From: Shimia litoralis
GTDB taxonomy: Bacteria > Pseudomonadota > Alphaproteobacteria > Rhodobacterales > Rhodobacteraceae
DNA length: 64,000 bases
Direction: 5' to 3'
Assembly: GCF_005518135.1 (NCBI RefSeq)
Contig: NZ_SULI01000003.1
Span: 124,001 to 188,000 of the forward strand
The notes under the pieces are model-generated. The model worked only from the letters and a program-made list of their open reading frames with translations. It was not told the origin of the DNA and did not search any database. Made by a program: the position numbers and the translations under genes. Shown here one piece after another: positions 1 through 64,000 of the stretch. Positions within the stretch are counted from its first letter, which is position 1; every line of letters starts with the position of its first letter.

Positions 1-80
1 CCACCAGCGCCGCCAACGCCGAACACTGCGATACGGGGTTTCAGATCAGCCTGTTCGGGCATCATCAGATTCAGAGTCAT
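1..80 (-). CDS. ftsZ: Cell division protein FtsZ, N-terminal fragment
   Basis: Only the first 26 codons lie in the window; the gene runs off the left edge. The reading starts MTLNLMMPEQ and continues into IAVFGVGGAG, the beginning of the FtsZ nucleotide-binding fold. FtsZ is the tubulin-like GTPase that forms the division ring. It is the last gene of the dcw cluster here, read in the same direction as ftsA and separated from it by about 345 bases, so it probably has its own promoter. Identity is based on the N-terminal motif plus the position after ftsA. Confidence 0.9.
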   Translation of the reverse strand, partial: MTLNLMMPEQADLKPRIAVFGVGGAG

Positions 81-425
81 AAGCTATCCGCCTGTCATTA
101 TGCCCGTATTCACGGGTGTTTTTTTGCCTACTCGCGTCCATTATTAGCCAAAGCCACAGGAATCGTCACCAAAAAAAGCGCATTCCACCCCGAAATATAG
201 ACACATTTTTGCCGTATTCCGCGAGATTTCGCCCAAAAAGACAGATATTGCGGATTTTGACGGCGCGACACATACACAGCCAAAGGCACGGCCACAAGCC
301 ATGTGGTCGCGCTTAGAGAAATATCATGTTCAAAGGCCTCTGCCCGGCCATATGCTTCGCCTTTTCCCGGCGATTGGAAACAATCCTAAAGAAGTTTTCC
401 ACAGGCGTCATCCCCTTTTTCAGGG
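81..425. other. ftsA-ftsZ intergenic region
   Basis: This 345-base stretch has no convincing gene. It is the leader and presumed promoter region of ftsZ (minus strand). A single GANTC site, the CcrM methylation sequence, is at 160-164. A short dyad (CCCGT/ACGGG) near 104-117 is followed by a T-run on the plus strand, but no plus-strand gene precedes it. I could not pick a clear -35/-10 pair. Confidence 0.5.
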
Positions 426-1760
426 TCACCAGTTGTCCCGAAACCACTTGACCGCACGTCGCAACGACCGGACGGGATAGCGTTCAACCGGTAGATCAAA
501 GTCCCACCATTCGTCTTGCGGGTGTGTCGCAAACAAACACATGCCAACAGCGCTGGCAAATCCAGGTCCTGTGGCCGCCTGTGGCAAGCCGTGAACCCGC
601 ATAGGCCGCCCTAGGCGCACCTGCTGGCCCAGAATTTTGCTGGCCAAGCCATCAAGCCCTGGGATCATGCTGCCGCCGCCGGTCAGAACGATTTGCTGAC
701 TCGGAAGGTGTTCAAACCCAGCGGCATCCAAACGGGCGCGCACTTCTTCCAGAATTTCTTCGACACGTGGACGCATGATGCCGATCAGCTCGGCACGACT
801 GACCGCACGGCGATCGTGTTCCCAATCTCCGGTATCGCCATCAAGTTCGATCATGTCACGATCGTCCATCCCCGTGGCATGCACCCCACCATAAAACGTC
901 TTGATCCGCTCTGCTGTCGCAGCAGGCACTTGCAACCCCATTGAGATGTCACCGGTCACGTGATCACCCCCCATACGGACCGTATCCGCATAGATCATGT
1001 GCTTTTTCATAAAGATCGAAATGCCCGTGGATCCGCCACCCAGATCAATACACGCTGCCCCCAGCTCTTGTTCATCTTCCACAAGCGCTGACATCCCTGA
1101 CACATACGACGATGACGCGATCCCTGCGAGTTCCAGATCACACCGCTTGACGCAATGTGCAAGATTTTGGACTGCGGCAGCATCAACCGTCAACATATGC
1201 ATATCAGTTGTGAGTTGCTGCCCCATCTGACCACGCGGATCCCCCAGACCCGACCGATGATCCAAGGCAAAATTCACCGGTTGCGCATGCAACACTTCGC
1301 GGTTTTCACCGTATTCCGGCACATCACAGGCCGCCAGAACCCGCGCCACATCCTGTTCGGTAACCACATGACCTTCAAGGTCGATGGCGCCAGCCAGCCC
1401 ATAGGATCTGGGGTCTGCACCAGAAAAACATGCAATCACGTGATCCACACGGACCTTGGCCATTTTTTGTGCAGCTTGCACGGCGGTCCGGATGGCGCTT
1501 TCAGTTTCTTGCATGGCGTTGATTTCACCAAAACGCACACCGCGCGAGCGCGTTGTCGCAACGCCAATCACCCGAAAGCCGGATTGACCGGCCATACGAC
1601 CAATCCCTTCGACCTCTAGCATCTTGTCACTGCCATCAAAGCGCAGCACCAAACAGGCGATTTTGGAACTACCGACATCCAAAATGGCCACCACGCCACG
1701 CTGCATGGCGACTTTGCGCATATTCCGCATGGCGCGCTGTGTTTCATATAGCTCGATCAT
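426..1760 (-). CDS. ftsA: Cell division protein FtsA
   Basis: Actin-fold ATPase that anchors FtsZ filaments to the inner membrane and recruits later divisome proteins. The 444-residue product carries the phosphate-1 motif DVGSSK near residue 28, the phosphate-2 motif CIDLGGGSTG at about 237-246 and the adenosine motif LTGGGS at about 359-364. The C-terminal segment ends in basic and aromatic residues (VKWFRDNW), as expected for the membrane-binding amphipathic helix. I chose the ATG at 1760 because it overlaps the ftsQ stop as ATGA; a longer upstream frame exists but would lie inside ftsQ. Translational coupling with ftsQ is likely. Confidence 0.95.
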   Translation of the reverse strand: MIELYETQRAMRNMRKVAMQRGVVAILDVGSSKIACLVLRFDGSDKMLEVEGIGRMAGQSGFRVIGVATTRSRGVRFGEINAMQETESAIRTAVQAAQKMAKVRVDHVIACFSGADPRSYGLAGAIDLEGHVVTEQDVARVLAACDVPEYGENREVLHAQPVNFALDHRSGLGDPRGQMGQQLTTDMHMLTVDAAAVQNLAHCVKRCDLELAGIASSSYVSGMSALVEDEQELGAACIDLGGGSTGISIFMKKHMIYADTVRMGGDHVTGDISMGLQVPAATAERIKTFYGGVHATGMDDRDMIELDGDTGDWEHDRRAVSRAELIGIMRPRVEEILEEVRARLDAAGFEHLPSQQIVLTGGGSMIPGLDGLASKILGQQVRLGRPMRVHGLPQAATGPGFASAVGMCLFATHPQDEWWDFDLPVERYPVRSLRRAVKWFRDNW

Positions 1761-2632
1761 TGCTCTGTCTTTCCAACTTGTATCTGCCGGATACGCCACC
1801 ATTCTTGAACCGATCGCTCTGCGATACGGATCGTTGGACGTGCAGCAAGCCGCATGTCCACTATTTCCAAATCCCGTGACAGGATGTCTTGTGCCTGATT
1901 TAGGGCGATCACCCGTTCAAAAGCCTGAACAGCGCCATCTTCGGGCAAACGAATGCGCTGGCCGCGATCCAAAACCACATCCCACCGGCGCTCGCCGACG
2001 CGGACAAAGCCGCGCACGCGCGATGTCAACGGCCCTGCTGCAGCCACCAGAGCCAAGGCCTCCTGAACCCGAAGCTCGGCACCTTCGCCGGCCATCAACG
2101 GCAGATCAGGATGCAGTGCACGTGCCCGTGCACGCGCCACCACAAAACCTTCTTCATCGACCAATTCCAAACCATAGCGTGTCCGCCACAGAATAACCGG
2201 ATCGCGTTCACTGACGGTCACCTGCATAATACCACCGGGCCGAATGCGCACGGTTGCGCTGGCCACGGCGGGCAGCTCCATGATGCGTTGCTGCACCTGA
2301 GCCAAATCAAGATCAAAAGAACTGAGCGGGAAATCAATCGGGACAATTTCACGAATATCTTCTGATATGCCCGTGCTTGCGCCGTCAATGGCCATCACAT
2401 TGACCATAAATTCCGGTCGCGTTTCGATGCTGGTGCGCACCTCGTTGACCTTGATCGTCAATTGCTCGCGGCGCTCTTCATCGGCAAGCCAAAGCCCCGC
2501 CGCGCCAAACACAAGGAAAAACGGAAGAAGCACGCGCAAACTTAGTCGGAAAAACGGCGTCAACATCAAGCGCTGATACCGATAGGACCAACGCGACGGG
2601 GCCGGATCGCATTTCGAGCCTACCTGTTGCAT
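1757..2632 (-). CDS. ftsQ: Cell division protein FtsQ
   Basis: Bitopic inner-membrane divisome protein that links FtsA/FtsZ to the FtsL/FtsI/FtsW synthase. The product (about 291 residues) has a short cytoplasmic N-terminus and one membrane segment ([20 protein letters not shown]). A POTRA-like periplasmic region follows, with the typical [22 protein letters not shown] stretch and VDEEGFV. I chose the ATG at 2632, which overlaps the 3' end of ddl by 13 bases; a longer upstream frame would run deep into ddl. It is coupled to ftsA by an ATGA overlap. Identity rests on position plus the POTRA/FtsQ pattern. Confidence 0.92.
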
Positions 2633-3534
2633 GACGCATCCTCGACCATCCATGCACAAAATTCGGCAAACGTCATACCGATCTCTTGAGCTTGCTCGGG
2701 CGACAATGACGTCGGCGTCATGCCGGGTTGGGTATTTGTCTCTAGCAGCACAAGGCCATCGAGCCCGCGCGCTTCGTCCCAACGAAAGTCCGTGCGACTT
2801 ACCCCACGACAGCCCAAAGCGTTATGCGCCACAACGGCGAACTTTAGACAGGCTTGGTAAATCTCAGCGGGGATATCAGCAGGCACAACGTGACGCGATC
2901 CACCCATTTTGTATTTCGCATCATAATCATACCAGCCATCTGTGAGGATATCTGTCACAGCCAGCGCCCGATCACCCATGACCGTGGTCGTAAGCTCGCG
3001 GCCGGGCGCATAGGTTTCCACCATCACCATGTCTGGCATGTCATCCGACAATTGCGGGGGAGAATTCGCGGCCTCGTTGACAAGGTACACCCCAACGGAA
3101 GAGCCTTCGTTATTCGGCTTCACCACATAGGGCGGGTTTAACACGTGGCGCGCCTTCACATCGTCACGCGGCGCGATCACACTTTCCATTACGGGCAAGC
3201 CAGCCGCGCGAAACACATCTTTGGAGCGCTGCTTGTCCATCGCCAAAGCAGATGCCAACACGCCGGAATGCGTATAGGGCAAGCCCATCCATTCAAGAAT
3301 ACCCTGCACACAGCCATCTTCGCCCCAACGCCCATGCAAGGCGTTAAACACAACATCCGGTTGAATCTCTGCGAGGCGCAAAGCCAGATCGGGGCCTGCA
3401 TCGACCTCGACCACTTCATACCCGCCATCCCTCAGTGCAGCCACGCATTCGCGTCCAGACGCCAACGACACCTCGCGCTCAGCTGAGGGGCCGCCCATCA
3501 ATACCGCAACTTTGGGGTTTGCCCTGCTCGACAT
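2620..3534 (-). CDS. ddl: D-alanine--D-alanine ligase
   Basis: ATP-grasp enzyme that joins two D-alanines to make the dipeptide added by MurF. The length of 304 residues is normal for DdlB. Motifs seen are [17 protein letters not shown] at the N-terminus (the serine and glutamate bind the first D-Ala), the ATP-grasp segment [18 protein letters not shown], and the metal/ligand region [19 protein letters not shown]. It sits between murB and ftsQ in the usual alphaproteobacterial order, and its 3' end overlaps the ftsQ start by 13 bases. The start at 3534 is an ATG at the expected distance from the glycine-rich loop. Confidence 0.95.
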
Positions 3535-3618
3535 ACCCTTAGTGCCTCAATGTCCCAGACCATTTTGGTCTTGTTATTATTCGATGTCCGACCCGAAATT
3601 ATGCCTGTAGGTCAGAAA

Positions 3619-4545
3619 TTATTCAGGCGCCGGTTCGCCGACGCGCTTGATTTCCCATACTAGCTCTATTCCGCTGTTTTGGAAAACCCTTTTTCTGACT
3701 TCTTCGCCGAGTTTTTCGAGGTCTGATGCCGTCGCGCCACCCGCATTTATCAAAAAATTGGAATGCATCTCGCTCATTTGTGCGCCGCCTACGCGCGCCC
3801 CCCGCATCCCTGCATCATCAATCAGCTTCCATGCCTTAAGGTCATGCACGTCATCAGCCTTGCCCGTGCTCGAAAATCCAGCCGGATTTCGAAAGGTGCT
3901 GCCGGCGGAGCGATCTTTGGTGGGTTGGCTGGCATTCCGCTTGGCCAACTGATCGTCCATCCGCGCGGCCAAGTCGTCTGGCTGCCCACTCGCCCCTTCA
4001 AAGGTGGCCTCAACCAAAACCCACCCCGCAGGAAGCTCCGATTGACGATAACCGAACTTCAGGTCCGCGGCGGTCAAGGTCACGATCTTGCCCTGACGGG
4101 TCACCGCCTTGGCCGAAACAAAGACGTCTGCCACATACGTGCCATAGCACCCCGCATTCATACACACGCCGCCGCCGACCGCACCGGGAATAGTGCGCAA
4201 AAATGTCAGATCGATCCCTGCCTCGGCTGCTTTGCGTGCGACATGCGCATCCAGCGCAGCGGCACCGGCAATCACCCGAGAACCATCGACCTGAATACCA
4301 TTAAACCCACGCCCTAGCCGGATCACAACGGCACGCATCCCGCCATCACGTACAATCAGGTTGCTGCCGACCCCCATTGGAAACACATCAATGTCGTCTG
4401 GCAGAGCATGCAAAAACGCAGCCAGATCGTCGATGTCTGCGGGTTGGAATACCCAATCCGCAGCGCCACCCACACGCAACCACGTCAAATCAGAAAGATT
4501 GCGACCCGCGGTCAATTTTCCGCGCACAGTTGGCATGTCACTCAT
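3619..4545 (-). CDS. murB: UDP-N-acetylmuramate dehydrogenase MurB
   Basis: FAD- and NADPH-dependent enzyme that reduces UDP-GlcNAc-enolpyruvate to UDP-MurNAc in the cytoplasm. The 308-residue protein contains [15 protein letters not shown] and [17 protein letters not shown] (FAD binding), the catalytic-serine segment [10 protein letters not shown] and the C-terminal [14 protein letters not shown]. The absence of long inserts fits the short MurB type. It lies downstream of two DUF2484 membrane-protein genes and upstream of ddl with an 84-base gap. A second ATG three codons in is also possible as the start. Confidence 0.95.
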
Positions 4546-4615
4546 GGGATCGCCCCTTTGTCTGCGATTTTGACCTTATTGCCCTTACCTTGTGAAAGAC
4601 ACAAGCGTTACACCA

Positions 4616-4873
4616 TTACCCTTTGGGTTTCGCCAGATGTTTGCGCACCCAACGCCCCAAATAGATCACGGGCCAGCGCATCACCCACATAGCAGCCAGC
4701 AAGAACACCAAGGCAATCCAGACCCCATTTTCCCACCACACATAGGCCAAAATGGGCAGGCCAACGGCGATCATCCCATAGGCAAAGCGCCACAGGTTAT
4801 CTTTGCTGGGAAACATGGCACGCAGATTTGCCAACACCATCCAGATCAATGCCAAGACAAGCGATGTGTTCAT
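4616..4873 (-). CDS. Small membrane protein, DUF2484-type (copy 2)
   Basis: An 85-residue, largely hydrophobic protein with two or three membrane segments and a basic tail (WVRKHLAKPKG). Its ATG at 4873 overlaps the stop of the preceding gene as ATGA, so the two are translationally coupled. Shared features with that neighbour are W-x-V-L-A early, AMFP near residue 20, an invariant GxP in the second hydrophobic block, and MRxPxxYLxR near the end. I recall DUF2484 as a small Rhodobacterales family found beside murB/murC, but cannot verify it here. The function is unknown; the location suggests the cell envelope or the divisome. Confidence 0.75.
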   Translation of the reverse strand: MNTSLVLALIWMVLANLRAMFPSKDNLWRFAYGMIAVGLPILAYVWWENGVWIALVFLLAAMWVMRWPVIYLGRWVRKHLAKPKG

Positions 4874-5124
4874 TTTGGTCTCTCCACGCTTTGCCCCTGA
4901 AACCGACGGTACAAATACCGCAGCGGATGTCGAAACATCGACACAAATCCAAACAAGGCGGCACAGCCTACGAGCACACCATGGTCCCACGCCAGCCACC
5001 CGATCAGAACCGGGGCCGCGAGCAATAGCACCACACCGGGCAGATATTGTCGCTGCATCGGAAACATGGCAACCACACTTGCAAGCAACACCCACACACA
5101 GGCCGCAATCAACGATGCCGTCAT
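4870..5124 (-). CDS. Small membrane protein, DUF2484-type (copy 1)
   Basis: An 84-residue hydrophobic protein starting MTASLIAACVWVLLAS, with AMFP near residue 20, a second hydrophobic block with LLAAPVLIGWLAWDHG, and a basic end SMFRHPLRYLYRRF. It is clearly homologous to the next gene along its whole length. I prefer the ATG at 5124 over a TTG three codons upstream. It lies 78 bases after murC and is coupled to its paralogue by ATGA. No enzymatic motif is visible; the function is unknown. Confidence 0.72.
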   Translation of the reverse strand: MTASLIAACVWVLLASVVAMFPMQRQYLPGVVLLLAAPVLIGWLAWDHGVLVGCAALFGFVSMFRHPLRYLYRRFQGQSVERPK

Positions 5125-5202
5125 AGCCGCCAACCCTGTTGCCCGGCAAAAACCGCCCGATGATCAGGCCAAGACAAGACAGTTTGCAAACGCATCACCG
5201 AC

Positions 5203-6597
5203 CTATGCCAAACGTTTAGGTAGTCCGTTCGCCCAAGCGCTGATTGTACCAGCCCCAAGACAGACGACCATGTCTCCGGGTTTGGTTTCAGCCCTGACAA
5301 GCGCCTCAAGGTCTTCTTCGGTATCCACAGCGACAGCATGGCGATGACCGTGCGCCACAAGTCCTGCTACCAGATCATCGCGGCTGGCCCCTGGGATGGG
5401 ATCTTCGCCCGCGGCAAACACCTGAGCAATCCCCACGACGTCGGCTTCGTTAAAGCAAGCACAAAAATCTTCGAACAAGCTGTGCAGGCGCGTAAATCTA
5501 TGAGGTTGATGCACCGCGATGACGCGCCCGTCGCAAGCTTGGCGTGCGGCCTTGAGCACAGCCGCAATTTCCACCGGATGATGCCCATAGTCGTCAATAA
5601 TCGTCACGCCATCGACTTCGCCCACACGCGTAAAGCGCCGGTTTACACCCCCAAATTTGGCAAGCGCCTCGCGGATTTCGTCACGCTTCATGCCCAGATG
5701 CCGCGCCACGGCCACGGCCGACAACGCGTTAGACACATTGTGGTCGCCAGGCATTGGAAGCGAACATCCTTCGATCACTTTGTCTTCGGACTGCAGGCGA
5801 ATATCAAAATGCGCGACGCCAGCCTTATAGGTCAGGTTCACAGCACGCACGTCTGCTTGTGTATTAAAGCCAAACGTCACGACACGCCGATCCGTGATTT
5901 TCCCAACCAACGTTTGCACATCCGGGTCATCGGTACAGCACACAGCCAAACCATAGAACGGAATGTTAGACACAAAATCCAAAAATCCCTGATGCAGGGC
6001 CTCTTCGGTCCCCCAATGTTCCATGTGTTCTGGGTCAATATTGGTCACGATCGCAATGGTCGCTGGCAAGCGATTGAATGTGCCATCGGATTCATCTGCC
6101 TCGACCACCATCCACTCGCCATCGCCCACGCGGGCATTGGACCCATAGGCATGAATGATACCACCATTGATCACGGTTGGATCAAACTGACCATGATCCA
6201 AGAGCGCGGCCACCATCGTGGTGGTGGTCGTCTTGCCATGTGTCCCCGCAACCGCAACATTGGATTTCAACCGCATCAGTTCGGCCAGCATCTCGGCACG
6301 TCGCACCACGGGCAAACCCCGCCGTCTGGCCTCGTCAAGTTCTGGATTACCCGGTTTGATCGCGCTCGAGATCACAACAACCTCGGCATTTTCAAGGTTA
6401 TCCGCGTGCTGCCCCACAAAGAGCGTTGCGCCGTTTTCAACCAAGCGATCTGTGATTTTGCTCGATTTCAGATCAGACCCCTGAACAGTATAGCCGTGGT
6501 TCAGCAACACTTCGGCAATGCCAGACATGCCAATACCGCCAATACCGACAAAGTGAATTGCCCCGACATCACCGGGAAGCTTGGTTGCTGCGTTCAT
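5203..6597 (-). CDS. murC: UDP-N-acetylmuramate--L-alanine ligase MurC
   Basis: Cytoplasmic ATP-dependent ligase adding L-Ala to UDP-MurNAc, the first step of stem-peptide assembly. The 464-residue product shows the N-terminal Rossmann motif [17 protein letters not shown], the Mur-ligase P-loop [25 protein letters not shown], the [12 protein letters not shown] motif and [12 protein letters not shown]. The start is the ATG at 6597, one base after the murG stop; an upstream in-frame extension would overlap murG. A long open frame on the opposite strand is a shadow of this gene. Confidence 0.96.
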
Positions 6598-6598
6598 A

Positions 6599-7696
6599 TT
6601 ATTCTTCCTTACTTGCAAGCATCTGGACCATGCCAACCAATGCCTCGGTGGCTTCGGGTTTACCCACGGACAAAGCAGCGCGCGCCATCTGGGTTGCGCC
6701 TTGGGCATTGCTGAGAATGAGATGGATTTGTTCTGCCAAAGTCTCGGACGTCAAACGGCTTTCTGGGATCAGCACCGCTGCGCCGGAATCCACCAATCCA
6801 CGTGCGTTTGCAGTCTGGTGATCCCCCGTTGCAGCGGCATATGGGATCAACACAGATGGGCGCCCGATGACGCTGATGTCTGCGACGCTTGAGGCACCGG
6901 ATCGGGAAATGACCAATTGGGCCTCACTCATACGCGCAGGAACATCCTGAAAAAACGGCTGAACATCGGCATAAATCCCGTGTTCATCATAAAACTGTCG
7001 AACCCGGTCCCCGTCTTCGTCACGGGCTTGATGGCTGACGCGAATATTCTGCAAAAGTTCGGCTGGCAAAGAGGCAATCGCCGCTGGAACCACATCGGAC
7101 AAGATGCGCGCCCCTTGCGAGCCGCCGATCACAAGCAACGACATCGGATAATCGCCGGGGCTGATATATCCCGACCCAGCGCGATCCAATACGGCCGCCC
7201 GCACGGGATTGCCGACGTGCACGCCTTCGATGCCTTCGGGCAACTCTGTTGGCCATGTCCCACAGGCCACGGCATCGACATGTTTGCTAAACAGCTTGTT
7301 GACGCGTCCCAAGATGCCATTTTGCTCGTGGATCATCCGTGGCAAACGCAACGCCCATGCGGCAGTCATCGCCGGAATTGTCGGATATCCCCCAAAGCCG
7401 ACCACAACCTCGGGACGGTCCTTGCGCAGCTTAAGGATCGCTGAAACCACACCACCGAGCACACGTACTGGCACCAGCGCTTTGGCAAAAATTCCACCAC
7501 GCGCAAAGGTTGCGCTCGAGATCTGTTCGATTTCCACAGAATGTGGGAACCCGCCTGTATAGCGCGCGCCACGAGCGTCCGTAGACAGCTTTACACGCCA
7601 TCCCTTGCGCAACATGACCTCGGCCAGTGCTTGGGCCGGAAACATATGTCCGCCCGTGCCGCCTGCTGCAATTACCAGCAATGGCTGTCTTTTCAT
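6599..7696 (-). CDS. murG: Undecaprenyldiphospho-muramoylpentapeptide GlcNAc transferase MurG
   Basis: Membrane-associated glycosyltransferase that converts lipid I to lipid II. The 365-residue protein has the two GT-B glycine-rich loops: [17 protein letters not shown] near the N-terminus and [13 protein letters not shown] in the second domain. It also has the C-terminal [35 protein letters not shown] segment that contacts UDP-GlcNAc. Its ATG overlaps the ftsW stop as ATGA, and murC begins one base after its own stop, so ftsW-murG-murC read as one translationally coupled unit. Confidence 0.96.
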
Positions 7697-8859
7697 CTAA
7701 CGTGTCCCCGAAGAATATCACCGATCTCGCCTTGCGGCCGGCTGCGGGTAAACGCCAAAAGCATCCCGACTGCAATACCGCCTGCGATCAAAGATGACCC
7801 ACCATAACTTACGAACGGCAAGGTCATGCCTTTGGCTGGCAACAGACGCACCGCAACCCCCATATTGATCATCGCCTGAACCCCGAACATGGCGGCAAGT
7901 CCGGTGCCCGCCAGTCGAATAAACGGATCGCGCTCGCGCATCAGCCGGAAAAAGGACCGCAACACAATCGCCGCGTATAGGGCAATGACAACAAGCACCA
8001 AAATCAGACCGTATTCCTCGGCCGCCACCGCAATAATAAAATCCGTATGCGCATCGGGCAGAGACCATTTCACTTGGCCTTCGCCCACACCAACGCCATA
8101 CAATCCGCCCTCGCGAATGGCGTTTGTCGCATAGCCAAGCTGTGTGGTCGGATCGACAGACCGATCCAGAAACCCGTCGATGCGGCGGGCAAAGTGTTCG
8201 GAATTGGCATAGGCAAAGCGTGCAATCGGATAGATCGACACAATGATCCCCCCAATCAGCATCATCGGTGCGCCAGACACAAAATACATCACAGACCAGC
8301 CGAACAAGATCAGGCTGGCTTGGCCAAAATCTGGCTGCATCGCCAGAATGAGAACAATGGTGATCATCAACATAAACGACCACAGACGCCCCGGCGGGCC
8401 GTTAATTTCTTCATTGGCCGCCATCAACCAGGCCGCCACGACGACAAACCCGGGCTTCAGAAACTCTGAGGGTTGCAAGCTGGCAAACCCAAGGCTGTAC
8501 CAACGCATCGCCCCCTTACCAAAGTCAGTTCCAAAAAACGGCAACCCGATCAAGGCGATGAATGTGACACCAAAGCCAAGCACGGCCAAACGGCGCACCA
8601 GCGTGGGGCTCATCATAGAGGTTAACATCATGGCGATCATGGCAACCCCGCCGAACACCACTTGGCGTTGGACGTAATGGAACGGTTCAAACCCGTTCTT
8701 TGCCGCCAATGGCGGCGACGCGGCCATCCCCAGCAAGATCCCAATACCAAATAACAAAAGGATCGACGTCATCGACCATTTGTCCAGAGTCCGCCACCAT
8801 TTAGGTAGAATCGGTTCGCCATCCTGCACGGGAAGCGCGCCATACACCATTTCTGTCAT
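7693..8859 (-). CDS. ftsW: Septal peptidoglycan glycosyltransferase FtsW
   Basis: SEDS-family polytopic membrane protein (388 residues, about ten hydrophobic segments) that polymerises lipid II at the septum together with FtsI. Typical SEDS signatures are present: [63 protein letters not shown] and [22 protein letters not shown]. The start is ATG ([10 protein letters not shown]). Upstream is a divergent gene rather than murD, so ftsW must be driven by a promoter in 8860-9055 and begins a new transcription unit within the dcw cluster. Confidence 0.96.
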
Positions 8860-9055
8860 CGAAAAACCGCCGAATACTGCCTCAAGTCGCCCGGTTATCC
8901 GGGTCTGAGGGTGATTCTAGCACGCAAACCCTATCTTGGGAAGCAAACAGAACATTACACGCGTAATCCTGCCATGACATATGCGGGCCAGGCGAATTCG
9001 CAATCCCTGCGTGCGATGGCTTGACCCGCCAAAGCCATTCAGGCAGGTCAGAGCG
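8860..9055. promoter_or_regulatory. Divergent promoter region, ftsW / flavoprotein gene
   Basis: A 196-base non-coding stretch between two genes read away from each other, so it must hold both promoters. A small dyad ATTAC-N4-GTAAT is at 8954-8967 and might be an operator. I could not choose -35/-10 elements with confidence. Confidence 0.45.
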
Positions 9056-10240
9056 ATGCAATTTGATACAATCATACTTGGTGCCGGAGCCGCCGGACTG
9101 ATGTGCGCTGCCCATTCGGGTGGCCGCACCGTTGTGCTGGATCATGCCAAAGCGGCGGGCGAAAAAATTCGTATCTCAGGTGGCGGCCGCTGTAACTTTA
9201 CCAACATGTATGCGGGCCCTGACAACTTTGTGTCGACGAACCCGCATTTCTGCAAATCCGCTCTGAAACGCTATACGCAATGGGATTTCATTGATTTGAT
9301 TGCGCGATATGGCATCGCCTATCATGAAAAAACGTTGGGCCAGTTGTTTTGCGACAAAAGCGCCAAAGACGTGGTTGCGATGTTGCTGTCAGAAATGGAC
9401 AAGGTAGGCGCACAACTTCGTTTGAATACCCACATCAAGTCGATATCACACACTGGCACTGAGTTTGTGGTCGAAACCGAAGCGCACGGTGCAAACAAAA
9501 CCCTGACAGCAGCCAATCTTGTCTTGGCCACAGGCGGCAAATCTATCCCGAAAATGGGGGCCACAGGTTTGGCCTATGACATCGCACGCCAGTTTGGATT
9601 GCCGGTGATTGACACACGTGCCGGTCTTGTCCCGTTCACATTTTCAGACGGGCAGTTTACGGCGCTGGCCGGCACCGCCCTGCCCGTGCGTGCCACCGCA
9701 AATGGCCAGAGCTTTGACGAGGCCATGCTGTTCACGCATCGCGGCCTGTCTGGTCCGGCAATGTTACAGATCAGTTCTTATTGGCAACAAGGTCAGCCCA
9801 TCGCGATCAATCTGTTTCCGGACAGTGATCCGTTTGACGCCCTGCGCAGCCGTCGCCAGACCGACGGGCGGCGCTATCTATCAACCGTGTTGGGGTATTT
9901 GCTTCCGGCCAAGGTGGCTGACCTGATCGCGACCGATCTTAAGCTGACGGGGAATCTCGCAGATCAAAGTGATATCGCCCTGCGGGCAATTTGTGACCAC
10001 CTGACCAATTGGACATTGCATCCGACAGGCACCGAAGGCTATCGCACCGCCGAGGTCACGCTTGGCGGCATCGACACGGACGCTTTGTCATCAAAGACCA
10101 TGGAGGCCAAATCGGTTCCCGGCCTCTATGCCATCGGCGAAGCCGTGGATGTGACCGGATGGTTAGGGGGCTTTAACTTTCAATGGGCATGGTCGTCCGG
10201 TTGGGCGGCTGGCACCGCGATACGGGCAAAATTACACTGA
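9056..10240 (+). CDS. NAD(P)/FAD-dependent oxidoreductase, HI0933/YhiN-like
   Basis: A 394-residue flavoprotein. It starts with the dinucleotide-binding fingerprint [13 protein letters not shown], then [14 protein letters not shown], which marks the HI0933/YhiN family; [20 protein letters not shown]; and a C-terminal [27 protein letters not shown] that closes the FAD site. The family is widespread but its substrate is not established. I chose the ATG at 9056 because the Rossmann strand follows at once; an upstream frame adds 25 basic residues unlike the family. The gene is oriented against the dcw cluster, head-to-head with ftsW, and overlaps the murD 3' end by 9 bases tail-to-tail. Confidence 0.88.
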
Positions 10241-11638
10241 CCCCAAACCCGCCTGGACCTGCGCGATGAAATCATCGCCGCGTTTTTCAAAGCTGTCATA
10301 TTGGTCAAAGCTGGCCGCAGCTGGCGCCAACAACACCACATCGCCGTCCTGCGCATCTTCTATGGCACGCCTCACCGCGATCTCCATTGTGCCGCAGACC
10401 TCGGCGTCAACACCTGTGAGCTGCATGGCAAATCCTGCTGCCTCGCGCCCGATCACATAGGCCTTGCAGACATTGCCCGCCGCAGCAGGCAAATCACCAA
10501 GGCCGCCGTCTTTTTCAAGACCACCACAAATCCAGCGGATATTCTTGAATGCCGCAAGGGCCTTGCATGCGGCATCCACATTGGTGGCTTTGCTGTCGTT
10601 CACAAAGGTGACGCCATTTGATACCGCGATAATTTGCGAGCGATGCGGCAAGCCTTCAAAGCTTGCAAACCCGGCTTCGATCACGCGCGGGGCCAGCCCC
10701 AATGCCCGACAGGCGGCATAGGCCGCACAGGCATTCTGATGATTATGTGCACCAGGCAGGCCAGGGATCGCACGCAAGTCAATAGACCCAGCCTGTCGTC
10801 CTTTGCGGTATTCCGACAAGAACCCCTTTTTCGCAAACACCTGCCAACCGGGCCCGCTCAATTTTTGTGCCACCGAGACTTTGATCACCCGATCATCCGC
10901 CGGACCTTCGGACAGTTGCCCTGCAAGGAACAGCCCCTCGGGCTCGTCTACACCAATCACGGCGCGGTCAGGCCCGCCTTCTGCAAATAGGCGTCTCTTG
11001 GCTGCGAAATATCCGCCGACCCCCGCGTGTCGATCCAGATGATCCGGAGACAGGTTGGTAAAGACTGCAATGTCAGGCGTCAGATGGCGCGCAAGCTCGG
11101 TTTGATAGCTCGACAGTTCCAGAACCACCACGTCGCCGTCTTCGGCGGGCTCAATATCCAGCACGCCGCGCCCGATATTGCCCGCAAGTTGCGTGCGCCG
11201 ACCTGCCTGATCCAAAACGTGGTGGATCAACGCCGAAGTGGTGGATTTGCCGTTAGAGCCGGTGACAGCAATCACCTTTGGCAGGGTTTCGAAATTGTCC
11301 CACTGACGGGTGGCAAACGAACGAAAGAACAAGCCGATATCATTATCAACGGGCACCCCGGCATTCAGCGCAGCCAGCACCACCGGATTGGGCGTCGGAT
11401 ACAGGTGGGGAATGCCCGGGCTGACGATCAAAGTTTTGATGGTGTCAAACGCCCCTTGTTTGAGCAAATCAGAGCAGTCAAACCCTTCGGCTTCTGCCGC
11501 ATCCCGTGCCGCTGGATTGTCATCCCAACACACAGGCATGGCACCACCAGCCCGCAGAGCCCACGCTGTTGCAAGGCCAGAGCGCCCAAGCCCAAGCACC
11601 GCCACGCGCGCACCTTCAAATCCAACCACTGGAATCAT
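10232..11638 (-). CDS. murD: UDP-N-acetylmuramoylalanine--D-glutamate ligase MurD
   Basis: ATP-dependent ligase adding D-Glu to UDP-MurNAc-L-Ala. The 468-residue product has the N-terminal Rossmann [15 protein letters not shown], the P-loop [17 protein letters not shown], the domain-2 segments [11 protein letters not shown] and [11 protein letters not shown], and the C-terminal [10 protein letters not shown] and [23 protein letters not shown] chose the ATG at 11638, eight codons into the open frame, next to the conserved start of the fold. It appears to be transcribed alone: a terminator-like hairpin separates it from mraY, and the next gene downstream is on the other strand. Confidence 0.95.
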
Positions 11639-11730
11639 GTCTGGCCCTCTCTGATGCGCCACAATTCAATCAGGTCGGACAATGCCTGCCCCGACACGCG
11701 GGTGCAAGCCATCCACAGCCCGTTAACGTC

Positions 11731-11765
11731 AAAACGGCGCGCACAGAGATGTCTGTGCGCGCCGT
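11731..11765 (-). terminator. Intrinsic terminator after mraY
   Basis: Perfect 14-bp inverted repeat (11734-11747 with 11752-11765, arm ACGGCGCGCACAGA) around a 4-base loop, followed on the minus strand by TTT and then GACG. It lies 31 bases past the mraY stop. The stem is very stable while the T-run is short (about four), so termination may be partial. The remaining bases up to 11639 would hold the murD promoter. Confidence 0.7.
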
Positions 11766-11796
11766 CATGAGCCCTGCAAAGGGGCCCCAATTCAGA

Positions 11797-12879
11797 TTAG
11801 CGGATTTTCAGCGTCGCAAGGCCGATCATGGCGAGGATCACGGAAATAATCCAAAACCGGATCACGATCTGTGGCTCGGACCAACCTTTTTTCTCGTAAT
11901 GGTGATGGATAGGCGCCATCAAAAACACCCGCTTGCCGGTGCGTTTGAAATACAGCACCTGAATAATCACGCTCAAGGCCTCGAGCACGAAAAGCCCGCC
12001 AACGATGCCCAGAACCAACTCGTGCTTGGTAGCAACCGCAATCGCCCCCAATGCTCCGCCAAGCGCCAGCGATCCCGTATCGCCCATAAACACCGCAGCA
12101 GGCGGCGCATTATACCACAAGAACCCAAGCCCCCCACCGGCGATACCTGCCGTAAAGATCAAGATTTCGCCCGTGCCGGGTACATAGTGCAAGTCAAGAT
12201 ATTCAGTGAAATCGACACGTCCAACCGCATAGGCGATCACGCCAAGCGTCCCCGCCGCGATCATCACAGGCATAATTGCAAGACCATCAAGACCGTCGGT
12301 CAAATTTACCGCGTTGGCGGCCCCGACAATCACGATCATCGCAAAGGGCACATAAAAGAACCCCATGTTCAGCAACACATCTTTGAAGAACGGCAAGGCC
12401 AAGTGCATTTGCATCTCTTGCGGTTGCAAATATGTGCCCCACCACGCGGCGATGGCAGCAATTGCAAACCCCAGTGCCAACCGTATCTTGCCGGAAACGC
12501 CGTCAGTGTTTTGCTTGGATACCTTAGCATAGTCATCCGCAAAGCCGATCATGCCATAGGACATTGTGACAAACAGCACCAACCAGACAAATCCATTGTC
12601 CAGTCGCGCCCAAAGCAGGGTGGACGTAAGCAAAGCCCCAACAATCAACAAACCGCCCATGGTTGGTGTGCCTGCTTTGACAAAATGACCCTCAGGGCCA
12701 TCGTCACGGATGGGCTGACCCTTGCCTTGTTTACGGCGCAGCACATTGATCAGCGGCCGACCAAACAGAAACCCAAAGATCAAAGCCGTCAGAAACGCCC
12801 CACCCGCGCGAAAGGTGATATAGCGAAACAAGTTAAAAAAGTCGCCGCCGTCCGAAAGCTCGGTCAACCAATAGAGCAT
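11797..12879 (-). CDS. mraY: Phospho-N-acetylmuramoyl-pentapeptide transferase MraY
   Basis: Ten-segment inner-membrane enzyme that transfers phospho-MurNAc-pentapeptide to undecaprenyl phosphate to make lipid I. The length of 360 residues is canonical. The catalytic DDYAK is at 115-119, with [13 protein letters not shown], the [11 protein letters not shown] loop and [15 protein letters not shown]. It starts at an ATG directly next to the murF stop (no gap). It is the last gene of the mraZ-led transcription unit, judging from the hairpin downstream. Confidence 0.97.
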
Positions 12880-14322
12880 TTATGCGTCCTCGTTATGTGA
12901 TTGCGGGGCGGGATGACCCAATTTGCGCACCGCGTCAACAACGCGTCCCAATCCCATCGACAAAGACCCCTTGGCCAGCACACAATCGCCGGCATCAATC
13001 AAGTTGTGAACTCGCGTGGCAAGGGCATCACTGCTGTTGACCCATTCGCCGCGCTTGTCTGGCGCAAGCGCATCATACATGTGCTTCATCAACGGCCCGA
13101 CACAGTGCACAACATCAATATCGGCAATCGCAGGGTGGTCCGCCATCTCGGCGTGCATCGCATTTTCTTGCGGGCCCAGCTCTTTCATATCACCGACAAA
13201 GGCGATCCTGCGTCCCTTGCCAATTCGGCCAAGACCGTCACGCGGCTGCGCAGCCGCAAGAACCTCGAGCGCCGCGCCCAAGGAGGTGGGATTTGCGTTA
13301 TACGCGTCATCAATCAGATCCAGAACCATCTCGGGGTCGCTCGGATCAAGATAGATCAACGCACGGGCACCACGTCCGGTGAACGGCACCCAACGGCCAA
13401 GGTCGCCCACAGCCAGCGCCAAATCTGCGCCAAGCGCATCCACCGCCGCCAAAGCCCCCAGCGCGTTCATCGCAAAATGACGCCCCGCACTCTGAATTTT
13501 AAACAACAACGGCACGCCATCAAGCGAGGCCTGACACACAGTGGTGTTCCCCGTGATCGTGACGGATGCCAGATGGCAAGCAGGCGCGGTTTGCCCAAAC
13601 CCGACAATACGCGCGCCGACCTCGGTGGCCTTTGCACGTAGGATGTCCGCAGTATCGATATCCGCATTCAGGACCGCGACGCCACCGGGTTCCAGCCCAT
13701 CAAACAGCGCCGCCTTTTCGTGGGCGATGCCATCAACATTCTCAAAAGCTTCCAGATGCACTGCTGCAACCGTGGTCACAAGCCCCACATGCGGACGTGC
13801 CATGCGCGCCAAGGGTGCAATTTCACCGGGGTGGTTCATGCCGATCTCGATCACGGCAAAGTCAGTATCGGCGGGCATGCGCGCCAACGTCAACGGAACC
13901 CCCCAGTGATTGTTATAACTCGCCACAGAGGCGTGGGTGTTGCCTTGGGGGGCCAACATGGCCCGCAGCATTTCCTTGGTCGATGTTTTGCCGACCGATC
14001 CGGTCACCGCCACCACGCGGGCTTGGGTGCGTGCACGCGCCGCTTGGCCCAATGCCTCTAGGGCTGTCAGAACGTCATCGACAATCAACAACGGCGCATC
14101 CTCAGAGACCCCATCGGGGATATGCGTCACAAGCGCTGCCGCTGCTCCGCTGTCGAGGGCTTGGGACACAAAGTCATGCCCGTCACGTGCCGCACTGAGT
14201 GCGACAAACAAATCGCCCTGTTCAAGCGTGCGGGTGTCAATCGACACACCATTGGCCTGCCAATCACGGGTTGCACGCCCACCAGTGGCCTCGGCTGCCG
14301 CCTGTGCCGTCCATAAAGTCAT
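12880..14322 (-). CDS. murF: UDP-MurNAc-tripeptide--D-alanyl-D-alanine ligase MurF
   Basis: Adds the D-Ala-D-Ala dipeptide made by Ddl to UDP-MurNAc-tripeptide. The 480-residue protein has the substrate-domain motif SIDTRTLEQGDLFVAL, the P-loop VVAVTGSVGKTSTKEML, VIEIGMNHPGEIAPLARMARP, and DDAYNANPTSLGAAL in the C-terminal domain. The ATG at 14322 overlaps the murE stop as ATGA; the open frame extends upstream into murE without family similarity. It is coupled to murE and abuts mraY. Confidence 0.95.
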   Translation of the reverse strand: MTLWTAQAAAEATGGRATRDWQANGVSIDTRTLEQGDLFVALSAARDGHDFVSQALDSGAAAALVTHIPDGVSEDAPLLIVDDVLTALEALGQAARARTQARVVAVTGSVGKTSTKEMLRAMLAPQGNTHASVASYNNHWGVPLTLARMPADTDFAVIEIGMNHPGEIAPLARMARPHVGLVTTVAAVHLEAFENVDGIAHEKAALFDGLEPGGVAVLNADIDTADILRAKATEVGARIVGFGQTAPACHLASVTITGNTTVCQASLDGVPLLFKIQSAGRHFAMNALGALAAVDALGADLALAVGDLGRWVPFTGRGARALIYLDPSDPEMVLDLIDDAYNANPTSLGAALEVLAAAQPRDGLGRIGKGRRIAFVGDMKELGPQENAMHAEMADHPAIADIDVVHCVGPLMKHMYDALAPDKRGEWVNSSDALATRVHNLIDAGDCVLAKGSLSMGLGRVVDAVRKLGHPAPQSHNEDA

Positions 14323-15812
14323 GCAAAACCTCCATCCAATGCGGCAACAGCCACAGACGCCTGTTCGCAATCATCAAAGGGCAACACGTCATCCCCGACG
14401 ATTTGCCCGCTTTCATGGCCTTTGCCAGCAATCAATAACGCATCACCCGGCTGGAGCGCATCAACAGCCCGCAATATGGCCTCGGCGCGGTCTCCAACCT
14501 CGGTGGCTTCGGGCGCGCCCTGCATCACCATGGCGCGAATGCTGGCGGGGTCTTCGCTGCGGGGATTATCATCGGTCACAAACACCACATCGGCATTTTG
14601 CGCTGCGGCCTGCCCCATCAACGGACGTTTTGCGGTATCCCGATCACCACCAGCACCCACAATCGCCACAAGCCGCCCCATCACATGCGGACGCATCGCC
14701 TTAAGCGCGGTTTCAACCGCATCGGGTGTGTGGGCGTAATCCACAAACACCGCAGCCCCGTTGTTGCGCGTGGCAGCCAACTGCATACGCCCGCGTACAG
14801 TGGTGAGTTCACCCAAAATTTCGAACACAGACGCAGCAGGTGCGCCACATGCAATGGCCAGCCCCGCCGCAAGCAATACATTTTCGGCTTGGAACCCGCC
14901 AATCAGGTTGAGGCGTGCCATATAGGCCTTGCCATCATATGAGAACCGAATGTCCTGTCCGGTGGCGTCAAATCTCTGGGCATCCAAATTTAGGTCCGCA
15001 CCGCTACGCCCAACCGTGATGACCGTTTGGCCACGCGCCTGTGCCAATGCGGCCATATCAACCCCACGTGCATCATCGATGTTGATCACTGCCGTGCCGC
15101 TTTCAGAGAGCACCCGCACGAACAACCCTGCCTTGGCGGCAAAGTAATCCTCAAAAGTTTCGTGGTAATCCAGATGATCTTGGGTGAAATTCGTGAACCC
15201 CGCGGCCCGCAGCCGCACACCATCCAAACGGCGCTGTTCTAACCCGTGTGACGATGCCTCCATCGCGGCATAATCCACACCTGCCGCACGGGCTTGTGAT
15301 AACACGCGATGCAAGGTGATGGGTTCCGGGGTTGTGTGATGCAGCGGGGCCTGAAAATCGCCCTCGACACCAGTGGTGCCCAAGTTCACGGCAGGTTGCC
15401 CCAGTTCTTGCCAGATCATACGCAAAAACGTTGCCACTGATGTCTTGCCATTGGTGCCAGTCACTGCGGCTACGACCGCTGGTTGCTCTGCAAACCAAAG
15501 TGCGGCGGTATACGCCAGTGTTTGACGCGGATCCTCGGCAATCACCACGGCTGCATCAGACTCTGCCAATTCGGACGCAGCCAGACGCGCGCCCATGGCA
15601 TCCGTCAAAATGGCAGACGCCCCCATGCGCAATGCGTACTGGATAAACGTGGCCCCATGTACCTGTGTGCCGGGAAGCGCGGCGAACAAGAAACCGTCTT
15701 TTACCTGACGACTGTCGACGGCCAGCCCCGTGATCGTCGGATCAAGCCCTTGCGAGGCCGTCAGCCCAAGTTGATGTAGTGGTCTTGCCAATGCCGCGTG
15801 TTCTGCTGCCAT
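14319..15812 (-). CDS. murE: UDP-MurNAc-L-Ala-D-Glu--meso-diaminopimelate ligase MurE
   Basis: Adds the third stem residue. The 497-residue product has LAVDSRQVKDGFLFAAL, the P-loop VAAVTGTNGKTSVATFL, TTPEPITLHRVL and the decisive DDNPRSEDP motif. Its DNPR form is typical of enzymes that use meso-diaminopimelate rather than lysine, as expected for a Gram-negative. It starts at an ATG 20 bases after the ftsI stop and is coupled to murF by ATGA. Confidence 0.96.
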   Translation of the reverse strand: MAAEHAALARPLHQLGLTASQGLDPTITGLAVDSRQVKDGFLFAALPGTQVHGATFIQYALRMGASAILTDAMGARLAASELAESDAAVVIAEDPRQTLAYTAALWFAEQPAVVAAVTGTNGKTSVATFLRMIWQELGQPAVNLGTTGVEGDFQAPLHHTTPEPITLHRVLSQARAAGVDYAAMEASSHGLEQRRLDGVRLRAAGFTNFTQDHLDYHETFEDYFAAKAGLFVRVLSESGTAVINIDDARGVDMAALAQARGQTVITVGRSGADLNLDAQRFDATGQDIRFSYDGKAYMARLNLIGGFQAENVLLAAGLAIACGAPAASVFEILGELTTVRGRMQLAATRNNGAAVFVDYAHTPDAVETALKAMRPHVMGRLVAIVGAGGDRDTAKRPLMGQAAAQNADVVFVTDDNPRSEDPASIRAMVMQGAPEATEVGDRAEAILRAVDALQPGDALLIAGKGHESGQIVGDDVLPFDDCEQASVAVAALDGGFA

Positions 15813-15832
15813 CTGCTCTGCCCTTTTCGGCG

Positions 15833-17617
15833 TTAGTTCGATGTCAGCGTTATACCAGCCAGCTGTCCGGGTTCAACTTGTGGACGCATCCCCAACAGAG
15901 GCGCAATGCGTTCAATCATTTCTGCGGCCACGGGCACCGCTGTCCAGCCTGCTGTCCGGCGCGGTTTGGGGCCGGATGTCTCGACAGGCTCATCAAGCGT
16001 GACGATCAACACGTATTTGGGGTCATGCGCTGGGAAAATGGATGCAAAGGTCGCAATCACCTTGTCATCGTAATACCCGCCCCCGCGCTCTTTGGGTTTA
16101 TCGGCAGTTCCGGTCTTGCCACCCACAGCATAGCCGGGGACTTCGCCAAAACTTGCGGTCCCTTCGGTCACAACCCGACGCAACATGGTACGGGCCTCGC
16201 GTGCCGACGCCTCGGACATCACGCGCGCGCCGTCTTGGGGCAGATCACGCTTGAGCAAGGTGGGCACGATACGCTTGCCACCATTAGCGACAGCCGCATA
16301 CCCAGCCGCGAGATGCAGCGGGCTTGCTGACAGGCCATGCCCATAAGAAATCGTCATTGCAGAAAGCTCGGACCATTTTGGTGGCAACAATGGCTTGGCG
16401 CCACTGGCTTCGATCAATTCAATGCCCGTTGGGTCAAAGAATCCCAGATCGCGCAAAAAGTTCTTTTGCCGTTCTGCCCCAATGGCTTGGGCCATGCGCG
16501 CCGTGCCGATATTGGATGACTTTACGATCACTTTGGCCAAGGTCAGCTTGGGGCCATAATTGTGGAAATCCCGAATTTTGAATTTCCCCCAGCGCAGCGG
16601 CCCTTGGGTGTTGATCATGGTTGTGGCATTGGCAATGCCAAGATCCATAGCTTGCGCGGCGGCGAAAATCTTAAAGGTCGATCCCAATTCGTACAGCCCT
16701 TGCACTGCACGGTTGAACAATGGGCTATCGCTGGCGTTGCCCTCTACGGCCGGACGCGGGCGATCATTGGGATCAAAGTCAGGCAGGCTCGCCATCGCAA
16801 TCACTTCGCCGGTGTACACATCCATCAAGATGGCCGTGGCCCCTTTGGCATTCATCAACTTCATGCCACCATACAACACGCGTTCCGTCGCGGCCTGGAC
16901 CGTGAGATCAATCGACAGTGTCAGCGCCTTGCCGCCATTGGCCGGATCCCGCAGCACTTCGTCAAATTGCTTTTCGACACCCGCCACCCCGATGACTTCA
17001 GCAGCACGCACATCTTCACGGCCAAACCCGGCACCGCCCAAAATATGCGCCGCCAGTTGCCCGTTCGGATACAAACGCATCTCGCGGGGGCCAAACATCA
17101 AACCGGGATCGCCGATATCATGCACCGCCTGCTTTTGCTCCGGGCTGATTTTCTTTTTGATCCAGAGGAACTTGCGTTTGCCGGTAAAATCTTTGGTCAG
17201 ACGTTCCTGATCCAAATCAGGGAAAATCCGGACCAATTCCTGTGCAGAGCGTTCCTTGTCGACCATGTGATGCGGTTGGGCATACAGCGAATGCGTTTCC
17301 AGATTTGTCGCCAGTATTTTGCCGTTCCGGTCCACGATGTCAGCACGCTGTGCCACAATGCGTGTCCCGGCGGCACTTGCCCGAGGTTCCACCGCTTCGG
17401 AATGTGAAATCACGCCCATGCGCACGCCTTCGGTGACAAATGCCCCCAAAAACAATACGGCAATCACAAACAAACGCCCTTCGGCACGCGATCTGCCAGT
17501 ATCGCGCATTTGCTCATGGCGCACCCGAATATTCTCGCGTTCGATGGCGTCAGGGTTTTCACCGCTGTTGCGCGCTTGTAAGATGCGCGCCAAAGGACGC
17601 AACGGCGTACGGATCAT
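15833..17617 (-). CDS. ftsI: Septal peptidoglycan transpeptidase FtsI (PBP3)
   Basis: Class B penicillin-binding protein, the crosslinking partner of FtsW at the septum. The 594-residue protein has a cytoplasmic N-terminus, one membrane anchor at about 48-66, a dimerisation domain and the transpeptidase domain. The active-site motifs are S313-TFK, S367-SN and K501-TGT. The ATG at 17617 overlaps the ftsL stop as ATGA. No PASTA domains are present, which is usual for proteobacteria. Confidence 0.96.
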   Translation of the reverse strand: MIRTPLRPLARILQARNSGENPDAIERENIRVRHEQMRDTGRSRAEGRLFVIAVLFLGAFVTEGVRMGVISHSEAVEPRASAAGTRIVAQRADIVDRNGKILATNLETHSLYAQPHHMVDKERSAQELVRIFPDLDQERLTKDFTGKRKFLWIKKKISPEQKQAVHDIGDPGLMFGPREMRLYPNGQLAAHILGGAGFGREDVRAAEVIGVAGVEKQFDEVLRDPANGGKALTLSIDLTVQAATERVLYGGMKLMNAKGATAILMDVYTGEVIAMASLPDFDPNDRPRPAVEGNASDSPLFNRAVQGLYELGSTFKIFAAAQAMDLGIANATTMINTQGPLRWGKFKIRDFHNYGPKLTLAKVIVKSSNIGTARMAQAIGAERQKNFLRDLGFFDPTGIELIEASGAKPLLPPKWSELSAMTISYGHGLSASPLHLAAGYAAVANGGKRIVPTLLKRDLPQDGARVMSEASAREARTMLRRVVTEGTASFGEVPGYAVGGKTGTADKPKERGGGYYDDKVIATFASIFPAHDPKYVLIVTLDEPVETSGPKPRRTAGWTAVPVAAEMIERIAPLLGMRPQVEPGQLAGITLTSN

Positions 17618-17958
17618 GGATAATCCTCCGTGCCCGCGGCATCAACAATACCGTCAAAATCCACCTTTTTTGTCGGTGGAAACGCGACTTGATCCACCTT
17701 GCCGAATTGATCCGGACGCAAGGGCAGCAACTGTAGACTGTCATAGTTGATTTCCGCCAAATCCCTGAGGCGGCTTGGACGGTTTTGATAGGCCCATTCG
17801 GCCCGCAGGACCGCCAAACGCGAGCGTGCCGCGCCAATCTGCCCCTGAAGGGATTCAGTTTCATTGATCACATGTTGCGTGCGATAGTTTTCGCGATAGG
17901 CCCATACAGCCAACCCGATCACAGCCAACGCCGTCACAACAAAAACCAAGCTACGCAT
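17614..17958 (-). CDS. ftsL: Cell division protein FtsL
   Basis: A 114-residue bitopic protein with one N-terminal membrane segment (VFVVTALAVIGLAVWAY). A heptad-like region of ETESLQGQIGAARSRLAVLRAEWAYQ predicts the coiled coil that pairs with FtsB. A short C-terminal tail follows. Sequence conservation of FtsL is low, so the call relies on size, topology and position between rsmH and ftsI. Its start overlaps the rsmH stop by one base (TAATG) and its end overlaps ftsI (ATGA). Confidence 0.9.
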   Translation of the reverse strand: MRSLVFVVTALAVIGLAVWAYRENYRTQHVINETESLQGQIGAARSRLAVLRAEWAYQNRPSRLRDLAEINYDSLQLLPLRPDQFGKVDQVAFPPTKKVDFDGIVDAAGTEDYP

Positions 17959-18950
17959 TATCGATGCCCTCCGACCGTTGGCATCCCGATCAATTTGCTG
18001 GCAATCCCCGCGGCTGGGGCCTCGGTGCGCCGCGCCACGCGGAGCTTGGCCGACCGCGAACGCGGGTTGATCGCCAATTCATCATCGTCCGGCCCGACAG
18101 CTTTGCGGGTGATCAATTCAAAAGCAGGGATTTCTTTTTCCATTTCGGGGGCATACCGACTGACGCTGCCCGAACGCCCTGCGCGCGCCTGCATGAACCG
18201 CTTGACCATGCGATCTTCGATAGAATGAAAGGTCACAACAGCCAATAGGCCACCAGGCTTGAGCGCGCGTTCTGCCGCCATCAAACCGTTGAAAAGCTCG
18301 CCATATTCGTCATTCACTGCAATCCGCAGCGCCTGAAAACTGCGGGTGGCTGGGTGGGACTGTTTGGGTTTGGCACGCGGCAAACAGCCTTCGATAATCT
18401 CGGTCAACTGCAAGGTCGTCGTGATCGGTGCCGATGCGCGTTCGCGCACGATGGCGCGGGCAATGCGTCGACTGGCGCGCTCTTCACCGTAGTTATATAA
18501 AATATTGGCAATCTCGGCTTCGTCTGACGTGTTCACGATATCTGCGGCGCTGGGGCCATCTTGTGACATCCGCATATCCAGCGGCCCGTCACGCATAAAG
18601 GAAAACCCGCGTTCGGCCATGTCCAACTGCATCGAGCTCACGCCGAGATCAAGAACGACCCCATCGAGGTCGCTTGCGTATTCGTCCATCCGCGAGAACA
18701 CACCGGCCACGGTTTCGATCCGATCACCGTATCCATCGATCCACTCGGCGGCCATTTCAAACGCCAACGGATCACGATCGACACCGATAACCTTGTCAGC
18801 GCCTGCCTCTAGGAAACCACGCGTATATCCACCTGCCCCAAAGGTTCCATCCAACCAAACGCCCTTGATCGGCGCACATGTGCGCAAAATCGGGCCAAGC
18901 AAAACAGGAATATGAGGGGCATCGTCAGAGGGATGGGCCTTGTCAGCCAT
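17958..18950 (-). CDS. rsmH: 16S rRNA (cytosine(1402)-N(4))-methyltransferase RsmH
   Basis: SAM-dependent enzyme (formerly MraW) that methylates N4 of C1402 in the 30S decoding region. The 330-residue protein opens with [10 protein letters not shown] and the SAM loop [20 protein letters not shown], then [20 protein letters not shown], the DMRM segment, and the family signature [16 protein letters not shown]. It starts three bases after the mraZ stop, giving the standard mraZ-rsmH-ftsL order. Confidence 0.97.
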
Positions 18951-18953
18951 GGA

Positions 18954-19457
18954 TTATTCCCCCTTCTGCTGATCCAGATAGATTAACGGATCGAAATCAT
19001 CCGGCAGATCGTCCAGCCATTCTTCGGTTTTGGCCAGTTCGTCCTGTTCGTATGTTTCGGGCTTCCAGATCTGGAACGTGTCGCCAGCGGCAATAAAAAA
19101 CGCCTCGCCATCCAGATCGATTTTTTGACGTAGCTTTGCAGGCAAAACCAGACGACCGGTTTCATCCACATTGGTGGGGAATGACTGACCATGGAACAGA
19201 CGCTGCAGCATCTTACGCTCCATAGAGCCGCGCGGCAGCGAGGCGATTTGGTCATCAACCTCGTCGATGGCCTGCATGGTATAACATTCAAGATACGACC
19301 GACGGTGATCACCATATACGATCACCAATTCAGGATTGCTGCCAGACTGCCAATTTGGGTCACCAGACTCGAGCACACGGCGAAAAGAGGCCGGGATAGA
19401 CACCCTGCCCTTTGCATCCACCTTATGGTGGCTTTCACCTCTGAACCTGCGTGCCAC
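18954..19457 (-). CDS. mraZ: Transcriptional regulator MraZ
   Basis: DNA-binding protein of the SpoVT-AbrB-like fold that forms rings and binds repeats upstream of its own operon. The 167-residue product has two MraZ repeats: HHKVDAKGRVSIPASFRRVL and FPTNVDETGRLVLPAKLRQK, each with the DxxGR core. The start codon is GTG (19457). It heads the dcw cluster. A GGAG/GAGGG run lies 12-16 bases upstream, a little far for a Shine-Dalgarno sequence. Candidate MraZ boxes are found 280-315 bases upstream. Confidence 0.95.
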   Translation of the reverse strand: MARRFRGESHHKVDAKGRVSIPASFRRVLESGDPNWQSGSNPELVIVYGDHRRSYLECYTMQAIDEVDDQIASLPRGSMERKMLQRLFHGQSFPTNVDETGRLVLPAKLRQKIDLDGEAFFIAAGDTFQIWKPETYEQDELAKTEEWLDDLPDDFDPLIYLDQQKGE

Positions 19458-19512
19458 TGCTTTGCCGGTCCCTCTCCTGTCCCCGTGTCATGTTGCATTG
19501 CCCCAGACGGGA

Positions 19513-19722
19513 AACGGCGGTTTGATCTGCTGCCACTGATCAAACCGCCGCCCTCGTCCCGTCTTAGCGGGGTGTCCAGCTGCGCGCGCCACCTGGGGGG
19601 ATGTCTGCTCGCCCGCGCGCCGGATCTCTTGGTTCGATGAAAGCGGGGCCTGTATGAAACCTGACTTTGGAATTCTTAGGGGTCTTTAGCGCCCCGTTTT
19701 TTGTATTCCCGTCTTCATCGTG
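19513..19722 (-). ncRNA. Long mraZ leader, UpsM-like sRNA candidate
   Basis: Between the likely promoter near 19725 and mraZ there is a leader of about 265 bases. It contains a 5' stem (19679-19695, GGGG...CCCC) and ends in a perfect 13-bp inverted repeat (19515-19527 with 19538-19550, arm CGGCGGTTTGATC). That repeat is followed by TTT on the minus strand, about 57 bases before the mraZ start. From memory, Rhodobacter sphaeroides has an unusually long dcw leader of about 270 bases that yields the abundant sRNA UpsM by partial termination some 60 bases before mraZ. The geometry matches; sequence homology was not tested. Confidence 0.55.
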
Positions 19723-19728
19723 TAAGAG

Positions 19729-19773
19729 ATGTTTGACATGGGATTTGATGGGAATCAATAGTTTATTTTGGGA
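19729..19773 (-). promoter_or_regulatory. MraZ-type boxes over the dcw promoter
   Basis: On the plus strand TGGGA occurs at 19739, 19749 and 19769, that is with a strict 10-base period and one degenerate position (TAGTT at 19759). MraZ of E. coli is known to bind TGGGN repeats separated by five bases. Reading towards mraZ, a possible promoter overlaps the boxes: -35 TTGATT (19758-19753), 18-base spacer, -10 AAACAT (19734-19729). The -10 is weak, so the promoter call is tentative while the repeat pattern is directly visible. Confidence 0.6.
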
Positions 19774-20183
19774 TTTTGATGAAATTTCCTTTGCTGCGCA
19801 GCAGCGTAAAGCCCTAATTTTTCTCACAAATTCCAAAGTCACACCACATATATGCGAGAAATCATCAAATAACCACTAAATGTGGACTTCATGAAAATTT
19901 GAGCATGTATCCCTCAAATTCCCATTCTCTTTAAAAAATCCAGCCCAATGCTTGAGAGTCGCCTGATTTAAGTGCGTTTAACTCAGAATTCCACCGCTAT
20001 TTGCGGATCGGTCATCAAGAATATCAACTCAACCCATATCTGTCCCATGATTTCCCGTGGTCGCAATCCCCTGCGAGCAGACACGCGGAAAGCACAGCAA
20101 TCCACACCACCTCGCCAGAAACAGACGCACCCCTGACACATTCGTCACACCCAAAAGAATTCACCATTTGGGTCGATGCCCTC
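19774..20183. other. AT-rich intergenic region between mraZ leader and Nudix gene
   Basis: About 400 bases, visibly more AT-rich than the surrounding genes, with no frame that looks like a protein. A plus-strand frame open from 20001 runs into the Nudix gene, but its first 80 residues have no family similarity. I see no repeat or RNA gene that I can name. It separates two divergent transcription units. Confidence 0.5.
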
Positions 20184-20212
20184 TTGGCGCAGGCATCTCG
20201 CTCGCGTATCCT
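20184..20212 (+). promoter_or_regulatory. Candidate promoter for the Nudix gene
   Basis: TTGGCG (20184-20189), a 17-base spacer, and TATCCT (20207-20212) resemble the housekeeping promoter form of alphaproteobacteria. Transcription would begin near 20219, which argues for a start codon at 20241 or 20259 rather than further upstream. Confidence 0.4.
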
Positions 20213-20258
20213 ATGGATGTATCAAATTGCGAAACCAGACATGGCGCGGGCAAAATCG

Positions 20259-20741
20259 ATGACCCTGCATATTCAAACGCAACGGCCTCTAGTGATGCCA
20301 AGCGCACGCAAGACAGATTTGCGCACCCAGTTCGGGACGCTTGTGTATCGCGTTCAAAACGACAAAACTCAGGTTCTTCTGATTACGACACGTCGCACCA
20401 AACGCTGGTCCATCCCAAAGGGCTGGCCAATGCATGGCCTGACCCCCGCACAAGCTGCAGCGCAAGAGGCTTGGGAAGAGGCGGGCGTTCGCGGGACAGT
20501 TTTCGACCAATGCCTTGGCGTGTATGCTTACTCGAAAACCATCAAAACACGGGGGGGACATTTGCCCGTTCCCATTTTGGTGATGGTTTATCCGGTTCAG
20601 GCGCGCAAACTCTCGGCCAAATTCCCCGAGGCCGGCCAACGCCGCCGCAAATGGTATAGCCCGAAAAAGGCAGCCGCACGCATCAACGAACCCGAACTCG
20701 CCCAAATCATCCGCAACTTTGACGCACGTCATTTGCGCTAG
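20259..20741 (+). CDS. Nudix hydrolase
   Basis: About 160 residues of a Nudix fold, probably cleaving nucleoside or inositol diphosphate-type substrates; the substrate cannot be told. The strand TQFGTLVYRV is followed by VLLITTRRTKRWSIPKGWP and the Nudix helix GLTPAQAAAQEAWEEAGV. The metal-binding glutamates EAWEE are present. Against the consensus G-x5-E-x7-RE, the first Glu is Leu and the Arg is Gln. The start is uncertain: 20217, 20241 and 20259 are all in-frame ATGs without a good ribosome site; I chose the last, which gives a family-like length. Confidence 0.75.
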   Translation: MTLHIQTQRPLVMPSARKTDLRTQFGTLVYRVQNDKTQVLLITTRRTKRWSIPKGWPMHGLTPAQAAAQEAWEEAGVRGTVFDQCLGVYAYSKTIKTRGGHLPVPILVMVYPVQARKLSAKFPEAGQRRRKWYSPKKAAARINEPELAQIIRNFDARHLR

Positions 20742-20823
20742 GTTAGGCATTCACCTTGATACCTTTCGGCGAGGCATCTATTTGTGATGGACCTGACACA
20801 CGTCATTCAAGGGCCGCAACGCA

Positions 20824-21279
20824 ATGATCCAGTATACGCTTAAGTGCTCAAAGGACCATCGGTTCGACAGCTGGTTCCAATCAGCCGCCGCCTTTGACAA
20901 GCTAAAGGGTGCCGGCATGGTGTCCTGTGCAATATGTGGCGATACCACGATCGAAAAGGCCATCATGGCCCCGCGCGTACGCCCTGCCCGATCGGCGTCT
21001 GTGGCGCCACCACAGGCCGAGACCACAGCACCAACACCCACTCTATCCGCACCGGCAAGCCCTGCGGAACAAGCCGTTGCCGACCTCAAGAAACACGTCG
21101 AGGAAAACTCTGATTATGTCGGAGAAAGTTTCGCCAAAGAGGCCCGTGCAATGCATGACGGCGATGCGCCAGAGCGCGCAATCTATGGCGAAGCCAAGCT
21201 CGAAGAAGCCAAGGCCTTGATCGAAGACGGAATACCAGTGACCCCACTGCCTTTCCGGCCCGGACGCAAATCGAACTAA
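20824..21279 (+). CDS. DUF1178 family protein
   Basis: A 151-residue protein whose N-terminus (MIQYTLKCSKDHRFDSWFQSA) and CAICGDTTIEKAIMAP segment match the pattern I associate with DUF1178. The paired cysteines suggest a small zinc-ribbon-like site. A Pro/Ala/Thr-rich linker follows (about residues 55-85) and then an acidic, helical C-terminal part. The function is unknown. It lies 82 bases after the Nudix gene and 11 bases before an SDR gene, so it is probably co-transcribed with both. Confidence 0.8.
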   Translation: MIQYTLKCSKDHRFDSWFQSAAAFDKLKGAGMVSCAICGDTTIEKAIMAPRVRPARSASVAPPQAETTAPTPTLSAPASPAEQAVADLKKHVEENSDYVGESFAKEARAMHDGDAPERAIYGEAKLEEAKALIEDGIPVTPLPFRPGRKSN

Positions 21280-21290
21280 AGGACACACCG

Positions 21291-21935
21291 ATGCATGTGA
21301 TCATCACTGGCGCAAACCGTGGCATTGGCCAAGCCTTGGACGAAAGCTATCGCGCAGCGGGCCATCGCGTCACTGGTACGTCCCGCGCAGGCGGTGAGTT
21401 CCTAAAACTGGATGTCACGCAACCGGAAGATCACGCGCAAATGGCGCGGTCTCTGGACAGCACAGCCGTTGATCTTTTGATCTGCAACGCGGGTGTGTAT
21501 CTGGATAAATCCGAAAGCCTCGCAGACGGGTATGCACCCCAGCTTTGGGCGGACACAATGGCGACAAATGTCACCGGAGTCTTTCAAACAATCCAGAACC
21601 TCTTACCCAATTTGCAGCTCTCGGATGCCCCAAAAATCGCGATCATCTCGTCTCAGATGGCGTCACAAGAACGTGCACCCGGCGGGTCATATATCTATCG
21701 CGCATCGAAGGCCGCCGCACTGAACCTTGGTCGCAACCTCGCAACTGACCTCAAGCACATTGGTATTGCCGTGGGAATTTACCATCCCGGTTGGGTTCAA
21801 ACCGATATGGGGGGCGATACCGCCGACATCACCCTGGATGATAGTGTTCCGGGGTTGATCCAGCGGTTTGAGGAACTTGATCTGGCCTCAACCGGATGCT
21901 TCCGTACGTGGGATGGACAAACACACCCGTACTAG
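21291..21935 (+). CDS. Short-chain dehydrogenase/reductase
   Basis: A 214-residue Rossmann-fold oxidoreductase with the cofactor loop ITGANRGIGQAL, the NAG motif (ICNAGVYLD) and the YxxxK catalytic pair in YIYRASKAAALNL, with the serine in ISSQMAS upstream. It resembles the small C-factor-like SDRs. The substrate is unknown. It probably sits in one operon with DUF1178 (11-base gap). A 7-bp dyad (21976-21999) follows the gene. Confidence 0.85.
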   Translation: MHVIITGANRGIGQALDESYRAAGHRVTGTSRAGGEFLKLDVTQPEDHAQMARSLDSTAVDLLICNAGVYLDKSESLADGYAPQLWADTMATNVTGVFQTIQNLLPNLQLSDAPKIAIISSQMASQERAPGGSYIYRASKAAALNLGRNLATDLKHIGIAVGIYHPGWVQTDMGGDTADITLDDSVPGLIQRFEELDLASTGCFRTWDGQTHPY

Positions 21936-21975
21936 AGCGCAGGCCACCTGATACCCTAAAGAATTCAATGATTTT

Positions 21976-21999
21976 TGTCGCATATTTGGTCCTGCGACA
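21976..21999. repeat. Inverted repeat downstream of the SDR gene
   Basis: TGTCGCA and its exact complement TGCGACA are separated by ten bases. There is no T-run after it on the plus strand, so it is not a standard terminator. It may be an operator for lysC (which starts 70 bases on) or an mRNA end structure. Confidence 0.35.
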
Positions 22000-22068
22000 T
22001 GCAGCCCCGCTTGCCAGCATCGCAATGACAGCGTAAACCGCCTCGCAACCAAGCTCCAAGGAAGATCA

Positions 22069-23307
22069 ATGCCTGTTCTTGTGATGAAATTCGGCGGCAC
22101 ATCTGTCGCGACATTGGACCGCATCAAACGCGTCGCCAAGCGCGTCGGCGTTGAGGTCGCAAAAGGCTATGACGTCATCGTCATTGTCTCGGCCATGTCC
22201 GGCAAAACCAACGAACTTGTGGGATGGGTCAACGAGACCTCGCCACTGTATGATGCCCGCGAATATGACGCGGTGGTCTCTTCGGGCGAAAATGTCACGG
22301 CGGGCCTGATGGCCCTGACCTTGCAAGAAATGGATATTCCGGCCCGAAGCTGGCAAGGCTGGCAAGTCCCCGTTCTGACAACAAGTGCCCATGCGTCTGC
22401 GCGCATCGAAGACATCCCCCCGGAAAACATCATGGCCAAGTTCGGTGAAGGCATGCGGGTTGCCGTGGTGGCCGGTTTCCAGGGCATCAGCCCAGAAGGC
22501 CGCATTACGACCCTTGGACGCGGCGGATCTGACACAACTGCGGTGGCCTTTGCCGCTGCCTTTGACGCTGTGCGCTGTGATATCTATACCGACGTCGATG
22601 GCGTTTACACCACCGACCCACGCGTATCGCCAAAAGCGCGGAAGTTGGACAAAATCGCCTTTGAGGAAATGCTCGAACTGGCATCCCTTGGCGCCAAAGT
22701 TCTGCAAACCCGCTCGGTCGAGCTGGCGATGCGGTACAAAGTGAAATTGCGAGTATTGAGCTCGTTTGAAGAACAATCCGACGAAGCAGGCACCTTGGTG
22801 TGCGATGAGGAGGAAATCATGGAATCCAACGTAGTGGCCGGTGTTGCCTTTAGCCGTGACGAAGCCAAAATGACGCTCATCTCGGTCGCAGACCGTCCGG
22901 GGATCGCCAGCATTATCTTCGGCAAGCTCTCGGACGCGGGCGTCAATGTTGACATGATCGTGCAAAACATTTCGGAAGAAGGTCGCACAGATATGACCTT
23001 TAGCTTGCCAACAGATCAGGTAAAACGCGCCGAGATTGCCATGGAAGAACTCAAGGCCGAAGGCGGCTTGAATTTTGGTGAACTGGATGTCGACATGGAT
23101 GTCGCAAAGGTTTCGGTTGTGGGCATCGGCATGCGGTCGCAATCTGGCGTTGCCGCGAAAATGTTCAAAGTGCTTTCTGATGAAGGTGTGAACATTAAGG
23201 TCATTACGACATCGGAAATCAAAATTTCTGTCCTGATAGACCGAAAATACATGGAACTTGCTGTCCAAGCCCTGCATGATGCTTTCGAACTCGAGAAAGC
23301 TGCCTGA
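22069..23307 (+). CDS. lysC: Aspartate kinase
   Basis: Phosphorylates aspartate, the first step to lysine, threonine, methionine and diaminopimelate; the last feeds MurE. The 412-residue protein starts VLVMKFGGTSVATL (the KFGGTS motif). It contains LGRGGSDTTAVAFAAAF and YTDVDGVYTTDPR in the catalytic domain, and two C-terminal ACT domains (from about residue 265) that would bind Lys/Thr for feedback control. The start is an ATG preceded by AAGGAAG at the right distance. The antisense frame of 400 codons is a codon-usage shadow. Confidence 0.95.
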   Translation: MPVLVMKFGGTSVATLDRIKRVAKRVGVEVAKGYDVIVIVSAMSGKTNELVGWVNETSPLYDAREYDAVVSSGENVTAGLMALTLQEMDIPARSWQGWQVPVLTTSAHASARIEDIPPENIMAKFGEGMRVAVVAGFQGISPEGRITTLGRGGSDTTAVAFAAAFDAVRCDIYTDVDGVYTTDPRVSPKARKLDKIAFEEMLELASLGAKVLQTRSVELAMRYKVKLRVLSSFEEQSDEAGTLVCDEEEIMESNVVAGVAFSRDEAKMTLISVADRPGIASIIFGKLSDAGVNVDMIVQNISEEGRTDMTFSLPTDQVKRAEIAMEELKAEGGLNFGELDVDMDVAKVSVVGIGMRSQSGVAAKMFKVLSDEGVNIKVITTSEIKISVLIDRKYMELAVQALHDAFELEKAA

Positions 23308-23310
23308 TCA

Positions 23311-23339
23311 GGGACACCTAACATGTGTGTGCCCTTTTT
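23311..23339 (+). terminator. Terminator-like hairpin after lysC
   Basis: GGGACAC (23311-23317) pairs, with a bulge, with GTGTGCCC (23327-23334), and five T follow (23335-23339). It lies just after the lysC stop and before ptsP, so the two genes may be only partly co-transcribed. Confidence 0.5.
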
Positions 23340-23368
23340 CTGATCGGGCGCACAACTGGTAGGCGTAT

Positions 23369-25612
23369 ATGTCTGAACGAACCCAAACAGAAAGCCGCAA
23401 GCTTTTAGGCCGCCTGCGCGAAGCGCTGGCGGAAGACAGCGCAGGCCAAACGCGGCTGGACAACATCACCCAGTTGATTGCATCGTCCATGGGCACAGAG
23501 GTGTGCTCGATTTATCTATTCCTCGACGCCGAAACTCTGGAACTCTGCGCAACCGAGGGCCTCAATCCTGAATCTGTCCACCAAACACGCTTGCGGATGG
23601 GCGAAGGTCTGGTTGGCCGCGTTGCAAAGACCTCCAAGATTATCAACACCGATGATGCGCCATCAGCCAAAGGTTTCCGGTATATGCCAGAAACCGGCGA
23701 AGAGATTTACTCTTCGTTCTGTGGTGTGCCCATTCAACGACTGGGCGACAACCTTGGCGTTCTTGTGGTGCAATCCAAAGACGTCCGAGAGTTTTCAGCA
23801 GACGAGACCTACGCCTTGGAAGTTGTGGCGATGGTATTGGCCGAGATGACAGAGTTGGGCGCCTTTGTGGGTGACAATGATGCCATGCACGCGCGCCATC
23901 AACAGTCTGTTTTGCTGCGTGGTGCAAGCGCCCAAGAAGGGGCTGCCGAAGGGCATGTTTGGCTGCATGAACCACGCGTCGTTGTGACCAACCCGATTGC
24001 GGATGATCCTGACGTCGAGCTGGCACGACTGGACGAAGCCGTCAGCCAATTGCGCGTTGGTGTCGACAAGATGCTGGATGGCGCTGCGGGCGGGGACAAA
24101 GAACAGCTTCAGGTCCTAGAGGCATATCGCATGTTTGCGAACTCCAAGGGTTGGATGCGCCGCATGCAACAAGACATCGCTCAAGGGCTGTCAGCAGAAG
24201 CCGCCGTCGAAAAAGAGCAAAGCACCGCACGCACCCGTATGGAACAGGTCGCCGATTCATATTTGCGCGAACGCCTGCATGATCTGGATGATCTGTCCAA
24301 TCGCCTGCTGCGCATTCTGACCGGACAAGGCAGCGAAACGGGTGCAGAGCTTCCGACAGACCCCATCTTGATTGCACGCAATATCGGCCCTGCTGAGCTA
24401 CTGGAGTATGGGCGCGGCCTAAAGGGCATCGTCCTTGAAGAAGGCTCTGTTGGCAGCCACGCCGCAATTGTCGCCCGTGCGCTGGCGATCCCCTTGGTCA
24501 TTCACGCCGACAAGATCACCACCGAGGCCCTGAACGGGGACCACATCATGGTGGATGGCGACCAAGGTATCGCGCACCTGCGGCCGGACGAAACCGTTGT
24601 GGCGGCCTTTCGCGACAAAATTGCCATGCAGGCGCAGGCGCAAGAACGTTATGCCTCTATTCGCGACAAGTCAGCGACCACAGTGGACGGTATTACAATC
24701 AACCTGACCATGAATGCTGGCCTGATGGCGGATCTGCCGTCACTGGAAAATTCAGGCGCTGATGGCGTTGGGCTTTTCCGAACCGAACTTCAGTTTCTTG
24801 TGCGCAACAAAATGCCCAAGCGGTCCGAACTTTCGGCGCTGTATGCGCGGGTGATGGATGCGGCTCAGGGCAAGCGGGTGGTGTTTCGAACCCTTGATAT
24901 CGGGTCGGACAAGGTGCTGCCGTATATGACTCCGCAAGACGAACCGAACCCCGCCATGGGCTGGCGCGCCATTCGGGTAGGCTTGGACAAACCCGGCGTG
25001 ATGCGCATGCAGCTTCAGGCGCTGTTGCGCGGGGCCAACGGGCGTCCTTTGACGGTCATGTTTCCTTTTGTGGCACAGCATGACGAATATCGTGCCGCAG
25101 TGGCTGAAATGGAAAAAGCCAAAGAGCGCGAAGCCGTTTTGGGACATCCGTTGCCGGAAACCATCGAGTTGGGGGCGATGCTTGAAACCCCATCCTTGGG
25201 GTTTGCGCCGCAGACCTTTTTCGAAGACGTTGGGTTTCTGTCGATTGGGGGCAACGACCTCAAGCAATTTTTCTTTGCCGCCGATCGCGAAAATGAGCGT
25301 GTGCGTAAACGCTATGACACGCTCAACATCAGCTTCCTGTCGTTCCTCGAAGGTATCGTAAACCGATGCCATTCCACAAAAACTCCGCTAAGCTTTTGTG
25401 GTGAAGACGCAGGCCGTCCGATCGAAGCGCTGTGCCTTGCGGCCATGGGATTGCGATCTCTGTCCATGCGCCCCGCATCTATTGGCCCGGTCAAAAGCCT
25501 GTTGCGCCGGACCAATTTATCGGAGGTGCGCGCCGTTATTGTTCAGGCCCGTGAACGCGGCGATCAGTCAGTAAGACCTGCGGTGATGGAGTATCTAAGG
25601 ACACAGTCCTAA
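23369..25612 (+). CDS. ptsP: Phosphoenolpyruvate-protein phosphotransferase PtsP (EI-Ntr)
   Basis: First enzyme of the nitrogen-type PTS, passing phosphate from PEP to NPr and on to EIIA-Ntr. The 747-residue protein has an N-terminal GAF sensor domain (about 20-165) followed by the EI-like part. The phospho-histidine is H364 in EEGSVGSHAAIV. The PEP-binding barrel includes GADGVGLFRTELQFL, VFRTLDIGSDK and FLSIGGNDLKQF, and the cysteine is in LSFCGEDAGRP. It starts at an ATG 61 bases after lysC and ends four bases from the convergent EcsC gene. Confidence 0.94.
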   Translation: MSERTQTESRKLLGRLREALAEDSAGQTRLDNITQLIASSMGTEVCSIYLFLDAETLELCATEGLNPESVHQTRLRMGEGLVGRVAKTSKIINTDDAPSAKGFRYMPETGEEIYSSFCGVPIQRLGDNLGVLVVQSKDVREFSADETYALEVVAMVLAEMTELGAFVGDNDAMHARHQQSVLLRGASAQEGAAEGHVWLHEPRVVVTNPIADDPDVELARLDEAVSQLRVGVDKMLDGAAGGDKEQLQVLEAYRMFANSKGWMRRMQQDIAQGLSAEAAVEKEQSTARTRMEQVADSYLRERLHDLDDLSNRLLRILTGQGSETGAELPTDPILIARNIGPAELLEYGRGLKGIVLEEGSVGSHAAIVARALAIPLVIHADKITTEALNGDHIMVDGDQGIAHLRPDETVVAAFRDKIAMQAQAQERYASIRDKSATTVDGITINLTMNAGLMADLPSLENSGADGVGLFRTELQFLVRNKMPKRSELSALYARVMDAAQGKRVVFRTLDIGSDKVLPYMTPQDEPNPAMGWRAIRVGLDKPGVMRMQLQALLRGANGRPLTVMFPFVAQHDEYRAAVAEMEKAKEREAVLGHPLPETIELGAMLETPSLGFAPQTFFEDVGFLSIGGNDLKQFFFAADRENERVRKRYDTLNISFLSFLEGIVNRCHSTKTPLSFCGEDAGRPIEALCLAAMGLRSLSMRPASIGPVKSLLRRTNLSEVRAVIVQARERGDQSVRPAVMEYLRTQS

Positions 25613-25616
25613 CGCG

Positions 25617-26393
25617 CTACGTCGTAGAGGGTCCCATCATGCGCTGATTAAGCTCCGCGACCAAGTCTTCGTGGTTGCGGCCGCTTTCGATGGACAAGCG
25701 ACGCAATCCAAAGTGCACATGCGCGACATTTTGGTAATAGGAAATAAAGGCATAGTTGGTGGCGGCTCCTGTCATTGCGCCAATGACCGGCACCGCTTGC
25801 ATGGCAATTTTTTGACCAAAGACCACCGCAAGCTTGGGAACCACCTTGGCAATCAAGGTCTGCATCGCACCGCTGCTTAGGGCAAGACGGGTCCCCATAA
25901 AGGCAAGGTCAGCCCCGTCATCGCGTGACAAAGGCCCGGCGGCACCAAAAACCTGAACACAATCAAACTGAACGTTCTCAGACTCCGGGTCAAAGCCAAG
26001 GCTGACCGCCTCGGCCTGAATGGCACGCAGTAAGACCATCGTCGTCACAGGAAGTTCGACAAGTGCAGACGGCACTCCACCCGCACCACCCGCGGCACCC
26101 AGCGCACTCGCCATCGCACGATTGATCCAAGGGGTGCGGTCTCCCACAAGCTTCCGAGAGCCGTGTGCAGCACGCATGGCTTGGTGCAAGGCGGCCTCTG
26201 TCGCCGCATCAAGGCCGTCACGTACAGAAGGCGGCAATTGGTCAAATACACTCTCGGCGCGCGTTCCGAGGGCGTTTAAGATTTCGAACCCAACACCCCC
26301 AGCATTTTGATAACGCGCCACCAAACGGGACAATTCAGCATCCGCATCCGTGGTAAGATCGGCAGTTTCGGGCAATACGACATGTGACTTCAT
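25617..26393 (-). CDS. EcsC family protein
   Basis: About 258 residues resembling the EcsC family, whose molecular role is unclear. Features are ALPHA-rich stretches with NRAMASALGAAGGAGGVPSALVELPVTTMVLLRAIQAEA, KIAMQAVPVIGAMTGAATNYAFISYYQNVA and a C-terminal FGLRRL. Two or more of these stretches are hydrophobic enough to touch the membrane. The ATG at 26393 (MKSHVVLPE) was chosen because it lies after the stop of the upstream GNAT gene, 31 bases apart; the longer frame would overlap that gene. Convergent with ptsP with four bases between stops. Confidence 0.75.
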   Translation of the reverse strand: MKSHVVLPETADLTTDADAELSRLVARYQNAGGVGFEILNALGTRAESVFDQLPPSVRDGLDAATEAALHQAMRAAHGSRKLVGDRTPWINRAMASALGAAGGAGGVPSALVELPVTTMVLLRAIQAEAVSLGFDPESENVQFDCVQVFGAAGPLSRDDGADLAFMGTRLALSSGAMQTLIAKVVPKLAVVFGQKIAMQAVPVIGAMTGAATNYAFISYYQNVAHVHFGLRRLSIESGRNHEDLVAELNQRMMGPSTT

Positions 26394-26424
26394 ACCAGAC
26401 AAGGTAAGCCCGCGGCCCGTGGGA

Positions 26425-26961
26425 TCAACCCCCAGCGACCGATACCACCTGTCCCTGAACGGATCTCCATGCACCGGAAACCAATTCGTAGCCCAGGACA
26501 CGATCAGGGTTGGTCGGCGGCGGCATCACCACATCCTTGAGCGGGTGAAACCCGAACCGGCGATAATATGGCGCATCCCCCACCAGCAACACACGCTGCC
26601 AGCCCAGTTCAGCGGCAATCGCAAGACTTTCGCGGATCAAAAAGCCCCCTAACCCTTCACCTTGACGGGTCGGGTGAACGGCGACAGGCCCCAAGAGCAG
26701 CACATCTTGCCCCCCGACGCGCACGGGCCAATAGCGGATCGCGCCCCCCAAAATGCCATCGGGGTCACGTGCCACCAAAGACAGGCCTTCGACCGGTGGA
26801 ACACCATCACGCAAGCGGTACGACGACAGGGCTTCACGCCCGGGCGCAAAGCACAAATCGTACAGGCCCTCGACCTCCCACCAATCGTCTTTGGTTTCCT
26901 GTGCCAGCTGCACGACAAGCCTCGCCTTCGTTATCTTTTTACGTGGAAACCGCCCTAGCAT
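26425..26961 (-). CDS. GNAT family N-acetyltransferase (YhbS-like)
   Basis: A 178-residue acetyl-CoA-dependent acyltransferase. The acetyl-CoA loop is VHPTRQGEGLGGFLIRESL, preceded by the strand VLLLGPVAV and followed by VLLVGDAPYYRRFGFHPL, a pattern typical of the YhbS subgroup. The substrate is unknown. Its start is 40 bases from the divergent flavin reductase gene, and it is probably co-transcribed with EcsC downstream. Confidence 0.85.
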   Translation of the reverse strand: MLGRFPRKKITKARLVVQLAQETKDDWWEVEGLYDLCFAPGREALSSYRLRDGVPPVEGLSLVARDPDGILGGAIRYWPVRVGGQDVLLLGPVAVHPTRQGEGLGGFLIRESLAIAAELGWQRVLLVGDAPYYRRFGFHPLKDVVMPPPTNPDRVLGYELVSGAWRSVQGQVVSVAGG

Positions 26962-27001
26962 GGCGTATCGTTATGAGCAAACCCATAGGAAAGCGTTCTG
27001 A

Positions 27002-27610
27002 ATGTTCTATCTGCCCAAAGACGGCCATGGCTTGCCGCATAACCCCTTCAATGCGCTGATCACGCCGCGCCCTATTGCATGGGTGTCGACGCAAGACAGC
27101 GATGGACATGCGAATTTGGCACCGTACAGTTTCTTTAACGGCACCGCTTATGTGCCCCCTCAGGTGATGTTTGCCTCAACCGGTGTTAAGGCGGATCAGG
27201 ACAACACCAAAGATACGCTCGCCAATATCCGCGCCACAGGTGTATTTTGTATCAACGTTGTAGAACAGGCTATGACCGAGGCCATGAACGTGACCACCGA
27301 AACATTCCCCAAAGATGTCGACGAATTCGCGCGTGCCGGCCTTGACGTGGCACCATGCAAGACGATCGACTGTCCGCGCGTTGCCAGCGCTCCGGCAAGC
27401 CTCGAATGCCAGATGACGCAAATCATCCCCCTAAAGGGCGAGGCAAATTATGTCATTCATGCCGAGGTCATCGGCATCCATTTGCGCGACGATTGCGTGG
27501 TCGATGGAAAGTTTGACGTATCAACGTTCCGCCCCCTCGCACGCTTAGGGTATCGGGACTATTCGGTGGTGGACAACACCTTCACGCTTGAACGCCCTGA
27601 CGACACATAA
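27002..27610 (+). CDS. Flavin reductase-like FMN-binding protein
   Basis: A 202-residue flavoprotein of the flavin reductase/NADH-FMN oxidoreductase split-barrel fold. The family pattern is visible in FNALITPRPIAWVSTQDSDGHANLAPYSFFNGTAYVPPQVMFAS, followed by DTLANIRATGVFCINVV and the C-terminal FRPLARLGYRDYSVVD. It belongs to the DIM6/NTAB-like group; the partner oxygenase or substrate is unknown. It starts at an ATG 40 bases from the divergent GNAT gene. Confidence 0.85.
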   Translation: MFYLPKDGHGLPHNPFNALITPRPIAWVSTQDSDGHANLAPYSFFNGTAYVPPQVMFASTGVKADQDNTKDTLANIRATGVFCINVVEQAMTEAMNVTTETFPKDVDEFARAGLDVAPCKTIDCPRVASAPASLECQMTQIIPLKGEANYVIHAEVIGIHLRDDCVVDGKFDVSTFRPLARLGYRDYSVVDNTFTLERPDDT

Positions 27611-27633
27611 AAAGGCCCCTATCACAGGGGCCT
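27608..27633 (-). terminator. Intrinsic terminator for sulP
   Basis: AGGCCCCT (27613-27620) and AGGGGCCT (27626-27633) form a perfect 8-bp stem with a five-base loop. On the minus strand the stem is followed by TTTTTA, so it fits as the end of the sulP transcript about 93 bases past its stop. Its T-run overlaps the stop codon of the convergent flavin reductase. Two more GC-rich dyads lie between it and sulP. Confidence 0.6.
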
Positions 27634-27725
27634 CAGATCATGTGTTTCACAAGAGGGTCTGTGCCCTGAGGGGTGGCGGACCGCCATCCCCGAGATATCC
27701 AGCGCGCCGCAGGCGCACCTTATAC

Positions 27726-29393
27726 CTAATGTCCGCCTAGAATTCCGGTTTTCACCGAGTAATCGACAGCGATCTCGTATTCTGGATCATCATCACTATC
27801 CACAATCAAGTGCCCTGCGCGGCTCAACAACTCGTGACAGTCACGGCTAAGGTGGCGCAATTGGATAGCCTTGCCAGCCGCTTCGTATTTTGCGGCCACT
27901 GCCTCGATCGCCTGCAATGCAGACTGGTCAGCGACACGGCTTTCCTTGAAATCCACGATGACACGGTCTGGGTCATGCGCAATATCAAACAGCTCGACAA
28001 ATCCTTCAGAAGACCCAAAGAACAGCGGGCCTTGAATTTCATAGACCTTGGCGCCCTCCTCGCTTGTAGACTCGCGGGTAATGGCATGAATGCGTCGCGC
28101 GTTGGTCCACGCATAAGCAAGCGCCGAAACGATCACCCCAACGACAACAGCAACCGCGAGGTCTTCCATCACAGTGACCACTGTCACCAAGACAATCACA
28201 AAGGCATCCGTCAACGGAACTTTGGTCATGATCTTAAGTGAATTCCACGCAAAGGTGCCAATGACGACCATGAACATCACGCCCACAAGGGCCGCCAGAG
28301 GAATTTGTTCAATCAAAGGTGACGCGGCCACAATGAACAATAACAGGAACAATGCCGCCACAATTCCTGCGATACGCGTACGCCCGCCAGATTTCACATT
28401 GATCATCGACTGACCAATCATGGCACACCCGCCCATGCCGCCGAAGAACCCGGTGAGCACGTTGGCTGATCCCTGTGCGATACATTCTTGAGAGGCACCG
28501 CCACGCTTGCCTGTCATCTCTCCGACAAGGTTCAAGGTGAGCAGGCTTTCGATCAACCCAATCGCCGCAAGGATCACGGCATATGGCAAGATGATTTTGA
28601 ACGTCTCAAAATTGAACGGCGCAAGAGCCGTGCCATAGATGCCCAGACCTTCCCCAAACGGGTTGTGGAATTGCGGTAGCCCCCCTTCGATAGAGGCCAG
28701 ATCGCCAACCCGCGGCACATCAAGCCCAAAGCCAATCACAATGGCGGCGACAATACCGATACCCGCCAAAGGCGCAGGAATGATCTTGGTGATCTTAGGT
28801 GTCGCCCAGATGATCGCCATTGTGCAAATCACCAAACCCAGCATCAAATACAGAGGCATCCCAGACAGCCACTCGCCACCGCTCATGCCATGGCCCGTAT
28901 TCACGACAGATCCCGGGACCTTGAATTGGCTCATTTGCGCCAGAAAAATCACAATCGCCAGACCGTTCACAAACCCAAGCATCACGGGATGCGGCACCAG
29001 TCTGATGAACTTGCCCCAGTGCATGATCCCAGCAAAAACCTGAAGAATCCCCATCAGAACGACCGTTGCAAACAGATATTCAACCCCGTGTTCGGCCACC
29101 AGCGCGACCATCACAACAGCCAACGCACCAGTTGCGCCGGAAATCATACCCGGACGCCCACCAATCAACGCCGTGATCAACCCGACCATAAAGGCCGCAT
29201 ACAAGCCCACAAGCGGATGCACCCCCGCGACAAAGGCAAATGCCACTGCCTCGGGAACCAGCGCGAGCGCCACAGTCAACCCCGATAGGATTTCAGTCCG
29301 GACACGTGCCACAGACCAGCCCTCGTCCTGCATTATGGAAAGATTGGGCGGGGAAATACGATTGGCCAACAGGGCCAGAGCGGCGCGTCTCAT
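27726..29393 (-). CDS. SulP family inorganic anion transporter with STAS domain
   Basis: About 555 residues with 10-12 hydrophobic segments and a cytoplasmic C-terminal STAS domain (about the last 110 residues, DRVIVDFKESRVADQSALQAIEAVA). The SulP signature is seen in LSGLTVALALVPEAVAFAFVAGVHPLVGLYAAFMVG and in GFFGGMGGCAMIGQSMINVKSGGRTR. The transported anion (sulfate, bicarbonate or other) cannot be decided from sequence. I chose the ATG at 29393 (MRRAALALL); an ATG 20 codons further in is also possible. The gene is divergent from mtnP. Confidence 0.88.
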   Translation of the reverse strand: MRRAALALLANRISPPNLSIMQDEGWSVARVRTEILSGLTVALALVPEAVAFAFVAGVHPLVGLYAAFMVGLITALIGGRPGMISGATGALAVVMVALVAEHGVEYLFATVVLMGILQVFAGIMHWGKFIRLVPHPVMLGFVNGLAIVIFLAQMSQFKVPGSVVNTGHGMSGGEWLSGMPLYLMLGLVICTMAIIWATPKITKIIPAPLAGIGIVAAIVIGFGLDVPRVGDLASIEGGLPQFHNPFGEGLGIYGTALAPFNFETFKIILPYAVILAAIGLIESLLTLNLVGEMTGKRGGASQECIAQGSANVLTGFFGGMGGCAMIGQSMINVKSGGRTRIAGIVAALFLLLFIVAASPLIEQIPLAALVGVMFMVVIGTFAWNSLKIMTKVPLTDAFVIVLVTVVTVMEDLAVAVVVGVIVSALAYAWTNARRIHAITRESTSEEGAKVYEIQGPLFFGSSEGFVELFDIAHDPDRVIVDFKESRVADQSALQAIEAVAAKYEAAGKAIQLRHLSRDCHELLSRAGHLIVDSDDDPEYEIAVDYSVKTGILGGH

Positions 29394-29608
29394 GAGTGAT
29401 AACCTGCAATAGAAGGATTGTGTGCTTCCCGCGTGCCTATAGAAACCGTGCCGTTCGCACAATAGGTCATGTCACCTGTGCCCTTACTGCCATACCCCTA
29501 TGTGGCCATCACATCGCGTTACCCCATTCCAGTATCATGCCTCACGCATTGCCAATCCTCGCACACCACGCCATGAATATCACAAGCGAACCTATCAGGA
29601 GCCTATTC

Positions 29609-30493
29609 ATGAGCGAACCCGCACGCGACACCATAATTGCCGTCATCGGTGGATCAGGTATTTACGACATCGAAGGTCTGGAAGACGCACAATGGCAACA
29701 TGTGGCGTCCCCTTGGGGGGCACCTTCCGACCAGATCCTGACGGGGACATTGGACGGGGTCAAAATGGCCTTTTTACCACGTCACGGGCGCGACCATGTC
29801 CACGCGCCGGCCACAGTGCCGTATCGTGCCAATATTGACGCACTCAAGCGCCTTGGCGTCACCGATGTCATATCTGTGTCCGCCGTCGGCTCGTTTCGCG
29901 AGCACATGGCCCCGGGGGATTTTGTGATCGTTGATCAGTTCATTGATCGTACAATTGCACGCGAAAAGTCATTTTTCGGAACTGGGTGTGTGGCACACGT
30001 CAGTGTCGCCCATCCCACGTGCGAACGCCTGTCTGATGCCTGTGAAACCGCAGCGCGCGGGGCTGGCATCACGGTCCACCGCGGCGGCACCTATCTTGCC
30101 ATGGAGGGCCCACAGTTCTCGACACTGGCCGAATCCAAAATGTATCGCGAAAGCTGGGGATGTGATGTGATTGGCATGACGAACATGCCAGAAGCAAAAC
30201 TCGCACGCGAAGCAGAGCTTTGCTATGCGTCTGTTGCCATGGTCACCGATTATGACAGCTGGCACCCCGACCATGGTGAGGTCGATGTGACCGCAATTAT
30301 CAAAACCCTGACGGGCAACGCCGAAAAGGGGCGCACATTGGTTGCAGCACTCCCGGCACTCTTGGGGGGACAGCGTGATCCCTGTGTCCACGGATGTGAC
30401 CGTGCCTTGGAATTCGCAGTTTTGACCGCACCCGAGGCACGTGACCCGGCCCTGATGGCAAAATTGGACGCTGTCGCCGGACGTATCCTCTAG
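29609..30493 (+). CDS. mtnP: S-methyl-5'-thioadenosine phosphorylase
   Basis: Phosphorolyses methylthioadenosine to adenine and methylthioribose-1-phosphate. The 294-residue protein starts with IIAVIGGSGIYDIEGL and has FLPRHGRDHVHAPATVPYRANI, the phosphate/ribose motifs ISVSAVGSFRE and GGTYLAMEGPQFST, and CDVIGMTNMPEAKLAREAELCYA. This combination marks MTA phosphorylase rather than plain purine nucleoside phosphorylase. The ATG at 29609 is preceded by AGGAG at a seven-base distance; the open frame runs further upstream without similarity. Its adenine product is the substrate of apt 500 bases downstream. Confidence 0.94.
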   Translation: MSEPARDTIIAVIGGSGIYDIEGLEDAQWQHVASPWGAPSDQILTGTLDGVKMAFLPRHGRDHVHAPATVPYRANIDALKRLGVTDVISVSAVGSFREHMAPGDFVIVDQFIDRTIAREKSFFGTGCVAHVSVAHPTCERLSDACETAARGAGITVHRGGTYLAMEGPQFSTLAESKMYRESWGCDVIGMTNMPEAKLAREAELCYASVAMVTDYDSWHPDHGEVDVTAIIKTLTGNAEKGRTLVAALPALLGGQRDPCVHGCDRALEFAVLTAPEARDPALMAKLDAVAGRIL

Positions 30494-30515
30494 GCAAAAC
30501 CCATCGGACGGGACG

Positions 30516-30698
30516 TCAGGTCTCGTCCGATGATACGTTTTCTTTCATGAAAACCCGGATAAAGCGGCGAATTTCGCGCGCCGCGCTTGTATCCATATCC
30601 TTGCACAAATCCACAAATGCATCGCGTTCGGCTTTGTCCAGACGCAAGACCAACTGGCTGTCCTTTTTGCCGACCTTTTTGGTATCTTTTTTTGCCAT
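30516..30698 (-). CDS. Small ribbon-helix-helix DNA-binding protein
   Basis: A 60-residue basic protein. After a lysine-rich start (MAKKDTKKVGKKDS) comes the strand QLVLRLDKAERDAFVDLC and two helices (SAAREIRRFIRVFMKEN), the layout of Arc/CopG-type ribbon-helix-helix repressors, which dimerise and read DNA with the strand. No toxin gene is adjacent on the same strand. The stop is 22 bases from the convergent mtnP end. A perfect 11-bp palindrome lies 38 bases upstream of its start and is a likely autoregulatory operator. The exact family is not recognised. Confidence 0.7.
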   Translation of the reverse strand: MAKKDTKKVGKKDSQLVLRLDKAERDAFVDLCKDMDTSAAREIRRFIRVFMKENVSSDET

Positions 30699-30735
30699 TT
30701 TGCCCCGAGTGGAATGAGTGTTGCCTTTTGTAAAT

Positions 30736-30764
30736 CATTTGTATATACAATAAATATACAAATG
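30736..30764. promoter_or_regulatory. Palindromic operator between RHH gene and micro-gene
   Basis: CATTTGTATAT (30736-30746) and its exact complement ATATACAAATG (30754-30764) flank seven bases. Inside the left side is a complete 12-base palindrome TTGTATATACAA (30739-30750). The site sits in the 109-base divergent gap between the RHH gene and the 38-codon gene, so it could control both. On the plus strand a possible promoter TTGTAA-17-TAAATA (30728-30756) overlaps it. Confidence 0.65.
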
Positions 30765-30807
30765 CTAGACTAACATAGCTGAGGTCATTCGAGAAAGGAA
30801 TTGGAAA

Positions 30808-30924
30808 ATGAACTTGATTGCTGCAAAGACCATGCTCGTCAAAGATCGTATGGATTGGCACAAACCACATTTGAACTGGATGTCATCCAAGATGTATCGC
30901 TTCTTTCACAAACGCAGCCAGTAA
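30808..30924 (+). CDS. 38-residue basic micro-protein
   Basis: A short frame from ATG to TAA, translating to 38 residues beginning MNLIAAKTML and ending FFHKRSQ. It is rich in Lys/Arg/His (12), Met (6 including the start) and aromatic residues. It has a good ribosome site (AAGGAA, nine bases before the ATG) and follows the palindromic operator. I know no family for it. It has no signal peptide or clear membrane segment. The next gene, apt, starts 84 bases later, so this could be a leader gene of the apt transcript. Coding status is inferred from the ribosome site and position only. Confidence 0.5.
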   Translation: MNLIAAKTMLVKDRMDWHKPHLNWMSSKMYRFFHKRSQ

Positions 30925-31008
30925 CCTTAGGTCCTGCGTTAATCCGCCTCTTGCGTCGACGCGACAGTTCGGCCAAACGGGTCCCGCAAAATCCTAAAGG
31001 GGCCAGTC

Positions 31009-31548
31009 ATGCGCAAGAACAAAGATGTCAAAGATTATATCCGCACGATTGTTGATTTCCCCCACGAAGGGATCATGTTTCGCGATGTAACCACGTTGTT
31101 TGCTGACCCACGTGGATTTCGCATGGCAATCGACCAAATGCTGCACCCCTTTGCAGGCGAGCGTATCGACAAAGTTGTTGGCCTTGAGGCACGCGGGTTC
31201 ATCATGGGCGGCGCAATTGCCCATCAGCTGTCCGTCGGCTTCGTGCCGGTGCGCAAAAAAGGCAAGCTCCCCGGAACAACCATTTCGGAAGAATATACGC
31301 TGGAATACGGTGAAGCGATCGTTGAAATTCATGACGACGCCATTCAACCGGGTGAAAAAATCCTTGTGGTTGACGATCTATTGGCGACGGGTGGCACCGC
31401 AAAGGCTGGCATCAAACTGATCGAGCGCCTTGGCGGTGAAATCATTGCCTGCTCCTTTATTATCGACCTGCCGGAACTGGGCGGGCGCAAAAAATTGGAA
31501 GACATGGGCATGAATGTGTCTGTGTTGTGCGAGTTCGACGGTCTCTAA
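31009..31548 (+). CDS. apt: Adenine phosphoribosyltransferase
   Basis: Converts adenine and PRPP to AMP. The 179-residue protein has the type I phosphoribosyltransferase fold with [37 protein letters not shown], the flexible loop [20 protein letters not shown], and the PRPP motif [14 protein letters not shown]. It is close to mtnP, which releases adenine, so the pair forms a methylthioadenosine/adenine salvage route. GC-rich hairpins follow the gene. Confidence 0.96.
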
Positions 31549-31572
31549 TCCACAGCGCCTCATGCGGGCGGC

Positions 31573-31657
31573 GGGCGCGGCAACAAATGACGTGCCAAAA
31601 CACATGCTCGCCGCGCCCAAACTTTTCCGAGGCTCGCCGCGCAGTTGCGCGGCGTTT
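31573..31657 (+). terminator. Hairpins at the 3' end of apt
   Basis: Two GC-rich stems follow apt: a 9-bp perfect stem GGGCGCGGC/GCCGCGCCC (31573-31581 with 31610-31618, long loop), and an 8-bp perfect stem CGCCGCGC/GCGCGGCG (31635-31642 with 31647-31654, loop AGTT) followed by TTT. The second is the better terminator candidate; its T-run touches the stop of the convergent dehydrogenase gene. Confidence 0.45.
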
Positions 31658-33068
31658 ATGCGCGTAAAACGGCACCGGGATTCATGATGCCAACCGGGTC
31701 GAGCGCGCTCTTGATGGCCCGCATCGCCGCCAATTTGACGGGATCGCCGTATTTTTCAAGATCAGGCACCTTCATACGCCCCACCCCGTGCTCGGCACTG
31801 AACGATCCATTATATTCCTGCACCAGATCATGAACAACTCGCTTCACGTCGTCACGCAGAGGGTCATAGTCCGACCGATCCCGCCCCCGCGCGGGAAAGA
31901 CGTTATAGTGCAAATTCCCATCCCCGAGATGTCCAAAGCAATTGACGCGCAAATCGCCCAGTTCGGCAATTTTTTCGCCGCCACGGGCAATAAAGTCTGG
32001 CACGGCCCCAAGTGGGACAGAAATATCATGACTACACACTGAGCCAATGCGTTTGTTCGCAACCGGAATATGTTCCCGAAGGGACCAGAACTCGGTCCGC
32101 TGTCCGGTATTTTGCGCTACAAGACCATCCTCGACCAGACCCTGCTCCATCCCCAATTCGAACAGGTCACTCAGAGCCGCATCAGCATCTTGATTAAGCC
32201 CCAACTCGATAAGCACCATCCATTCCGGTATTTCTGGGAAAGGTTGGCGGATATCTGGCAATGTCTCTGCTACAAATTCAGGGCCTTGCCGATGCATCAG
32301 TTCAAATGCGCTAATGGCATCCCCGACACGTGTGCGCGCCAAAGACAAGAGGTCCAGCGCGGCTTGCGGCGATGGCACGACCATCAGAGCCGTGCCAAGA
32401 GATGCCGGGCGCGGTGCGAGCTTCAGCGCCGCCGCAGTGATGATGCCCAACGTCCCTTCAGCGCCGATCAACAGGTTTCGAAGATCATATCCAGTGTTAT
32501 CTTTGCGCAACCGCGTCAGACCATTCCAAATCTCGCCATTTGGCAGAACGGCCTCGAGACCAAGGCAGAGATCACGCGTATTGCCGTATCGCAAGACATT
32601 CACCCCCCCCGCGTTCGTGGCCAAATTTCCGCCGATCTGGCAGGAACCTTCTGCCGCAAGCGACAACGCAAACATGCGATCTTTTGCTTCCGCCGCGGCT
32701 TGGATATCTGCCAATATGGTGCCGGCTTCAGCCACAAGCACATTCTCGAGCGGATCAACGTCGCGCACCGCATTCAGCCTTTCGAGAGACAAGATCAGAG
32801 GCATCGGGCCTTCGGGCATCACTTGGCCACCAACAAGACCAGTCCCCCCGCCGTATGGCACAATGCCGACCGGCGCCTGAGCACAGAGTTTTACGATACG
32901 CGCCACGTCTTGCACTGTGCGCGGCAAAGCCACCATGCCACCGTCCTGACCAACGTATCGGCCACGAGGTTCTTCAAGATAACGTGGGTCCGCAGGGCGA
33001 ATAATGTCGTCAGAGAGCGCGTTGCGAAGGGTGGTCAAAAAGGACTTGGAAATTGCGTTAAGTTTCAT
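31656..33068 (-). CDS. FAD-binding 2-hydroxyacid dehydrogenase (GlcD/D2HGDH type)
   Basis: A 470-residue FAD-linked oxidase with an N-terminal PCMH-type FAD domain: VALPRTVQDVARIVKLC, VPYGGGTGLVGGQV and GGNLATNAGGVNVLRYGNTRDL. The C-terminal FAD-oxidase cap has NCFGHLGDGNLHYNV and ends FSAEHGVGRMK with NPGAVL. The family oxidises D-2-hydroxyacids such as D-2-hydroxyglutarate or D-lactate and passes electrons to a flavoprotein or quinone; the substrate here is inferred only. I chose the ATG at 33068 (MKLNAISKS); the frame continues upstream without similarity. Confidence 0.85.
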   Translation of the reverse strand: MKLNAISKSFLTTLRNALSDDIIRPADPRYLEEPRGRYVGQDGGMVALPRTVQDVARIVKLCAQAPVGIVPYGGGTGLVGGQVMPEGPMPLILSLERLNAVRDVDPLENVLVAEAGTILADIQAAAEAKDRMFALSLAAEGSCQIGGNLATNAGGVNVLRYGNTRDLCLGLEAVLPNGEIWNGLTRLRKDNTGYDLRNLLIGAEGTLGIITAAALKLAPRPASLGTALMVVPSPQAALDLLSLARTRVGDAISAFELMHRQGPEFVAETLPDIRQPFPEIPEWMVLIELGLNQDADAALSDLFELGMEQGLVEDGLVAQNTGQRTEFWSLREHIPVANKRIGSVCSHDISVPLGAVPDFIARGGEKIAELGDLRVNCFGHLGDGNLHYNVFPARGRDRSDYDPLRDDVKRVVHDLVQEYNGSFSAEHGVGRMKVPDLEKYGDPVKLAAMRAIKSALDPVGIMNPGAVLRA

Positions 33069-33209
33069 GGAACTATCCTCGCATACTGTATTGATCTGTC
33101 CAAAGCCCCAAGTGATATCGTCACAAAGCGCATGGAGCCCAGATACCGCAGGTCGCATGACTGTTCCAGATATGACCAGATCGCGAGCACCTATCTCACG
33201 AAACTTTGC

Positions 33210-33800
33210 CTAGCTCTGCCCCGCCAACGTGCGACCACGGCGGTCGTTTCTCAGTGCCGCATACAGCACATGCGTGCGCCAGCGCCCATCAATCTGCAAA
33301 TAGCTTTGTGCAACACCTTCATACTTGAAGCCCGATTTCTCGAGCACCCCGCGCGACGCAAGATTTTCCGGCAGGCACGCCGCTTCAATCCGGCTGAGCC
33401 CCATTTGCACAAAGGCATGATGCACCACAGCTTCAATCGCCTCGCGCATATAGCCTTGGCGCGTATAGTTTTGACCGATCCAATACCCCAATGTGCCCGC
33501 TAAGGATGGGCCGCGCCGGATATTGTCCAACGTGATAGCCCCCAACAGAGCGTCATCTTGGCGGCGCACCAGAAACAAGGGAACCGCATGGCCGTTGTTG
33601 ATAGATCGCTGTGCCCAGTACACGCGATTGGTAAAGCTCTTGCGCGTCAGGTGATCCTTGGCCCATGCGGGTTCCCAGGGAATTAAAAAATCACTGCTCT
33701 CGTGGCGCAACGCCGCCCATGTGCGATAATCCGAATGCACAGGCGGGCGCAGGGTCAGCCGGTCGGTCTCGATCTTGACCTTACGCCTGCCCAACAACAT
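33210..33800 (-). CDS. GNAT acetyltransferase, RimJ/RimL type
   Basis: A 196-residue acetyltransferase with IETDRLTLRPPVHSDYRTWAALR at the N-terminus, GTLGYWIGQNYTRQGYMREAIEAVVHHAF as the acetyl-CoA region, and CLPENLASRGVLEKSGFKYEG near the end, all typical of the RimJ/RimL group that acetylates protein N-termini or related amines. Its ATG overlaps the stop of the M16 peptidase by one base (TAATG), so it is the last gene of the SURF1-thrC-M16 unit. Confidence 0.88.
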   Translation of the reverse strand: MLLGRRKVKIETDRLTLRPPVHSDYRTWAALRHESSDFLIPWEPAWAKDHLTRKSFTNRVYWAQRSINNGHAVPLFLVRRQDDALLGAITLDNIRRGPSLAGTLGYWIGQNYTRQGYMREAIEAVVHHAFVQMGLSRIEAACLPENLASRGVLEKSGFKYEGVAQSYLQIDGRWRTHVLYAALRNDRRGRTLAGQS

Positions 33801-35062
33801 TACGCCGCGCGCCGTCTTTGCAAGGTTTCAAGGCTTGGTGCCTGTGACACAGGTCCATAAAGCGCCATCGCGGGCCGTGCCTTGACAGCCATGAGTTCGG
33901 CAAACCGGCGCACATCTGCTTCGCTGACCGCATCAATGCGTGCCACCGTTTCGCTCAGATCTGGTACGCGGTCCCAAATCGCCAGCATACGGGCCAAACG
34001 CTCGGCGCGGCTTGAAGGGCTTTCCAACCCCATTAGCATGCCGGCCTTCATCTGGATTTTGGCACGAGCAATTTCTTGCCCCCCCATATCATCCGCCGCA
34101 CGCTTGAGTTCATCAATTGTGATCTCTGCAAGTTCTGCAACTTGATCCCCAGACGTGCCCGCATAGATCGTGGTCATACCCGTGTCGGCATACGCACCAG
34201 TTTGGGCATAGATTGTATAGCACAGCCCGCGTTTTTCGCGGATCTCTTGGAACAGGCGACTCGACATGCCGCCGCCAAGCGCCGTGCTATAGACTTGGGC
34301 GGTATAGATATCCGGATGGCTGTAATCCGGGCTTTCCAAACCGAACGCAAAATGGGCCTGCTCCAGCGTTTTCTCTGTGCGGTATTCCCCACCCTGAAAC
34401 CGCGCGGGTTCAATCAATATCGACGGGCCACCCTCAAGATGGCCAAACATGTCTTCGGCGGCGCGGATAATCTGGTCATGATCCACTGCGCCCGCCGCGG
34501 ACAAAATCATCCGATCCGGGCGATAATGTTCTGCGACAAAACCTGACAGGTCTTGGCGGTCAAATCCACGCACCCGTTCTTCGAGACCCAAAATCGTCCG
34601 ACCCAGCGGCTGATCCGGATAGGCACGCTCCTGAAGCCAGTCAAAGATGACGTCGTCTGGCGTATCCAAAGCCTGACCGATTTCTTGCAAAATCACGCCG
34701 CGTTCGGTTTCAATTTCATCAGGGTCGAAAATGGGGTTCATGACGATATCGCCAATCACGTCCATCGCAAGTGGCACGTCCCCCTTCAGAACACGCGCAT
34801 AATACGCTGTCACTTCACGGCTGGTATAGGCATTGATATATCCGCCGACATCTTCAATCGACTCTGCGATCTCAAGTGCTGTGCGCTTCTTGGTGCCTTT
34901 GAAGGCCATGTGTTCCAAAAAATGCGCAATGCCGTTTTGGGCAAACCGCTCGTGGCGGCCACCTGCATTCACCCAAATTCCGATTGATGCTGATTCCAGC
35001 CCGGGCATGTGTTCTGTGATGACACGAAACCCGTTCGGCAAAGTATGAAGTTTTACAGTCAA
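33800..35062 (-). CDS. M16 family zinc peptidase (processing-peptidase-like)
   Basis: A 420-residue metallopeptidase with the inverted zinc motif H47-FLEH-51 in GIAHFLEHMAFKGTKKR. It also has the downstream acidic helix YYARVLKGDVPLAMDVIGDIV and FDPDEIETERGVILQEIGQ, the latter supplying the third zinc ligand. It resembles the alphaproteobacterial relatives of the mitochondrial processing peptidase beta subunit. The start codon is TTG, overlapping the thrC stop as TTGA; no ATG precedes the conserved LHTLPNGFRVI. Gene order thrC-M16 is common in this group. Confidence 0.93.
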   Translation of the reverse strand: MTVKLHTLPNGFRVITEHMPGLESASIGIWVNAGGRHERFAQNGIAHFLEHMAFKGTKKRTALEIAESIEDVGGYINAYTSREVTAYYARVLKGDVPLAMDVIGDIVMNPIFDPDEIETERGVILQEIGQALDTPDDVIFDWLQERAYPDQPLGRTILGLEERVRGFDRQDLSGFVAEHYRPDRMILSAAGAVDHDQIIRAAEDMFGHLEGGPSILIEPARFQGGEYRTEKTLEQAHFAFGLESPDYSHPDIYTAQVYSTALGGGMSSRLFQEIREKRGLCYTIYAQTGAYADTGMTTIYAGTSGDQVAELAEITIDELKRAADDMGGQEIARAKIQMKAGMLMGLESPSSRAERLARMLAIWDRVPDLSETVARIDAVSEADVRRFAELMAVKARPAMALYGPVSQAPSLETLQRRRAA

Positions 35063-36447
35063 CGCGCTGCAATCCGATCTTTGATAAGAGCTTGAAGATG
35101 CCCAAGGTCATTTGGAACGCGCGTCACGCGCTCGGGTTTGTCCATCATATCCGCCATATGCGGTGGCAACGCAGGGCGTTGACCCATGGCCTTTTCGACC
35201 GCATCCGGGAATTTGGCAGGATGCGCGGTGGCCAAGGTGACCATCGGGGTCGACGACAGGTTTTCATTGCCAACTTTGACGCCAACAGCGGAATGCGGGC
35301 ACAGGATTTCACCAGTACCGACATAGGCCGACGCAATCGTTGCCATCGTTTCGTCTTCTGAGGCACGGCCCGAGTCAAAATGATCGCGCAGCGTTTCCAT
35401 GGCGCCCTGACTGATCGCAAACGCGCCGCCTTTAAGTTCATCCATCAATTGCGCCACGGCATTGCCGTCTCGCCCATAGGCGTCAAACAACGCCCGCTCG
35501 AAATTCGAACTGACTTGGATATCCATGGACGGGCTGATCGACGGCACAACGCCTTCTTTAGTATAGCGGGCAGTGTCCATGGTCCGGTGCAAGATGTCGT
35601 TCTGGTTTGTCGCAATCACCAGACGCTCGATCGGGAGACCCATTTTCTTGGCGATATAGCCGGCAAAAATATCGCCAAAGTTCCCCGTTGGCACGGTAAA
35701 GGACACCTTGCGATGAGGCGCGCCAAGGCTCACTGCGGTTGAGAAATAATATACCACTTGGGCCAAGACACGCGCCCAGTTGATCGAATTGACCCCCGCC
35801 AAGCGCACGCCATCGCGGAAGTCAAAGTCATTGAACATATCCTTAAGTGCCGCTTGGCAATCATCAAAATCGCCATCCATCGCCAAAGCATGCACATTGG
35901 CATCATCGGGTGTTGTCATCTGTTTGCGCTGAATGTCTGACACCCGTCCGTGCGGGAACAAGATAAAGACATCGACGTTGTCCAAACCGCGAAATGCTTC
36001 GATGGCTGCCGACCCTGTGTCGCCGGACGTAGCACCCACAATGGTGACCCGTTCATTGCGGCGCGCCAGCGAAAACTGGAACAGTTGACCAATCAACTGC
36101 ATCGCAAAATCTTTAAAGGCCAAGGTTGGCCCGTGGAACAGCTCCATCAGGAAATGGTTCGGGCCCAGTTGCACCAGAGGGGCGCGTGCATCATGGCGAA
36201 ACCCCTCGTAGGCGCGCGCGATGATGCCCTTGAATTCATCGTCGGTAAACGCATCGCCCACAAAAGGCCGCATCACCCGAAAGGCAATGTCTTCATATGA
36301 CAGACCAGCCAGCGCTGCGATGTCGTCTGTCGACATCGTCGGGATGGTTTCGGGCACATATAGCCCCCCATCACGGGCCAAGCCAGTCAGCATGGCTTCT
36401 TCAAAGCTCAGAACAGGGGCGTCGCCGCGGGTCGAAATGTATTTCAA
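35059..36447 (-). CDS. thrC: Threonine synthase
   Basis: PLP enzyme that converts O-phosphohomoserine to threonine. The product is about 462 residues, starting LKYISTRGDAPVLSFEEA with a TTG start codon at 36447, five bases after the SURF1 stop. PLP-binding and family segments are GPTLAFKDFAMQLIGQLF (Lys Schiff base), IVGATSGDTGSAAIEAFRG, and FTVPTGNFGDIFAGYIAKKMGLP. It belongs to the longer ThrC type of Gram-negatives. No ATG is available near the conserved N-terminus. It is coupled to the M16 gene by overlap. Confidence 0.93.
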   Translation of the reverse strand: MKYISTRGDAPVLSFEEAMLTGLARDGGLYVPETIPTMSTDDIAALAGLSYEDIAFRVMRPFVGDAFTDDEFKGIIARAYEGFRHDARAPLVQLGPNHFLMELFHGPTLAFKDFAMQLIGQLFQFSLARRNERVTIVGATSGDTGSAAIEAFRGLDNVDVFILFPHGRVSDIQRKQMTTPDDANVHALAMDGDFDDCQAALKDMFNDFDFRDGVRLAGVNSINWARVLAQVVYYFSTAVSLGAPHRKVSFTVPTGNFGDIFAGYIAKKMGLPIERLVIATNQNDILHRTMDTARYTKEGVVPSISPSMDIQVSSNFERALFDAYGRDGNAVAQLMDELKGGAFAISQGAMETLRDHFDSGRASEDETMATIASAYVGTGEILCPHSAVGVKVGNENLSSTPMVTLATAHPAKFPDAVEKAMGQRPALPPHMADMMDKPERVTRVPNDLGHLQALIKDRIAAR

Positions 36448-36452
36448 GGGAC

Positions 36453-37130
36453 TCAGGCCTTTTTGGTTTTGCGCATCCGGCGCAGGTAATAAAGCGTCAT
36501 GGCCGCCCAGACAATCGCCAGACCGTACCATGTCACAACATATTGCAAGTGATCATTGGGAATGCCAGCACTGTCCACCGGCAAAGGCGTGATTGAGGGC
36601 GCATTTTCAGAGGTATCGCGCGCAATCACCAAAACCGGTTCGGTTTTCAACGCCGCCGCCATTGTCGGCACGTCACGGGAAAACCAGATATTTCCGGCCA
36701 CATCATTTTCTGGTGTATAACTGTCGATCTCGTCGGGCCAGTGAAGATTGCCGACAATCGTCATCGCGCCCCCTGCATGCGGTGCGTCTTTTTGGGCGAC
36801 TTTGACAAAACCACGATCCACCATAATTTGACGACCACTGTCGGTTTGGAACGGTGAAATAATTCGATACCCTGCCCCGACCTGTTTGACGGACACCAAA
36901 ACATGCAGTGCGTCCTCGGACATCACGCCACTGACCTCGACCGGCAAGAAGCGGTCAGTCACCGGATCAGGGTTTTGGGGCAGTGCCACGGGCGCATCCG
37001 CTATCCGGCTTTCGATCTCGGCCAGCACATCAGCCTTCCAATGCATACGCTGGACCTGCCAGTTGCCAAGCGACACCAATACGATGGTCCCAAGGATGCC
37101 AAAGAACAAAGGTAAAAACAGACGGCGCAA
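36453..37130 (-). CDS. SURF1-family cytochrome oxidase assembly protein
   Basis: Membrane protein that helps insert heme a into subunit I of the aa3 oxidase. The product (about 225 residues) has two membrane segments: LFLPLFFGILGTIVLVSLGNWQVQRMHWK at the N-terminus, with the family GxWQ(x)QR pattern, and YVVTWYGLAIVWAAMTLYYLRRM at the C-terminus. A periplasmic domain with MVDRGFV lies between. No ATG is present at the start. TTG at 37130 has AAAGG seven bases upstream; another TTG at 37145 lies in the T-tract of a hairpin. I prefer 37130. Confidence 0.88.
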   Translation of the reverse strand: MRRLFLPLFFGILGTIVLVSLGNWQVQRMHWKADVLAEIESRIADAPVALPQNPDPVTDRFLPVEVSGVMSEDALHVLVSVKQVGAGYRIISPFQTDSGRQIMVDRGFVKVAQKDAPHAGGAMTIVGNLHWPDEIDSYTPENDVAGNIWFSRDVPTMAAALKTEPVLVIARDTSENAPSITPLPVDSAGIPNDHLQYVVTWYGLAIVWAAMTLYYLRRMRKTKKA

Positions 37131-37142
37131 AGAAGGACCTTT

Positions 37143-37183
37143 CAAAAAGTAACGTCGCGGATGGCATTGCCAACCGCGACGTT
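37143..37183 (-). terminator. Strong hairpin with T-run between ctaE and SURF1
   Basis: AACGTCGCGG (37151-37160) pairs exactly with CCGCGACGTT (37174-37183), and inside it TGGCA pairs with TGCCA, giving about 15 base pairs with one mismatch. On the minus strand the stem is followed by AC and five T (37148-37144). It should end many ctaC-ctaE transcripts just before the SURF1 start codon, leaving SURF1-thrC-M16 to read-through or to a separate weak promoter. Confidence 0.65.
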
Positions 37184-37237
37184 CTTTATGCGTTATTGTT
37201 GCGATATTTCAACCGCAAACCTTAAGCAGACGCGGGC

Positions 37238-38041
37238 TTAGCCGCCCCAGATGTACACTGCGGCAAACAGGAACAGCCATACAACATCCACAAAGTGCCA
37301 GTACCAAGCCGCGGCTTCAAAACCGACGTGGTTCTGTTGGGTGAACGCGCCACGTTCCAGACGGATCAGACACACCAGCAAGAAGATGGTTCCGACAACA
37401 ACGTGGAAGCCGTGGAAACCGGTCGCCATGAAGAATGTCGCACCATAGATGTTGCCCGAGAAGCCAAAGGCCGCGTGGGAATACTCGTAGGCTTGGAAAA
37501 TGGTGAACAAGACACCCAAAGCCACCGAAAGGATCAAGCCCCATTTCATGTCTTTGCGGTTGTTTTCATGCGCCAGAGCATGGTGCGCCCAAGTCGCGGC
37601 CATTCCGGAGCACAACAGGATCAAGGTGTTGATCAGCGGCAAATGCCATGGATCAAAGGTCTCGATCCCTGCGGGGGGCCAGACACCGTCAATCGCGGGG
37701 CTATCCGGACCCATTGGGTACATCGCGTGTTTAAAGAAGGTCCAGAACCAAGCGGCAAAGAACATGACCTCGGACATGATGAACAGGATAAAGCCATATC
37801 GCAGGCCGATCTGCACAACGGGCGTGTGATCCACACCGCCATTGCCCTCGGCGGCGACTTCGGCCCACCAACCGTACATCACGTACAACACCAGAACCAA
37901 GCCGATGAAGAACATGTAAGGGGTCACTTCACGCATCCAGAGCACGGCTCCGAACAACATGATGAACGCACCAATTGACCCAAGCAGGGGCCAAAGGGAC
38001 GGCGGCAGAATGTGATAGTCGTGGTTTTTAGCGTGCGCCAT
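37238..38041 (-). CDS. ctaE: Cytochrome c oxidase subunit III
   Basis: A 267-residue, seven-segment membrane protein of the aa3-type oxidase. Recognised segments are [22 protein letters not shown] at the N-terminus, [64 protein letters not shown], and the C-terminal [26 protein letters not shown]. Subunit III supports proton uptake and stability of subunit I, whose gene is not in this window. It lies 35 bases after ctaG; a terminator-like hairpin follows. Confidence 0.96.
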
Positions 38042-38076
38042 ATTTTTCTTTTCCCTCGTTGGAAGGCTTGTTAGCT

Positions 38077-38652
38077 CTAGTTTACTTCGGTTTCGGTCTC
38101 CTGCGTCAAGGAAACAGTTTCCTCGGGCAGGTCGATTTCATGGAACGTATAAGACAGTGTGATATGTTTCACATACTGTCCCTCACGGTCGTTGACGATT
38201 TCAGGATCAACATAAAACGTCACGGGCATGGTGACCCGCTCGCCGGGTTGCAGCGTCTGTTCTGTGAAACAGAAACAGTCGATCTTGGAGAAGAAATACC
38301 CTGCATCATACGGTGTCACGTTATAACTTGCCTGACCTGCTACGGGGCGATCTGTAGGGTTATAGGCCTCGTAAAAAGCAAGACCTGTTTCACCAATGCG
38401 TAGCGTCATTTCGCGTTGCAGGGGTTTGAACTCCCACGGCATGCCGCGCTGTTTGCTGGCGTCGAATTTGATCTTGATGGTTTTGTCCAAGATCACGTCG
38501 GATCCGGCGTCGGCTACATTGGTCACACCGCCAAAGCCGGTGACACGGCAGAACCAATCGTAAAACGGTACTGACGCCCACGCCAGCGCACCCATGGTAA
38601 TCACCAGGCCCACTGTTTGTGCAACAGTTTTCGTTTTAGGATCCATCGCCAT
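38077..38652 (-). CDS. ctaG: Cytochrome c oxidase assembly protein CtaG (Cox11)
   Basis: Copper chaperone that delivers copper to CuB of subunit I. The 191-residue protein has an N-terminal membrane segment ([29 protein letters not shown]) and a periplasmic Ig-like domain with the copper motif CFCF in [16 protein letters not shown], then [10 protein letters not shown]. Its ATG overlaps the stop of the small upstream gene as ATGA; an ATG two codons later is also possible. Confidence 0.95.
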
Positions 38653-38813
38653 CAGCCTTGCCCTTTGAAGGCAGACGGCTCAAGGCCGCCTTGCGTGACC
38701 TTGACAACAGTCAGGCCAAATACGATGCCGATAAAGGCCAAGAGCACCAGCGCAAGACCGACATTCCGGCCAAACCTCCGTTTGTGCAATTCGTGATCGT
38801 CATGAAAGCTCAT
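38652..38813 (-). CDS. 53-residue single-span membrane protein in the cta operon
   Basis: A short gene (ATG to TGA) with a charged start [17 protein letters not shown], one hydrophobic segment [20 protein letters not shown], and a short tail [16 protein letters not shown]. It overlaps ctaG by ATGA and lies two bases after the ctaB stop, so it is clearly part of the operon. Small membrane proteins at this place are known in alphaproteobacterial oxidase operons (the CoxF/orf position of Paracoccus). The role is probably in oxidase assembly or as a small subunit, by context only. Confidence 0.75.
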
Positions 38814-38815
38814 GT

Positions 38816-39754
38816 TCACCAGCCCCCCAGTCCATAGGGTGCCAGCGTCGCTTCTGCTAGGATGGCCCCAAAATGCAAGAATAGATACAATAGCGACAAT
38901 CCAAAAAAGGATTTCTCGCGCTTATACCCGTCGGCCTCGGAGACCTCTTCGTTCCGGCGCCAAATCGAAATCGCGCCCAGAATGAACAGACCATTCAAAA
39001 TCAAAGCTGTGGTCAGATAGATCGGACCACCCACGCCAGTAAAGGCCATGCCAATCGCAACAACCGCCAACAACAGGGTGTACACAAGGATATGGTTGCG
39101 TGTGACGCGGCGACCGTGGGTCACGTGCAACATCGGCACGCCAGCATCTTTGTAGTCAGACTTCATAAACAGACACAGCGCCCAGAAGTGCGGCGGCGTC
39201 CACATAAAGGTCAGGGTGAACATCAACACGCTCTCGATTGAGACACCACCGGTGGCCACGGCCCAGCCGATCATCGGAGGGAACGCGCCCGCGGCGCCAC
39301 CAATCACGATGTTCTGCGGTGTCCAGCGTTTGAGCCACATGGTGTAAATCACCACATAGAAGAAGATCGTGAAGGCCAGAAGCAAGCCAGCAAAGATGTT
39401 CGAAGCCAGCGCAAGCATGATACAAGAAAACACCGACAGGGTGATCCCGATCGCAAAGGCCTCGTCGCGCGATACCTTTCCTGCTGGAATGGGGCGCGAC
39501 TGGGTCCGTTTCATGACTGCGTCAATGTCGGAGTCCCACCACATATTCAACGCGCCAGAGGCCCCGCCGCCAACTGCGATAAACAGGATCGAGGCAAACG
39601 CCACCATCGGATGTACGGATACAGGTGCTGCCAACAGCCCAACCATGGCTGTAAAGACCACAAGCGACATCACGCGGGGCTTTAGCAACGCGAAATAGTC
39701 ACCAAAGCTGGCTTCTTGTGGGGTCGCTTGCGTATCAAAGCTGGCGTCAGTCAT
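38816..39754 (-). CDS. ctaB: Protoheme IX farnesyltransferase (heme O synthase)
   Basis: UbiA-family membrane prenyltransferase that turns heme b into heme o, the precursor of heme a. The 312-residue protein has [21 protein letters not shown], the prenyl-diphosphate motif [23 protein letters not shown] (DxxxD), a second acidic loop [16 protein letters not shown], and seven to nine hydrophobic segments. It sits between ctaC and ctaG in the usual order, 80 bases after ctaC. Confidence 0.96.
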
Positions 39755-39804
39755 TCTGTCTTCCGTTGAAAAATGCGCCGCAGCGCATCGGATGTCAAAA
39801 GCAT

Positions 39805-39829
39805 AAGGGTGCGCTTGTCACGCACCCTT
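39805..39829 (-). terminator. Intercistronic hairpin between ctaC and ctaB
   Basis: AAGGGTGCG (39805-39813) and CGCACCCTT (39821-39829) form a perfect 9-bp stem. On the minus strand ATGCTTTT follows, a poor T-run, so it is more likely a processing or 3'-end-stabilising structure, or a partial terminator, letting ctaC mRNA exceed ctaB. Confidence 0.45.
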
Positions 39830-39834
39830 GATGT

Positions 39835-40674
39835 TTACTTAATCGATGCAACCTGAACGGCTGAGGGGATCGAAGCGTATTCTTCCTTCGCACCCTTGAG
39901 CCACTCTTCATATGCCTCTTCGGACACCACCTTGACGGTGATTGGCATATAGGCGTGATCTTTGCCGCAAAGCTCTGAACACTGGCCAAAGTAAATGCCC
40001 TCACGCTCAGCTTTGAACCAAAGCTCTGCAAGGCGGCCCGGCACGGCATCTTGCTTGACGCCAAAGGCCGGAATGGTCCAGCTGTGGATCACGTCCGCGC
40101 CTGTCACTTGCATCACGACGACCTTGCCGATGGGGACCACGACTTGCGTGTCGGTCGCCAGAAGATACTCGTCTTCGTTATAACCATTTTCGGCAAGCTC
40201 TTCACGTGGAAGCAGGAAGCTTTCGAACTCGAAGCCGTGATCAATATACTCGTAACCCCAATACCATTGGTATCCAGTCACCTTAATCGTGATGTCGCCT
40301 TCTGGGATTTCCTGTTGCTTGAACAGAACAGGCAAGCTGAACGCCCCGATGAACACCAAGATGATGATTGGACCAAGCGTCCAAGCAATCTCGATCGGTG
40401 TATGGTGTGTCAGAGTCGAAGGAGTCGGGTTTGCGCGGCGGTTAAACCGTACAATCACAAACAGCAGCAACGCTGAGACAAGAATCACAATTGCGGTGAT
40501 AATCACAAGAATCATGTGATCCAAAGATTGCAGATCACGCGCAAGTTCGGTCGCCGCGGGTTGGAAACCCGTTTTGCCATCCACGGGCTTGCCCACGGTT
40601 TCAACTGCCTGCGCAAACGCGGGAACGGCAGTAAAAGAAGCCATAAGGCCCAGGATTGTCGTTAGAATTCGCAT
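39835..40674 (-). CDS. ctaC: Cytochrome c oxidase subunit II
   Basis: CuA-carrying subunit that accepts electrons from cytochrome c. The 279-residue product has a cleavable signal ([23 protein letters not shown]) and two membrane segments ([22 protein letters not shown] and [19 protein letters not shown]). The periplasmic cupredoxin domain has the CuA ligands: H in [13 protein letters not shown] in [15 protein letters not shown], then H and M. It heads the ctaC-ctaB-orf-ctaG-ctaE operon. Upstream are a perfect FNR-type box and a hairpin shared with tldD. Confidence 0.96.
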
Positions 40675-40803
40675 AGTTCACCCTGATCGGTTTCAGTGTT
40701 ATTCGTTTATGTTCCTTGCGGAAAAACCATCAACTTGACGGAATGCCGCTTTTGTATCGCTGCTAGAAACCATATTCTCACAGCCAAATAAAGGAGGCAG
40801 TCC

Positions 40804-40825
40804 GCGTCAAACGGACGCTTTTTTT
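40804..40825 (+). terminator. Terminator-like hairpin upstream of tldD
   Basis: GCGTC (40804-40808) and GACGC (40814-40818) around a five-base loop are followed by seven T on the plus strand. An alternative stem GTCCG/CGGAC overlaps it. No plus-strand gene precedes it, so it would act as an attenuator in a tldD leader or end a short unannotated RNA; it may also be chance. Its T-run runs into the FNR-type box. Confidence 0.35.
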
Positions 40826-40837
40826 GATTTAGATCAA
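40824..40837. promoter_or_regulatory. FNR/FnrL-type box in the ctaC-tldD divergent region
   Basis: TTGAT-TTAG-ATCAA, an exact match to the TTGAT-N4-ATCAA consensus of FNR-family regulators. It is 20 bases before the tldD ATG and 150 bases before the ctaC ATG. The position is unsuited to activating tldD; repression of tldD or control of ctaC by oxygen is the more likely meaning. No fnr gene is in the window. Confidence 0.6.
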
Positions 40838-40857
40838 ATTCCGAGGGGAAAATCCAT

Positions 40858-42279
40858 ATGACCCAGATCAAATTCTCACCTTTTGAGACGTCTTTAGACC
40901 CAGACAGGGCATTATTGCATCTACGGGCCGCGACTGAAGGGGCCGATGACGGTGAATTGTTTCTGGAACGCCGCCGCGCCGAAGCCTTGGTATTTGATGA
41001 CGGGCGCTTGAAAACGGCGTCATACGATGCCTCGGAGGGGTTCGGGCTGCGTGCCGTGCGTGGCGACGTGTCCGGATATGCACATTCCTCGGAAATTTCA
41101 GAATCTGCCCTCGTGCGCGCCCTCGAAACAACACGCTTGGCCGTTGGCGATGGCGGAGGCGTTCTTGCTGCGGGACCGACGCCCACAAATCATCGACTAT
41201 ATACAGACGAAGACCCCATCGCGGGCGCACCCTTTCCGGTCAAGATTGACACGCTGCGCGAGATAGACGCCTTTGCGCGTGACCAAGACCCCCGGGTCGT
41301 TCAGGTCTCGGCCACTCTGGCTGCATCTCACCAAGAGGTGGTGATTTTGCGCCCAGACGGTCAACAGGTGACAGATACGCGCCCAATGACACGTGTAAAT
41401 GTGTCCGTGATTGTCGAACAGGACGGACGCCGCGAAACCGGCACAGCTGGTGGAGGCGGTCGCTTGGGGCTGGACGGATTGTTGGCGGCCTCAGATTGGC
41501 AAGCCAAAGTGCGCGAGGCCTTGCGCGTGGCTCTGATCAACCTCGAGGCGGTCCCTGCCCCGGCTGGTCCGATGCAGGTTGTCCTTGGGCCCGGTTGGCC
41601 GGGCATTTTACTTCACGAAGCCGTCGGGCACGGGCTTGAAGGAGACTTCAACCGCAAAGGGAGTTCAAAGTTCTCGGGCCAAATCGGCACGCAGGTTGCG
41701 TCTCGCGGGGTGACTGTTGTGGATGACGGCACAATTCCTGATCGGCGCGGCTCCATTACCGTGGATGACGAAGGCACGCCGTCTGCGAGAAATGTCCTGA
41801 TCGAAGACGGTATCCTCGTCGGTTACATGCAAGATCGTCAAAACGCGCGGCTAATGGGCGTCTCGCCCACTGGCAACGGACGCCGCGAGAGTTATGCCCA
41901 TCCGCCCATGCCGCGCATGACCAATACATACATGCAGGGCGGCGAATCCGATCCGGCAGATTTGGTCGCCTCGCTCAAGGATGGGATATATGCGGTCGGC
42001 TTTGGAGGTGGACAGGTCGACATTACAAACGGCAAGTTTGTCTTTAGCTGCACCGAGGCCTATCGCGTGGAAAATGGCAAGATCGGTGCCCCTGTAAACG
42101 GCGCTACACTGATCGGCGACGGCGCATCAGCAATGAAACAAATCCAAGGGCTTGGGAATGACATGATGTTGGATCCCGGTATGGGGAATTGTGGCAAAGC
42201 TGGCCAATGGGTCCCCGTGGGCGTCGGTCAACCCACCGTTTTGATGGACGGGCTGACCGTTGGCGGGTCAGCAGCCTAG
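40858..42279 (+). CDS. tldD: Metalloprotease TldD
   Basis: Subunit of the TldD/PmbA (TldE) zinc protease known for processing peptides such as microcins and for degrading CcdA-type antitoxins. The 473-residue protein carries the zinc motif H253-EAVGH-258 in ILLHEAVGHGLEGDF. It also has the family segments AEALVFDDGRLKTASYDASEGFGLRAV and a glycine-rich C-terminus with the cysteine in FVFSCTEAYRV. No pmbA/tldE gene is adjacent. It is divergent from ctaC. Confidence 0.95.
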   Translation: MTQIKFSPFETSLDPDRALLHLRAATEGADDGELFLERRRAEALVFDDGRLKTASYDASEGFGLRAVRGDVSGYAHSSEISESALVRALETTRLAVGDGGGVLAAGPTPTNHRLYTDEDPIAGAPFPVKIDTLREIDAFARDQDPRVVQVSATLAASHQEVVILRPDGQQVTDTRPMTRVNVSVIVEQDGRRETGTAGGGGRLGLDGLLAASDWQAKVREALRVALINLEAVPAPAGPMQVVLGPGWPGILLHEAVGHGLEGDFNRKGSSKFSGQIGTQVASRGVTVVDDGTIPDRRGSITVDDEGTPSARNVLIEDGILVGYMQDRQNARLMGVSPTGNGRRESYAHPPMPRMTNTYMQGGESDPADLVASLKDGIYAVGFGGGQVDITNGKFVFSCTEAYRVENGKIGAPVNGATLIGDGASAMKQIQGLGNDMMLDPGMGNCGKAGQWVPVGVGQPTVLMDGLTVGGSAA

Positions 42280-42304
42280 CGCGCGGTGGCCCGTATAAAC
42301 ACGA

Positions 42305-42331
42305 GAGCATCTCGCAATAAGTGAGATGCTC
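42305..42331. repeat. Perfect 9-bp inverted repeat between tldD and dprA
   Basis: GAGCATCTC (42305-42313) and GAGATGCTC (42323-42331) are exact complements separated by nine bases. There is no T-run on either side. It may form an mRNA 3' end structure for tldD or be a protein-binding site. Confidence 0.35.
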
Positions 42332-42400
42332 AAGGCATGGTTTACGTGTCGTTAACTGTCTTCGGGCTATTCATGATTCTGCAAGTAGGCGGAACCACGG

Positions 42401-43543
42401 ATGACCGAAGACCACATTTCTTCCACTCACCCCCAACTCCCACCCACCACGGAAGAACACCGTTGTGCGTGGCTCCGTCTCTTGCGATCCCGACGCGTTG
42501 GCATTGCCACATTTTACCGATTGATGGCGCAATATGGCAGTGCAGAGGCTGCGCTGGAGGCACTTCCGGACATTGCGCGTGATGCCGGAGAAACGAATTA
42601 TTCACTTTGTCCGGTTGGGGTGGTTGCTGCGGAAATGAAAGCGGCGGCGGCGGCTGGCGCCCGAATGGTGACCGTGGCAGATCGTCAGTATCCGGCAAAT
42701 CTGAAAACCATTCCTGATGCCCCGCCAATCTTATGGGCTTTGGGGGACCTTGGCCTGCTGAATCGTCCCCTTGTTGCCTTGGTCGGGGCGCGCAATGCAT
42801 CGTCCTTGGGGACGCGCATGGCCAGATCACTGGCCAAAAACCTTGGCGACGCAGGATTTACCATCGTGTCGGGGTTGGCACGCGGCATTGACACCGCGGC
42901 GCATCACGCCGCGCTCGAAACAGGCACGATCGCGATCTTTGCAGGTGGCGTTGACGTCACCTATCCCGCAGAGAACGCAGATCTGTCCAAGCAGATGGCC
43001 ACTCACGGCTTGCGCCTGTCGGAACAGCCCATGGGCACAGTTCCGCAGGCGCGTCATTTTCCGGCACGCAACCGCATCATTTCAGGCATCGCAACTGCGG
43101 TGGTTGTGGTCGAGGCCGCCGCAAAGTCGGGCAGCCTGATCACGGCCCGCAATGCCTTGGATCAGGGCCGAGACGTCTTGGCCGTGCCAGGACATCCTTT
43201 TGATGCACGCGCATCCGGATGCAATATGTTGATCAGAGACGGCGCCACGCTCGTGCGCTCGGCAGACGACATTCTGGAAGCCATCAATATTTCCCCCAAA
43301 TTCGCAAAGACCGCTCAGCTTGACCTACCTATGCCACAAGCGGCAACGCCAAAACGTAGCCTAAGCGACACCGCGAGCCTGCACATGGAAATTCTTAATC
43401 GCCTAGGCCCGTCCCCTGTCGCCGAAAATCAGCTTATTCGCGACCTGGGCACATCCGCACAATCAGTTTCAAATGTCTTGGTCGATCTCGAGATCGACGG
43501 ACGCATTCAACGACAATCTGGTGGCCTTGTTTCGCGCACTTAG
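42401..43543 (+). CDS. dprA: DNA processing protein DprA
   Basis: Binds incoming single-stranded DNA and loads RecA during natural transformation. The 380-residue protein has an N-terminal SAM-like region, the Rossmann core LVALVGARNASSLGTRMARSLAKNL with IVSGLARGIDTAAH, GTVPQARHFPARNRIISGIA and LITARNALDQGRDVLAVPGHP, and a C-terminal winged helix (LHMEILNRLGPSPVAENQLIRDL). The three-domain form is the common Gram-negative type. It lies 147 bases before topA, its usual neighbour in alphaproteobacteria. Confidence 0.95.
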   Translation: MTEDHISSTHPQLPPTTEEHRCAWLRLLRSRRVGIATFYRLMAQYGSAEAALEALPDIARDAGETNYSLCPVGVVAAEMKAAAAAGARMVTVADRQYPANLKTIPDAPPILWALGDLGLLNRPLVALVGARNASSLGTRMARSLAKNLGDAGFTIVSGLARGIDTAAHHAALETGTIAIFAGGVDVTYPAENADLSKQMATHGLRLSEQPMGTVPQARHFPARNRIISGIATAVVVVEAAAKSGSLITARNALDQGRDVLAVPGHPFDARASGCNMLIRDGATLVRSADDILEAINISPKFAKTAQLDLPMPQAATPKRSLSDTASLHMEILNRLGPSPVAENQLIRDLGTSAQSVSNVLVDLEIDGRIQRQSGGLVSRT

Positions 43544-43690
43544 CGGATGGCGTGCACCTTCATGCTCCGACCAAATCAACGGTGAAAACAGCCGGACGCG
43601 CCAGATAAATTTTCCTTCCATTGACATTCCCCCCTTTCACACCACATTTTTCGCCGCCATAAGCGGCCTTGAGAGTCGAGAGGAAATGAA

Positions 43691-46282
43691 ATGCCTGTAG
43701 TCGTTGTCGAATCCCCAGCAAAAGCGAAAACTATCAACAAATACTTGGGGTCAGACTATACTGTTCTGGCATCTTACGGCCACGTGCGTGACCTTCCACC
43801 CAAAGACGGAAGCGTCGACACCGAGAACGATTTCGACATGAAATGGGAGGTCGGCTATGATTCTCGCAAGCATGTCAAAGCCATTGCCGATGCTTTGAAA
43901 GAAGATAACAACCTTATTCTCGCGACCGACCCCGACCGCGAAGGAGAGGCAATCAGCTGGCATCTTGAAGAGGCACTGCGCAAGCGGCGCGTGATCAAGA
44001 AAGACACCCCCGTCAGCCGCGTCGTATTTAACGCGATTACCAAATCGGCCGTCACCGAAGCTATGAAAAACCCGCGCCAAGTCGACCAGCCTCTGGTCGA
44101 TGCCTATTTGGCACGGCGTGCGCTGGACTATTTGGTGGGGTTCAACTTGTCGCCGGTGCTTTGGCGCAAACTGCCAGGCGCAAAATCTGCCGGCCGGGTG
44201 CAATCTGTGTGCCTGCGTCTGATCGTCGAACGCGAGATGGAGATCGAGGCCTTTAATCCACGCGAATACTGGACGGTCAAAGCGCTGCTGGGCACGCCAC
44301 GCGGGCAAGAGTTTGAGGCCCGTCTGACGATTCTGGGCGGTGACAAACTGGATAAGTTTGGTATTGAGACCTCTACTGCGGCGGAGCTGGCCGTTCAGGC
44401 CATCCAATCGCGCGACCTTTCGGTGGCGAAGGTGGAAGCAAAACCCGCCAGCCGGAACCCGTCTGCCCCCTTTATGACGTCAACGCTCCAGCAAGAAGCA
44501 AGCCGCAAATTTGGCATGGGCGCACGCCAAACCATGAGCACTGCGCAGCGCTTGTACGAAGCCGGTTACATTACATATATGCGTACCGACGGGATCGACA
44601 TGGCCCCCGAGGCCGTCACTGCAGCCCGTGACGCAATTACAGACCGCTATGGCGCGGAATACGTGCCCGCCAGCCCGCGCATCTATAAAAACAAGGCCAA
44701 GAACGCGCAAGAAGCGCACGAGTGTATTCGTCCAACCGAAATGACCCGCTCTGTTGACGAACTTAAGGTCACGGATGCCGATCAACGCAAGCTGTATGAT
44801 TTGATCTGGAAACGCACGCTGGCCTGCCAGATGGAAGGCGCGCGTCTGGAACGCACAACGGTCGACATCGCCAGCGATGACGGTCAGATCGGGTTGCGCG
44901 CAACAGGTCAGGTCATGTTGTTTGACGGATTCATGCGCGTCTATGAAGAAGGGCGCGATGACGCCGTGGTCGATGACGATGACAAGCGCTTGCCCCAAAT
45001 CATGCAGGGCGAACCTGCGGACAAACGCACGGTCGCCCCGGAACAGCATTTCACCCAACCGCCGCCGCGCTATACCGAGGCCACACTTGTCAAACGCATG
45101 GAAGAACTGGGCATTGGCCGCCCATCGACCTATGCCAGTGTCATCACCACGATCCAGGATCGCGAATACGTTCGCAAAGACAAAAATCGCCTGTTCCCAG
45201 AAGACAAAGGGCGCATCGTTACGATCTTTTTGCTGAATTTCTTCAGACAATACGTCGGATATGAGTTCACCGCGAACCTCGAAGAAGAGCTGGATGACGT
45301 CAGCGCGGGAAACCGAGATTACAAAACTGTCCTGTCGCGGTTCTGGAAAGACTTTTCTGCCGCAATTTCAGACACTTCAGAGCTGCGCATTGCGGCAGTT
45401 CTTGATATTTTGGATGATGCCCTGGCTCCTCAATTGTATCCACCACGCGAAGATGGCTCTGACCCGCGCGTGTGTCCAAAATGCGGCGCAGGTCAGTTGC
45501 ACCTGAAAACCTCTCGTACCGGCGGTTTTGTCGGCTGCGGAAACTATCCTGAGTGCACGTATACCCGCCCCATCGCAGGCGAAGGTGCCGACGGCGATGA
45601 GCGTGTCTTGGGCGAAGACGCAGGCGATGAAATCTGGCTTAAGGCTGGCCGTTTCGGCCCTTATGTGCAACGCGGCGAACCGACGCCTGAAAACAAAAAG
45701 CCCCCGCGCGCGTCGTTGCCACGTGGCTGGAACAAAGAAGACATGGATCTGGACAAGGCTCTGACGTTGCTCAGTTTGCCGCGCGAGTTGGGCGAGCATC
45801 CAGAAGGCGGCATGATCACAACCAACTTTGGGCGTTTTGGCCCATACATCATGCATAAACTGCCCGACGCAGAAAAACCGACATATGCCAATCTCAAGGA
45901 TCCCAATGATGTCTTTGAAGTGGGCATGAACCGCGCCGTGGAATTGCTGGCTGAAAAGCGCGCAAATCCAGGTCGTGGACGAAGCGCAGCCGCCAAACCC
46001 CTTAAAGAACTTGGCGAACACCCGGATGGCGGCGGGCCGGTAAATGTTCTGGATGGTCGATATGGCCCCTATGTCAAATGGGAAAAGGTCAATGCGACGA
46101 TCCCAAAGGACATTGATGCAGCGAACGTGACGATGGAACAAGCGGTCGAATGGATTGCCGAAAAAGCAGCCAAAAAACCCACACGCAAAAAGGCCGCGCC
46201 AAAAAAGGCAGCCACGAAGAAAGCACCTGCGAAAAAAACAGCGGCGAAAAAGGCTCCAGCAAAGAAGCCCGCAGCTAAGTAA
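43691..46282 (+). CDS. topA: DNA topoisomerase I
   Basis: Type IA topoisomerase that relaxes negative supercoils. The 863-residue protein has the Toprim start VVVVESPAKAKTINKYLG and DPDREGEAISWHL, and the catalytic Y296 in YITYMRTDG. A C4 zinc motif follows (CPKCGAGQL...GCGNYPEC, near 597-624), then several TopoI C-terminal repeats (GRFGPYVQRG, GRFGPYIMH, GRYGPYVKW). The last 35 or so residues are an almost pure Lys/Ala/Pro tail of histone H1-like character. It starts at an ATG after GAGAGGAAATGAA. Confidence 0.96.
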   Translation: MPVVVVESPAKAKTINKYLGSDYTVLASYGHVRDLPPKDGSVDTENDFDMKWEVGYDSRKHVKAIADALKEDNNLILATDPDREGEAISWHLEEALRKRRVIKKDTPVSRVVFNAITKSAVTEAMKNPRQVDQPLVDAYLARRALDYLVGFNLSPVLWRKLPGAKSAGRVQSVCLRLIVEREMEIEAFNPREYWTVKALLGTPRGQEFEARLTILGGDKLDKFGIETSTAAELAVQAIQSRDLSVAKVEAKPASRNPSAPFMTSTLQQEASRKFGMGARQTMSTAQRLYEAGYITYMRTDGIDMAPEAVTAARDAITDRYGAEYVPASPRIYKNKAKNAQEAHECIRPTEMTRSVDELKVTDADQRKLYDLIWKRTLACQMEGARLERTTVDIASDDGQIGLRATGQVMLFDGFMRVYEEGRDDAVVDDDDKRLPQIMQGEPADKRTVAPEQHFTQPPPRYTEATLVKRMEELGIGRPSTYASVITTIQDREYVRKDKNRLFPEDKGRIVTIFLLNFFRQYVGYEFTANLEEELDDVSAGNRDYKTVLSRFWKDFSAAISDTSELRIAAVLDILDDALAPQLYPPREDGSDPRVCPKCGAGQLHLKTSRTGGFVGCGNYPECTYTRPIAGEGADGDERVLGEDAGDEIWLKAGRFGPYVQRGEPTPENKKPPRASLPRGWNKEDMDLDKALTLLSLPRELGEHPEGGMITTNFGRFGPYIMHKLPDAEKPTYANLKDPNDVFEVGMNRAVELLAEKRANPGRGRSAAAKPLKELGEHPDGGGPVNVLDGRYGPYVKWEKVNATIPKDIDAANVTMEQAVEWIAEKAAKKPTRKKAAPKKAATKKAPAKKTAAKKAPAKKPAAK

Positions 46283-46303
46283 CAATTGAATTTTCTGTAT
46301 CGC

Positions 46304-46338
46304 CGCCCCGTCCAACTCAACTTGGGCGGGGCGTTTTT
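46304..46338 (+). terminator. Intrinsic terminator of topA
   Basis: CGCCCCGTCCAA (46304-46315) pairs with TTGGGCGGGGCG (46322-46333), one G-U pair, and is followed by five T. It lies 21 bases after the topA stop and isolates topA from the CoA-transferase genes. Confidence 0.8.
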
Positions 46339-46503
46339 GCGAGACTGCGCGCCAGTGGCATCGTTGACGTGTTCCCAGTACATTGCGCAGCGCATAACGC
46401 CCATGTCGCGGGCAGTAGTAATACCTAGCACCTCTCAATTTGTTGACTCCGCGCTGACCTCACGTCAAAAACCAAGGCAATTCCGGATCATAGGGAGACT
46501 TCC

Positions 46504-47220
46504 ATGAAAAAAGTGTATTCGAATGCCGCAGACGCGCTCGACGGGCTGCTGCATGATGGCATGTTTATCGCGGCAGGCGGTTTTGGCCTTTGCGGCATCC
46601 CAGAGTTGTTGCTGCAAGCCATCAAAGAAGCAGGCACCAAAGATTTGACGTTTGCGTCCAACAATGCGGGCGTGGATGATTTTGGTATTGGCATCTTGCT
46701 TCAGACCAAACAGGTCAAGAAGATGATTTCTTCCTATGTGGGCGAAAACGCAGAATTCATGCGCCAATATTTGTCTGGTGAATTGGAACTGGAATTCAAT
46801 CCGCAAGGCACCTTGGCCGAGCGCATGCGTGCTGGCGGCGCGGGCATCCCCGGTTTCTTTACGAAAACTGGCGTGGGCACCGTGATTGCCGATAACAAAT
46901 TTGAAAAGCAGTTTCCCACAGGCCAAGATGGCGCGATGGAAGACTATATCATGGAAGAAGGCATCTTTGCCGACCTAGCCATTGTAAAGGCGTGGAAAGC
47001 GGACGAAACCGGAAACCTCGTATTCCGCAAAACGGCCCGCAACTTTAATGCGCCCGCTGCAACATGTGGCAAAATCTGTGTTGTCGAAGTCGAAGAAATT
47101 GTTCCAACAGGGTCGCTGGATCCGGATTCAATCCATCTTCCCGGCATCTATGTGCATCGCATCATCCAAGGTGATCACGAGAAACGCATCGAACAGCGCA
47201 CCACGCGCCCTGCAGCATAA
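46504..47220 (+). CDS. 3-oxoacid CoA-transferase subunit A
   Basis: Alpha subunit of a succinyl-CoA:3-ketoacid (acetoacetate) CoA-transferase, used for ketone-body and related acid activation. The 238-residue protein has the family I signature AGGFGLCGIPELLLQAIKEAG, NNAGVDDFGIGILLQTKQVKKMISSYVGEN, and GAGIPGFFTKTGVGT. It starts at an ATG after GGGAGA; subunit B follows after 12 bases. The gene name could be scoA, lpsI or pcaI-like; substrate specificity is not decided by sequence alone. Confidence 0.92.
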   Translation: MKKVYSNAADALDGLLHDGMFIAAGGFGLCGIPELLLQAIKEAGTKDLTFASNNAGVDDFGIGILLQTKQVKKMISSYVGENAEFMRQYLSGELELEFNPQGTLAERMRAGGAGIPGFFTKTGVGTVIADNKFEKQFPTGQDGAMEDYIMEEGIFADLAIVKAWKADETGNLVFRKTARNFNAPAATCGKICVVEVEEIVPTGSLDPDSIHLPGIYVHRIIQGDHEKRIEQRTTRPAA

Positions 47221-47232
47221 GGAGTTCACATC

Positions 47233-47862
47233 ATGGCATGGGACCGCAATCAAATGGCCGCACGCGCCGCGCAGGAACTGCAGGACGGTTGGTACGTGAA
47301 TCTTGGCATCGGTATTCCGACACTGGTGTCCAACTATATTCCTGAAGGTGTCGAAGTGACTCTTCAATCTGAAAACGGCATGCTTGGCATGGGCCCGTTT
47401 CCGATCGAGGGCGACGAAGACGCTGACCTGATCAATGCAGGCAAGCAAACCATCACCGAGCTGCCGCAAACTGCCTATTTCGATAGTGCACAATCGTTTG
47501 CCATGATCCGTGGCGGCAAGATCGCGATGGCGATTTTGGGCGCGATGGAAGTGGCCGAGAACGGCGACTTGGCGAACTGGATGATCCCCGGCAAACTGGT
47601 CAAAGGCATGGGCGGCGCGATGGACCTTGTCGCAGGCGTTGGCCGCGTGGTGGTTGTGATGGATCACACCAACAAACACGGCGACTCAAAAGTGCTTCCG
47701 GCGTGTACGCTTCCGTTGACCGGTAAATCGGTGGTGGATCGTATCATTACGAACCTAGGTGTGCTCGACGTTGTCGAAGGTGGTTTGAAAATCGTCGAAT
47801 GCGCTGATGGTGTATCCGAGGAAGAGCTGCGCGCAGCAACCTTGGCCACGATTGTCGACTAA
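47233..47862 (+). CDS. 3-oxoacid CoA-transferase subunit B
   Basis: Beta subunit, 209 residues, with [16 protein letters not shown] and the catalytic-glutamate segment [16 protein letters not shown] (SENG motif), then [38 protein letters not shown]. It forms a complex with the preceding subunit; its ribosome site is AAGGAG within the 12-base gap. A strong terminator follows 22 bases after the stop. Confidence 0.93.
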
Positions 47863-47884
47863 GACATTTGGTTAAAACCTTATT

Positions 47885-47915
47885 ACCCCAGCGCCTGTCC
47901 GGCGTTGGGGTTTTT
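47885..47915 (+). terminator. Intrinsic terminator after the CoA-transferase operon
   Basis: ACCCCAGCGCC (47885-47895) and GGCGTTGGGGT (47901-47911) form an 11-bp stem with one G-U pair, loop TGTCC, followed by a T-run to 47915. It ends the two-gene CoA-transferase operon 13 bases before the convergent acyl-CoA synthetase stop. Confidence 0.8.
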
Positions 47916-47928
47916 CGTGCGTGAGCAC

Positions 47929-49428
47929 CTAGAGCAAATCTCTCAGCTTGGTCTTGAGCACTTTTCCATAGTTGTTTTTGGGAAGCTCTGGCAACACCAC
48001 ATAGGTCTTGGGGCGCTTGAAGCGCGCAATATGATCCAGACAATGTGCATCCAGTTCCTTTGTGTCCAAAGCACCTGACACCACGACAAAGGCCACGACA
48101 TCCTCGCCCCATTCGGCATGCGGACGCCCCACAACAGAGGCTTCGACAACCGACGGGTGCAACAACAACGCCTCTTCGACCTCGCGTGGATAGATATTTG
48201 TCCCGCCCGAAATAATCAGATCTTTTGAGCGGTCCTTAAGCGTCAAATATCCCTCTGGGCTGATCGATCCCATATCGCCCGTCCTCAACCAGCCATTTAC
48301 AATGGCCTTTTTCGTCGCTTCAGGGTCACGCCAATACCCGGGCATCACCGCATCCCCGCGTACCATGATTTCGCCAATCTGCCCCTCGGGCAGGCCCTGG
48401 CCTGTCTCATCCCCCACGGCCAACTCAACGACACTTTGCGCGCGCCCAACGGACGCAAGGCGATCCGCCCAGCCCGACGCGTCGCGATTTGCCAGATCAT
48501 CCCGCGCAAGACAGGTAATGCACATTGGGCATTCGCCCTGCCCATAGATTTGCATGAATATCGCGCCAAAATGATCTTGGGCCTCGATGATATCCGCCAC
48601 ATACATGGGCCCACCACCATAAACAATGGACCGAAGTCCATGACCATCGTATCCGATTTCCTTGGCCACCTCGGTCAAGCGTTTGACCATTGTCGGGGCA
48701 CAAAACATGTGTACGCGCATATGATGCCGCGCCAGTTCAAAAATCTCTTTCTCATCAAAGCTGCCAGTCTCTGGCATCACATGCCGTGCCCCCTTGAGAA
48801 CGTGAAGAACGTTATAAAGCCCTGCCCCATGGCTCAGGGGGGCCGCATAAAGTGCTGTATCCGCTGCGGTGACCTCATCCACGTCCGCCAGATACCCCAA
48901 CGCCATAGCGTGCAGCATGCGATTGGTGATCATCACTCCTTTTGGTCGCCCTGTGGTGCCCGACGTATAAAAAAGCCAGCTCAGATCATCTGGCGCGCGG
49001 TCTGCGACTTGCGCCATCGGTGTTTTCGCTAAAATTTCGGACCAACCTGCCCCTTGCACATTGCAACACCGCACATCAGTGACGTTGTCCAACGGCTCGT
49101 GCAACGAAGACGACGTGAAACACAAACTGGCTTGGGCATTTTCAAGAATCCACGCAGCTTCGCGCGCATGCAGCTTGGCGTTCATGGGCACAACAACAGC
49201 CCCCAATGCCCACGCCCCATACTGTGCGATCAAATATTCAGGCACGTTCTTCATGAACAATCCCACGCGATCACCCGCACCGATGCCTTGCTCTGCCAGC
49301 CATCCGGCAACTGCCATCGCCTGTTGAGAAAACTCTCCATACGTCGCGACACAGTCCCGCCCAACAAATAATGCGGGTTGGTCGGCCATTGAACGCGCTG
49401 TCCGCTCGAGCCACAGGGCAATATTCAT
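47929..49428 (-). CDS. Acyl-CoA synthetase, AMP-forming
   Basis: ANL-superfamily ligase of 499 residues activating a carboxylic acid through an acyl-AMP. The ATP-binding motif is LFYTSGTTGRPKGVMITNRM; others are IYGQGECPMCITCL, the hinge WLRTGDMGSISPEGYLTLKDRSKDLIISGGTNIYPREVEEAL, and the catalytic lysine region PKNNYGKVLKTKLRDLL. The substrate (medium or long-chain fatty or aromatic acid) is not determined. It is convergent with the CoA-transferase operon and divergent from the PAS-LuxR regulator, which could control it. Confidence 0.9.
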   Translation of the reverse strand: MNIALWLERTARSMADQPALFVGRDCVATYGEFSQQAMAVAGWLAEQGIGAGDRVGLFMKNVPEYLIAQYGAWALGAVVVPMNAKLHAREAAWILENAQASLCFTSSSLHEPLDNVTDVRCCNVQGAGWSEILAKTPMAQVADRAPDDLSWLFYTSGTTGRPKGVMITNRMLHAMALGYLADVDEVTAADTALYAAPLSHGAGLYNVLHVLKGARHVMPETGSFDEKEIFELARHHMRVHMFCAPTMVKRLTEVAKEIGYDGHGLRSIVYGGGPMYVADIIEAQDHFGAIFMQIYGQGECPMCITCLARDDLANRDASGWADRLASVGRAQSVVELAVGDETGQGLPEGQIGEIMVRGDAVMPGYWRDPEATKKAIVNGWLRTGDMGSISPEGYLTLKDRSKDLIISGGTNIYPREVEEALLLHPSVVEASVVGRPHAEWGEDVVAFVVVSGALDTKELDAHCLDHIARFKRPKTYVVLPELPKNNYGKVLKTKLRDLL

Positions 49429-49544
49429 TCGACAGGTCCTATGCAGTTGTTCAGATCAACCTAGGCTTGGCATCAAGGCACGAACAAGTCGTAGAAATAC
49501 GTTGAGCACTTGGCCTTTTGCCCCACACGGTGCATTGTGCAGGC

Positions 49545-50087
49545 ATGGAACTTGATGCACTGGCCTTTGATTTCGCCCCCGTGGGTCTGGTAATGCTGGA
49601 AAACCGCATTATCCGGCGCTGTAACAAAGCCTTTGGCGAGATGTTTCAGGAACAGCCCGTCAAATGTGAAGGCGTTTCTCTGGGCGAATTCTATGCGTCA
49701 GAACAAGATTTTCAAACCATCGGAGAGCGCGGCCTTGCCGCGATGCGTGAAACAGGGCGCTATAATGACGAACGCGTCATGCGCCGCCGCGACGGGACGC
49801 TGTTCTGGTGCCGTGTGCGTGGCCAATCCCTGACCCCCGACAGCCCGTTTCAGCGCGGGATCTGGTCGTTTGCGGATTTGTCAGATGATCGCCCCATTGT
49901 CGAATTGACCCAACGCGAGCGCGAAGTGGCCATTTTGACATGTCGTGGCCTCACCAGCAAAGAAGTCGGTCTGGAACTGAACCTGTCATATCGCACCGTA
50001 GAAGAATATCGCGCACGCCTGCTGCGCAAGTTTGGGGCCCGCAAACTTGCGGAACTGGTGGCCAAACTGTCTGGGATGCCGCTTTAG
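49545..50087 (+). CDS. PAS-LuxR family transcriptional regulator
   Basis: A 180-residue regulator with an N-terminal PAS domain (DFAPVGLVMLENRIIRRCNKAFGEMF ... RRRDGTLFWCRVRGQSL) and a C-terminal LuxR/FixJ helix-turn-helix (LTQREREVAILTCRGLTSKEVGLELNLSYRTVEEYRARLLRKF). It has no acyl-homoserine-lactone-binding domain. The ligand is unknown. I prefer the ATG at 49545 over a TTG nine codons upstream. It is divergent from the acyl-CoA synthetase and upstream of accBC, so a role in fatty-acid metabolism is a fair guess from context only. Confidence 0.85.
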   Translation: MELDALAFDFAPVGLVMLENRIIRRCNKAFGEMFQEQPVKCEGVSLGEFYASEQDFQTIGERGLAAMRETGRYNDERVMRRRDGTLFWCRVRGQSLTPDSPFQRGIWSFADLSDDRPIVELTQREREVAILTCRGLTSKEVGLELNLSYRTVEEYRARLLRKFGARKLAELVAKLSGMPL

Positions 50088-50262
50088 CCACGGATGTGCA
50101 AAACACCTTGCATTTTTCCCCTCGCAATTTGGTGCAGACGCCCCCAAATTGTCCGTGTGCACAGGCGCTTTTCACTGGCGCTTGGATGACCTATAAGGCG
50201 ACCCAGGGGAAACCACCAAGACTCAACCGCGCCGAGCGAGTGCTGCAGAGGATGCAAAACAA

Positions 50263-50754
50263 ATGAGCAAAAAAAACCACGACAACGATGTCGCTTTCAT
50301 TCAGGCCCTAGCAAAGCTTCTGCGTGCAAATGATCTGACCGAACTTGAGGTCATGCGGGAATACGCATCAGACGATAGCCTGAACGTACGTGTTAGCCGC
50401 CAACAGCCTGTTGCAACCGTTGTCGCCCAGCCCGCTGTGGCACCTGTGGCCGCCGCAGCCCCTGTTGCTGCTGCCGCTGCGCCTGCTGCGGCAACCGCGT
50501 CGGATGATCCTGCCTCGCACCCCGGTGCCGTGACATCACCGATGGTCGGTACCGTCTATCTTCAGCCCGAGCCGGATGCGCCTGCATTTGTGAGCGTCGG
50601 AAATACTGTATCTGAAGGTGACACTTTGATGATTGTGGAAGCCATGAAAACCATGAACCACATTCCAGCCCCCAAGTCGGGCACCATCAAACGTGTGCTT
50701 GTCGGCGATGGCGACACCGTCGAATATGGCGCACCGCTGGTCATCATCGAGTAA
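50263..50754 (+). CDS. accB: Biotin carboxyl carrier protein of acetyl-CoA carboxylase
   Basis: Carries biotin between biotin carboxylase and carboxyltransferase for malonyl-CoA synthesis. The 163-residue protein has an N-terminal helical region, an Ala/Pro/Val-rich linker (about 50-85), and a biotinyl domain with the biotinylated K129 in [15 protein letters not shown]. The motif is EAMKTMN where most AccBs have EAMKMMN. It is followed after nine bases by accC. Confidence 0.95.
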
Positions 50755-50763
50755 GGGCCAGAC

Positions 50764-52116
50764 ATGTTTGATAAAATCCTGATCGCTAACCGCGGAGAGA
50801 TCGCCCTGCGCGTGATCCGCGCGTGCCGCGAAATGGGCATCCAGTCAGTGGCGGTTCACTCCACAGCGGATGCCGACGCCATGCACGTGCGTATGGCAGA
50901 CGAAGCCATCTGTATTGGCCCCCCGCCAAGCACAGAAAGCTATTTGAACGTGGCTTCTATTATTGCGGCCTGCGAAGTGACCGGAGCCCAAGCCATCCAC
51001 CCCGGATATGGCTTCCTGTCGGAAAATGCCAATTTTGTTCAGATCATCCAAGATCATGACCTGACCTTTATCGGCCCGACCGCTGAACACATCCGTGTAA
51101 TGGGCGACAAGATCACGGCCAAAGACACCATGAAGGCGCTTGGCGTGCCATGTGTACCCGGTTCCGATGGGGGTGTGCCGGATTTGGCCAGCGCCAAACG
51201 TATTGGCGAAGAGATCGGCTATCCCGTCATCATCAAGGCCACGGCAGGCGGCGGCGGACGCGGCATGAAAGTTGCGCAAACCGCAGCCGACATGGAAAGC
51301 GCATTCATGACGGCGCGTGCCGAGGGCAAATCGAATTTCGGCAATGACGAGGTCTATATTGAAAAATACCTGACCACACCGCGCCACATCGAGATTCAGG
51401 TTTTTGGGGATGGCAAAGGCAACGCCGTTCACCTCGGCGAGCGTGACTGCTCTTTGCAGCGTCGCCATCAAAAAGTATTCGAAGAAGCCCCCGGCCCCGC
51501 GATTTCAGCAGAAGAACGCGCCGCAATCGGCAAGACCTGTGCGGACGCAGTTGCCAAAATCGACTATATCGGTGCTGGCACGATCGAATTCTTGTATGAG
51601 AACGGCGAGTTCTATTTCATCGAAATGAACACCCGCCTGCAGGTCGAGCACCCTGTCACAGAGGCCATCTTTGGTGTCGATTTGGTGCGCGAACAAATTC
51701 GCGTGGCAGAAGGTCTGCCGATGTCCTTTACTCAGGATGATCTGACCATCAATGGGCATGCCATCGAAGTACGGATCAATGCCGAGCGCCTTCCAAATTT
51801 TGCACCCTGCCCCGGCAGAATCACGCAATATCACGCCCCCGGCGGTTTGGGCGTGCGCATGGATTCGGCGTTGTATGACGGGTATTCTATCCCGCCTTTC
51901 TACGATTCATTGATTGGTAAACTGATCGTACACGGCCGGGACCGCCCCGAGGCGCTGGCACGTTTGAACCGTGCACTTGGGGAATTGATTGTCGACGGCG
52001 TGGACACAACCGTACCGCTGTTTCATGCCTTGCTAGAGGAAGAGGCCGTGCAAGCGGGTTCCTATAATATCCACTGGCTCGAACACTGGCTTGAAACCAA
52101 TTTGGCCGAGGGCTGA
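50764..52116 (+). CDS. accC: Biotin carboxylase of acetyl-CoA carboxylase
   Basis: ATP-grasp enzyme that carboxylates the biotin on AccB. The 450-residue protein is of normal AccC length, starting [24 protein letters not shown], with [13 protein letters not shown], the ATP-grasp glycine loop [35 protein letters not shown] and [16 protein letters not shown]. Its length without extra domains, plus the accB partner, shows it is acetyl-CoA rather than propionyl-CoA carboxylase. Its stop overlaps the aat start as TGATG. Confidence 0.97.
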
Positions 52117-52778
52117 TGCCTTTGGGCGCGCAAACTGATTTTGGGGATGTGACTCCGGAAATTCTAATGCGCGCCTATGCCATGGGGGTTTTCCCAATGG
52201 CCGAACATCGGGACGACCCAGAAATTTTCTGGGTCGATCCGCACCTACGCGGCGTGTTCCCTCTGTCTGGGTTTCATATGTCCCGCTCGCTGTCCAAATC
52301 CATCAAGCGCCCCAACTATACGATCTCTTTAAACCATGATTTTGAGGGGGTACTGGACGGTTGCGCAGATCGCAGTGACACGTGGATCAGCACAGGCATT
52401 CGCACGCTATATCTTGCGCTTCATGACAGGGCTCAGGCGCACTCTCTCGAAGTGTGGGACCCACATGGCGCCCTTATTGGGGGTGTCTATGGCGTAACAC
52501 TTGGAGGTGCGTTTTTTGGCGAGAGCATGTTTTCGCGACGTAAGGATGCGTCCAAAATCGCCCTGGCTTTTTTGACACTCCACCTGAAGCAATGCGGGTT
52601 TTCATTGTTTGATACACAATTCATCACACCGCACCTCGCGTCTCTGGGCGCGATAGAAGTTCCAAGAAATGTCTATAAATCGCGTCTGAACGCAGCGCTT
52701 GATCAGTCAGCGGATATTGAAAACCGCCCGCTGCCCTCCGTTCAGGACGTCTTACAGCGCAACACCCACACATCATAA
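52116..52778 (+). CDS. aat: Leucyl/phenylalanyl-tRNA--protein transferase
   Basis: Adds Leu or Phe to the N-terminus of proteins with basic N-termini, marking them for ClpS/ClpAP (N-end rule). The 220-residue protein has ILMRAYAMGVFPMAE, FWVDPHLRGVFPL, TWISTGIRTLYLALHDRAQAHSLEVWDPHGALIGGVYGVTLGGAFFGESMFSRRKDASKIAL and FSLFDTQFITPHLASLGA, all family hallmarks. Coupled to accC by TGATG, and its 3' end overlaps the convergent DUF2155 gene by 37 bases. Confidence 0.95.
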   Translation: MPLGAQTDFGDVTPEILMRAYAMGVFPMAEHRDDPEIFWVDPHLRGVFPLSGFHMSRSLSKSIKRPNYTISLNHDFEGVLDGCADRSDTWISTGIRTLYLALHDRAQAHSLEVWDPHGALIGGVYGVTLGGAFFGESMFSRRKDASKIALAFLTLHLKQCGFSLFDTQFITPHLASLGAIEVPRNVYKSRLNAALDQSADIENRPLPSVQDVLQRNTHTS

Positions 52779-53218
52779 CGCGCATGGTCCAAAGCATTCA
52801 GAGCGGGTGACGATGCCACCATCCATCCTTGGAACACCGGGCCCTCAGCGTCCAGCCCGTCATAAATGGTCAAATATGCATACCCTTCGCCGGTTGCGTT
52901 ATCTTCGGGATGGCGACACTCACCAAGATCGACACGCAGATCGCCAAAAGTGCGGCTGTAGCCATTATCGAGATCAAAATCGACGACAATCCCATTCAAC
53001 TTGTCTAAGCCACGCAGCATAGCACCACCGGCCTTGACCGCAGGGGTTGCCACCTCTGACGTCACATTCCCAAGATCTTTGTCGACGCTAAAGCGGCTGG
53101 GTTCGTCTGGCATTGTCACGATCTGGCCAGGTCCGCCATCAAGGGTTTCCACCACGATCGTCTGCTGGGCACTTGCGGCCCCGCAGAGAACCATCATGGA
53201 CAGCACCAGATGCTTCAC
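52742..53218 (-). CDS. DUF2155 family secreted protein
   Basis: A 158-residue protein with a cleavable signal (MKHLVLSMMVLCGAASA) and a periplasmic domain. It contains ATPAVKAGGAMLRGLDKLNGIVVDF and DLRVDLGECRHPEDN ... YAYLTIYD and ends with DHARYDVWVLRCKTS, fitting the alphaproteobacterial DUF2155 family. Two cysteines could form a disulfide. The start codon is GTG, overlapping the mlaD stop as GTGA. The function is unknown; linkage with mlaD suggests the envelope. The last 37 bases are antisense to the end of aat. Confidence 0.82.
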   Translation of the reverse strand: MKHLVLSMMVLCGAASAQQTIVVETLDGGPGQIVTMPDEPSRFSVDKDLGNVTSEVATPAVKAGGAMLRGLDKLNGIVVDFDLDNGYSRTFGDLRVDLGECRHPEDNATGEGYAYLTIYDGLDAEGPVFQGWMVASSPALNALDHARYDVWVLRCKTS

Positions 53219-53664
53219 TCGCTGTCTCCGCCGGTCACGAACTTCATCAGCAATGAAATCAGGCTGACAGCGCTTTGCGTATTCATGACTTCGTCACCCG
53301 GTTCGAGATTGAACGCCGACCCTCCGGGAACAATTTCAACAAAGTTTCCACCCAACAGCCCCTCTGAGGCAATCACCACCGAGCTGTCATCAGGTAATTC
53401 AATGCCATTTAGCACCGAAAACTCGGTCTCGGCCCGGAATGTCTGCGGGTTCAGGTTGATATCGGTGACAGCCCCAATTTTCACGCCTGCCAATCGCACA
53501 TCTGTACCCACGCCGACACCCTGAAGCGTCCGGAAAGACGCCGTCAAAGGATATTCTGTGGTTGAGCCAGAGAACCCGCTGACTTGCCCTGCATACACAA
53601 GAAAGCCAATGGCTACGGCAACAACCGCAGCGCCAACAGTGATTTCAGTGCGAACAGCCGACAT
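53215..53664 (-). CDS. MlaD-type MCE domain lipid-transport protein
   Basis: A 149-residue protein with one N-terminal membrane anchor (EITVGAAVVAVAIGFLVYAGQ) and a single MCE domain: YPLTASFRTLQGVGVGTDVRLAGVKIGAVTDINL ... SSVVIASEGLLGGNFVEIVPGG. MlaD binds phospholipid between inner and outer membranes with the MlaFEB transporter, whose genes are not in the window. It lies 17 bases after the NDUFA12-type gene and is coupled to DUF2155. Confidence 0.9.
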   Translation of the reverse strand: MSAVRTEITVGAAVVAVAIGFLVYAGQVSGFSGSTTEYPLTASFRTLQGVGVGTDVRLAGVKIGAVTDINLNPQTFRAETEFSVLNGIELPDDSSVVIASEGLLGGNFVEIVPGGSAFNLEPGDEVMNTQSAVSLISLLMKFVTGGDSE

Positions 53665-53681
53665 ACTTTAGTGCCTCAGAA

Positions 53682-54065
53682 TTATTCTGGAACCCACGCT
53701 TCATAGTCGCGACGCTCCGCGGGTTGGCTACGACGAATCGAGCCGGATGGAGCATAGGCCAAAGCGGTACCGGTAAGGTTTTCCTGATGCGGCTTTTCCC
53801 AAGCTTTGTGCACAAGGGGCTTTTCCGATGGAATTTCGTCAAACGTCCGATGCAACCAGCCGTGCCAATCGGCATTCACTCGCGTTGCTTCGATTTCGCC
53901 GTTAAACATCACCCAGCGTTTGCTGTCATCACGGTTGTGATAATACACATTCCCCTGATCATCCTCTCCAACCTTGATGCCTTTACGCCAAGTAAAAAGA
54001 GATGTGTTCAGAGTTGCTCCGTTCCACCAAGTGACCGAGCGCAAAAGAGTGTTCACAATACCCAT
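53682..54065 (-). CDS. NADH:ubiquinone oxidoreductase accessory subunit, NDUFA12 family
   Basis: A 127-residue soluble protein matching the NDUFA12 (B17.2) pattern: [71 protein letters not shown]. This supernumerary complex I subunit is shared by alphaproteobacteria and mitochondria. I chose the ATG at 54065 because GGAGG lies five bases upstream; an ATG 12 codons earlier has no such site. It is first in a unit with mlaD and DUF2155 and is separated from clpX by a terminator. Confidence 0.92.
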
Positions 54066-54133
54066 GGGTGCCTCCGCAAATTCTCTTTCCGTATGACTCA
54101 TCTGACACCAAAGGTCCAGTACAGCCCGACATG

Positions 54134-54157
54134 AAAAAGGCGGGCAAATTGCCCGCC
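54134..54157 (-). terminator. Intrinsic terminator of clpX
   Basis: GGCGGGCAA (54139-54147) and TTGCCCGCC (54149-54157) form a perfect stem; on the minus strand five T follow (54138-54134). It begins 26 bases past the clpX stop and ends the clpPX transcript. Confidence 0.8.
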
Positions 54158-54182
54158 CCTCTATTTGGATCGAAAAACGTCC

Positions 54183-55451
54183 TTAGCCGGCGCTATTGAC
54201 GGCTTCTTTTTCGGTCTCGCCATGGATCATCAGGGGTTCGGCATCTGATTTCACGGCATCTTCGTTCACCACAACTTCGGTGACGCTGTCCATGCCCGGC
54301 AGCTCGAACATTGTGTTAAGCAGAATATCCTCGAGGATAGACCGCAAACCACGTGCACCCGTTTTACGCTCAATCGCGCGTTTCGCGATCGCAGACAATG
54401 CATCATCGGTAAAGCTAAGCTGGGTGTCTTCGAGCTCGAACAAACGCTGGTATTGTTTGATCAGAGCATTCTTGGGTTGGGTCAGAATAGTTACCAGAGC
54501 ATCTTCATCCAGATCTTCGAGCGTCGCAAGCACTGGCAAACGTCCGACAAATTCTGGAATCAGACCGAATTTCAGCAAATCTTCGGGTTCAAGATCTTGG
54601 AAAATCTCGCCAACACCACGGTCATCATTGTCACGGACATCCGCACCAAAGCCCATTGCAGATCCTTTGCCGCGTGCAGCAATGATCCGGTCAAGACCCG
54701 CAAACGCGCCGCCACAGATGAACAGGATATTCGTCGTATCCACCTGAAGGAACTCTTGCTGGGGGTGCTTACGCCCGCCCTGTGGTGGCACCGAGGCAAC
54801 GGTGCCTTCCATCAACTTGAGCAACGCCTGCTGAACACCCTCGCCCGACACATCACGTGTGATCGACGGGTTCTCGGACTTGCGCGTAATTTTGTCGACT
54901 TCATCAATATAGACGATGCCACGCTGCGCGCGTTCAACATTATATTCACTGGCCTGCAACAGCTTGAGAATGATGTTTTCAACGTCTTCGCCGACATAGC
55001 CCGCTTCGGTCAATGTCGTCGCATCCGCCATCGTAAACGGTACATCAAGAATGCGCGCAAGAGTCTGTGCCAACAATGTCTTACCGCACCCTGTCGGGCC
55101 GATCAGCAAGATATTTGATTTTGCCAGTTCGATGTCGCCGGATTTCTGAGCGTGGTTCAGACGTTTATAGTGATTGTGGACCGCAACCGAGAGCACACGT
55201 TTGGCCACGGCTTGGCCGATGACGTAATCATCCAGCACATTACAAATTTCCAGAGGTGTGGGCACACCTTCCGAAGCCTTGAGGCCGGACGCCTTGGTTT
55301 CTTCACGAATGATGTCCATGCACAGTTCAACACATTCATCACAAATGAACACTGTCGGACCAGCAATCAGTTTGCGCACTTCGTGCTGGCTCTTGCCGCA
55401 GAAGCTGCAATAGAGGGTATTTTTGCTGTCACCGCCGGAGTTGCTTGCCAT
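54183..55451 (-). CDS. clpX: ATP-dependent Clp protease ATP-binding subunit ClpX
   Basis: AAA+ unfoldase that feeds substrates to ClpP. The 422-residue protein has the N-terminal C4 zinc-binding domain ([30 protein letters not shown]), Walker [16 protein letters not shown], Walker [11 protein letters not shown], the RKH-loop segment, and the IGF loop region [17 protein letters not shown]. It starts at an ATG 139 bases after the clpP stop; this gap may hold a promoter of its own. A weak GC stem with four T lies near 55552-55587. Confidence 0.97.
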
Positions 55452-55590
55452 GTCCTACCTTTCAGGCCCTATAGCGCTTTTGGTCGTATCTTACGTCCAA
55501 GCGCCCGCGTTTCACTCAGCTTAGGCCAGCCAGAAACCGAGTACAATGTCGAAAAGGCCCCGCCGCCCGAAAGAAACAGGGCCCTCAAAC

Positions 55591-56223
55591 TTAGCTTTCT
55601 TCGTCGTCACCTTTGGCACGGCTTTCTACGATCTCATCGATAAGACCCCAGTCCTTTGCCTCTTCTGGCGACATAAAGTTATCGCGCTCGAGCGCGGCTT
55701 CAACAGCCTTGAGTTTCTGACCGGTGTGGCGCACGTAGATTTCGTTCAAACGCGTCTTAAGCTTTTGTGTCTCTTGCGCGTGAATCATAATGTCGGTGGC
55801 CTGACCCTGATATCCACCGGACGGTTGGTGGACCATCACGCGGGAATTGGGCAGCGAAAAGCGCATGCCAGCGGCGCCAGCAGTCAACAGCAGCGAGCCC
55901 ATAGAGGCCGCCTGGCCAATGACCAAGGTCGACACTTTGGGTTTGATGTATTGCATCGTATCATAGATCGACAGCCCAGAGGTCACGACACCACCCGGCG
56001 AGTTGATATACATGCTGATTTCTTTTGAGGGGTTCTCTGCCTCAAGGTGCAAAAGCTGCGCAACGATCAGGCTCGACATTCCGTCATGCACAGGTCCGTT
56101 CAGGAAGATGATGCGCTCTTTGAGCAGACGCGAGAAGATATCGTACGCGCGCTCGCCACGGCTGGTTTGCTCCACAACCATGGGCACCAGTGTATTCATA
56201 TATGTGTCAATAGGGTCGTTCAT
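55591..56223 (-). CDS. clpP: ATP-dependent Clp protease proteolytic subunit ClpP
   Basis: Tetradecameric serine protease. With the ATG at 56223 the product is 210 residues and begins [20 protein letters not shown], as in related ClpPs. The catalytic triad reads S107 (GQAASMGS), H132 (MVHQPSGG) and D181 (LERDNF). A second ATG 14 codons upstream adds a non-conserved extension; AGGCGG before 56223 favours the shorter form. It is followed by clpX on the same strand. Confidence 0.96.
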
Positions 56224-56412
56224 ATCCGCCTGCCTGTTCTCTCGCATCAGGGCCCGAATGCCCATGCCTCACCCAGAGTCTTAGTATTGCCTTTTAGGGG
56301 CTGCAAGAGCAGGGAACGATTTTAAAGTAAACGAACCGTAAACGAAGGGGCCCCTCAAGCCACCGACCTCACAGATATTCACCCGGGCTGCCGCCATTTC
56401 GGCCCAGCCCAC

Positions 56413-56439
56413 AAAAAAAGGGCCACCCTTAGGCAGCCC
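56413..56439 (-). terminator. Terminator of the sox cluster
   Basis: GGGCCACC (56420-56427) pairs with GGCAGCCC (56432-56439) allowing two G-U pairs, with a four-base loop. On the minus strand seven T follow (56419-56413). It lies 25 bases after the soxF stop and separates sox from clpP. Confidence 0.75.
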
Positions 56440-56463
56440 CCCCGAATTCTCACTGTGTTGATC

Positions 56464-57732
56464 CTAGCCGAACATGTCCGACGTGATCCCCGCATACCAT
56501 CCCACGGATTCTTCGAATGTGGCCTTGCGCAGATCCGCGTCTTCGCCGGTTTTGGAGATAAATCCATCCACCTTGGCAATTTTCTCGTCGGTGGCCTCGT
56601 AGGTAGCCCCGACTTTGACGCCATCATTGGTATCGATCAATGACCAGCAAGTGTTCGAGAACTTGGCCGGGAACACTTTGGACCCAGTCAAAGCCCCCCG
56701 GATCGCCATCGCGGCGACCTTGGCTTGGCTGTTGGCCGAGAACCCAGATTTGGGCATATCGCCTTGGCTACAGGCATCGCCAAGCACGTGGATGTTTTCA
56801 TCCAGGCGACTTTGCATTGTATGGCCGATAACAGGTGCCCAGTTGCCTTCAGTGACGCCTGCCATCTCGCAAATGCGACCTGCCTTCATCGCAGGAATGA
56901 CATTGCAAACATCAACCTTGGTGACTTCGCCATCAATGCTGACGGTCATGTCATCCGCGTTGACCTCGACATTATCGCCGCCAAAGTCTGACCCAACCCA
57001 ATCAATCATGCCTTCATAATGATTGGCCCAACCTTCTTGGAACAATGCCATCTTGGAAAATTTCGGCTTAGGGTCGGCCACAATAATTTTAGCGGTCGGA
57101 TTGGTTTCCTTGAGCACGTGCGCCACCATCGACACCCGTTCATACGGACCCGGGGGACAGCGATAGGGATTGGGCGGCGCCACCATCGCAAATGTTCCGC
57201 CCTGAGGCATCGCCTCGATCTGGGCCTTAAGCAACTCGGACTGTGATCCAGCCTTGTACGCATGTGGCATCTTGTTTTGCGCGCTCACATCCCACCCGGG
57301 CACTGCACCGTCCACAAAATCGATCCCCGGCGACAGAACCAAACGATCATAAGGCAGCTTTGCACCTCCGGCGAGGGTCACCATTTTCGCGTCGCGATCA
57401 ATCCCGACAGCCCAGTCATGCACCACGTTCACGCCGAATTTGGCGGCCAGTGTCCCATAAGAATGGGCAATACTGGACAGCTCCCTAAATCCACCAATGT
57501 ACAGATTTGAGAAAAAACAGGTGTAGTAGCTGCGGCTGGGTTCAACCAAAGTCACGTCAATCGCGCCTTTTGATCCTTTGGCAATATAGCGCGCGGCAGT
57601 TGCCCCACCTGCGCCACCACCGATGACCACCACACGGGGCTTGCCGTGACTTGCCCCCATTACCATCGGCGCAGACAATGTCGCCGCAGCTGCGGCCCCT
57701 GCCCCAATAAACGTCCTTCTATTCAATGTCAT
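56464..57732 (-). CDS. soxF: SoxF, flavocytochrome c sulfide dehydrogenase-type flavoprotein
   Basis: FAD protein of the FccB family, exported by the Tat route. The 422-residue precursor begins [22 protein letters not shown] (twin arginine). The FAD fingerprint is VVVIGGGAGGATAARYI. The redox cysteines expected for sulfide dehydrogenases are C72 in YYTCFFSN and C192 in NPYRCPPGPYER; a C-terminal FCSD domain ends the protein. SoxF of Paracoccus reactivates SoxYZ; with a diheme partner it can oxidise sulfide. It is the last gene of the cluster, 30 bases after soxE. Confidence 0.92.
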   Translation of the reverse strand: MTLNRRTFIGAGAAAAATLSAPMVMGASHGKPRVVVIGGGAGGATAARYIAKGSKGAIDVTLVEPSRSYYTCFFSNLYIGGFRELSSIAHSYGTLAAKFGVNVVHDWAVGIDRDAKMVTLAGGAKLPYDRLVLSPGIDFVDGAVPGWDVSAQNKMPHAYKAGSQSELLKAQIEAMPQGGTFAMVAPPNPYRCPPGPYERVSMVAHVLKETNPTAKIIVADPKPKFSKMALFQEGWANHYEGMIDWVGSDFGGDNVEVNADDMTVSIDGEVTKVDVCNVIPAMKAGRICEMAGVTEGNWAPVIGHTMQSRLDENIHVLGDACSQGDMPKSGFSANSQAKVAAMAIRGALTGSKVFPAKFSNTCWSLIDTNDGVKVGATYEATDEKIAKVDGFISKTGEDADLRKATFEESVGWYAGITSDMFG

Positions 57733-57762
57733 AGATCGTCCTCCCTTGATTTTATGTTCCGC

Positions 57763-58473
57763 TCACTCCAATTCCGCGAAATATGCCGCCAGTGCAGCAA
57801 TTTCTTCATCTGACAGTCGGCCAGCCATCATTTGCATGACGGGATGCGAGCGCTGCTTGACCTTGTAAGCATGCATTGCGATCACAAATTCCTCTGTAGG
57901 CCATTGGGTGATCGACGGAATTCCATCATAATCACCGTCAACTTGGTGACAGGTCGTGCACTCGCTCGACAAATACTCGCCGTACTCGGGATCCCCCACA
58001 ATTGCGAGGATCTCGGGGGATAACTCTACTTCGACTTTGCGTGCTGTTGGTGCCGCCTCGGGGATATCTTGGGGATTATCGGAAAACTGGCGCAAATAGG
58101 CCAGCAGATCATTCCGATCTTTTTCCTTTTTCATTCCCCGAAAGCTCATTTTTGTACCGGGCAAAACGTCTTTGGGATGCTCAAGAAAGCTCGAAAGCCC
58201 TTCGATATCCCAAATCATCCCGTCGGTACGCGCAGCGTTAAGGGATTTGGAGTATTTGTAATCTTGAAAATTTGCGACAGGTCGAAAGAAAATCCCGTTC
58301 AAATGCGGGCCCACCTTGTGACGTGCCCCCTTGCCGACCTGATGACAGGATTGGCAGCGTTTGAACATTTTGGCGCCGCGTTCCGGATCGCCAATTTCAA
58401 CAAGATTTTCCTCGGCTTGGACGGCGCCAACAAGCGCCATCCAAAAGATCGTTGCTACGTGGACCAGACGCAT
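57763..58473 (-). CDS. soxE: SoxE, diheme c-type cytochrome
   Basis: A 236-residue secreted cytochrome with a signal peptide (MRLVHVATIFWMALVGAVQA) and two heme sites, C40-QSCH and C172-TTCH. It is the usual partner of the SoxF flavoprotein. The N-terminal half (about 30-130) is a cytochrome c2-like domain very similar to the C-terminal domain of SoxD; the second half is shorter and resembles the small FccA-type heme domain. I use the ATG at 58473; the codon before it is TTG. It begins three bases after the soxD stop. Confidence 0.88.
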   Translation of the reverse strand: MRLVHVATIFWMALVGAVQAEENLVEIGDPERGAKMFKRCQSCHQVGKGARHKVGPHLNGIFFRPVANFQDYKYSKSLNAARTDGMIWDIEGLSSFLEHPKDVLPGTKMSFRGMKKEKDRNDLLAYLRQFSDNPQDIPEAAPTARKVEVELSPEILAIVGDPEYGEYLSSECTTCHQVDGDYDGIPSITQWPTEEFVIAMHAYKVKQRSHPVMQMMAGRLSDEEIAALAAYFAELE

Positions 58474-58476
58474 CAA

Positions 58477-59532
58477 TTAGTCCTGAAAAGATTTTAGATA
58501 TTCGGTCACCGCGGCGATGTCTTTTTCCTTTTTTAAACCGGAAAAGGACATCTTGGTTCCCTTGAGGTACTTTTTGGGCTTGGTCAGGAACGCAGCAAGT
58601 TCTTCTTCGCTCCAGACTTTGCCCTCAGCGCCCAAAGCCGCCATGGGTTTAGAATATTTAAAGCCGTCAGCCATCGCGACCGTTTTGCCCACAATCCCAT
58701 TCAGTGCAGGGCCAGTTTTGTTTTTGGCACCCTCACCAACCTGATGGCAGGCTTTGCATTTCTTGAAGACCTTTTCGCCCTTTTTGGCCAGCTCTTCGTC
58801 AATCACAACAGCAACGACCTCTGGTTCCGGCGCTGCTTCTTGCACTGGTGCTGCGGCCTCTTCGGCGGCAGCAGGTGCAGCAGCGGAGTCCTCACCGGAT
58901 TTTTCCGGAGTCACATCAAGCACCAAGGCACGCATGGTAATTTCCACACTGTCCTTACAGTCGGTCATGCAAGGTTCTGGGTTCCAGAAGTGCTTTTCGG
59001 ACACTTCACGGTCGTCCAGAATGAACCCGTCGACGTTGGGCAAAGCCACATCGGTAAAGTTTTCGTTCGACAACACGAATTCTTCGTCCACCAAGTCATT
59101 GGAATACAAAATATAGGCAACAATTGCATAGACCTCGTCGGGGCTTAGAGACTGCGCGTCGCCAAACGGCATCGAGCGGTTCACATAGTCCCAAGTTGTC
59201 GACAGATATGGCCAGTAGGACCCAACGGTTTTCAAGGGGTCATCATGATCCAATGTGCCTGCACCACCAGCCAGTTTTGGCCAATTGTCCACACCTTCGG
59301 CAAAATCGCCGTGGCAGATCGCGCAGTTGTCCGCAAAGACTTCTTCGCCAGTCAGAACATCACCTGAACCCGCAGGCAAACCCGTACCATCAGGGGCCAC
59401 ATCTTTGTCCCAAGCCGCAATTTCATCTGCCAAAGCAGGACGGCCCAAACCGTATTTTTCGGCCATCGCTGGCGCGGCGATCAATGTCGAGGCCAGAGCG
59501 GTCCCGGCAACTAAATTAAGAAACTTCGACAT
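58477..59532 (-). CDS. soxD: SoxD, diheme cytochrome subunit of sulfane dehydrogenase
   Basis: Electron-accepting subunit of Sox(CD)2, which oxidises the sulfane sulfur bound to SoxY. The 351-residue precursor has a signal peptide (MSKFLNLVAGTALASTLIAAPAMA), the first heme at C70-AICH, an intermediate domain with two further cysteines (EPCMTDCKD), an Ala/Glu/Pro-rich linker at about 215-245, and a cytochrome c2-like domain with C259-KACH. It overlaps the soxC 3' end by 17 bases. Presence of SoxCD predicts complete thiosulfate oxidation to sulfate without sulfur globules. Confidence 0.94.
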   Translation of the reverse strand: MSKFLNLVAGTALASTLIAAPAMAEKYGLGRPALADEIAAWDKDVAPDGTGLPAGSGDVLTGEEVFADNCAICHGDFAEGVDNWPKLAGGAGTLDHDDPLKTVGSYWPYLSTTWDYVNRSMPFGDAQSLSPDEVYAIVAYILYSNDLVDEEFVLSNENFTDVALPNVDGFILDDREVSEKHFWNPEPCMTDCKDSVEITMRALVLDVTPEKSGEDSAAAPAAAEEAAAPVQEAAPEPEVVAVVIDEELAKKGEKVFKKCKACHQVGEGAKNKTGPALNGIVGKTVAMADGFKYSKPMAALGAEGKVWSEEELAAFLTKPKKYLKGTKMSFSGLKKEKDIAAVTEYLKSFQD

Positions 59533-60781
59533 TCTCGGCCTCCCCGTTGGATTTGACCCACCAAGTCTGGATACAGTTGTTGTGATAAATTGAGTTCAGC
59601 CCACGTACGTCACGCAGTTGTGTCTTGGTCGGCTGCACGTATCCGGTGCTGTCTTTGGCACGCGACTGCAGGAACATTTCCTCGCCTTGCCAATTGTAGT
59701 CCAGATAGAAGCGGCTCAGCGCCTTGTCCTGACCCGGAGCCCCCAAACGCGCCTCTTGCCACGTTTTCCCGCCATCCACGGACACATCGACGCCCGTGAT
59801 CGCACCGCGGCCTGACCATGCCAAACCAGTGATCACAAGCGGACCATGGCCATGCTTGATAGGGGCCTGCGGGCTTGGGCTTGTGACAACAGATTTTGCA
59901 TCCATTTCCCACGTCCATTTGCGCGCAATCCCGTTTGCAAGCGTGTCAGTGTATTTCGACGTTTCCTCACGGCTTTCAATGGCTTGCGTGGTGACTTCGA
60001 TTCGGCGAAGCCACTTAATCCACATATTGCCTTCCCATCCGGGAACAACCAGACGCACGGGGTAACCATGCTCTTTGCGCAGAGCTTCTCCGTTGGCCTT
60101 AAAGGCCACCAGAACGTCATCCATTGCTTTTTCCAAGGGAATGGAACGGCCATTTGATGACGCATCTGCGCCCTCAACATAGACCCATTTTCCTTCGGTC
60201 TGCACGCCAGCTTCTTCCAGCAACGTCCGCAGTGGAATTCCGGAGTATTCCATATTGTGGATCATGCCGTGGGTGAATTGCGCGCCATTCAACTGTGCGC
60301 CCGCCCACTCCATGCCGGTGTTCGCAGCACATTCACAGAAATATACGCGGTTTTCGCGCGGGAACCGTTCCAGATCTTCATATGTAAAGACCAGAGGTTG
60401 ATCGACCAAGCCGTTGATCATCAACCGATAGTCTTCTTTCTTGAGGTCGATCGCCCCAGAGTGATGCCGCTCAAACGCGCATCCCTGCGGGGTGATCGTG
60501 CCGTCAAGCGCGTGAATCGGTGTAAAGTTGATCGACGAAATCGTATCTGCCGTCAGCCACTCCACATTGCGACGCACAACATCGGACTCATAACTGATTG
60601 GCAGACCATATGGCGTCGCGTCGACGCCCTCTCCGGTTGCCGATGCCCATTCTTGCACCTCGGTGATCAACGGGTCCCCAGCGGCGCTTGCGGCGCCGGC
60701 ACTGGCGACAGTACCTCCGGCCGCGACTGCGCCCTTTAGGAACGCGCGGCGCGAGGGTGTGCCTTTGAAGCTCATTGTCAT
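59516..60781 (-). CDS. soxC: SoxC, molybdenum subunit of sulfane dehydrogenase
   Basis: Sulfite-oxidase-family molybdoenzyme, exported by Tat (PSRRAFLKGAVAAGGTV). The 421-residue protein has the molybdopterin-binding region CAFERHHSGAIDL and the segment RVYFCECAANTGMEW, where C151 is the likely molybdenum ligand. A C-terminal dimerisation domain follows (ITGLAWSGRGAITGVDVSVDGGKTW). The ATG at 60781 has GAGGAGG nine bases upstream. It overlaps soxD by 17 bases. Confidence 0.95.
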   Translation of the reverse strand: MTMSFKGTPSRRAFLKGAVAAGGTVASAGAASAAGDPLITEVQEWASATGEGVDATPYGLPISYESDVVRRNVEWLTADTISSINFTPIHALDGTITPQGCAFERHHSGAIDLKKEDYRLMINGLVDQPLVFTYEDLERFPRENRVYFCECAANTGMEWAGAQLNGAQFTHGMIHNMEYSGIPLRTLLEEAGVQTEGKWVYVEGADASSNGRSIPLEKAMDDVLVAFKANGEALRKEHGYPVRLVVPGWEGNMWIKWLRRIEVTTQAIESREETSKYTDTLANGIARKWTWEMDAKSVVTSPSPQAPIKHGHGPLVITGLAWSGRGAITGVDVSVDGGKTWQEARLGAPGQDKALSRFYLDYNWQGEEMFLQSRAKDSTGYVQPTKTQLRDVRGLNSIYHNNCIQTWWVKSNGEAENVEVS

Positions 60782-60864
60782 CTGGCTATGCCTCCTCTTT
60801 ATCTTATTGGTCGACCGACAGAAGCCGGCCGAAATACAAATTAAATTTCAATGGGTTGTCTGGC

Positions 60865-62562
60865 TTAGATGCCGTCGACCTTGACGTTCTCGTGGGATTC
60901 GACTGTCACAGTACCCTTTTTGCGAATGTGATCTTCGACCACATCCCAAATCTGCGGGCCTTCTGTGCCTTCGTTCACCGAGGCCCAACCAGCCACAACA
61001 TAGTTTTTGGAAGGGTCAATCGCTTCGCCCGTTTTAAGCAGGGTCATGTCGCTGATGCGGCTACCCTGTGGTTTGCTCACGTCGATCCGATAGGCCATGC
61101 CGCCGATGCGCACCATGTCGCCACCTTGTTGGTAATAGGGGTCAACATTGAACAGGTTATCCGCAACATCTTCGAGAATAACGTGAATGAACTCGCCTGT
61201 CATTTCAGAGCGATAGGCCTCGCCATAGCTCATCGAAGTGACATTCCAAATGTCTTCACGCGTGATGTCTTGACCAGGCAAGATCGACGGCCCCCAACGC
61301 ACACCAGGTGACATCGAAATATCGGCTTCACGTTCTTCAATCAGCGCCTGACAGATCAAGTCATCCCAAGTGCCGTTAAAGTTCCCGCGACGATACAACA
61401 AGCTGTCGGTTTGGCCGATTACCTCAGTCAATTGGTCCAGATATGGCGCGCGTTGTTCGTCAATCAGCTTGGTAATCACAGGGTCCGGCGCGATCACATC
61501 CGAGAAAATCGGGATCAACTTGTGACGGAAGCCCATCATCTTGCCGTCACGCACATCCAGATCAACACGGCTCACAAATTTGCCGTTCGATCCAGAGGCC
61601 ACAATGATGGTTTCCCCGACCAAGACTGGCTCAGGCAATGCATCATGCGTGTGACCGGACAAGATGACGTCAATACCAGGAACGCGTCCCGCCATTTTCT
61701 TATCGACGTCAAAGCCATTGTGCGACAGAACCACCACAAGATCAGCGCCCATTTCACGGACTTCGGTTACCATTTCCGCCATGTTTTCATCGCGGATACC
61801 AAAGGAGTACTCGGGGAACATCCAGCGCGGGTTGGCAATCGGCATATATGGGAAAGCCTGACCGATCACAGCGATCTTGGCACCACCACGTTCAAAGAAT
61901 TTGTATGGTTTGAACAACTCCGCAGGTTCGTCCCACTCTGCGTCAAAGATGTTTTGGCCCAATGCGGCAAACGGCAGACCTTCGACGATCTCGTTCACGC
62001 GATCAGATCCCAAAGTAAATTCCCAGTGGAACGTCATGGCGTCTGGTTTCAACGCGTTCATCACGTTGACCATGTCTTGGCCTTCAGTGTGATGACAGGT
62101 GTATGACCCGTGCCACGTGTCCCCGCCATCCAAAAGGATCGCATCCGGACGATCCGCGCGAATGGCATTGATCACTGTCGATACGCGATCCAGACCACCA
62201 ACGCGGCCATAAGTTTTTGCGAGCGAGGTAAAGTCATTGTACGTCAGCGCATAGTGGCTGGGCGATCCGTCTTCGATGCCATACATCTTGCGGAAATCAG
62301 CCCCCGTCACGTGTGGGACATTACCATAGGCCTCGCCCACACCCAGATTGATCTCTGGTTCGCGGAAATAGATCGGCTTGAGCTGTGCGTGAATATCGGT
62401 GACGTGGATCAAAGATACATTCCCAAATGTATCAAATTGAAGCAAGTCATCCTGTGTCAACGACTGTTGAGCCGCCAAGCGGGCCCAATTGCCGAAACCT
62501 GAACCACCAACCATTGCTGAAGCGGCCATTGAGACCTGAAGGAAATCGCGACGAGAGATCAT
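60865..62562 (-). CDS. soxB: SoxB, SoxYZ-bound sulfonate hydrolase
   Basis: Di-manganese hydrolase that releases sulfate from the thiosulfonate carried on SoxY. The 565-residue precursor has a Tat signal (MISRRDFLQVSMAASAMVG). It has 5'-nucleotidase-like motifs: LIHVTDIHAQLKP (D56, H58), LLDGGDTWHGS, MTFHWEFTLGSDR in place of the usual GNHE, and VVLSHNGFDVDKKMAGRVPGIDVILSGHTHDALPEP. The sequence GVRWGPSILPG and the C-terminal nucleotidase domain fit. It is preceded by a terminator plus a promoter/operator structure, so it seems to start a soxBCDEF unit. Confidence 0.95.
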   Translation of the reverse strand: MISRRDFLQVSMAASAMVGGSGFGNWARLAAQQSLTQDDLLQFDTFGNVSLIHVTDIHAQLKPIYFREPEINLGVGEAYGNVPHVTGADFRKMYGIEDGSPSHYALTYNDFTSLAKTYGRVGGLDRVSTVINAIRADRPDAILLDGGDTWHGSYTCHHTEGQDMVNVMNALKPDAMTFHWEFTLGSDRVNEIVEGLPFAALGQNIFDAEWDEPAELFKPYKFFERGGAKIAVIGQAFPYMPIANPRWMFPEYSFGIRDENMAEMVTEVREMGADLVVVLSHNGFDVDKKMAGRVPGIDVILSGHTHDALPEPVLVGETIIVASGSNGKFVSRVDLDVRDGKMMGFRHKLIPIFSDVIAPDPVITKLIDEQRAPYLDQLTEVIGQTDSLLYRRGNFNGTWDDLICQALIEEREADISMSPGVRWGPSILPGQDITREDIWNVTSMSYGEAYRSEMTGEFIHVILEDVADNLFNVDPYYQQGGDMVRIGGMAYRIDVSKPQGSRISDMTLLKTGEAIDPSKNYVVAGWASVNEGTEGPQIWDVVEDHIRKKGTVTVESHENVKVDGI

Positions 62563-62601
62563 AGACGAAGCGCCTTTTCTAAATGTGTATCACGCATACA
62601 G

Positions 62602-62630
62602 CTTATATTCGCATGTATGAATTTGTGTAA
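62602..62630 (-). promoter_or_regulatory. soxB promoter with an ATTC-N8-GAAT operator
   Basis: Read on the minus strand: -35 TTACAC (62630-62625), 17-base spacer, -10 TATAAG (62607-62602), giving a start near 62595. Within the spacer is ATTC-N8-GAAT (62607-62622), the dyad form that I recall for the persulfide-responsive ArsR-family repressors SqrR and BigR. A repressor there would block polymerase directly. The sequence match is exact; the protein is not in the window. Confidence 0.6.
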
Positions 62631-62636
62631 TGTGAC

Positions 62637-62671
62637 AAAAGCCCGCTCTGGATCATCCAGAACGGGCTTTT
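62637..62671 (-). terminator. Strong hairpin between soxA and soxB
   Basis: AAAAGCCCG and TCTGGAT (left side, 62637-62645 and 62647-62653) pair with ATCCAGA and CGGGCTTTT (62655-62661 and 62663-62671), about 16 bp with one mismatch. On the minus strand the stem ends in four T. It begins five bases after the soxA stop and should terminate most transcripts from soxYZA. It could work in both directions. Confidence 0.75.
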
Positions 62672-62676
62672 GAGCG

Positions 62677-63525
62677 TTAGTTACGAACCGAAGGTCCTTC
62701 GACGGACAGACCGTTGCCGCGCGACGCAACATAAAGTTCCAGCGCAACGAACTCGGCGGAACCGGGTTTGTATGTCTCGGCGCGTGTATCACGCACACAC
62801 CCTTTGAAACGTGCATGCACTGTGTTCAGCTTTGCATTTTTCAAACGGTAGGCCGGAAAGCCGTTGATGTGACCTTGTGAAAGGTGATCAGCGCGGATCA
62901 GGTTGCCATAGTTGTCTTCGTGGCAATTGGCGCAGGACAGATCAAGTTGGCCTGTGCGTGTGTAATACAGCTCTTTGCCTTCTTCCCACATGACCTCTGC
63001 CGGGCCATCAATGGCAACATCGACTGGCATGCCGCGTGATTGAAGCGAAATCAGCGCTTCCATCGCGGCCATTTTGCCACCGGTATATTTCCATTTTTCG
63101 GCACCCATGCCGTTTTCGCGGCAATCATTGACCTGCATGGCGATTGTGCGAACTTCTTCAGCGCTGTCATTCCACTTGGGATAGACGGCGCGCACGCCCT
63201 TCATGCTGGTTTCCACGTCATCGTGGCAGCTTGCACAGGATTTGCCTTTTTCGCCGTCAACAGTGCCCCATGTGTCCATTGCCTGGTCCACAAAGATCAT
63301 GCCGGGGTTGTCAAAGTCATCCAGTTGCAGCGCTTGTGTTTCGTCAGACCGAAACCGCCAGCCAGACAGGACTTCGTCCAAACTGTCTGCAAGATGTGCC
63401 GGTGCTGCCGTACGGGTTACCAAATTCAGGTCCCCATTAACGACCAGTTCCGCCTCTTCGTCAGCCATTGCTGCCGGGGCAGACAGAAGCAGTGCAGCTA
63501 TTGCTGTCATTGCCTTGAATTTCAT
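62677..63525 (-). CDS. soxA: SoxA, c-type cytochrome of SoxAX
   Basis: SoxAX links thiosulfate oxidatively to the SoxY cysteine. The 282-residue precursor has a signal peptide (MKFKAMTAIAALLLSAPAAMA) and two heme sites, C97-ASCH and C198-ANCH, so it is the diheme type. C243 in FKGCVRDTRAE is the likely active-site cysteine (persulfide ligand of the second heme). The ATG at 63525 is preceded by a GGGAGGAA ribosome site; the longer upstream frame overlaps the soxZ region and lacks similarity. It lies 73 bases after soxZ. soxX would be outside the window. Confidence 0.95.
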   Translation of the reverse strand: MKFKAMTAIAALLLSAPAAMADEEAELVVNGDLNLVTRTAAPAHLADSLDEVLSGWRFRSDETQALQLDDFDNPGMIFVDQAMDTWGTVDGEKGKSCASCHDDVETSMKGVRAVYPKWNDSAEEVRTIAMQVNDCRENGMGAEKWKYTGGKMAAMEALISLQSRGMPVDVAIDGPAEVMWEEGKELYYTRTGQLDLSCANCHEDNYGNLIRADHLSQGHINGFPAYRLKNAKLNTVHARFKGCVRDTRAETYKPGSAEFVALELYVASRGNGLSVEGPSVRN

Positions 63526-63544
63526 CGCATTTCCTCCCTTGGTA

Positions 63545-63574
63545 CCGTCTTGCCCCACAACAGGGACAAGACGG
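63545..63574 (-). repeat. Hairpin between soxZ and soxA
   Basis: CCGTCTTG-C-CCC (63545-63556) pairs with GGG-A-CAAGACGG (63563-63574), 11 pairs with one mismatch and a six-base loop. No T-run follows on the minus strand, so it is more likely an mRNA-stabilising or processing structure that protects soxYZ mRNA than a terminator. Confidence 0.5.
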
Positions 63575-63598
63575 ACTGTGCCTTGGTCCATCGGTTGA

Positions 63599-63928
63599 TT
63601 AACCGATAGCGACTTTCTTGCTCTCTTCGTAGACCGACCCATCATCGTCATACCAAGTGAATTTGAATTCACCGGCTTCGGGCACGGTGGCCTCGAACTG
63701 AACGTAAGGGTTGGTAGAAATCGCCGATTCAAATGTCGCGTCCATGACGGACTGACCGTTAAAGTCGCATGTGAAGCGGTTGATGATCGAACGCGGGATA
63801 AGGTTGCCCTCTTTGTCCTTACGCTGACCAGATTCCATTTTGTGCGAAATCAGTGTCTTGATGACGATAACGTCACCTGCTGCTGCTTTCTTGGGGACTT
63901 TGACGCGGGGTTTTACACCAGATGCCAT
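63599..63928 (-). CDS. soxZ: SoxZ, sulfur compound chelating protein
   Basis: Partner of SoxY; the SoxYZ heterodimer carries the sulfur intermediates in the periplasm. The 109-residue product has VKVPKKAAAGDVIVIKTLISHKMESGQRKD, RSIINRFTCDFNGQSV and EFKFTWYDDDGSVYEESKKV, typical of the Ig-like SoxZ fold. It has no signal peptide, as expected, since it is co-exported with SoxY by Tat. It lies 19 bases after soxY. Confidence 0.95.
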   Translation of the reverse strand: MASGVKPRVKVPKKAAAGDVIVIKTLISHKMESGQRKDKEGNLIPRSIINRFTCDFNGQSVMDATFESAISTNPYVQFEATVPEAGEFKFTWYDDDGSVYEESKKVAIG

Positions 63929-63947
63929 ATTCTTGTTCTCCTTTGCC

Positions 63948-64000
63948 TTAGCCGCCGCAGCCGCCGATGGTCACTTTGACGGTCGAGGATGCTTTGACAA
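63948..64000 (-). CDS. soxY: SoxY, C-terminal fragment
   Basis: Only the last 16 or so codons are present, reading VKASSTVKVTIGGCGG followed by TAA. The C-terminal GGCGG is the diagnostic swinging arm of SoxY, whose cysteine carries the sulfur substrate through the Sox cycle. The gene continues beyond the right edge. Confidence 0.95.
   Translation of the reverse strand, partial: VKASSTVKVTIGGCGG

Follow-up and report, generated by a model that had tools for sequence, protein, structure and literature searches.

The gap between soxA and soxB of Shimia litoralis contains an exact ATTC-N8-GAAT dyad that is probably an operator for SoxR, an ArsR-type repressor whose gene belongs to the same sox cluster, and that would open a separately controlled soxB unit. 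Conservation of this dyad among relatives is strong. A preliminary description of this DNA had reported the dyad, which is indeed present, and had proposed that soxB belongs to a separately controlled unit under an operator of the SqrR/SoxR type. This proposal gains from the conservation of the dyad in 56 of 79 gaps, from the occurrence of the same dyad at soxX, soxC and MBL-fold genes, and from the SqrR-like character of SoxR, whereas the promoter and the terminator tail are both weak.

The analyzed stretch, hereafter the window, comprises 64,000 nucleotides from a genome of 3.57 Mb (contig C23, bases 124001–188000) and carries its sox genes on the minus strand (Table 1). SoxB, SoxA, SoxZ, SoxY and SoxX passed the curated cut-offs of their families, SoxV, SoxR and SoxT gave family matches below the specific cut-offs, and soxW and soxS were named from their position only. 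The cluster continues outside the window with soxX, a soxW-like gene and soxV, and with soxS, soxR and a SoxT/TsuA-like gene in the opposite orientation. The upstream unit had been given as soxYZA; its first gene is soxX, located beyond the window, and the unit is therefore soxXYZA. From soxA to soxB, the gap is composed of a hairpin, 13 bases, the dyad and 44 bases that lead to the soxB start.

Table 1. Features of the soxA-soxB region and further exact dyads of the home genome. Positions are those of the window unless a locus is named.
Feature	Position	Strand	Basis
soxB, thiosulfohydrolase	60865..62562	-	NCBIfam TIGR04486, 840 bits vs cut-off 550
soxA, c-type cytochrome	62677..63525	-	NCBIfam TIGR04484, 248 bits vs cut-off 110; start set at MKFKAMTA
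soxZ	63599..63928	-	NCBIfam TIGR04490
Four ORFs 3' of soxB, soxCDEF by order and preliminary description	56464..60781	-	open frames
soxA-soxB gap, 114 bp	62563..62676	-	soxA stop 62677-62679; soxB start 62562
Terminator-like hairpin, 17 pairs, then short T run	62636..62672	-	folding z -7.65; below the scanner's terminator threshold
Dyad ATTCATACATGCGAAT (minus strand), proposed SoxR operator	62607..62622	.	exact match; conserved form in 56/79 gaps
Promoter-like hexamers of the preliminary description: TTACAC 62625-62630, TATAAG 62602-62607	62602..62631	-	weak
Exact dyads before SulP permease / DUF2892-like-BLH-SQR unit	L087:2477-2492 and 4582-4597		contig C12 of the home genome

Shuffling of the home soxA-soxB gap produced the exact dyad in 0.36% of 5000 trials. 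Genome-wide, 46 exact copies were counted versus about 34 expected from the base composition of the window, which is near chance; this census was thus rejected as proof of function. Because the dyad alone is near chance in the home genome, the case for its function rests on conservation. We inspected the context of 45 of the 46 exact home hits (all but C12:234652), with the neighbors named in part (10 proteins).

Relatives were taken from a SoxB search, of which the best 80 of 592 stretches were kept and added to the home locus to give 81 loci, and therefore the frequencies reported here hold for close SoxB relatives. The soxA-soxB gap was readable in 79 of these loci, L065 and L071 being left out as they offer no usable soxA. 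ATTC-N8-G[A/C]AT, whose GAAT form came from the preliminary description and whose GCAT form was added after the gaps were inspected, is present in 56 of the 79 gaps (best 80 of 592 plus home), compared to a mean of 0.35 and a maximum of 3 in shuffled gaps. The exact ATTC-N8-GAAT alone is present in 23, compared to a shuffled mean of 0.155 and a maximum of 2. In a motif-free count that covers every palindromic 4-N-4 word with spacers of 0 to 14, ATTC-N8-GAAT ranks first with 23 of the 79 gaps, while any word in the shuffles reaches at most 4. Furthermore, the dyad starts 47–57 bp past the soxA stop and 7–18 bp past the hairpin in 56 of 56 cases, and two positions outside the selection are conserved, namely A at +4 (55/56) and T at +17 (49/56); bases past +20 of the aligned sites hold little information. 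The alignment of soxA-soxB gaps across Roseobacter relatives, which the preliminary description had put forward as a check, hence found the dyad conserved. It is extremely improbable that the dyad arose by chance in an AT-rich gap. The near-chance number of copies in the home genome agrees with such an origin, but the fixed place of the dyad and the conserved A and T argue against it, and the shuffled gaps and the motif-free palindrome count contradict it at the family level.

The dyad is common in Roseobacter-type rows and absent from 23 of the 79 gaps (best 80 of 592 plus home), including those of Paracoccus, Gemmobacter, Pseudorhodobacter and Albidovulum, and also of Ruegeria arenilitoris, Lentibacter and others. 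On a SoxB tree built with a quick method and evaluated by SH-aLRT only, the presence of the dyad requires at least 10 changes over the 79 rows, whereas every one of 500 shuffles required more.

Next in the motif-free count came ATGC-GCAT and ACAT-N4-ATGT, found in 13 and 11 of the 79 gaps, respectively (best 80 of 592 plus home). Another regulator might read an overlapping palindrome of this ACAT/ATGT type that would happen to contain the dyad in many relatives, and a covariation test on these gaps favored neither center over the other. We nevertheless regard a regulator of this kind as highly improbable, since ATTC-N8-GAAT is the commoner word and also stands at further genes of the sox pathway.

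Stretches between soxW and soxX were cut for 74 of the 81 loci, with the 200 bases before soxX used when soxW was missing. The exact dyad is present in 57 of the 74 (best 80 of 592 plus home), home included, frequently in the form AAATTCA-N6-TGAATTT. This gap is presumably the place of a published SoxR operator, and the putative soxA-soxB operator is an addition to the soxW-soxX site, not a substitute for it. The right half is more degenerate at soxA-soxB (GCAT in 33 and GAAT in 23 of the 56 dyad gaps, best 80 of 592 plus home), which suggests that the soxA-soxB site is weaker than the soxW-soxX site and hence that induction would be staged. In the soxS-soxV gap, the exact dyad was found in 1 of the 81 loci (best 80 of 592 plus home) and not at home, and forms with one mismatch, such as ATTTGAATATGTGAAT, are frequent. 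Loci L055, L068, L075, L076, L078 and L079 carry the dyad in neither the soxA-soxB nor the soxW-soxX gap, and the SoxR sequences of these loci belong to the more distant rows; in SoxR of L079, the second cysteine is absent at the aligned position.

Outside the soxA-soxB, soxW-soxX and soxS-soxV gaps, the 81 loci (1.62 Mb, best 80 of 592 plus home) contain 43 further exact dyads, 25 of which precede an MBL-fold gene and 8 soxC, as judged by the next open frame, with 10 lacking such a place. The MBL-fold sites lie on the minus strand near the end of 25 loci among L008–L080, with the dyad 0–22 bases before a gene of 296–310 amino acids in the opposite orientation that may correspond to soxH. A family scan of four MBL-fold and two soxC genes confirmed soxC, and the MBL-fold genes matched lactonase models below the cut-off.

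Within the main cluster, a dyad lies between soxB and soxC in seven loci (L010, L018, L021, L023, L029, L031 and L069), where it is of the extended AAATTC-N8-GAATTT type and sits approximately 1.73–1.78 kb past the soxB start. It occurs in 5 of the 23 loci without the soxA-soxB dyad versus 2 of the 56 with it (p 0.02, in a test that ignores kinship). As five of these seven loci are without the soxA-soxB dyad, the place of the second operator within the operon may have shifted.

The preliminary description had also proposed a genome-wide search for the dyad at other sulfur genes; the near-chance total gave it no help, and yet two more exact copies in the home genome precede a DUF2892-like/BLH-SQR unit and a gene for a SulP permease. 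The gene of the former unit that we presume to bear the label DUF2892 had no family match on a profile scan. A BLH-SQR gene was found in 8 of 41 family genomes (E 1e-100 or better), and 3 of the 8 genomes, home among them, have exact dyads in front of BLH-SQR or SulP. The SulP dyad stands behind a hairpin that trails the BLH-SQR fusion gene, and both dyads of this locus are followed by ATATnTG, like the soxB site. Elsewhere in the home genome, a related dyad, ATTCCATTGTTGGAAT, adjoins a DsrE-like gene (L101:2486-2501), and a long AT-rich palindrome, perhaps a terminator, surrounds a dyad between two genes (L099:2472).

The best solved-structure match of the local SoxR is the ArsR protein 13ct/6o8l (E 6.9e-37), which we take to be SqrR of R. 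capsulatus. The two cysteines are present in the local SoxR, and its recognition helix is SqrR-like; it shares RQAAVSQQL and RLRLEGL with 13ct/6o8l, and each of its cysteines is kept in 74 of 75 SoxR rows. A cognate two-cysteine ArsR repressor, the partner of a SoxR/SqrR operator, is therefore encoded near the sox genes. The home genome also encodes a second protein of the SoxR class (C1:332366, 60% identical to SoxR), which has the two cysteines as well as a good part of the recognition helix and could read the soxA-soxB dyad in place of SoxR. We counted SoxR-class proteins in 40 genomes chosen from the 80 loci, of which 35 carry the soxA-soxB dyad and 5 lack it. A single such protein is present in 18 of the 40, with the caveat that draft genomes may miss genes, and 17 of these 18 carry the dyad, the exception being L055. 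This makes the paralogue a very unlikely reader of the site, and SoxR the most likely one.

The hairpin that follows soxA has a folding energy of -29.5 kcal/mol. A 16-bp hairpin with a T-tail had been claimed here; the hairpin holds, with 17 pairs, and the tail TTTTGTCACATT is weak, its most T-rich stretch of 7 bases having 4 T. The home gap thus has the stable G+C-rich hairpin of an intrinsic terminator directly after the gene and lacks the T-rich tail, and a scanner that needs 5 T in 8 bases called no intrinsic terminator in it. Hairpins of at least 6 pairs are present in all 79 gaps (best 80 of 592 plus home), a count made without a shuffled control. At least 5 T in 7 bases follow the hairpin in 41 of the 56 dyad loci versus 8 of the 23 others (p 0.002, ignoring kinship; best 80 of 592 plus home), as though termination were coupled to the operator; the home locus is among the dyad loci with fewer than 5 T.

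The promoter of the preliminary description, TTACAC-17-TATAAG, exists in its letters and is weak as a match to the consensus (2/6 for TTACAC compared to TTGACA, and 5/6 for TATAAG), and a scanner reported no sigma-70 promoter in the soxA-soxB gap. An alternative -35 element with 4/6 matches lies one base upstream (ATTACA-18-TATAAG). Across relatives, a -35 element with at least 4 matches accompanies 12 of the 56 sites, compared to a shuffled mean of 5.9 and a shuffled maximum of 12. Averaging a -10-like score at every offset across the sites yielded weak candidates only, at -3 and +15, of which +15, the offset that fits the promoter of the preliminary description, is the best but low (6.2/12).

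The soxB ribosome site starts before +26, about where the promoter described above would set the transcript start, in 23 of the 50 sites with a clear ribosome site, which is too far upstream for that promoter. In many relatives, the transcript start may therefore coincide with the dyad or precede it. In L035, L037 and L042, the dyad even encloses the ribosome site (AGGA) and is immediately followed by the start codon, and the dyad region is therefore probably transcribed in those relatives. The home ribosome site, at +44, is compatible with either start position.

These observations, together with the absence of a clear promoter from the gap and the short T run at home, agree with a scheme in which the gap has no promoter, soxB depends on transcription from soxXYZA that passes a leaky hairpin, and SoxR bound to the dyad would act as a roadblock. 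The enrichment of T-rich stretches behind the hairpin at dyad loci speaks against this scheme, which we consider unlikely. It is also conceivable, if doubtful, that SoxR acts at soxA-soxB partly within a transcribed leader, given that the operator of one Roseobacter branch contains the soxB ribosome site, and that the weaker operator would tune SoxB and the downstream proteins against SoxXA and SoxYZ according to sulfane sulfur. If so, the repressor would bind the very DNA word that makes up the start region for translation.

For the preferred reading, a SoxR operator at the head of a separately controlled soxB unit, we infer SoxR binding, repression, release by sulfane sulfur, the transcription start and the efficiency of termination at the hairpin from sequence. 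When no oxidizable sulfur is available, a SoxR dimer bound to ATTC-N8-GAAT where the soxB unit begins would block transcription there. Sulfane sulfur would then bridge the two cysteines of SoxR, leading to its release and to expression of soxB and the downstream genes. The soxA hairpin would limit read-through from soxXYZA, a unit presumably controlled by a separate operator between soxW and soxX.

Roseobacters are important thiosulfate oxidizers of the sea. If repression acts separately on two units of their sox genes, the view of soxXYZABCD as one operon would be wrong for the Roseobacter clade, and the order of induction and the enzyme ratios would be open to promoter-fusion tests. Furthermore, the motif yields likely SoxR targets: soxX, soxB, soxC in some members, and the MBL-fold gene.

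We found no description of a soxA-soxB operator in the literature searched, mostly without subscription papers, nor in the accessible parts of PMC9774250, PMC10451225, PMC12423496, PMC5748708, PMC3797975 and PMC11582611. The proposed operator is thus a known kind of element, of the SoxR type, at a place not described in that literature. SoxR and its paralogue match the BigR model (NF040642), yet both remain below its 155-bit cut-off (92.8 and 106.4 bits, respectively). Starkeya novella has a split sox cluster with at least four transcriptional units according to the available portion of PMC3797975, which resembles the split proposed here between soxA and soxB; its gene order differs, however (soxAX, soxYZBCD), and that portion mentions no soxA-soxB operator. 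SoxR-regulated promoters between soxS and soxV are cited for other species in the part of PMC5748708 available, in contrast to the home soxS-soxV gap with no exact dyad. SoxR of H. denitrificans is a repressor that responds to sulfane sulfur (PMC10451225 and PMC12423496, as far as accessible), and it was tested on gaps other than soxA-soxB, binding four of the five probes of its cluster, including soxA-soxY (PMC10451225, accessible part). The ATTC-N8-GAAT dyad is the deduced site of Rhodobacter capsulatus SqrR in the accessible part of PMC9774250 and is identical to the soxA-soxB site. Unlike the SqrR operator, the soxA-soxB site precedes soxB and is paired with a SoxR from a sox cluster. With the SoxR operators of the Paracoccus, Pseudaminobacter and Hyphomicrobium sox clusters, it shares a repressor of the same family beside the sox genes, and the dyad here also occupies the soxW-soxX gap, presumably the place of a published SoxR operator.
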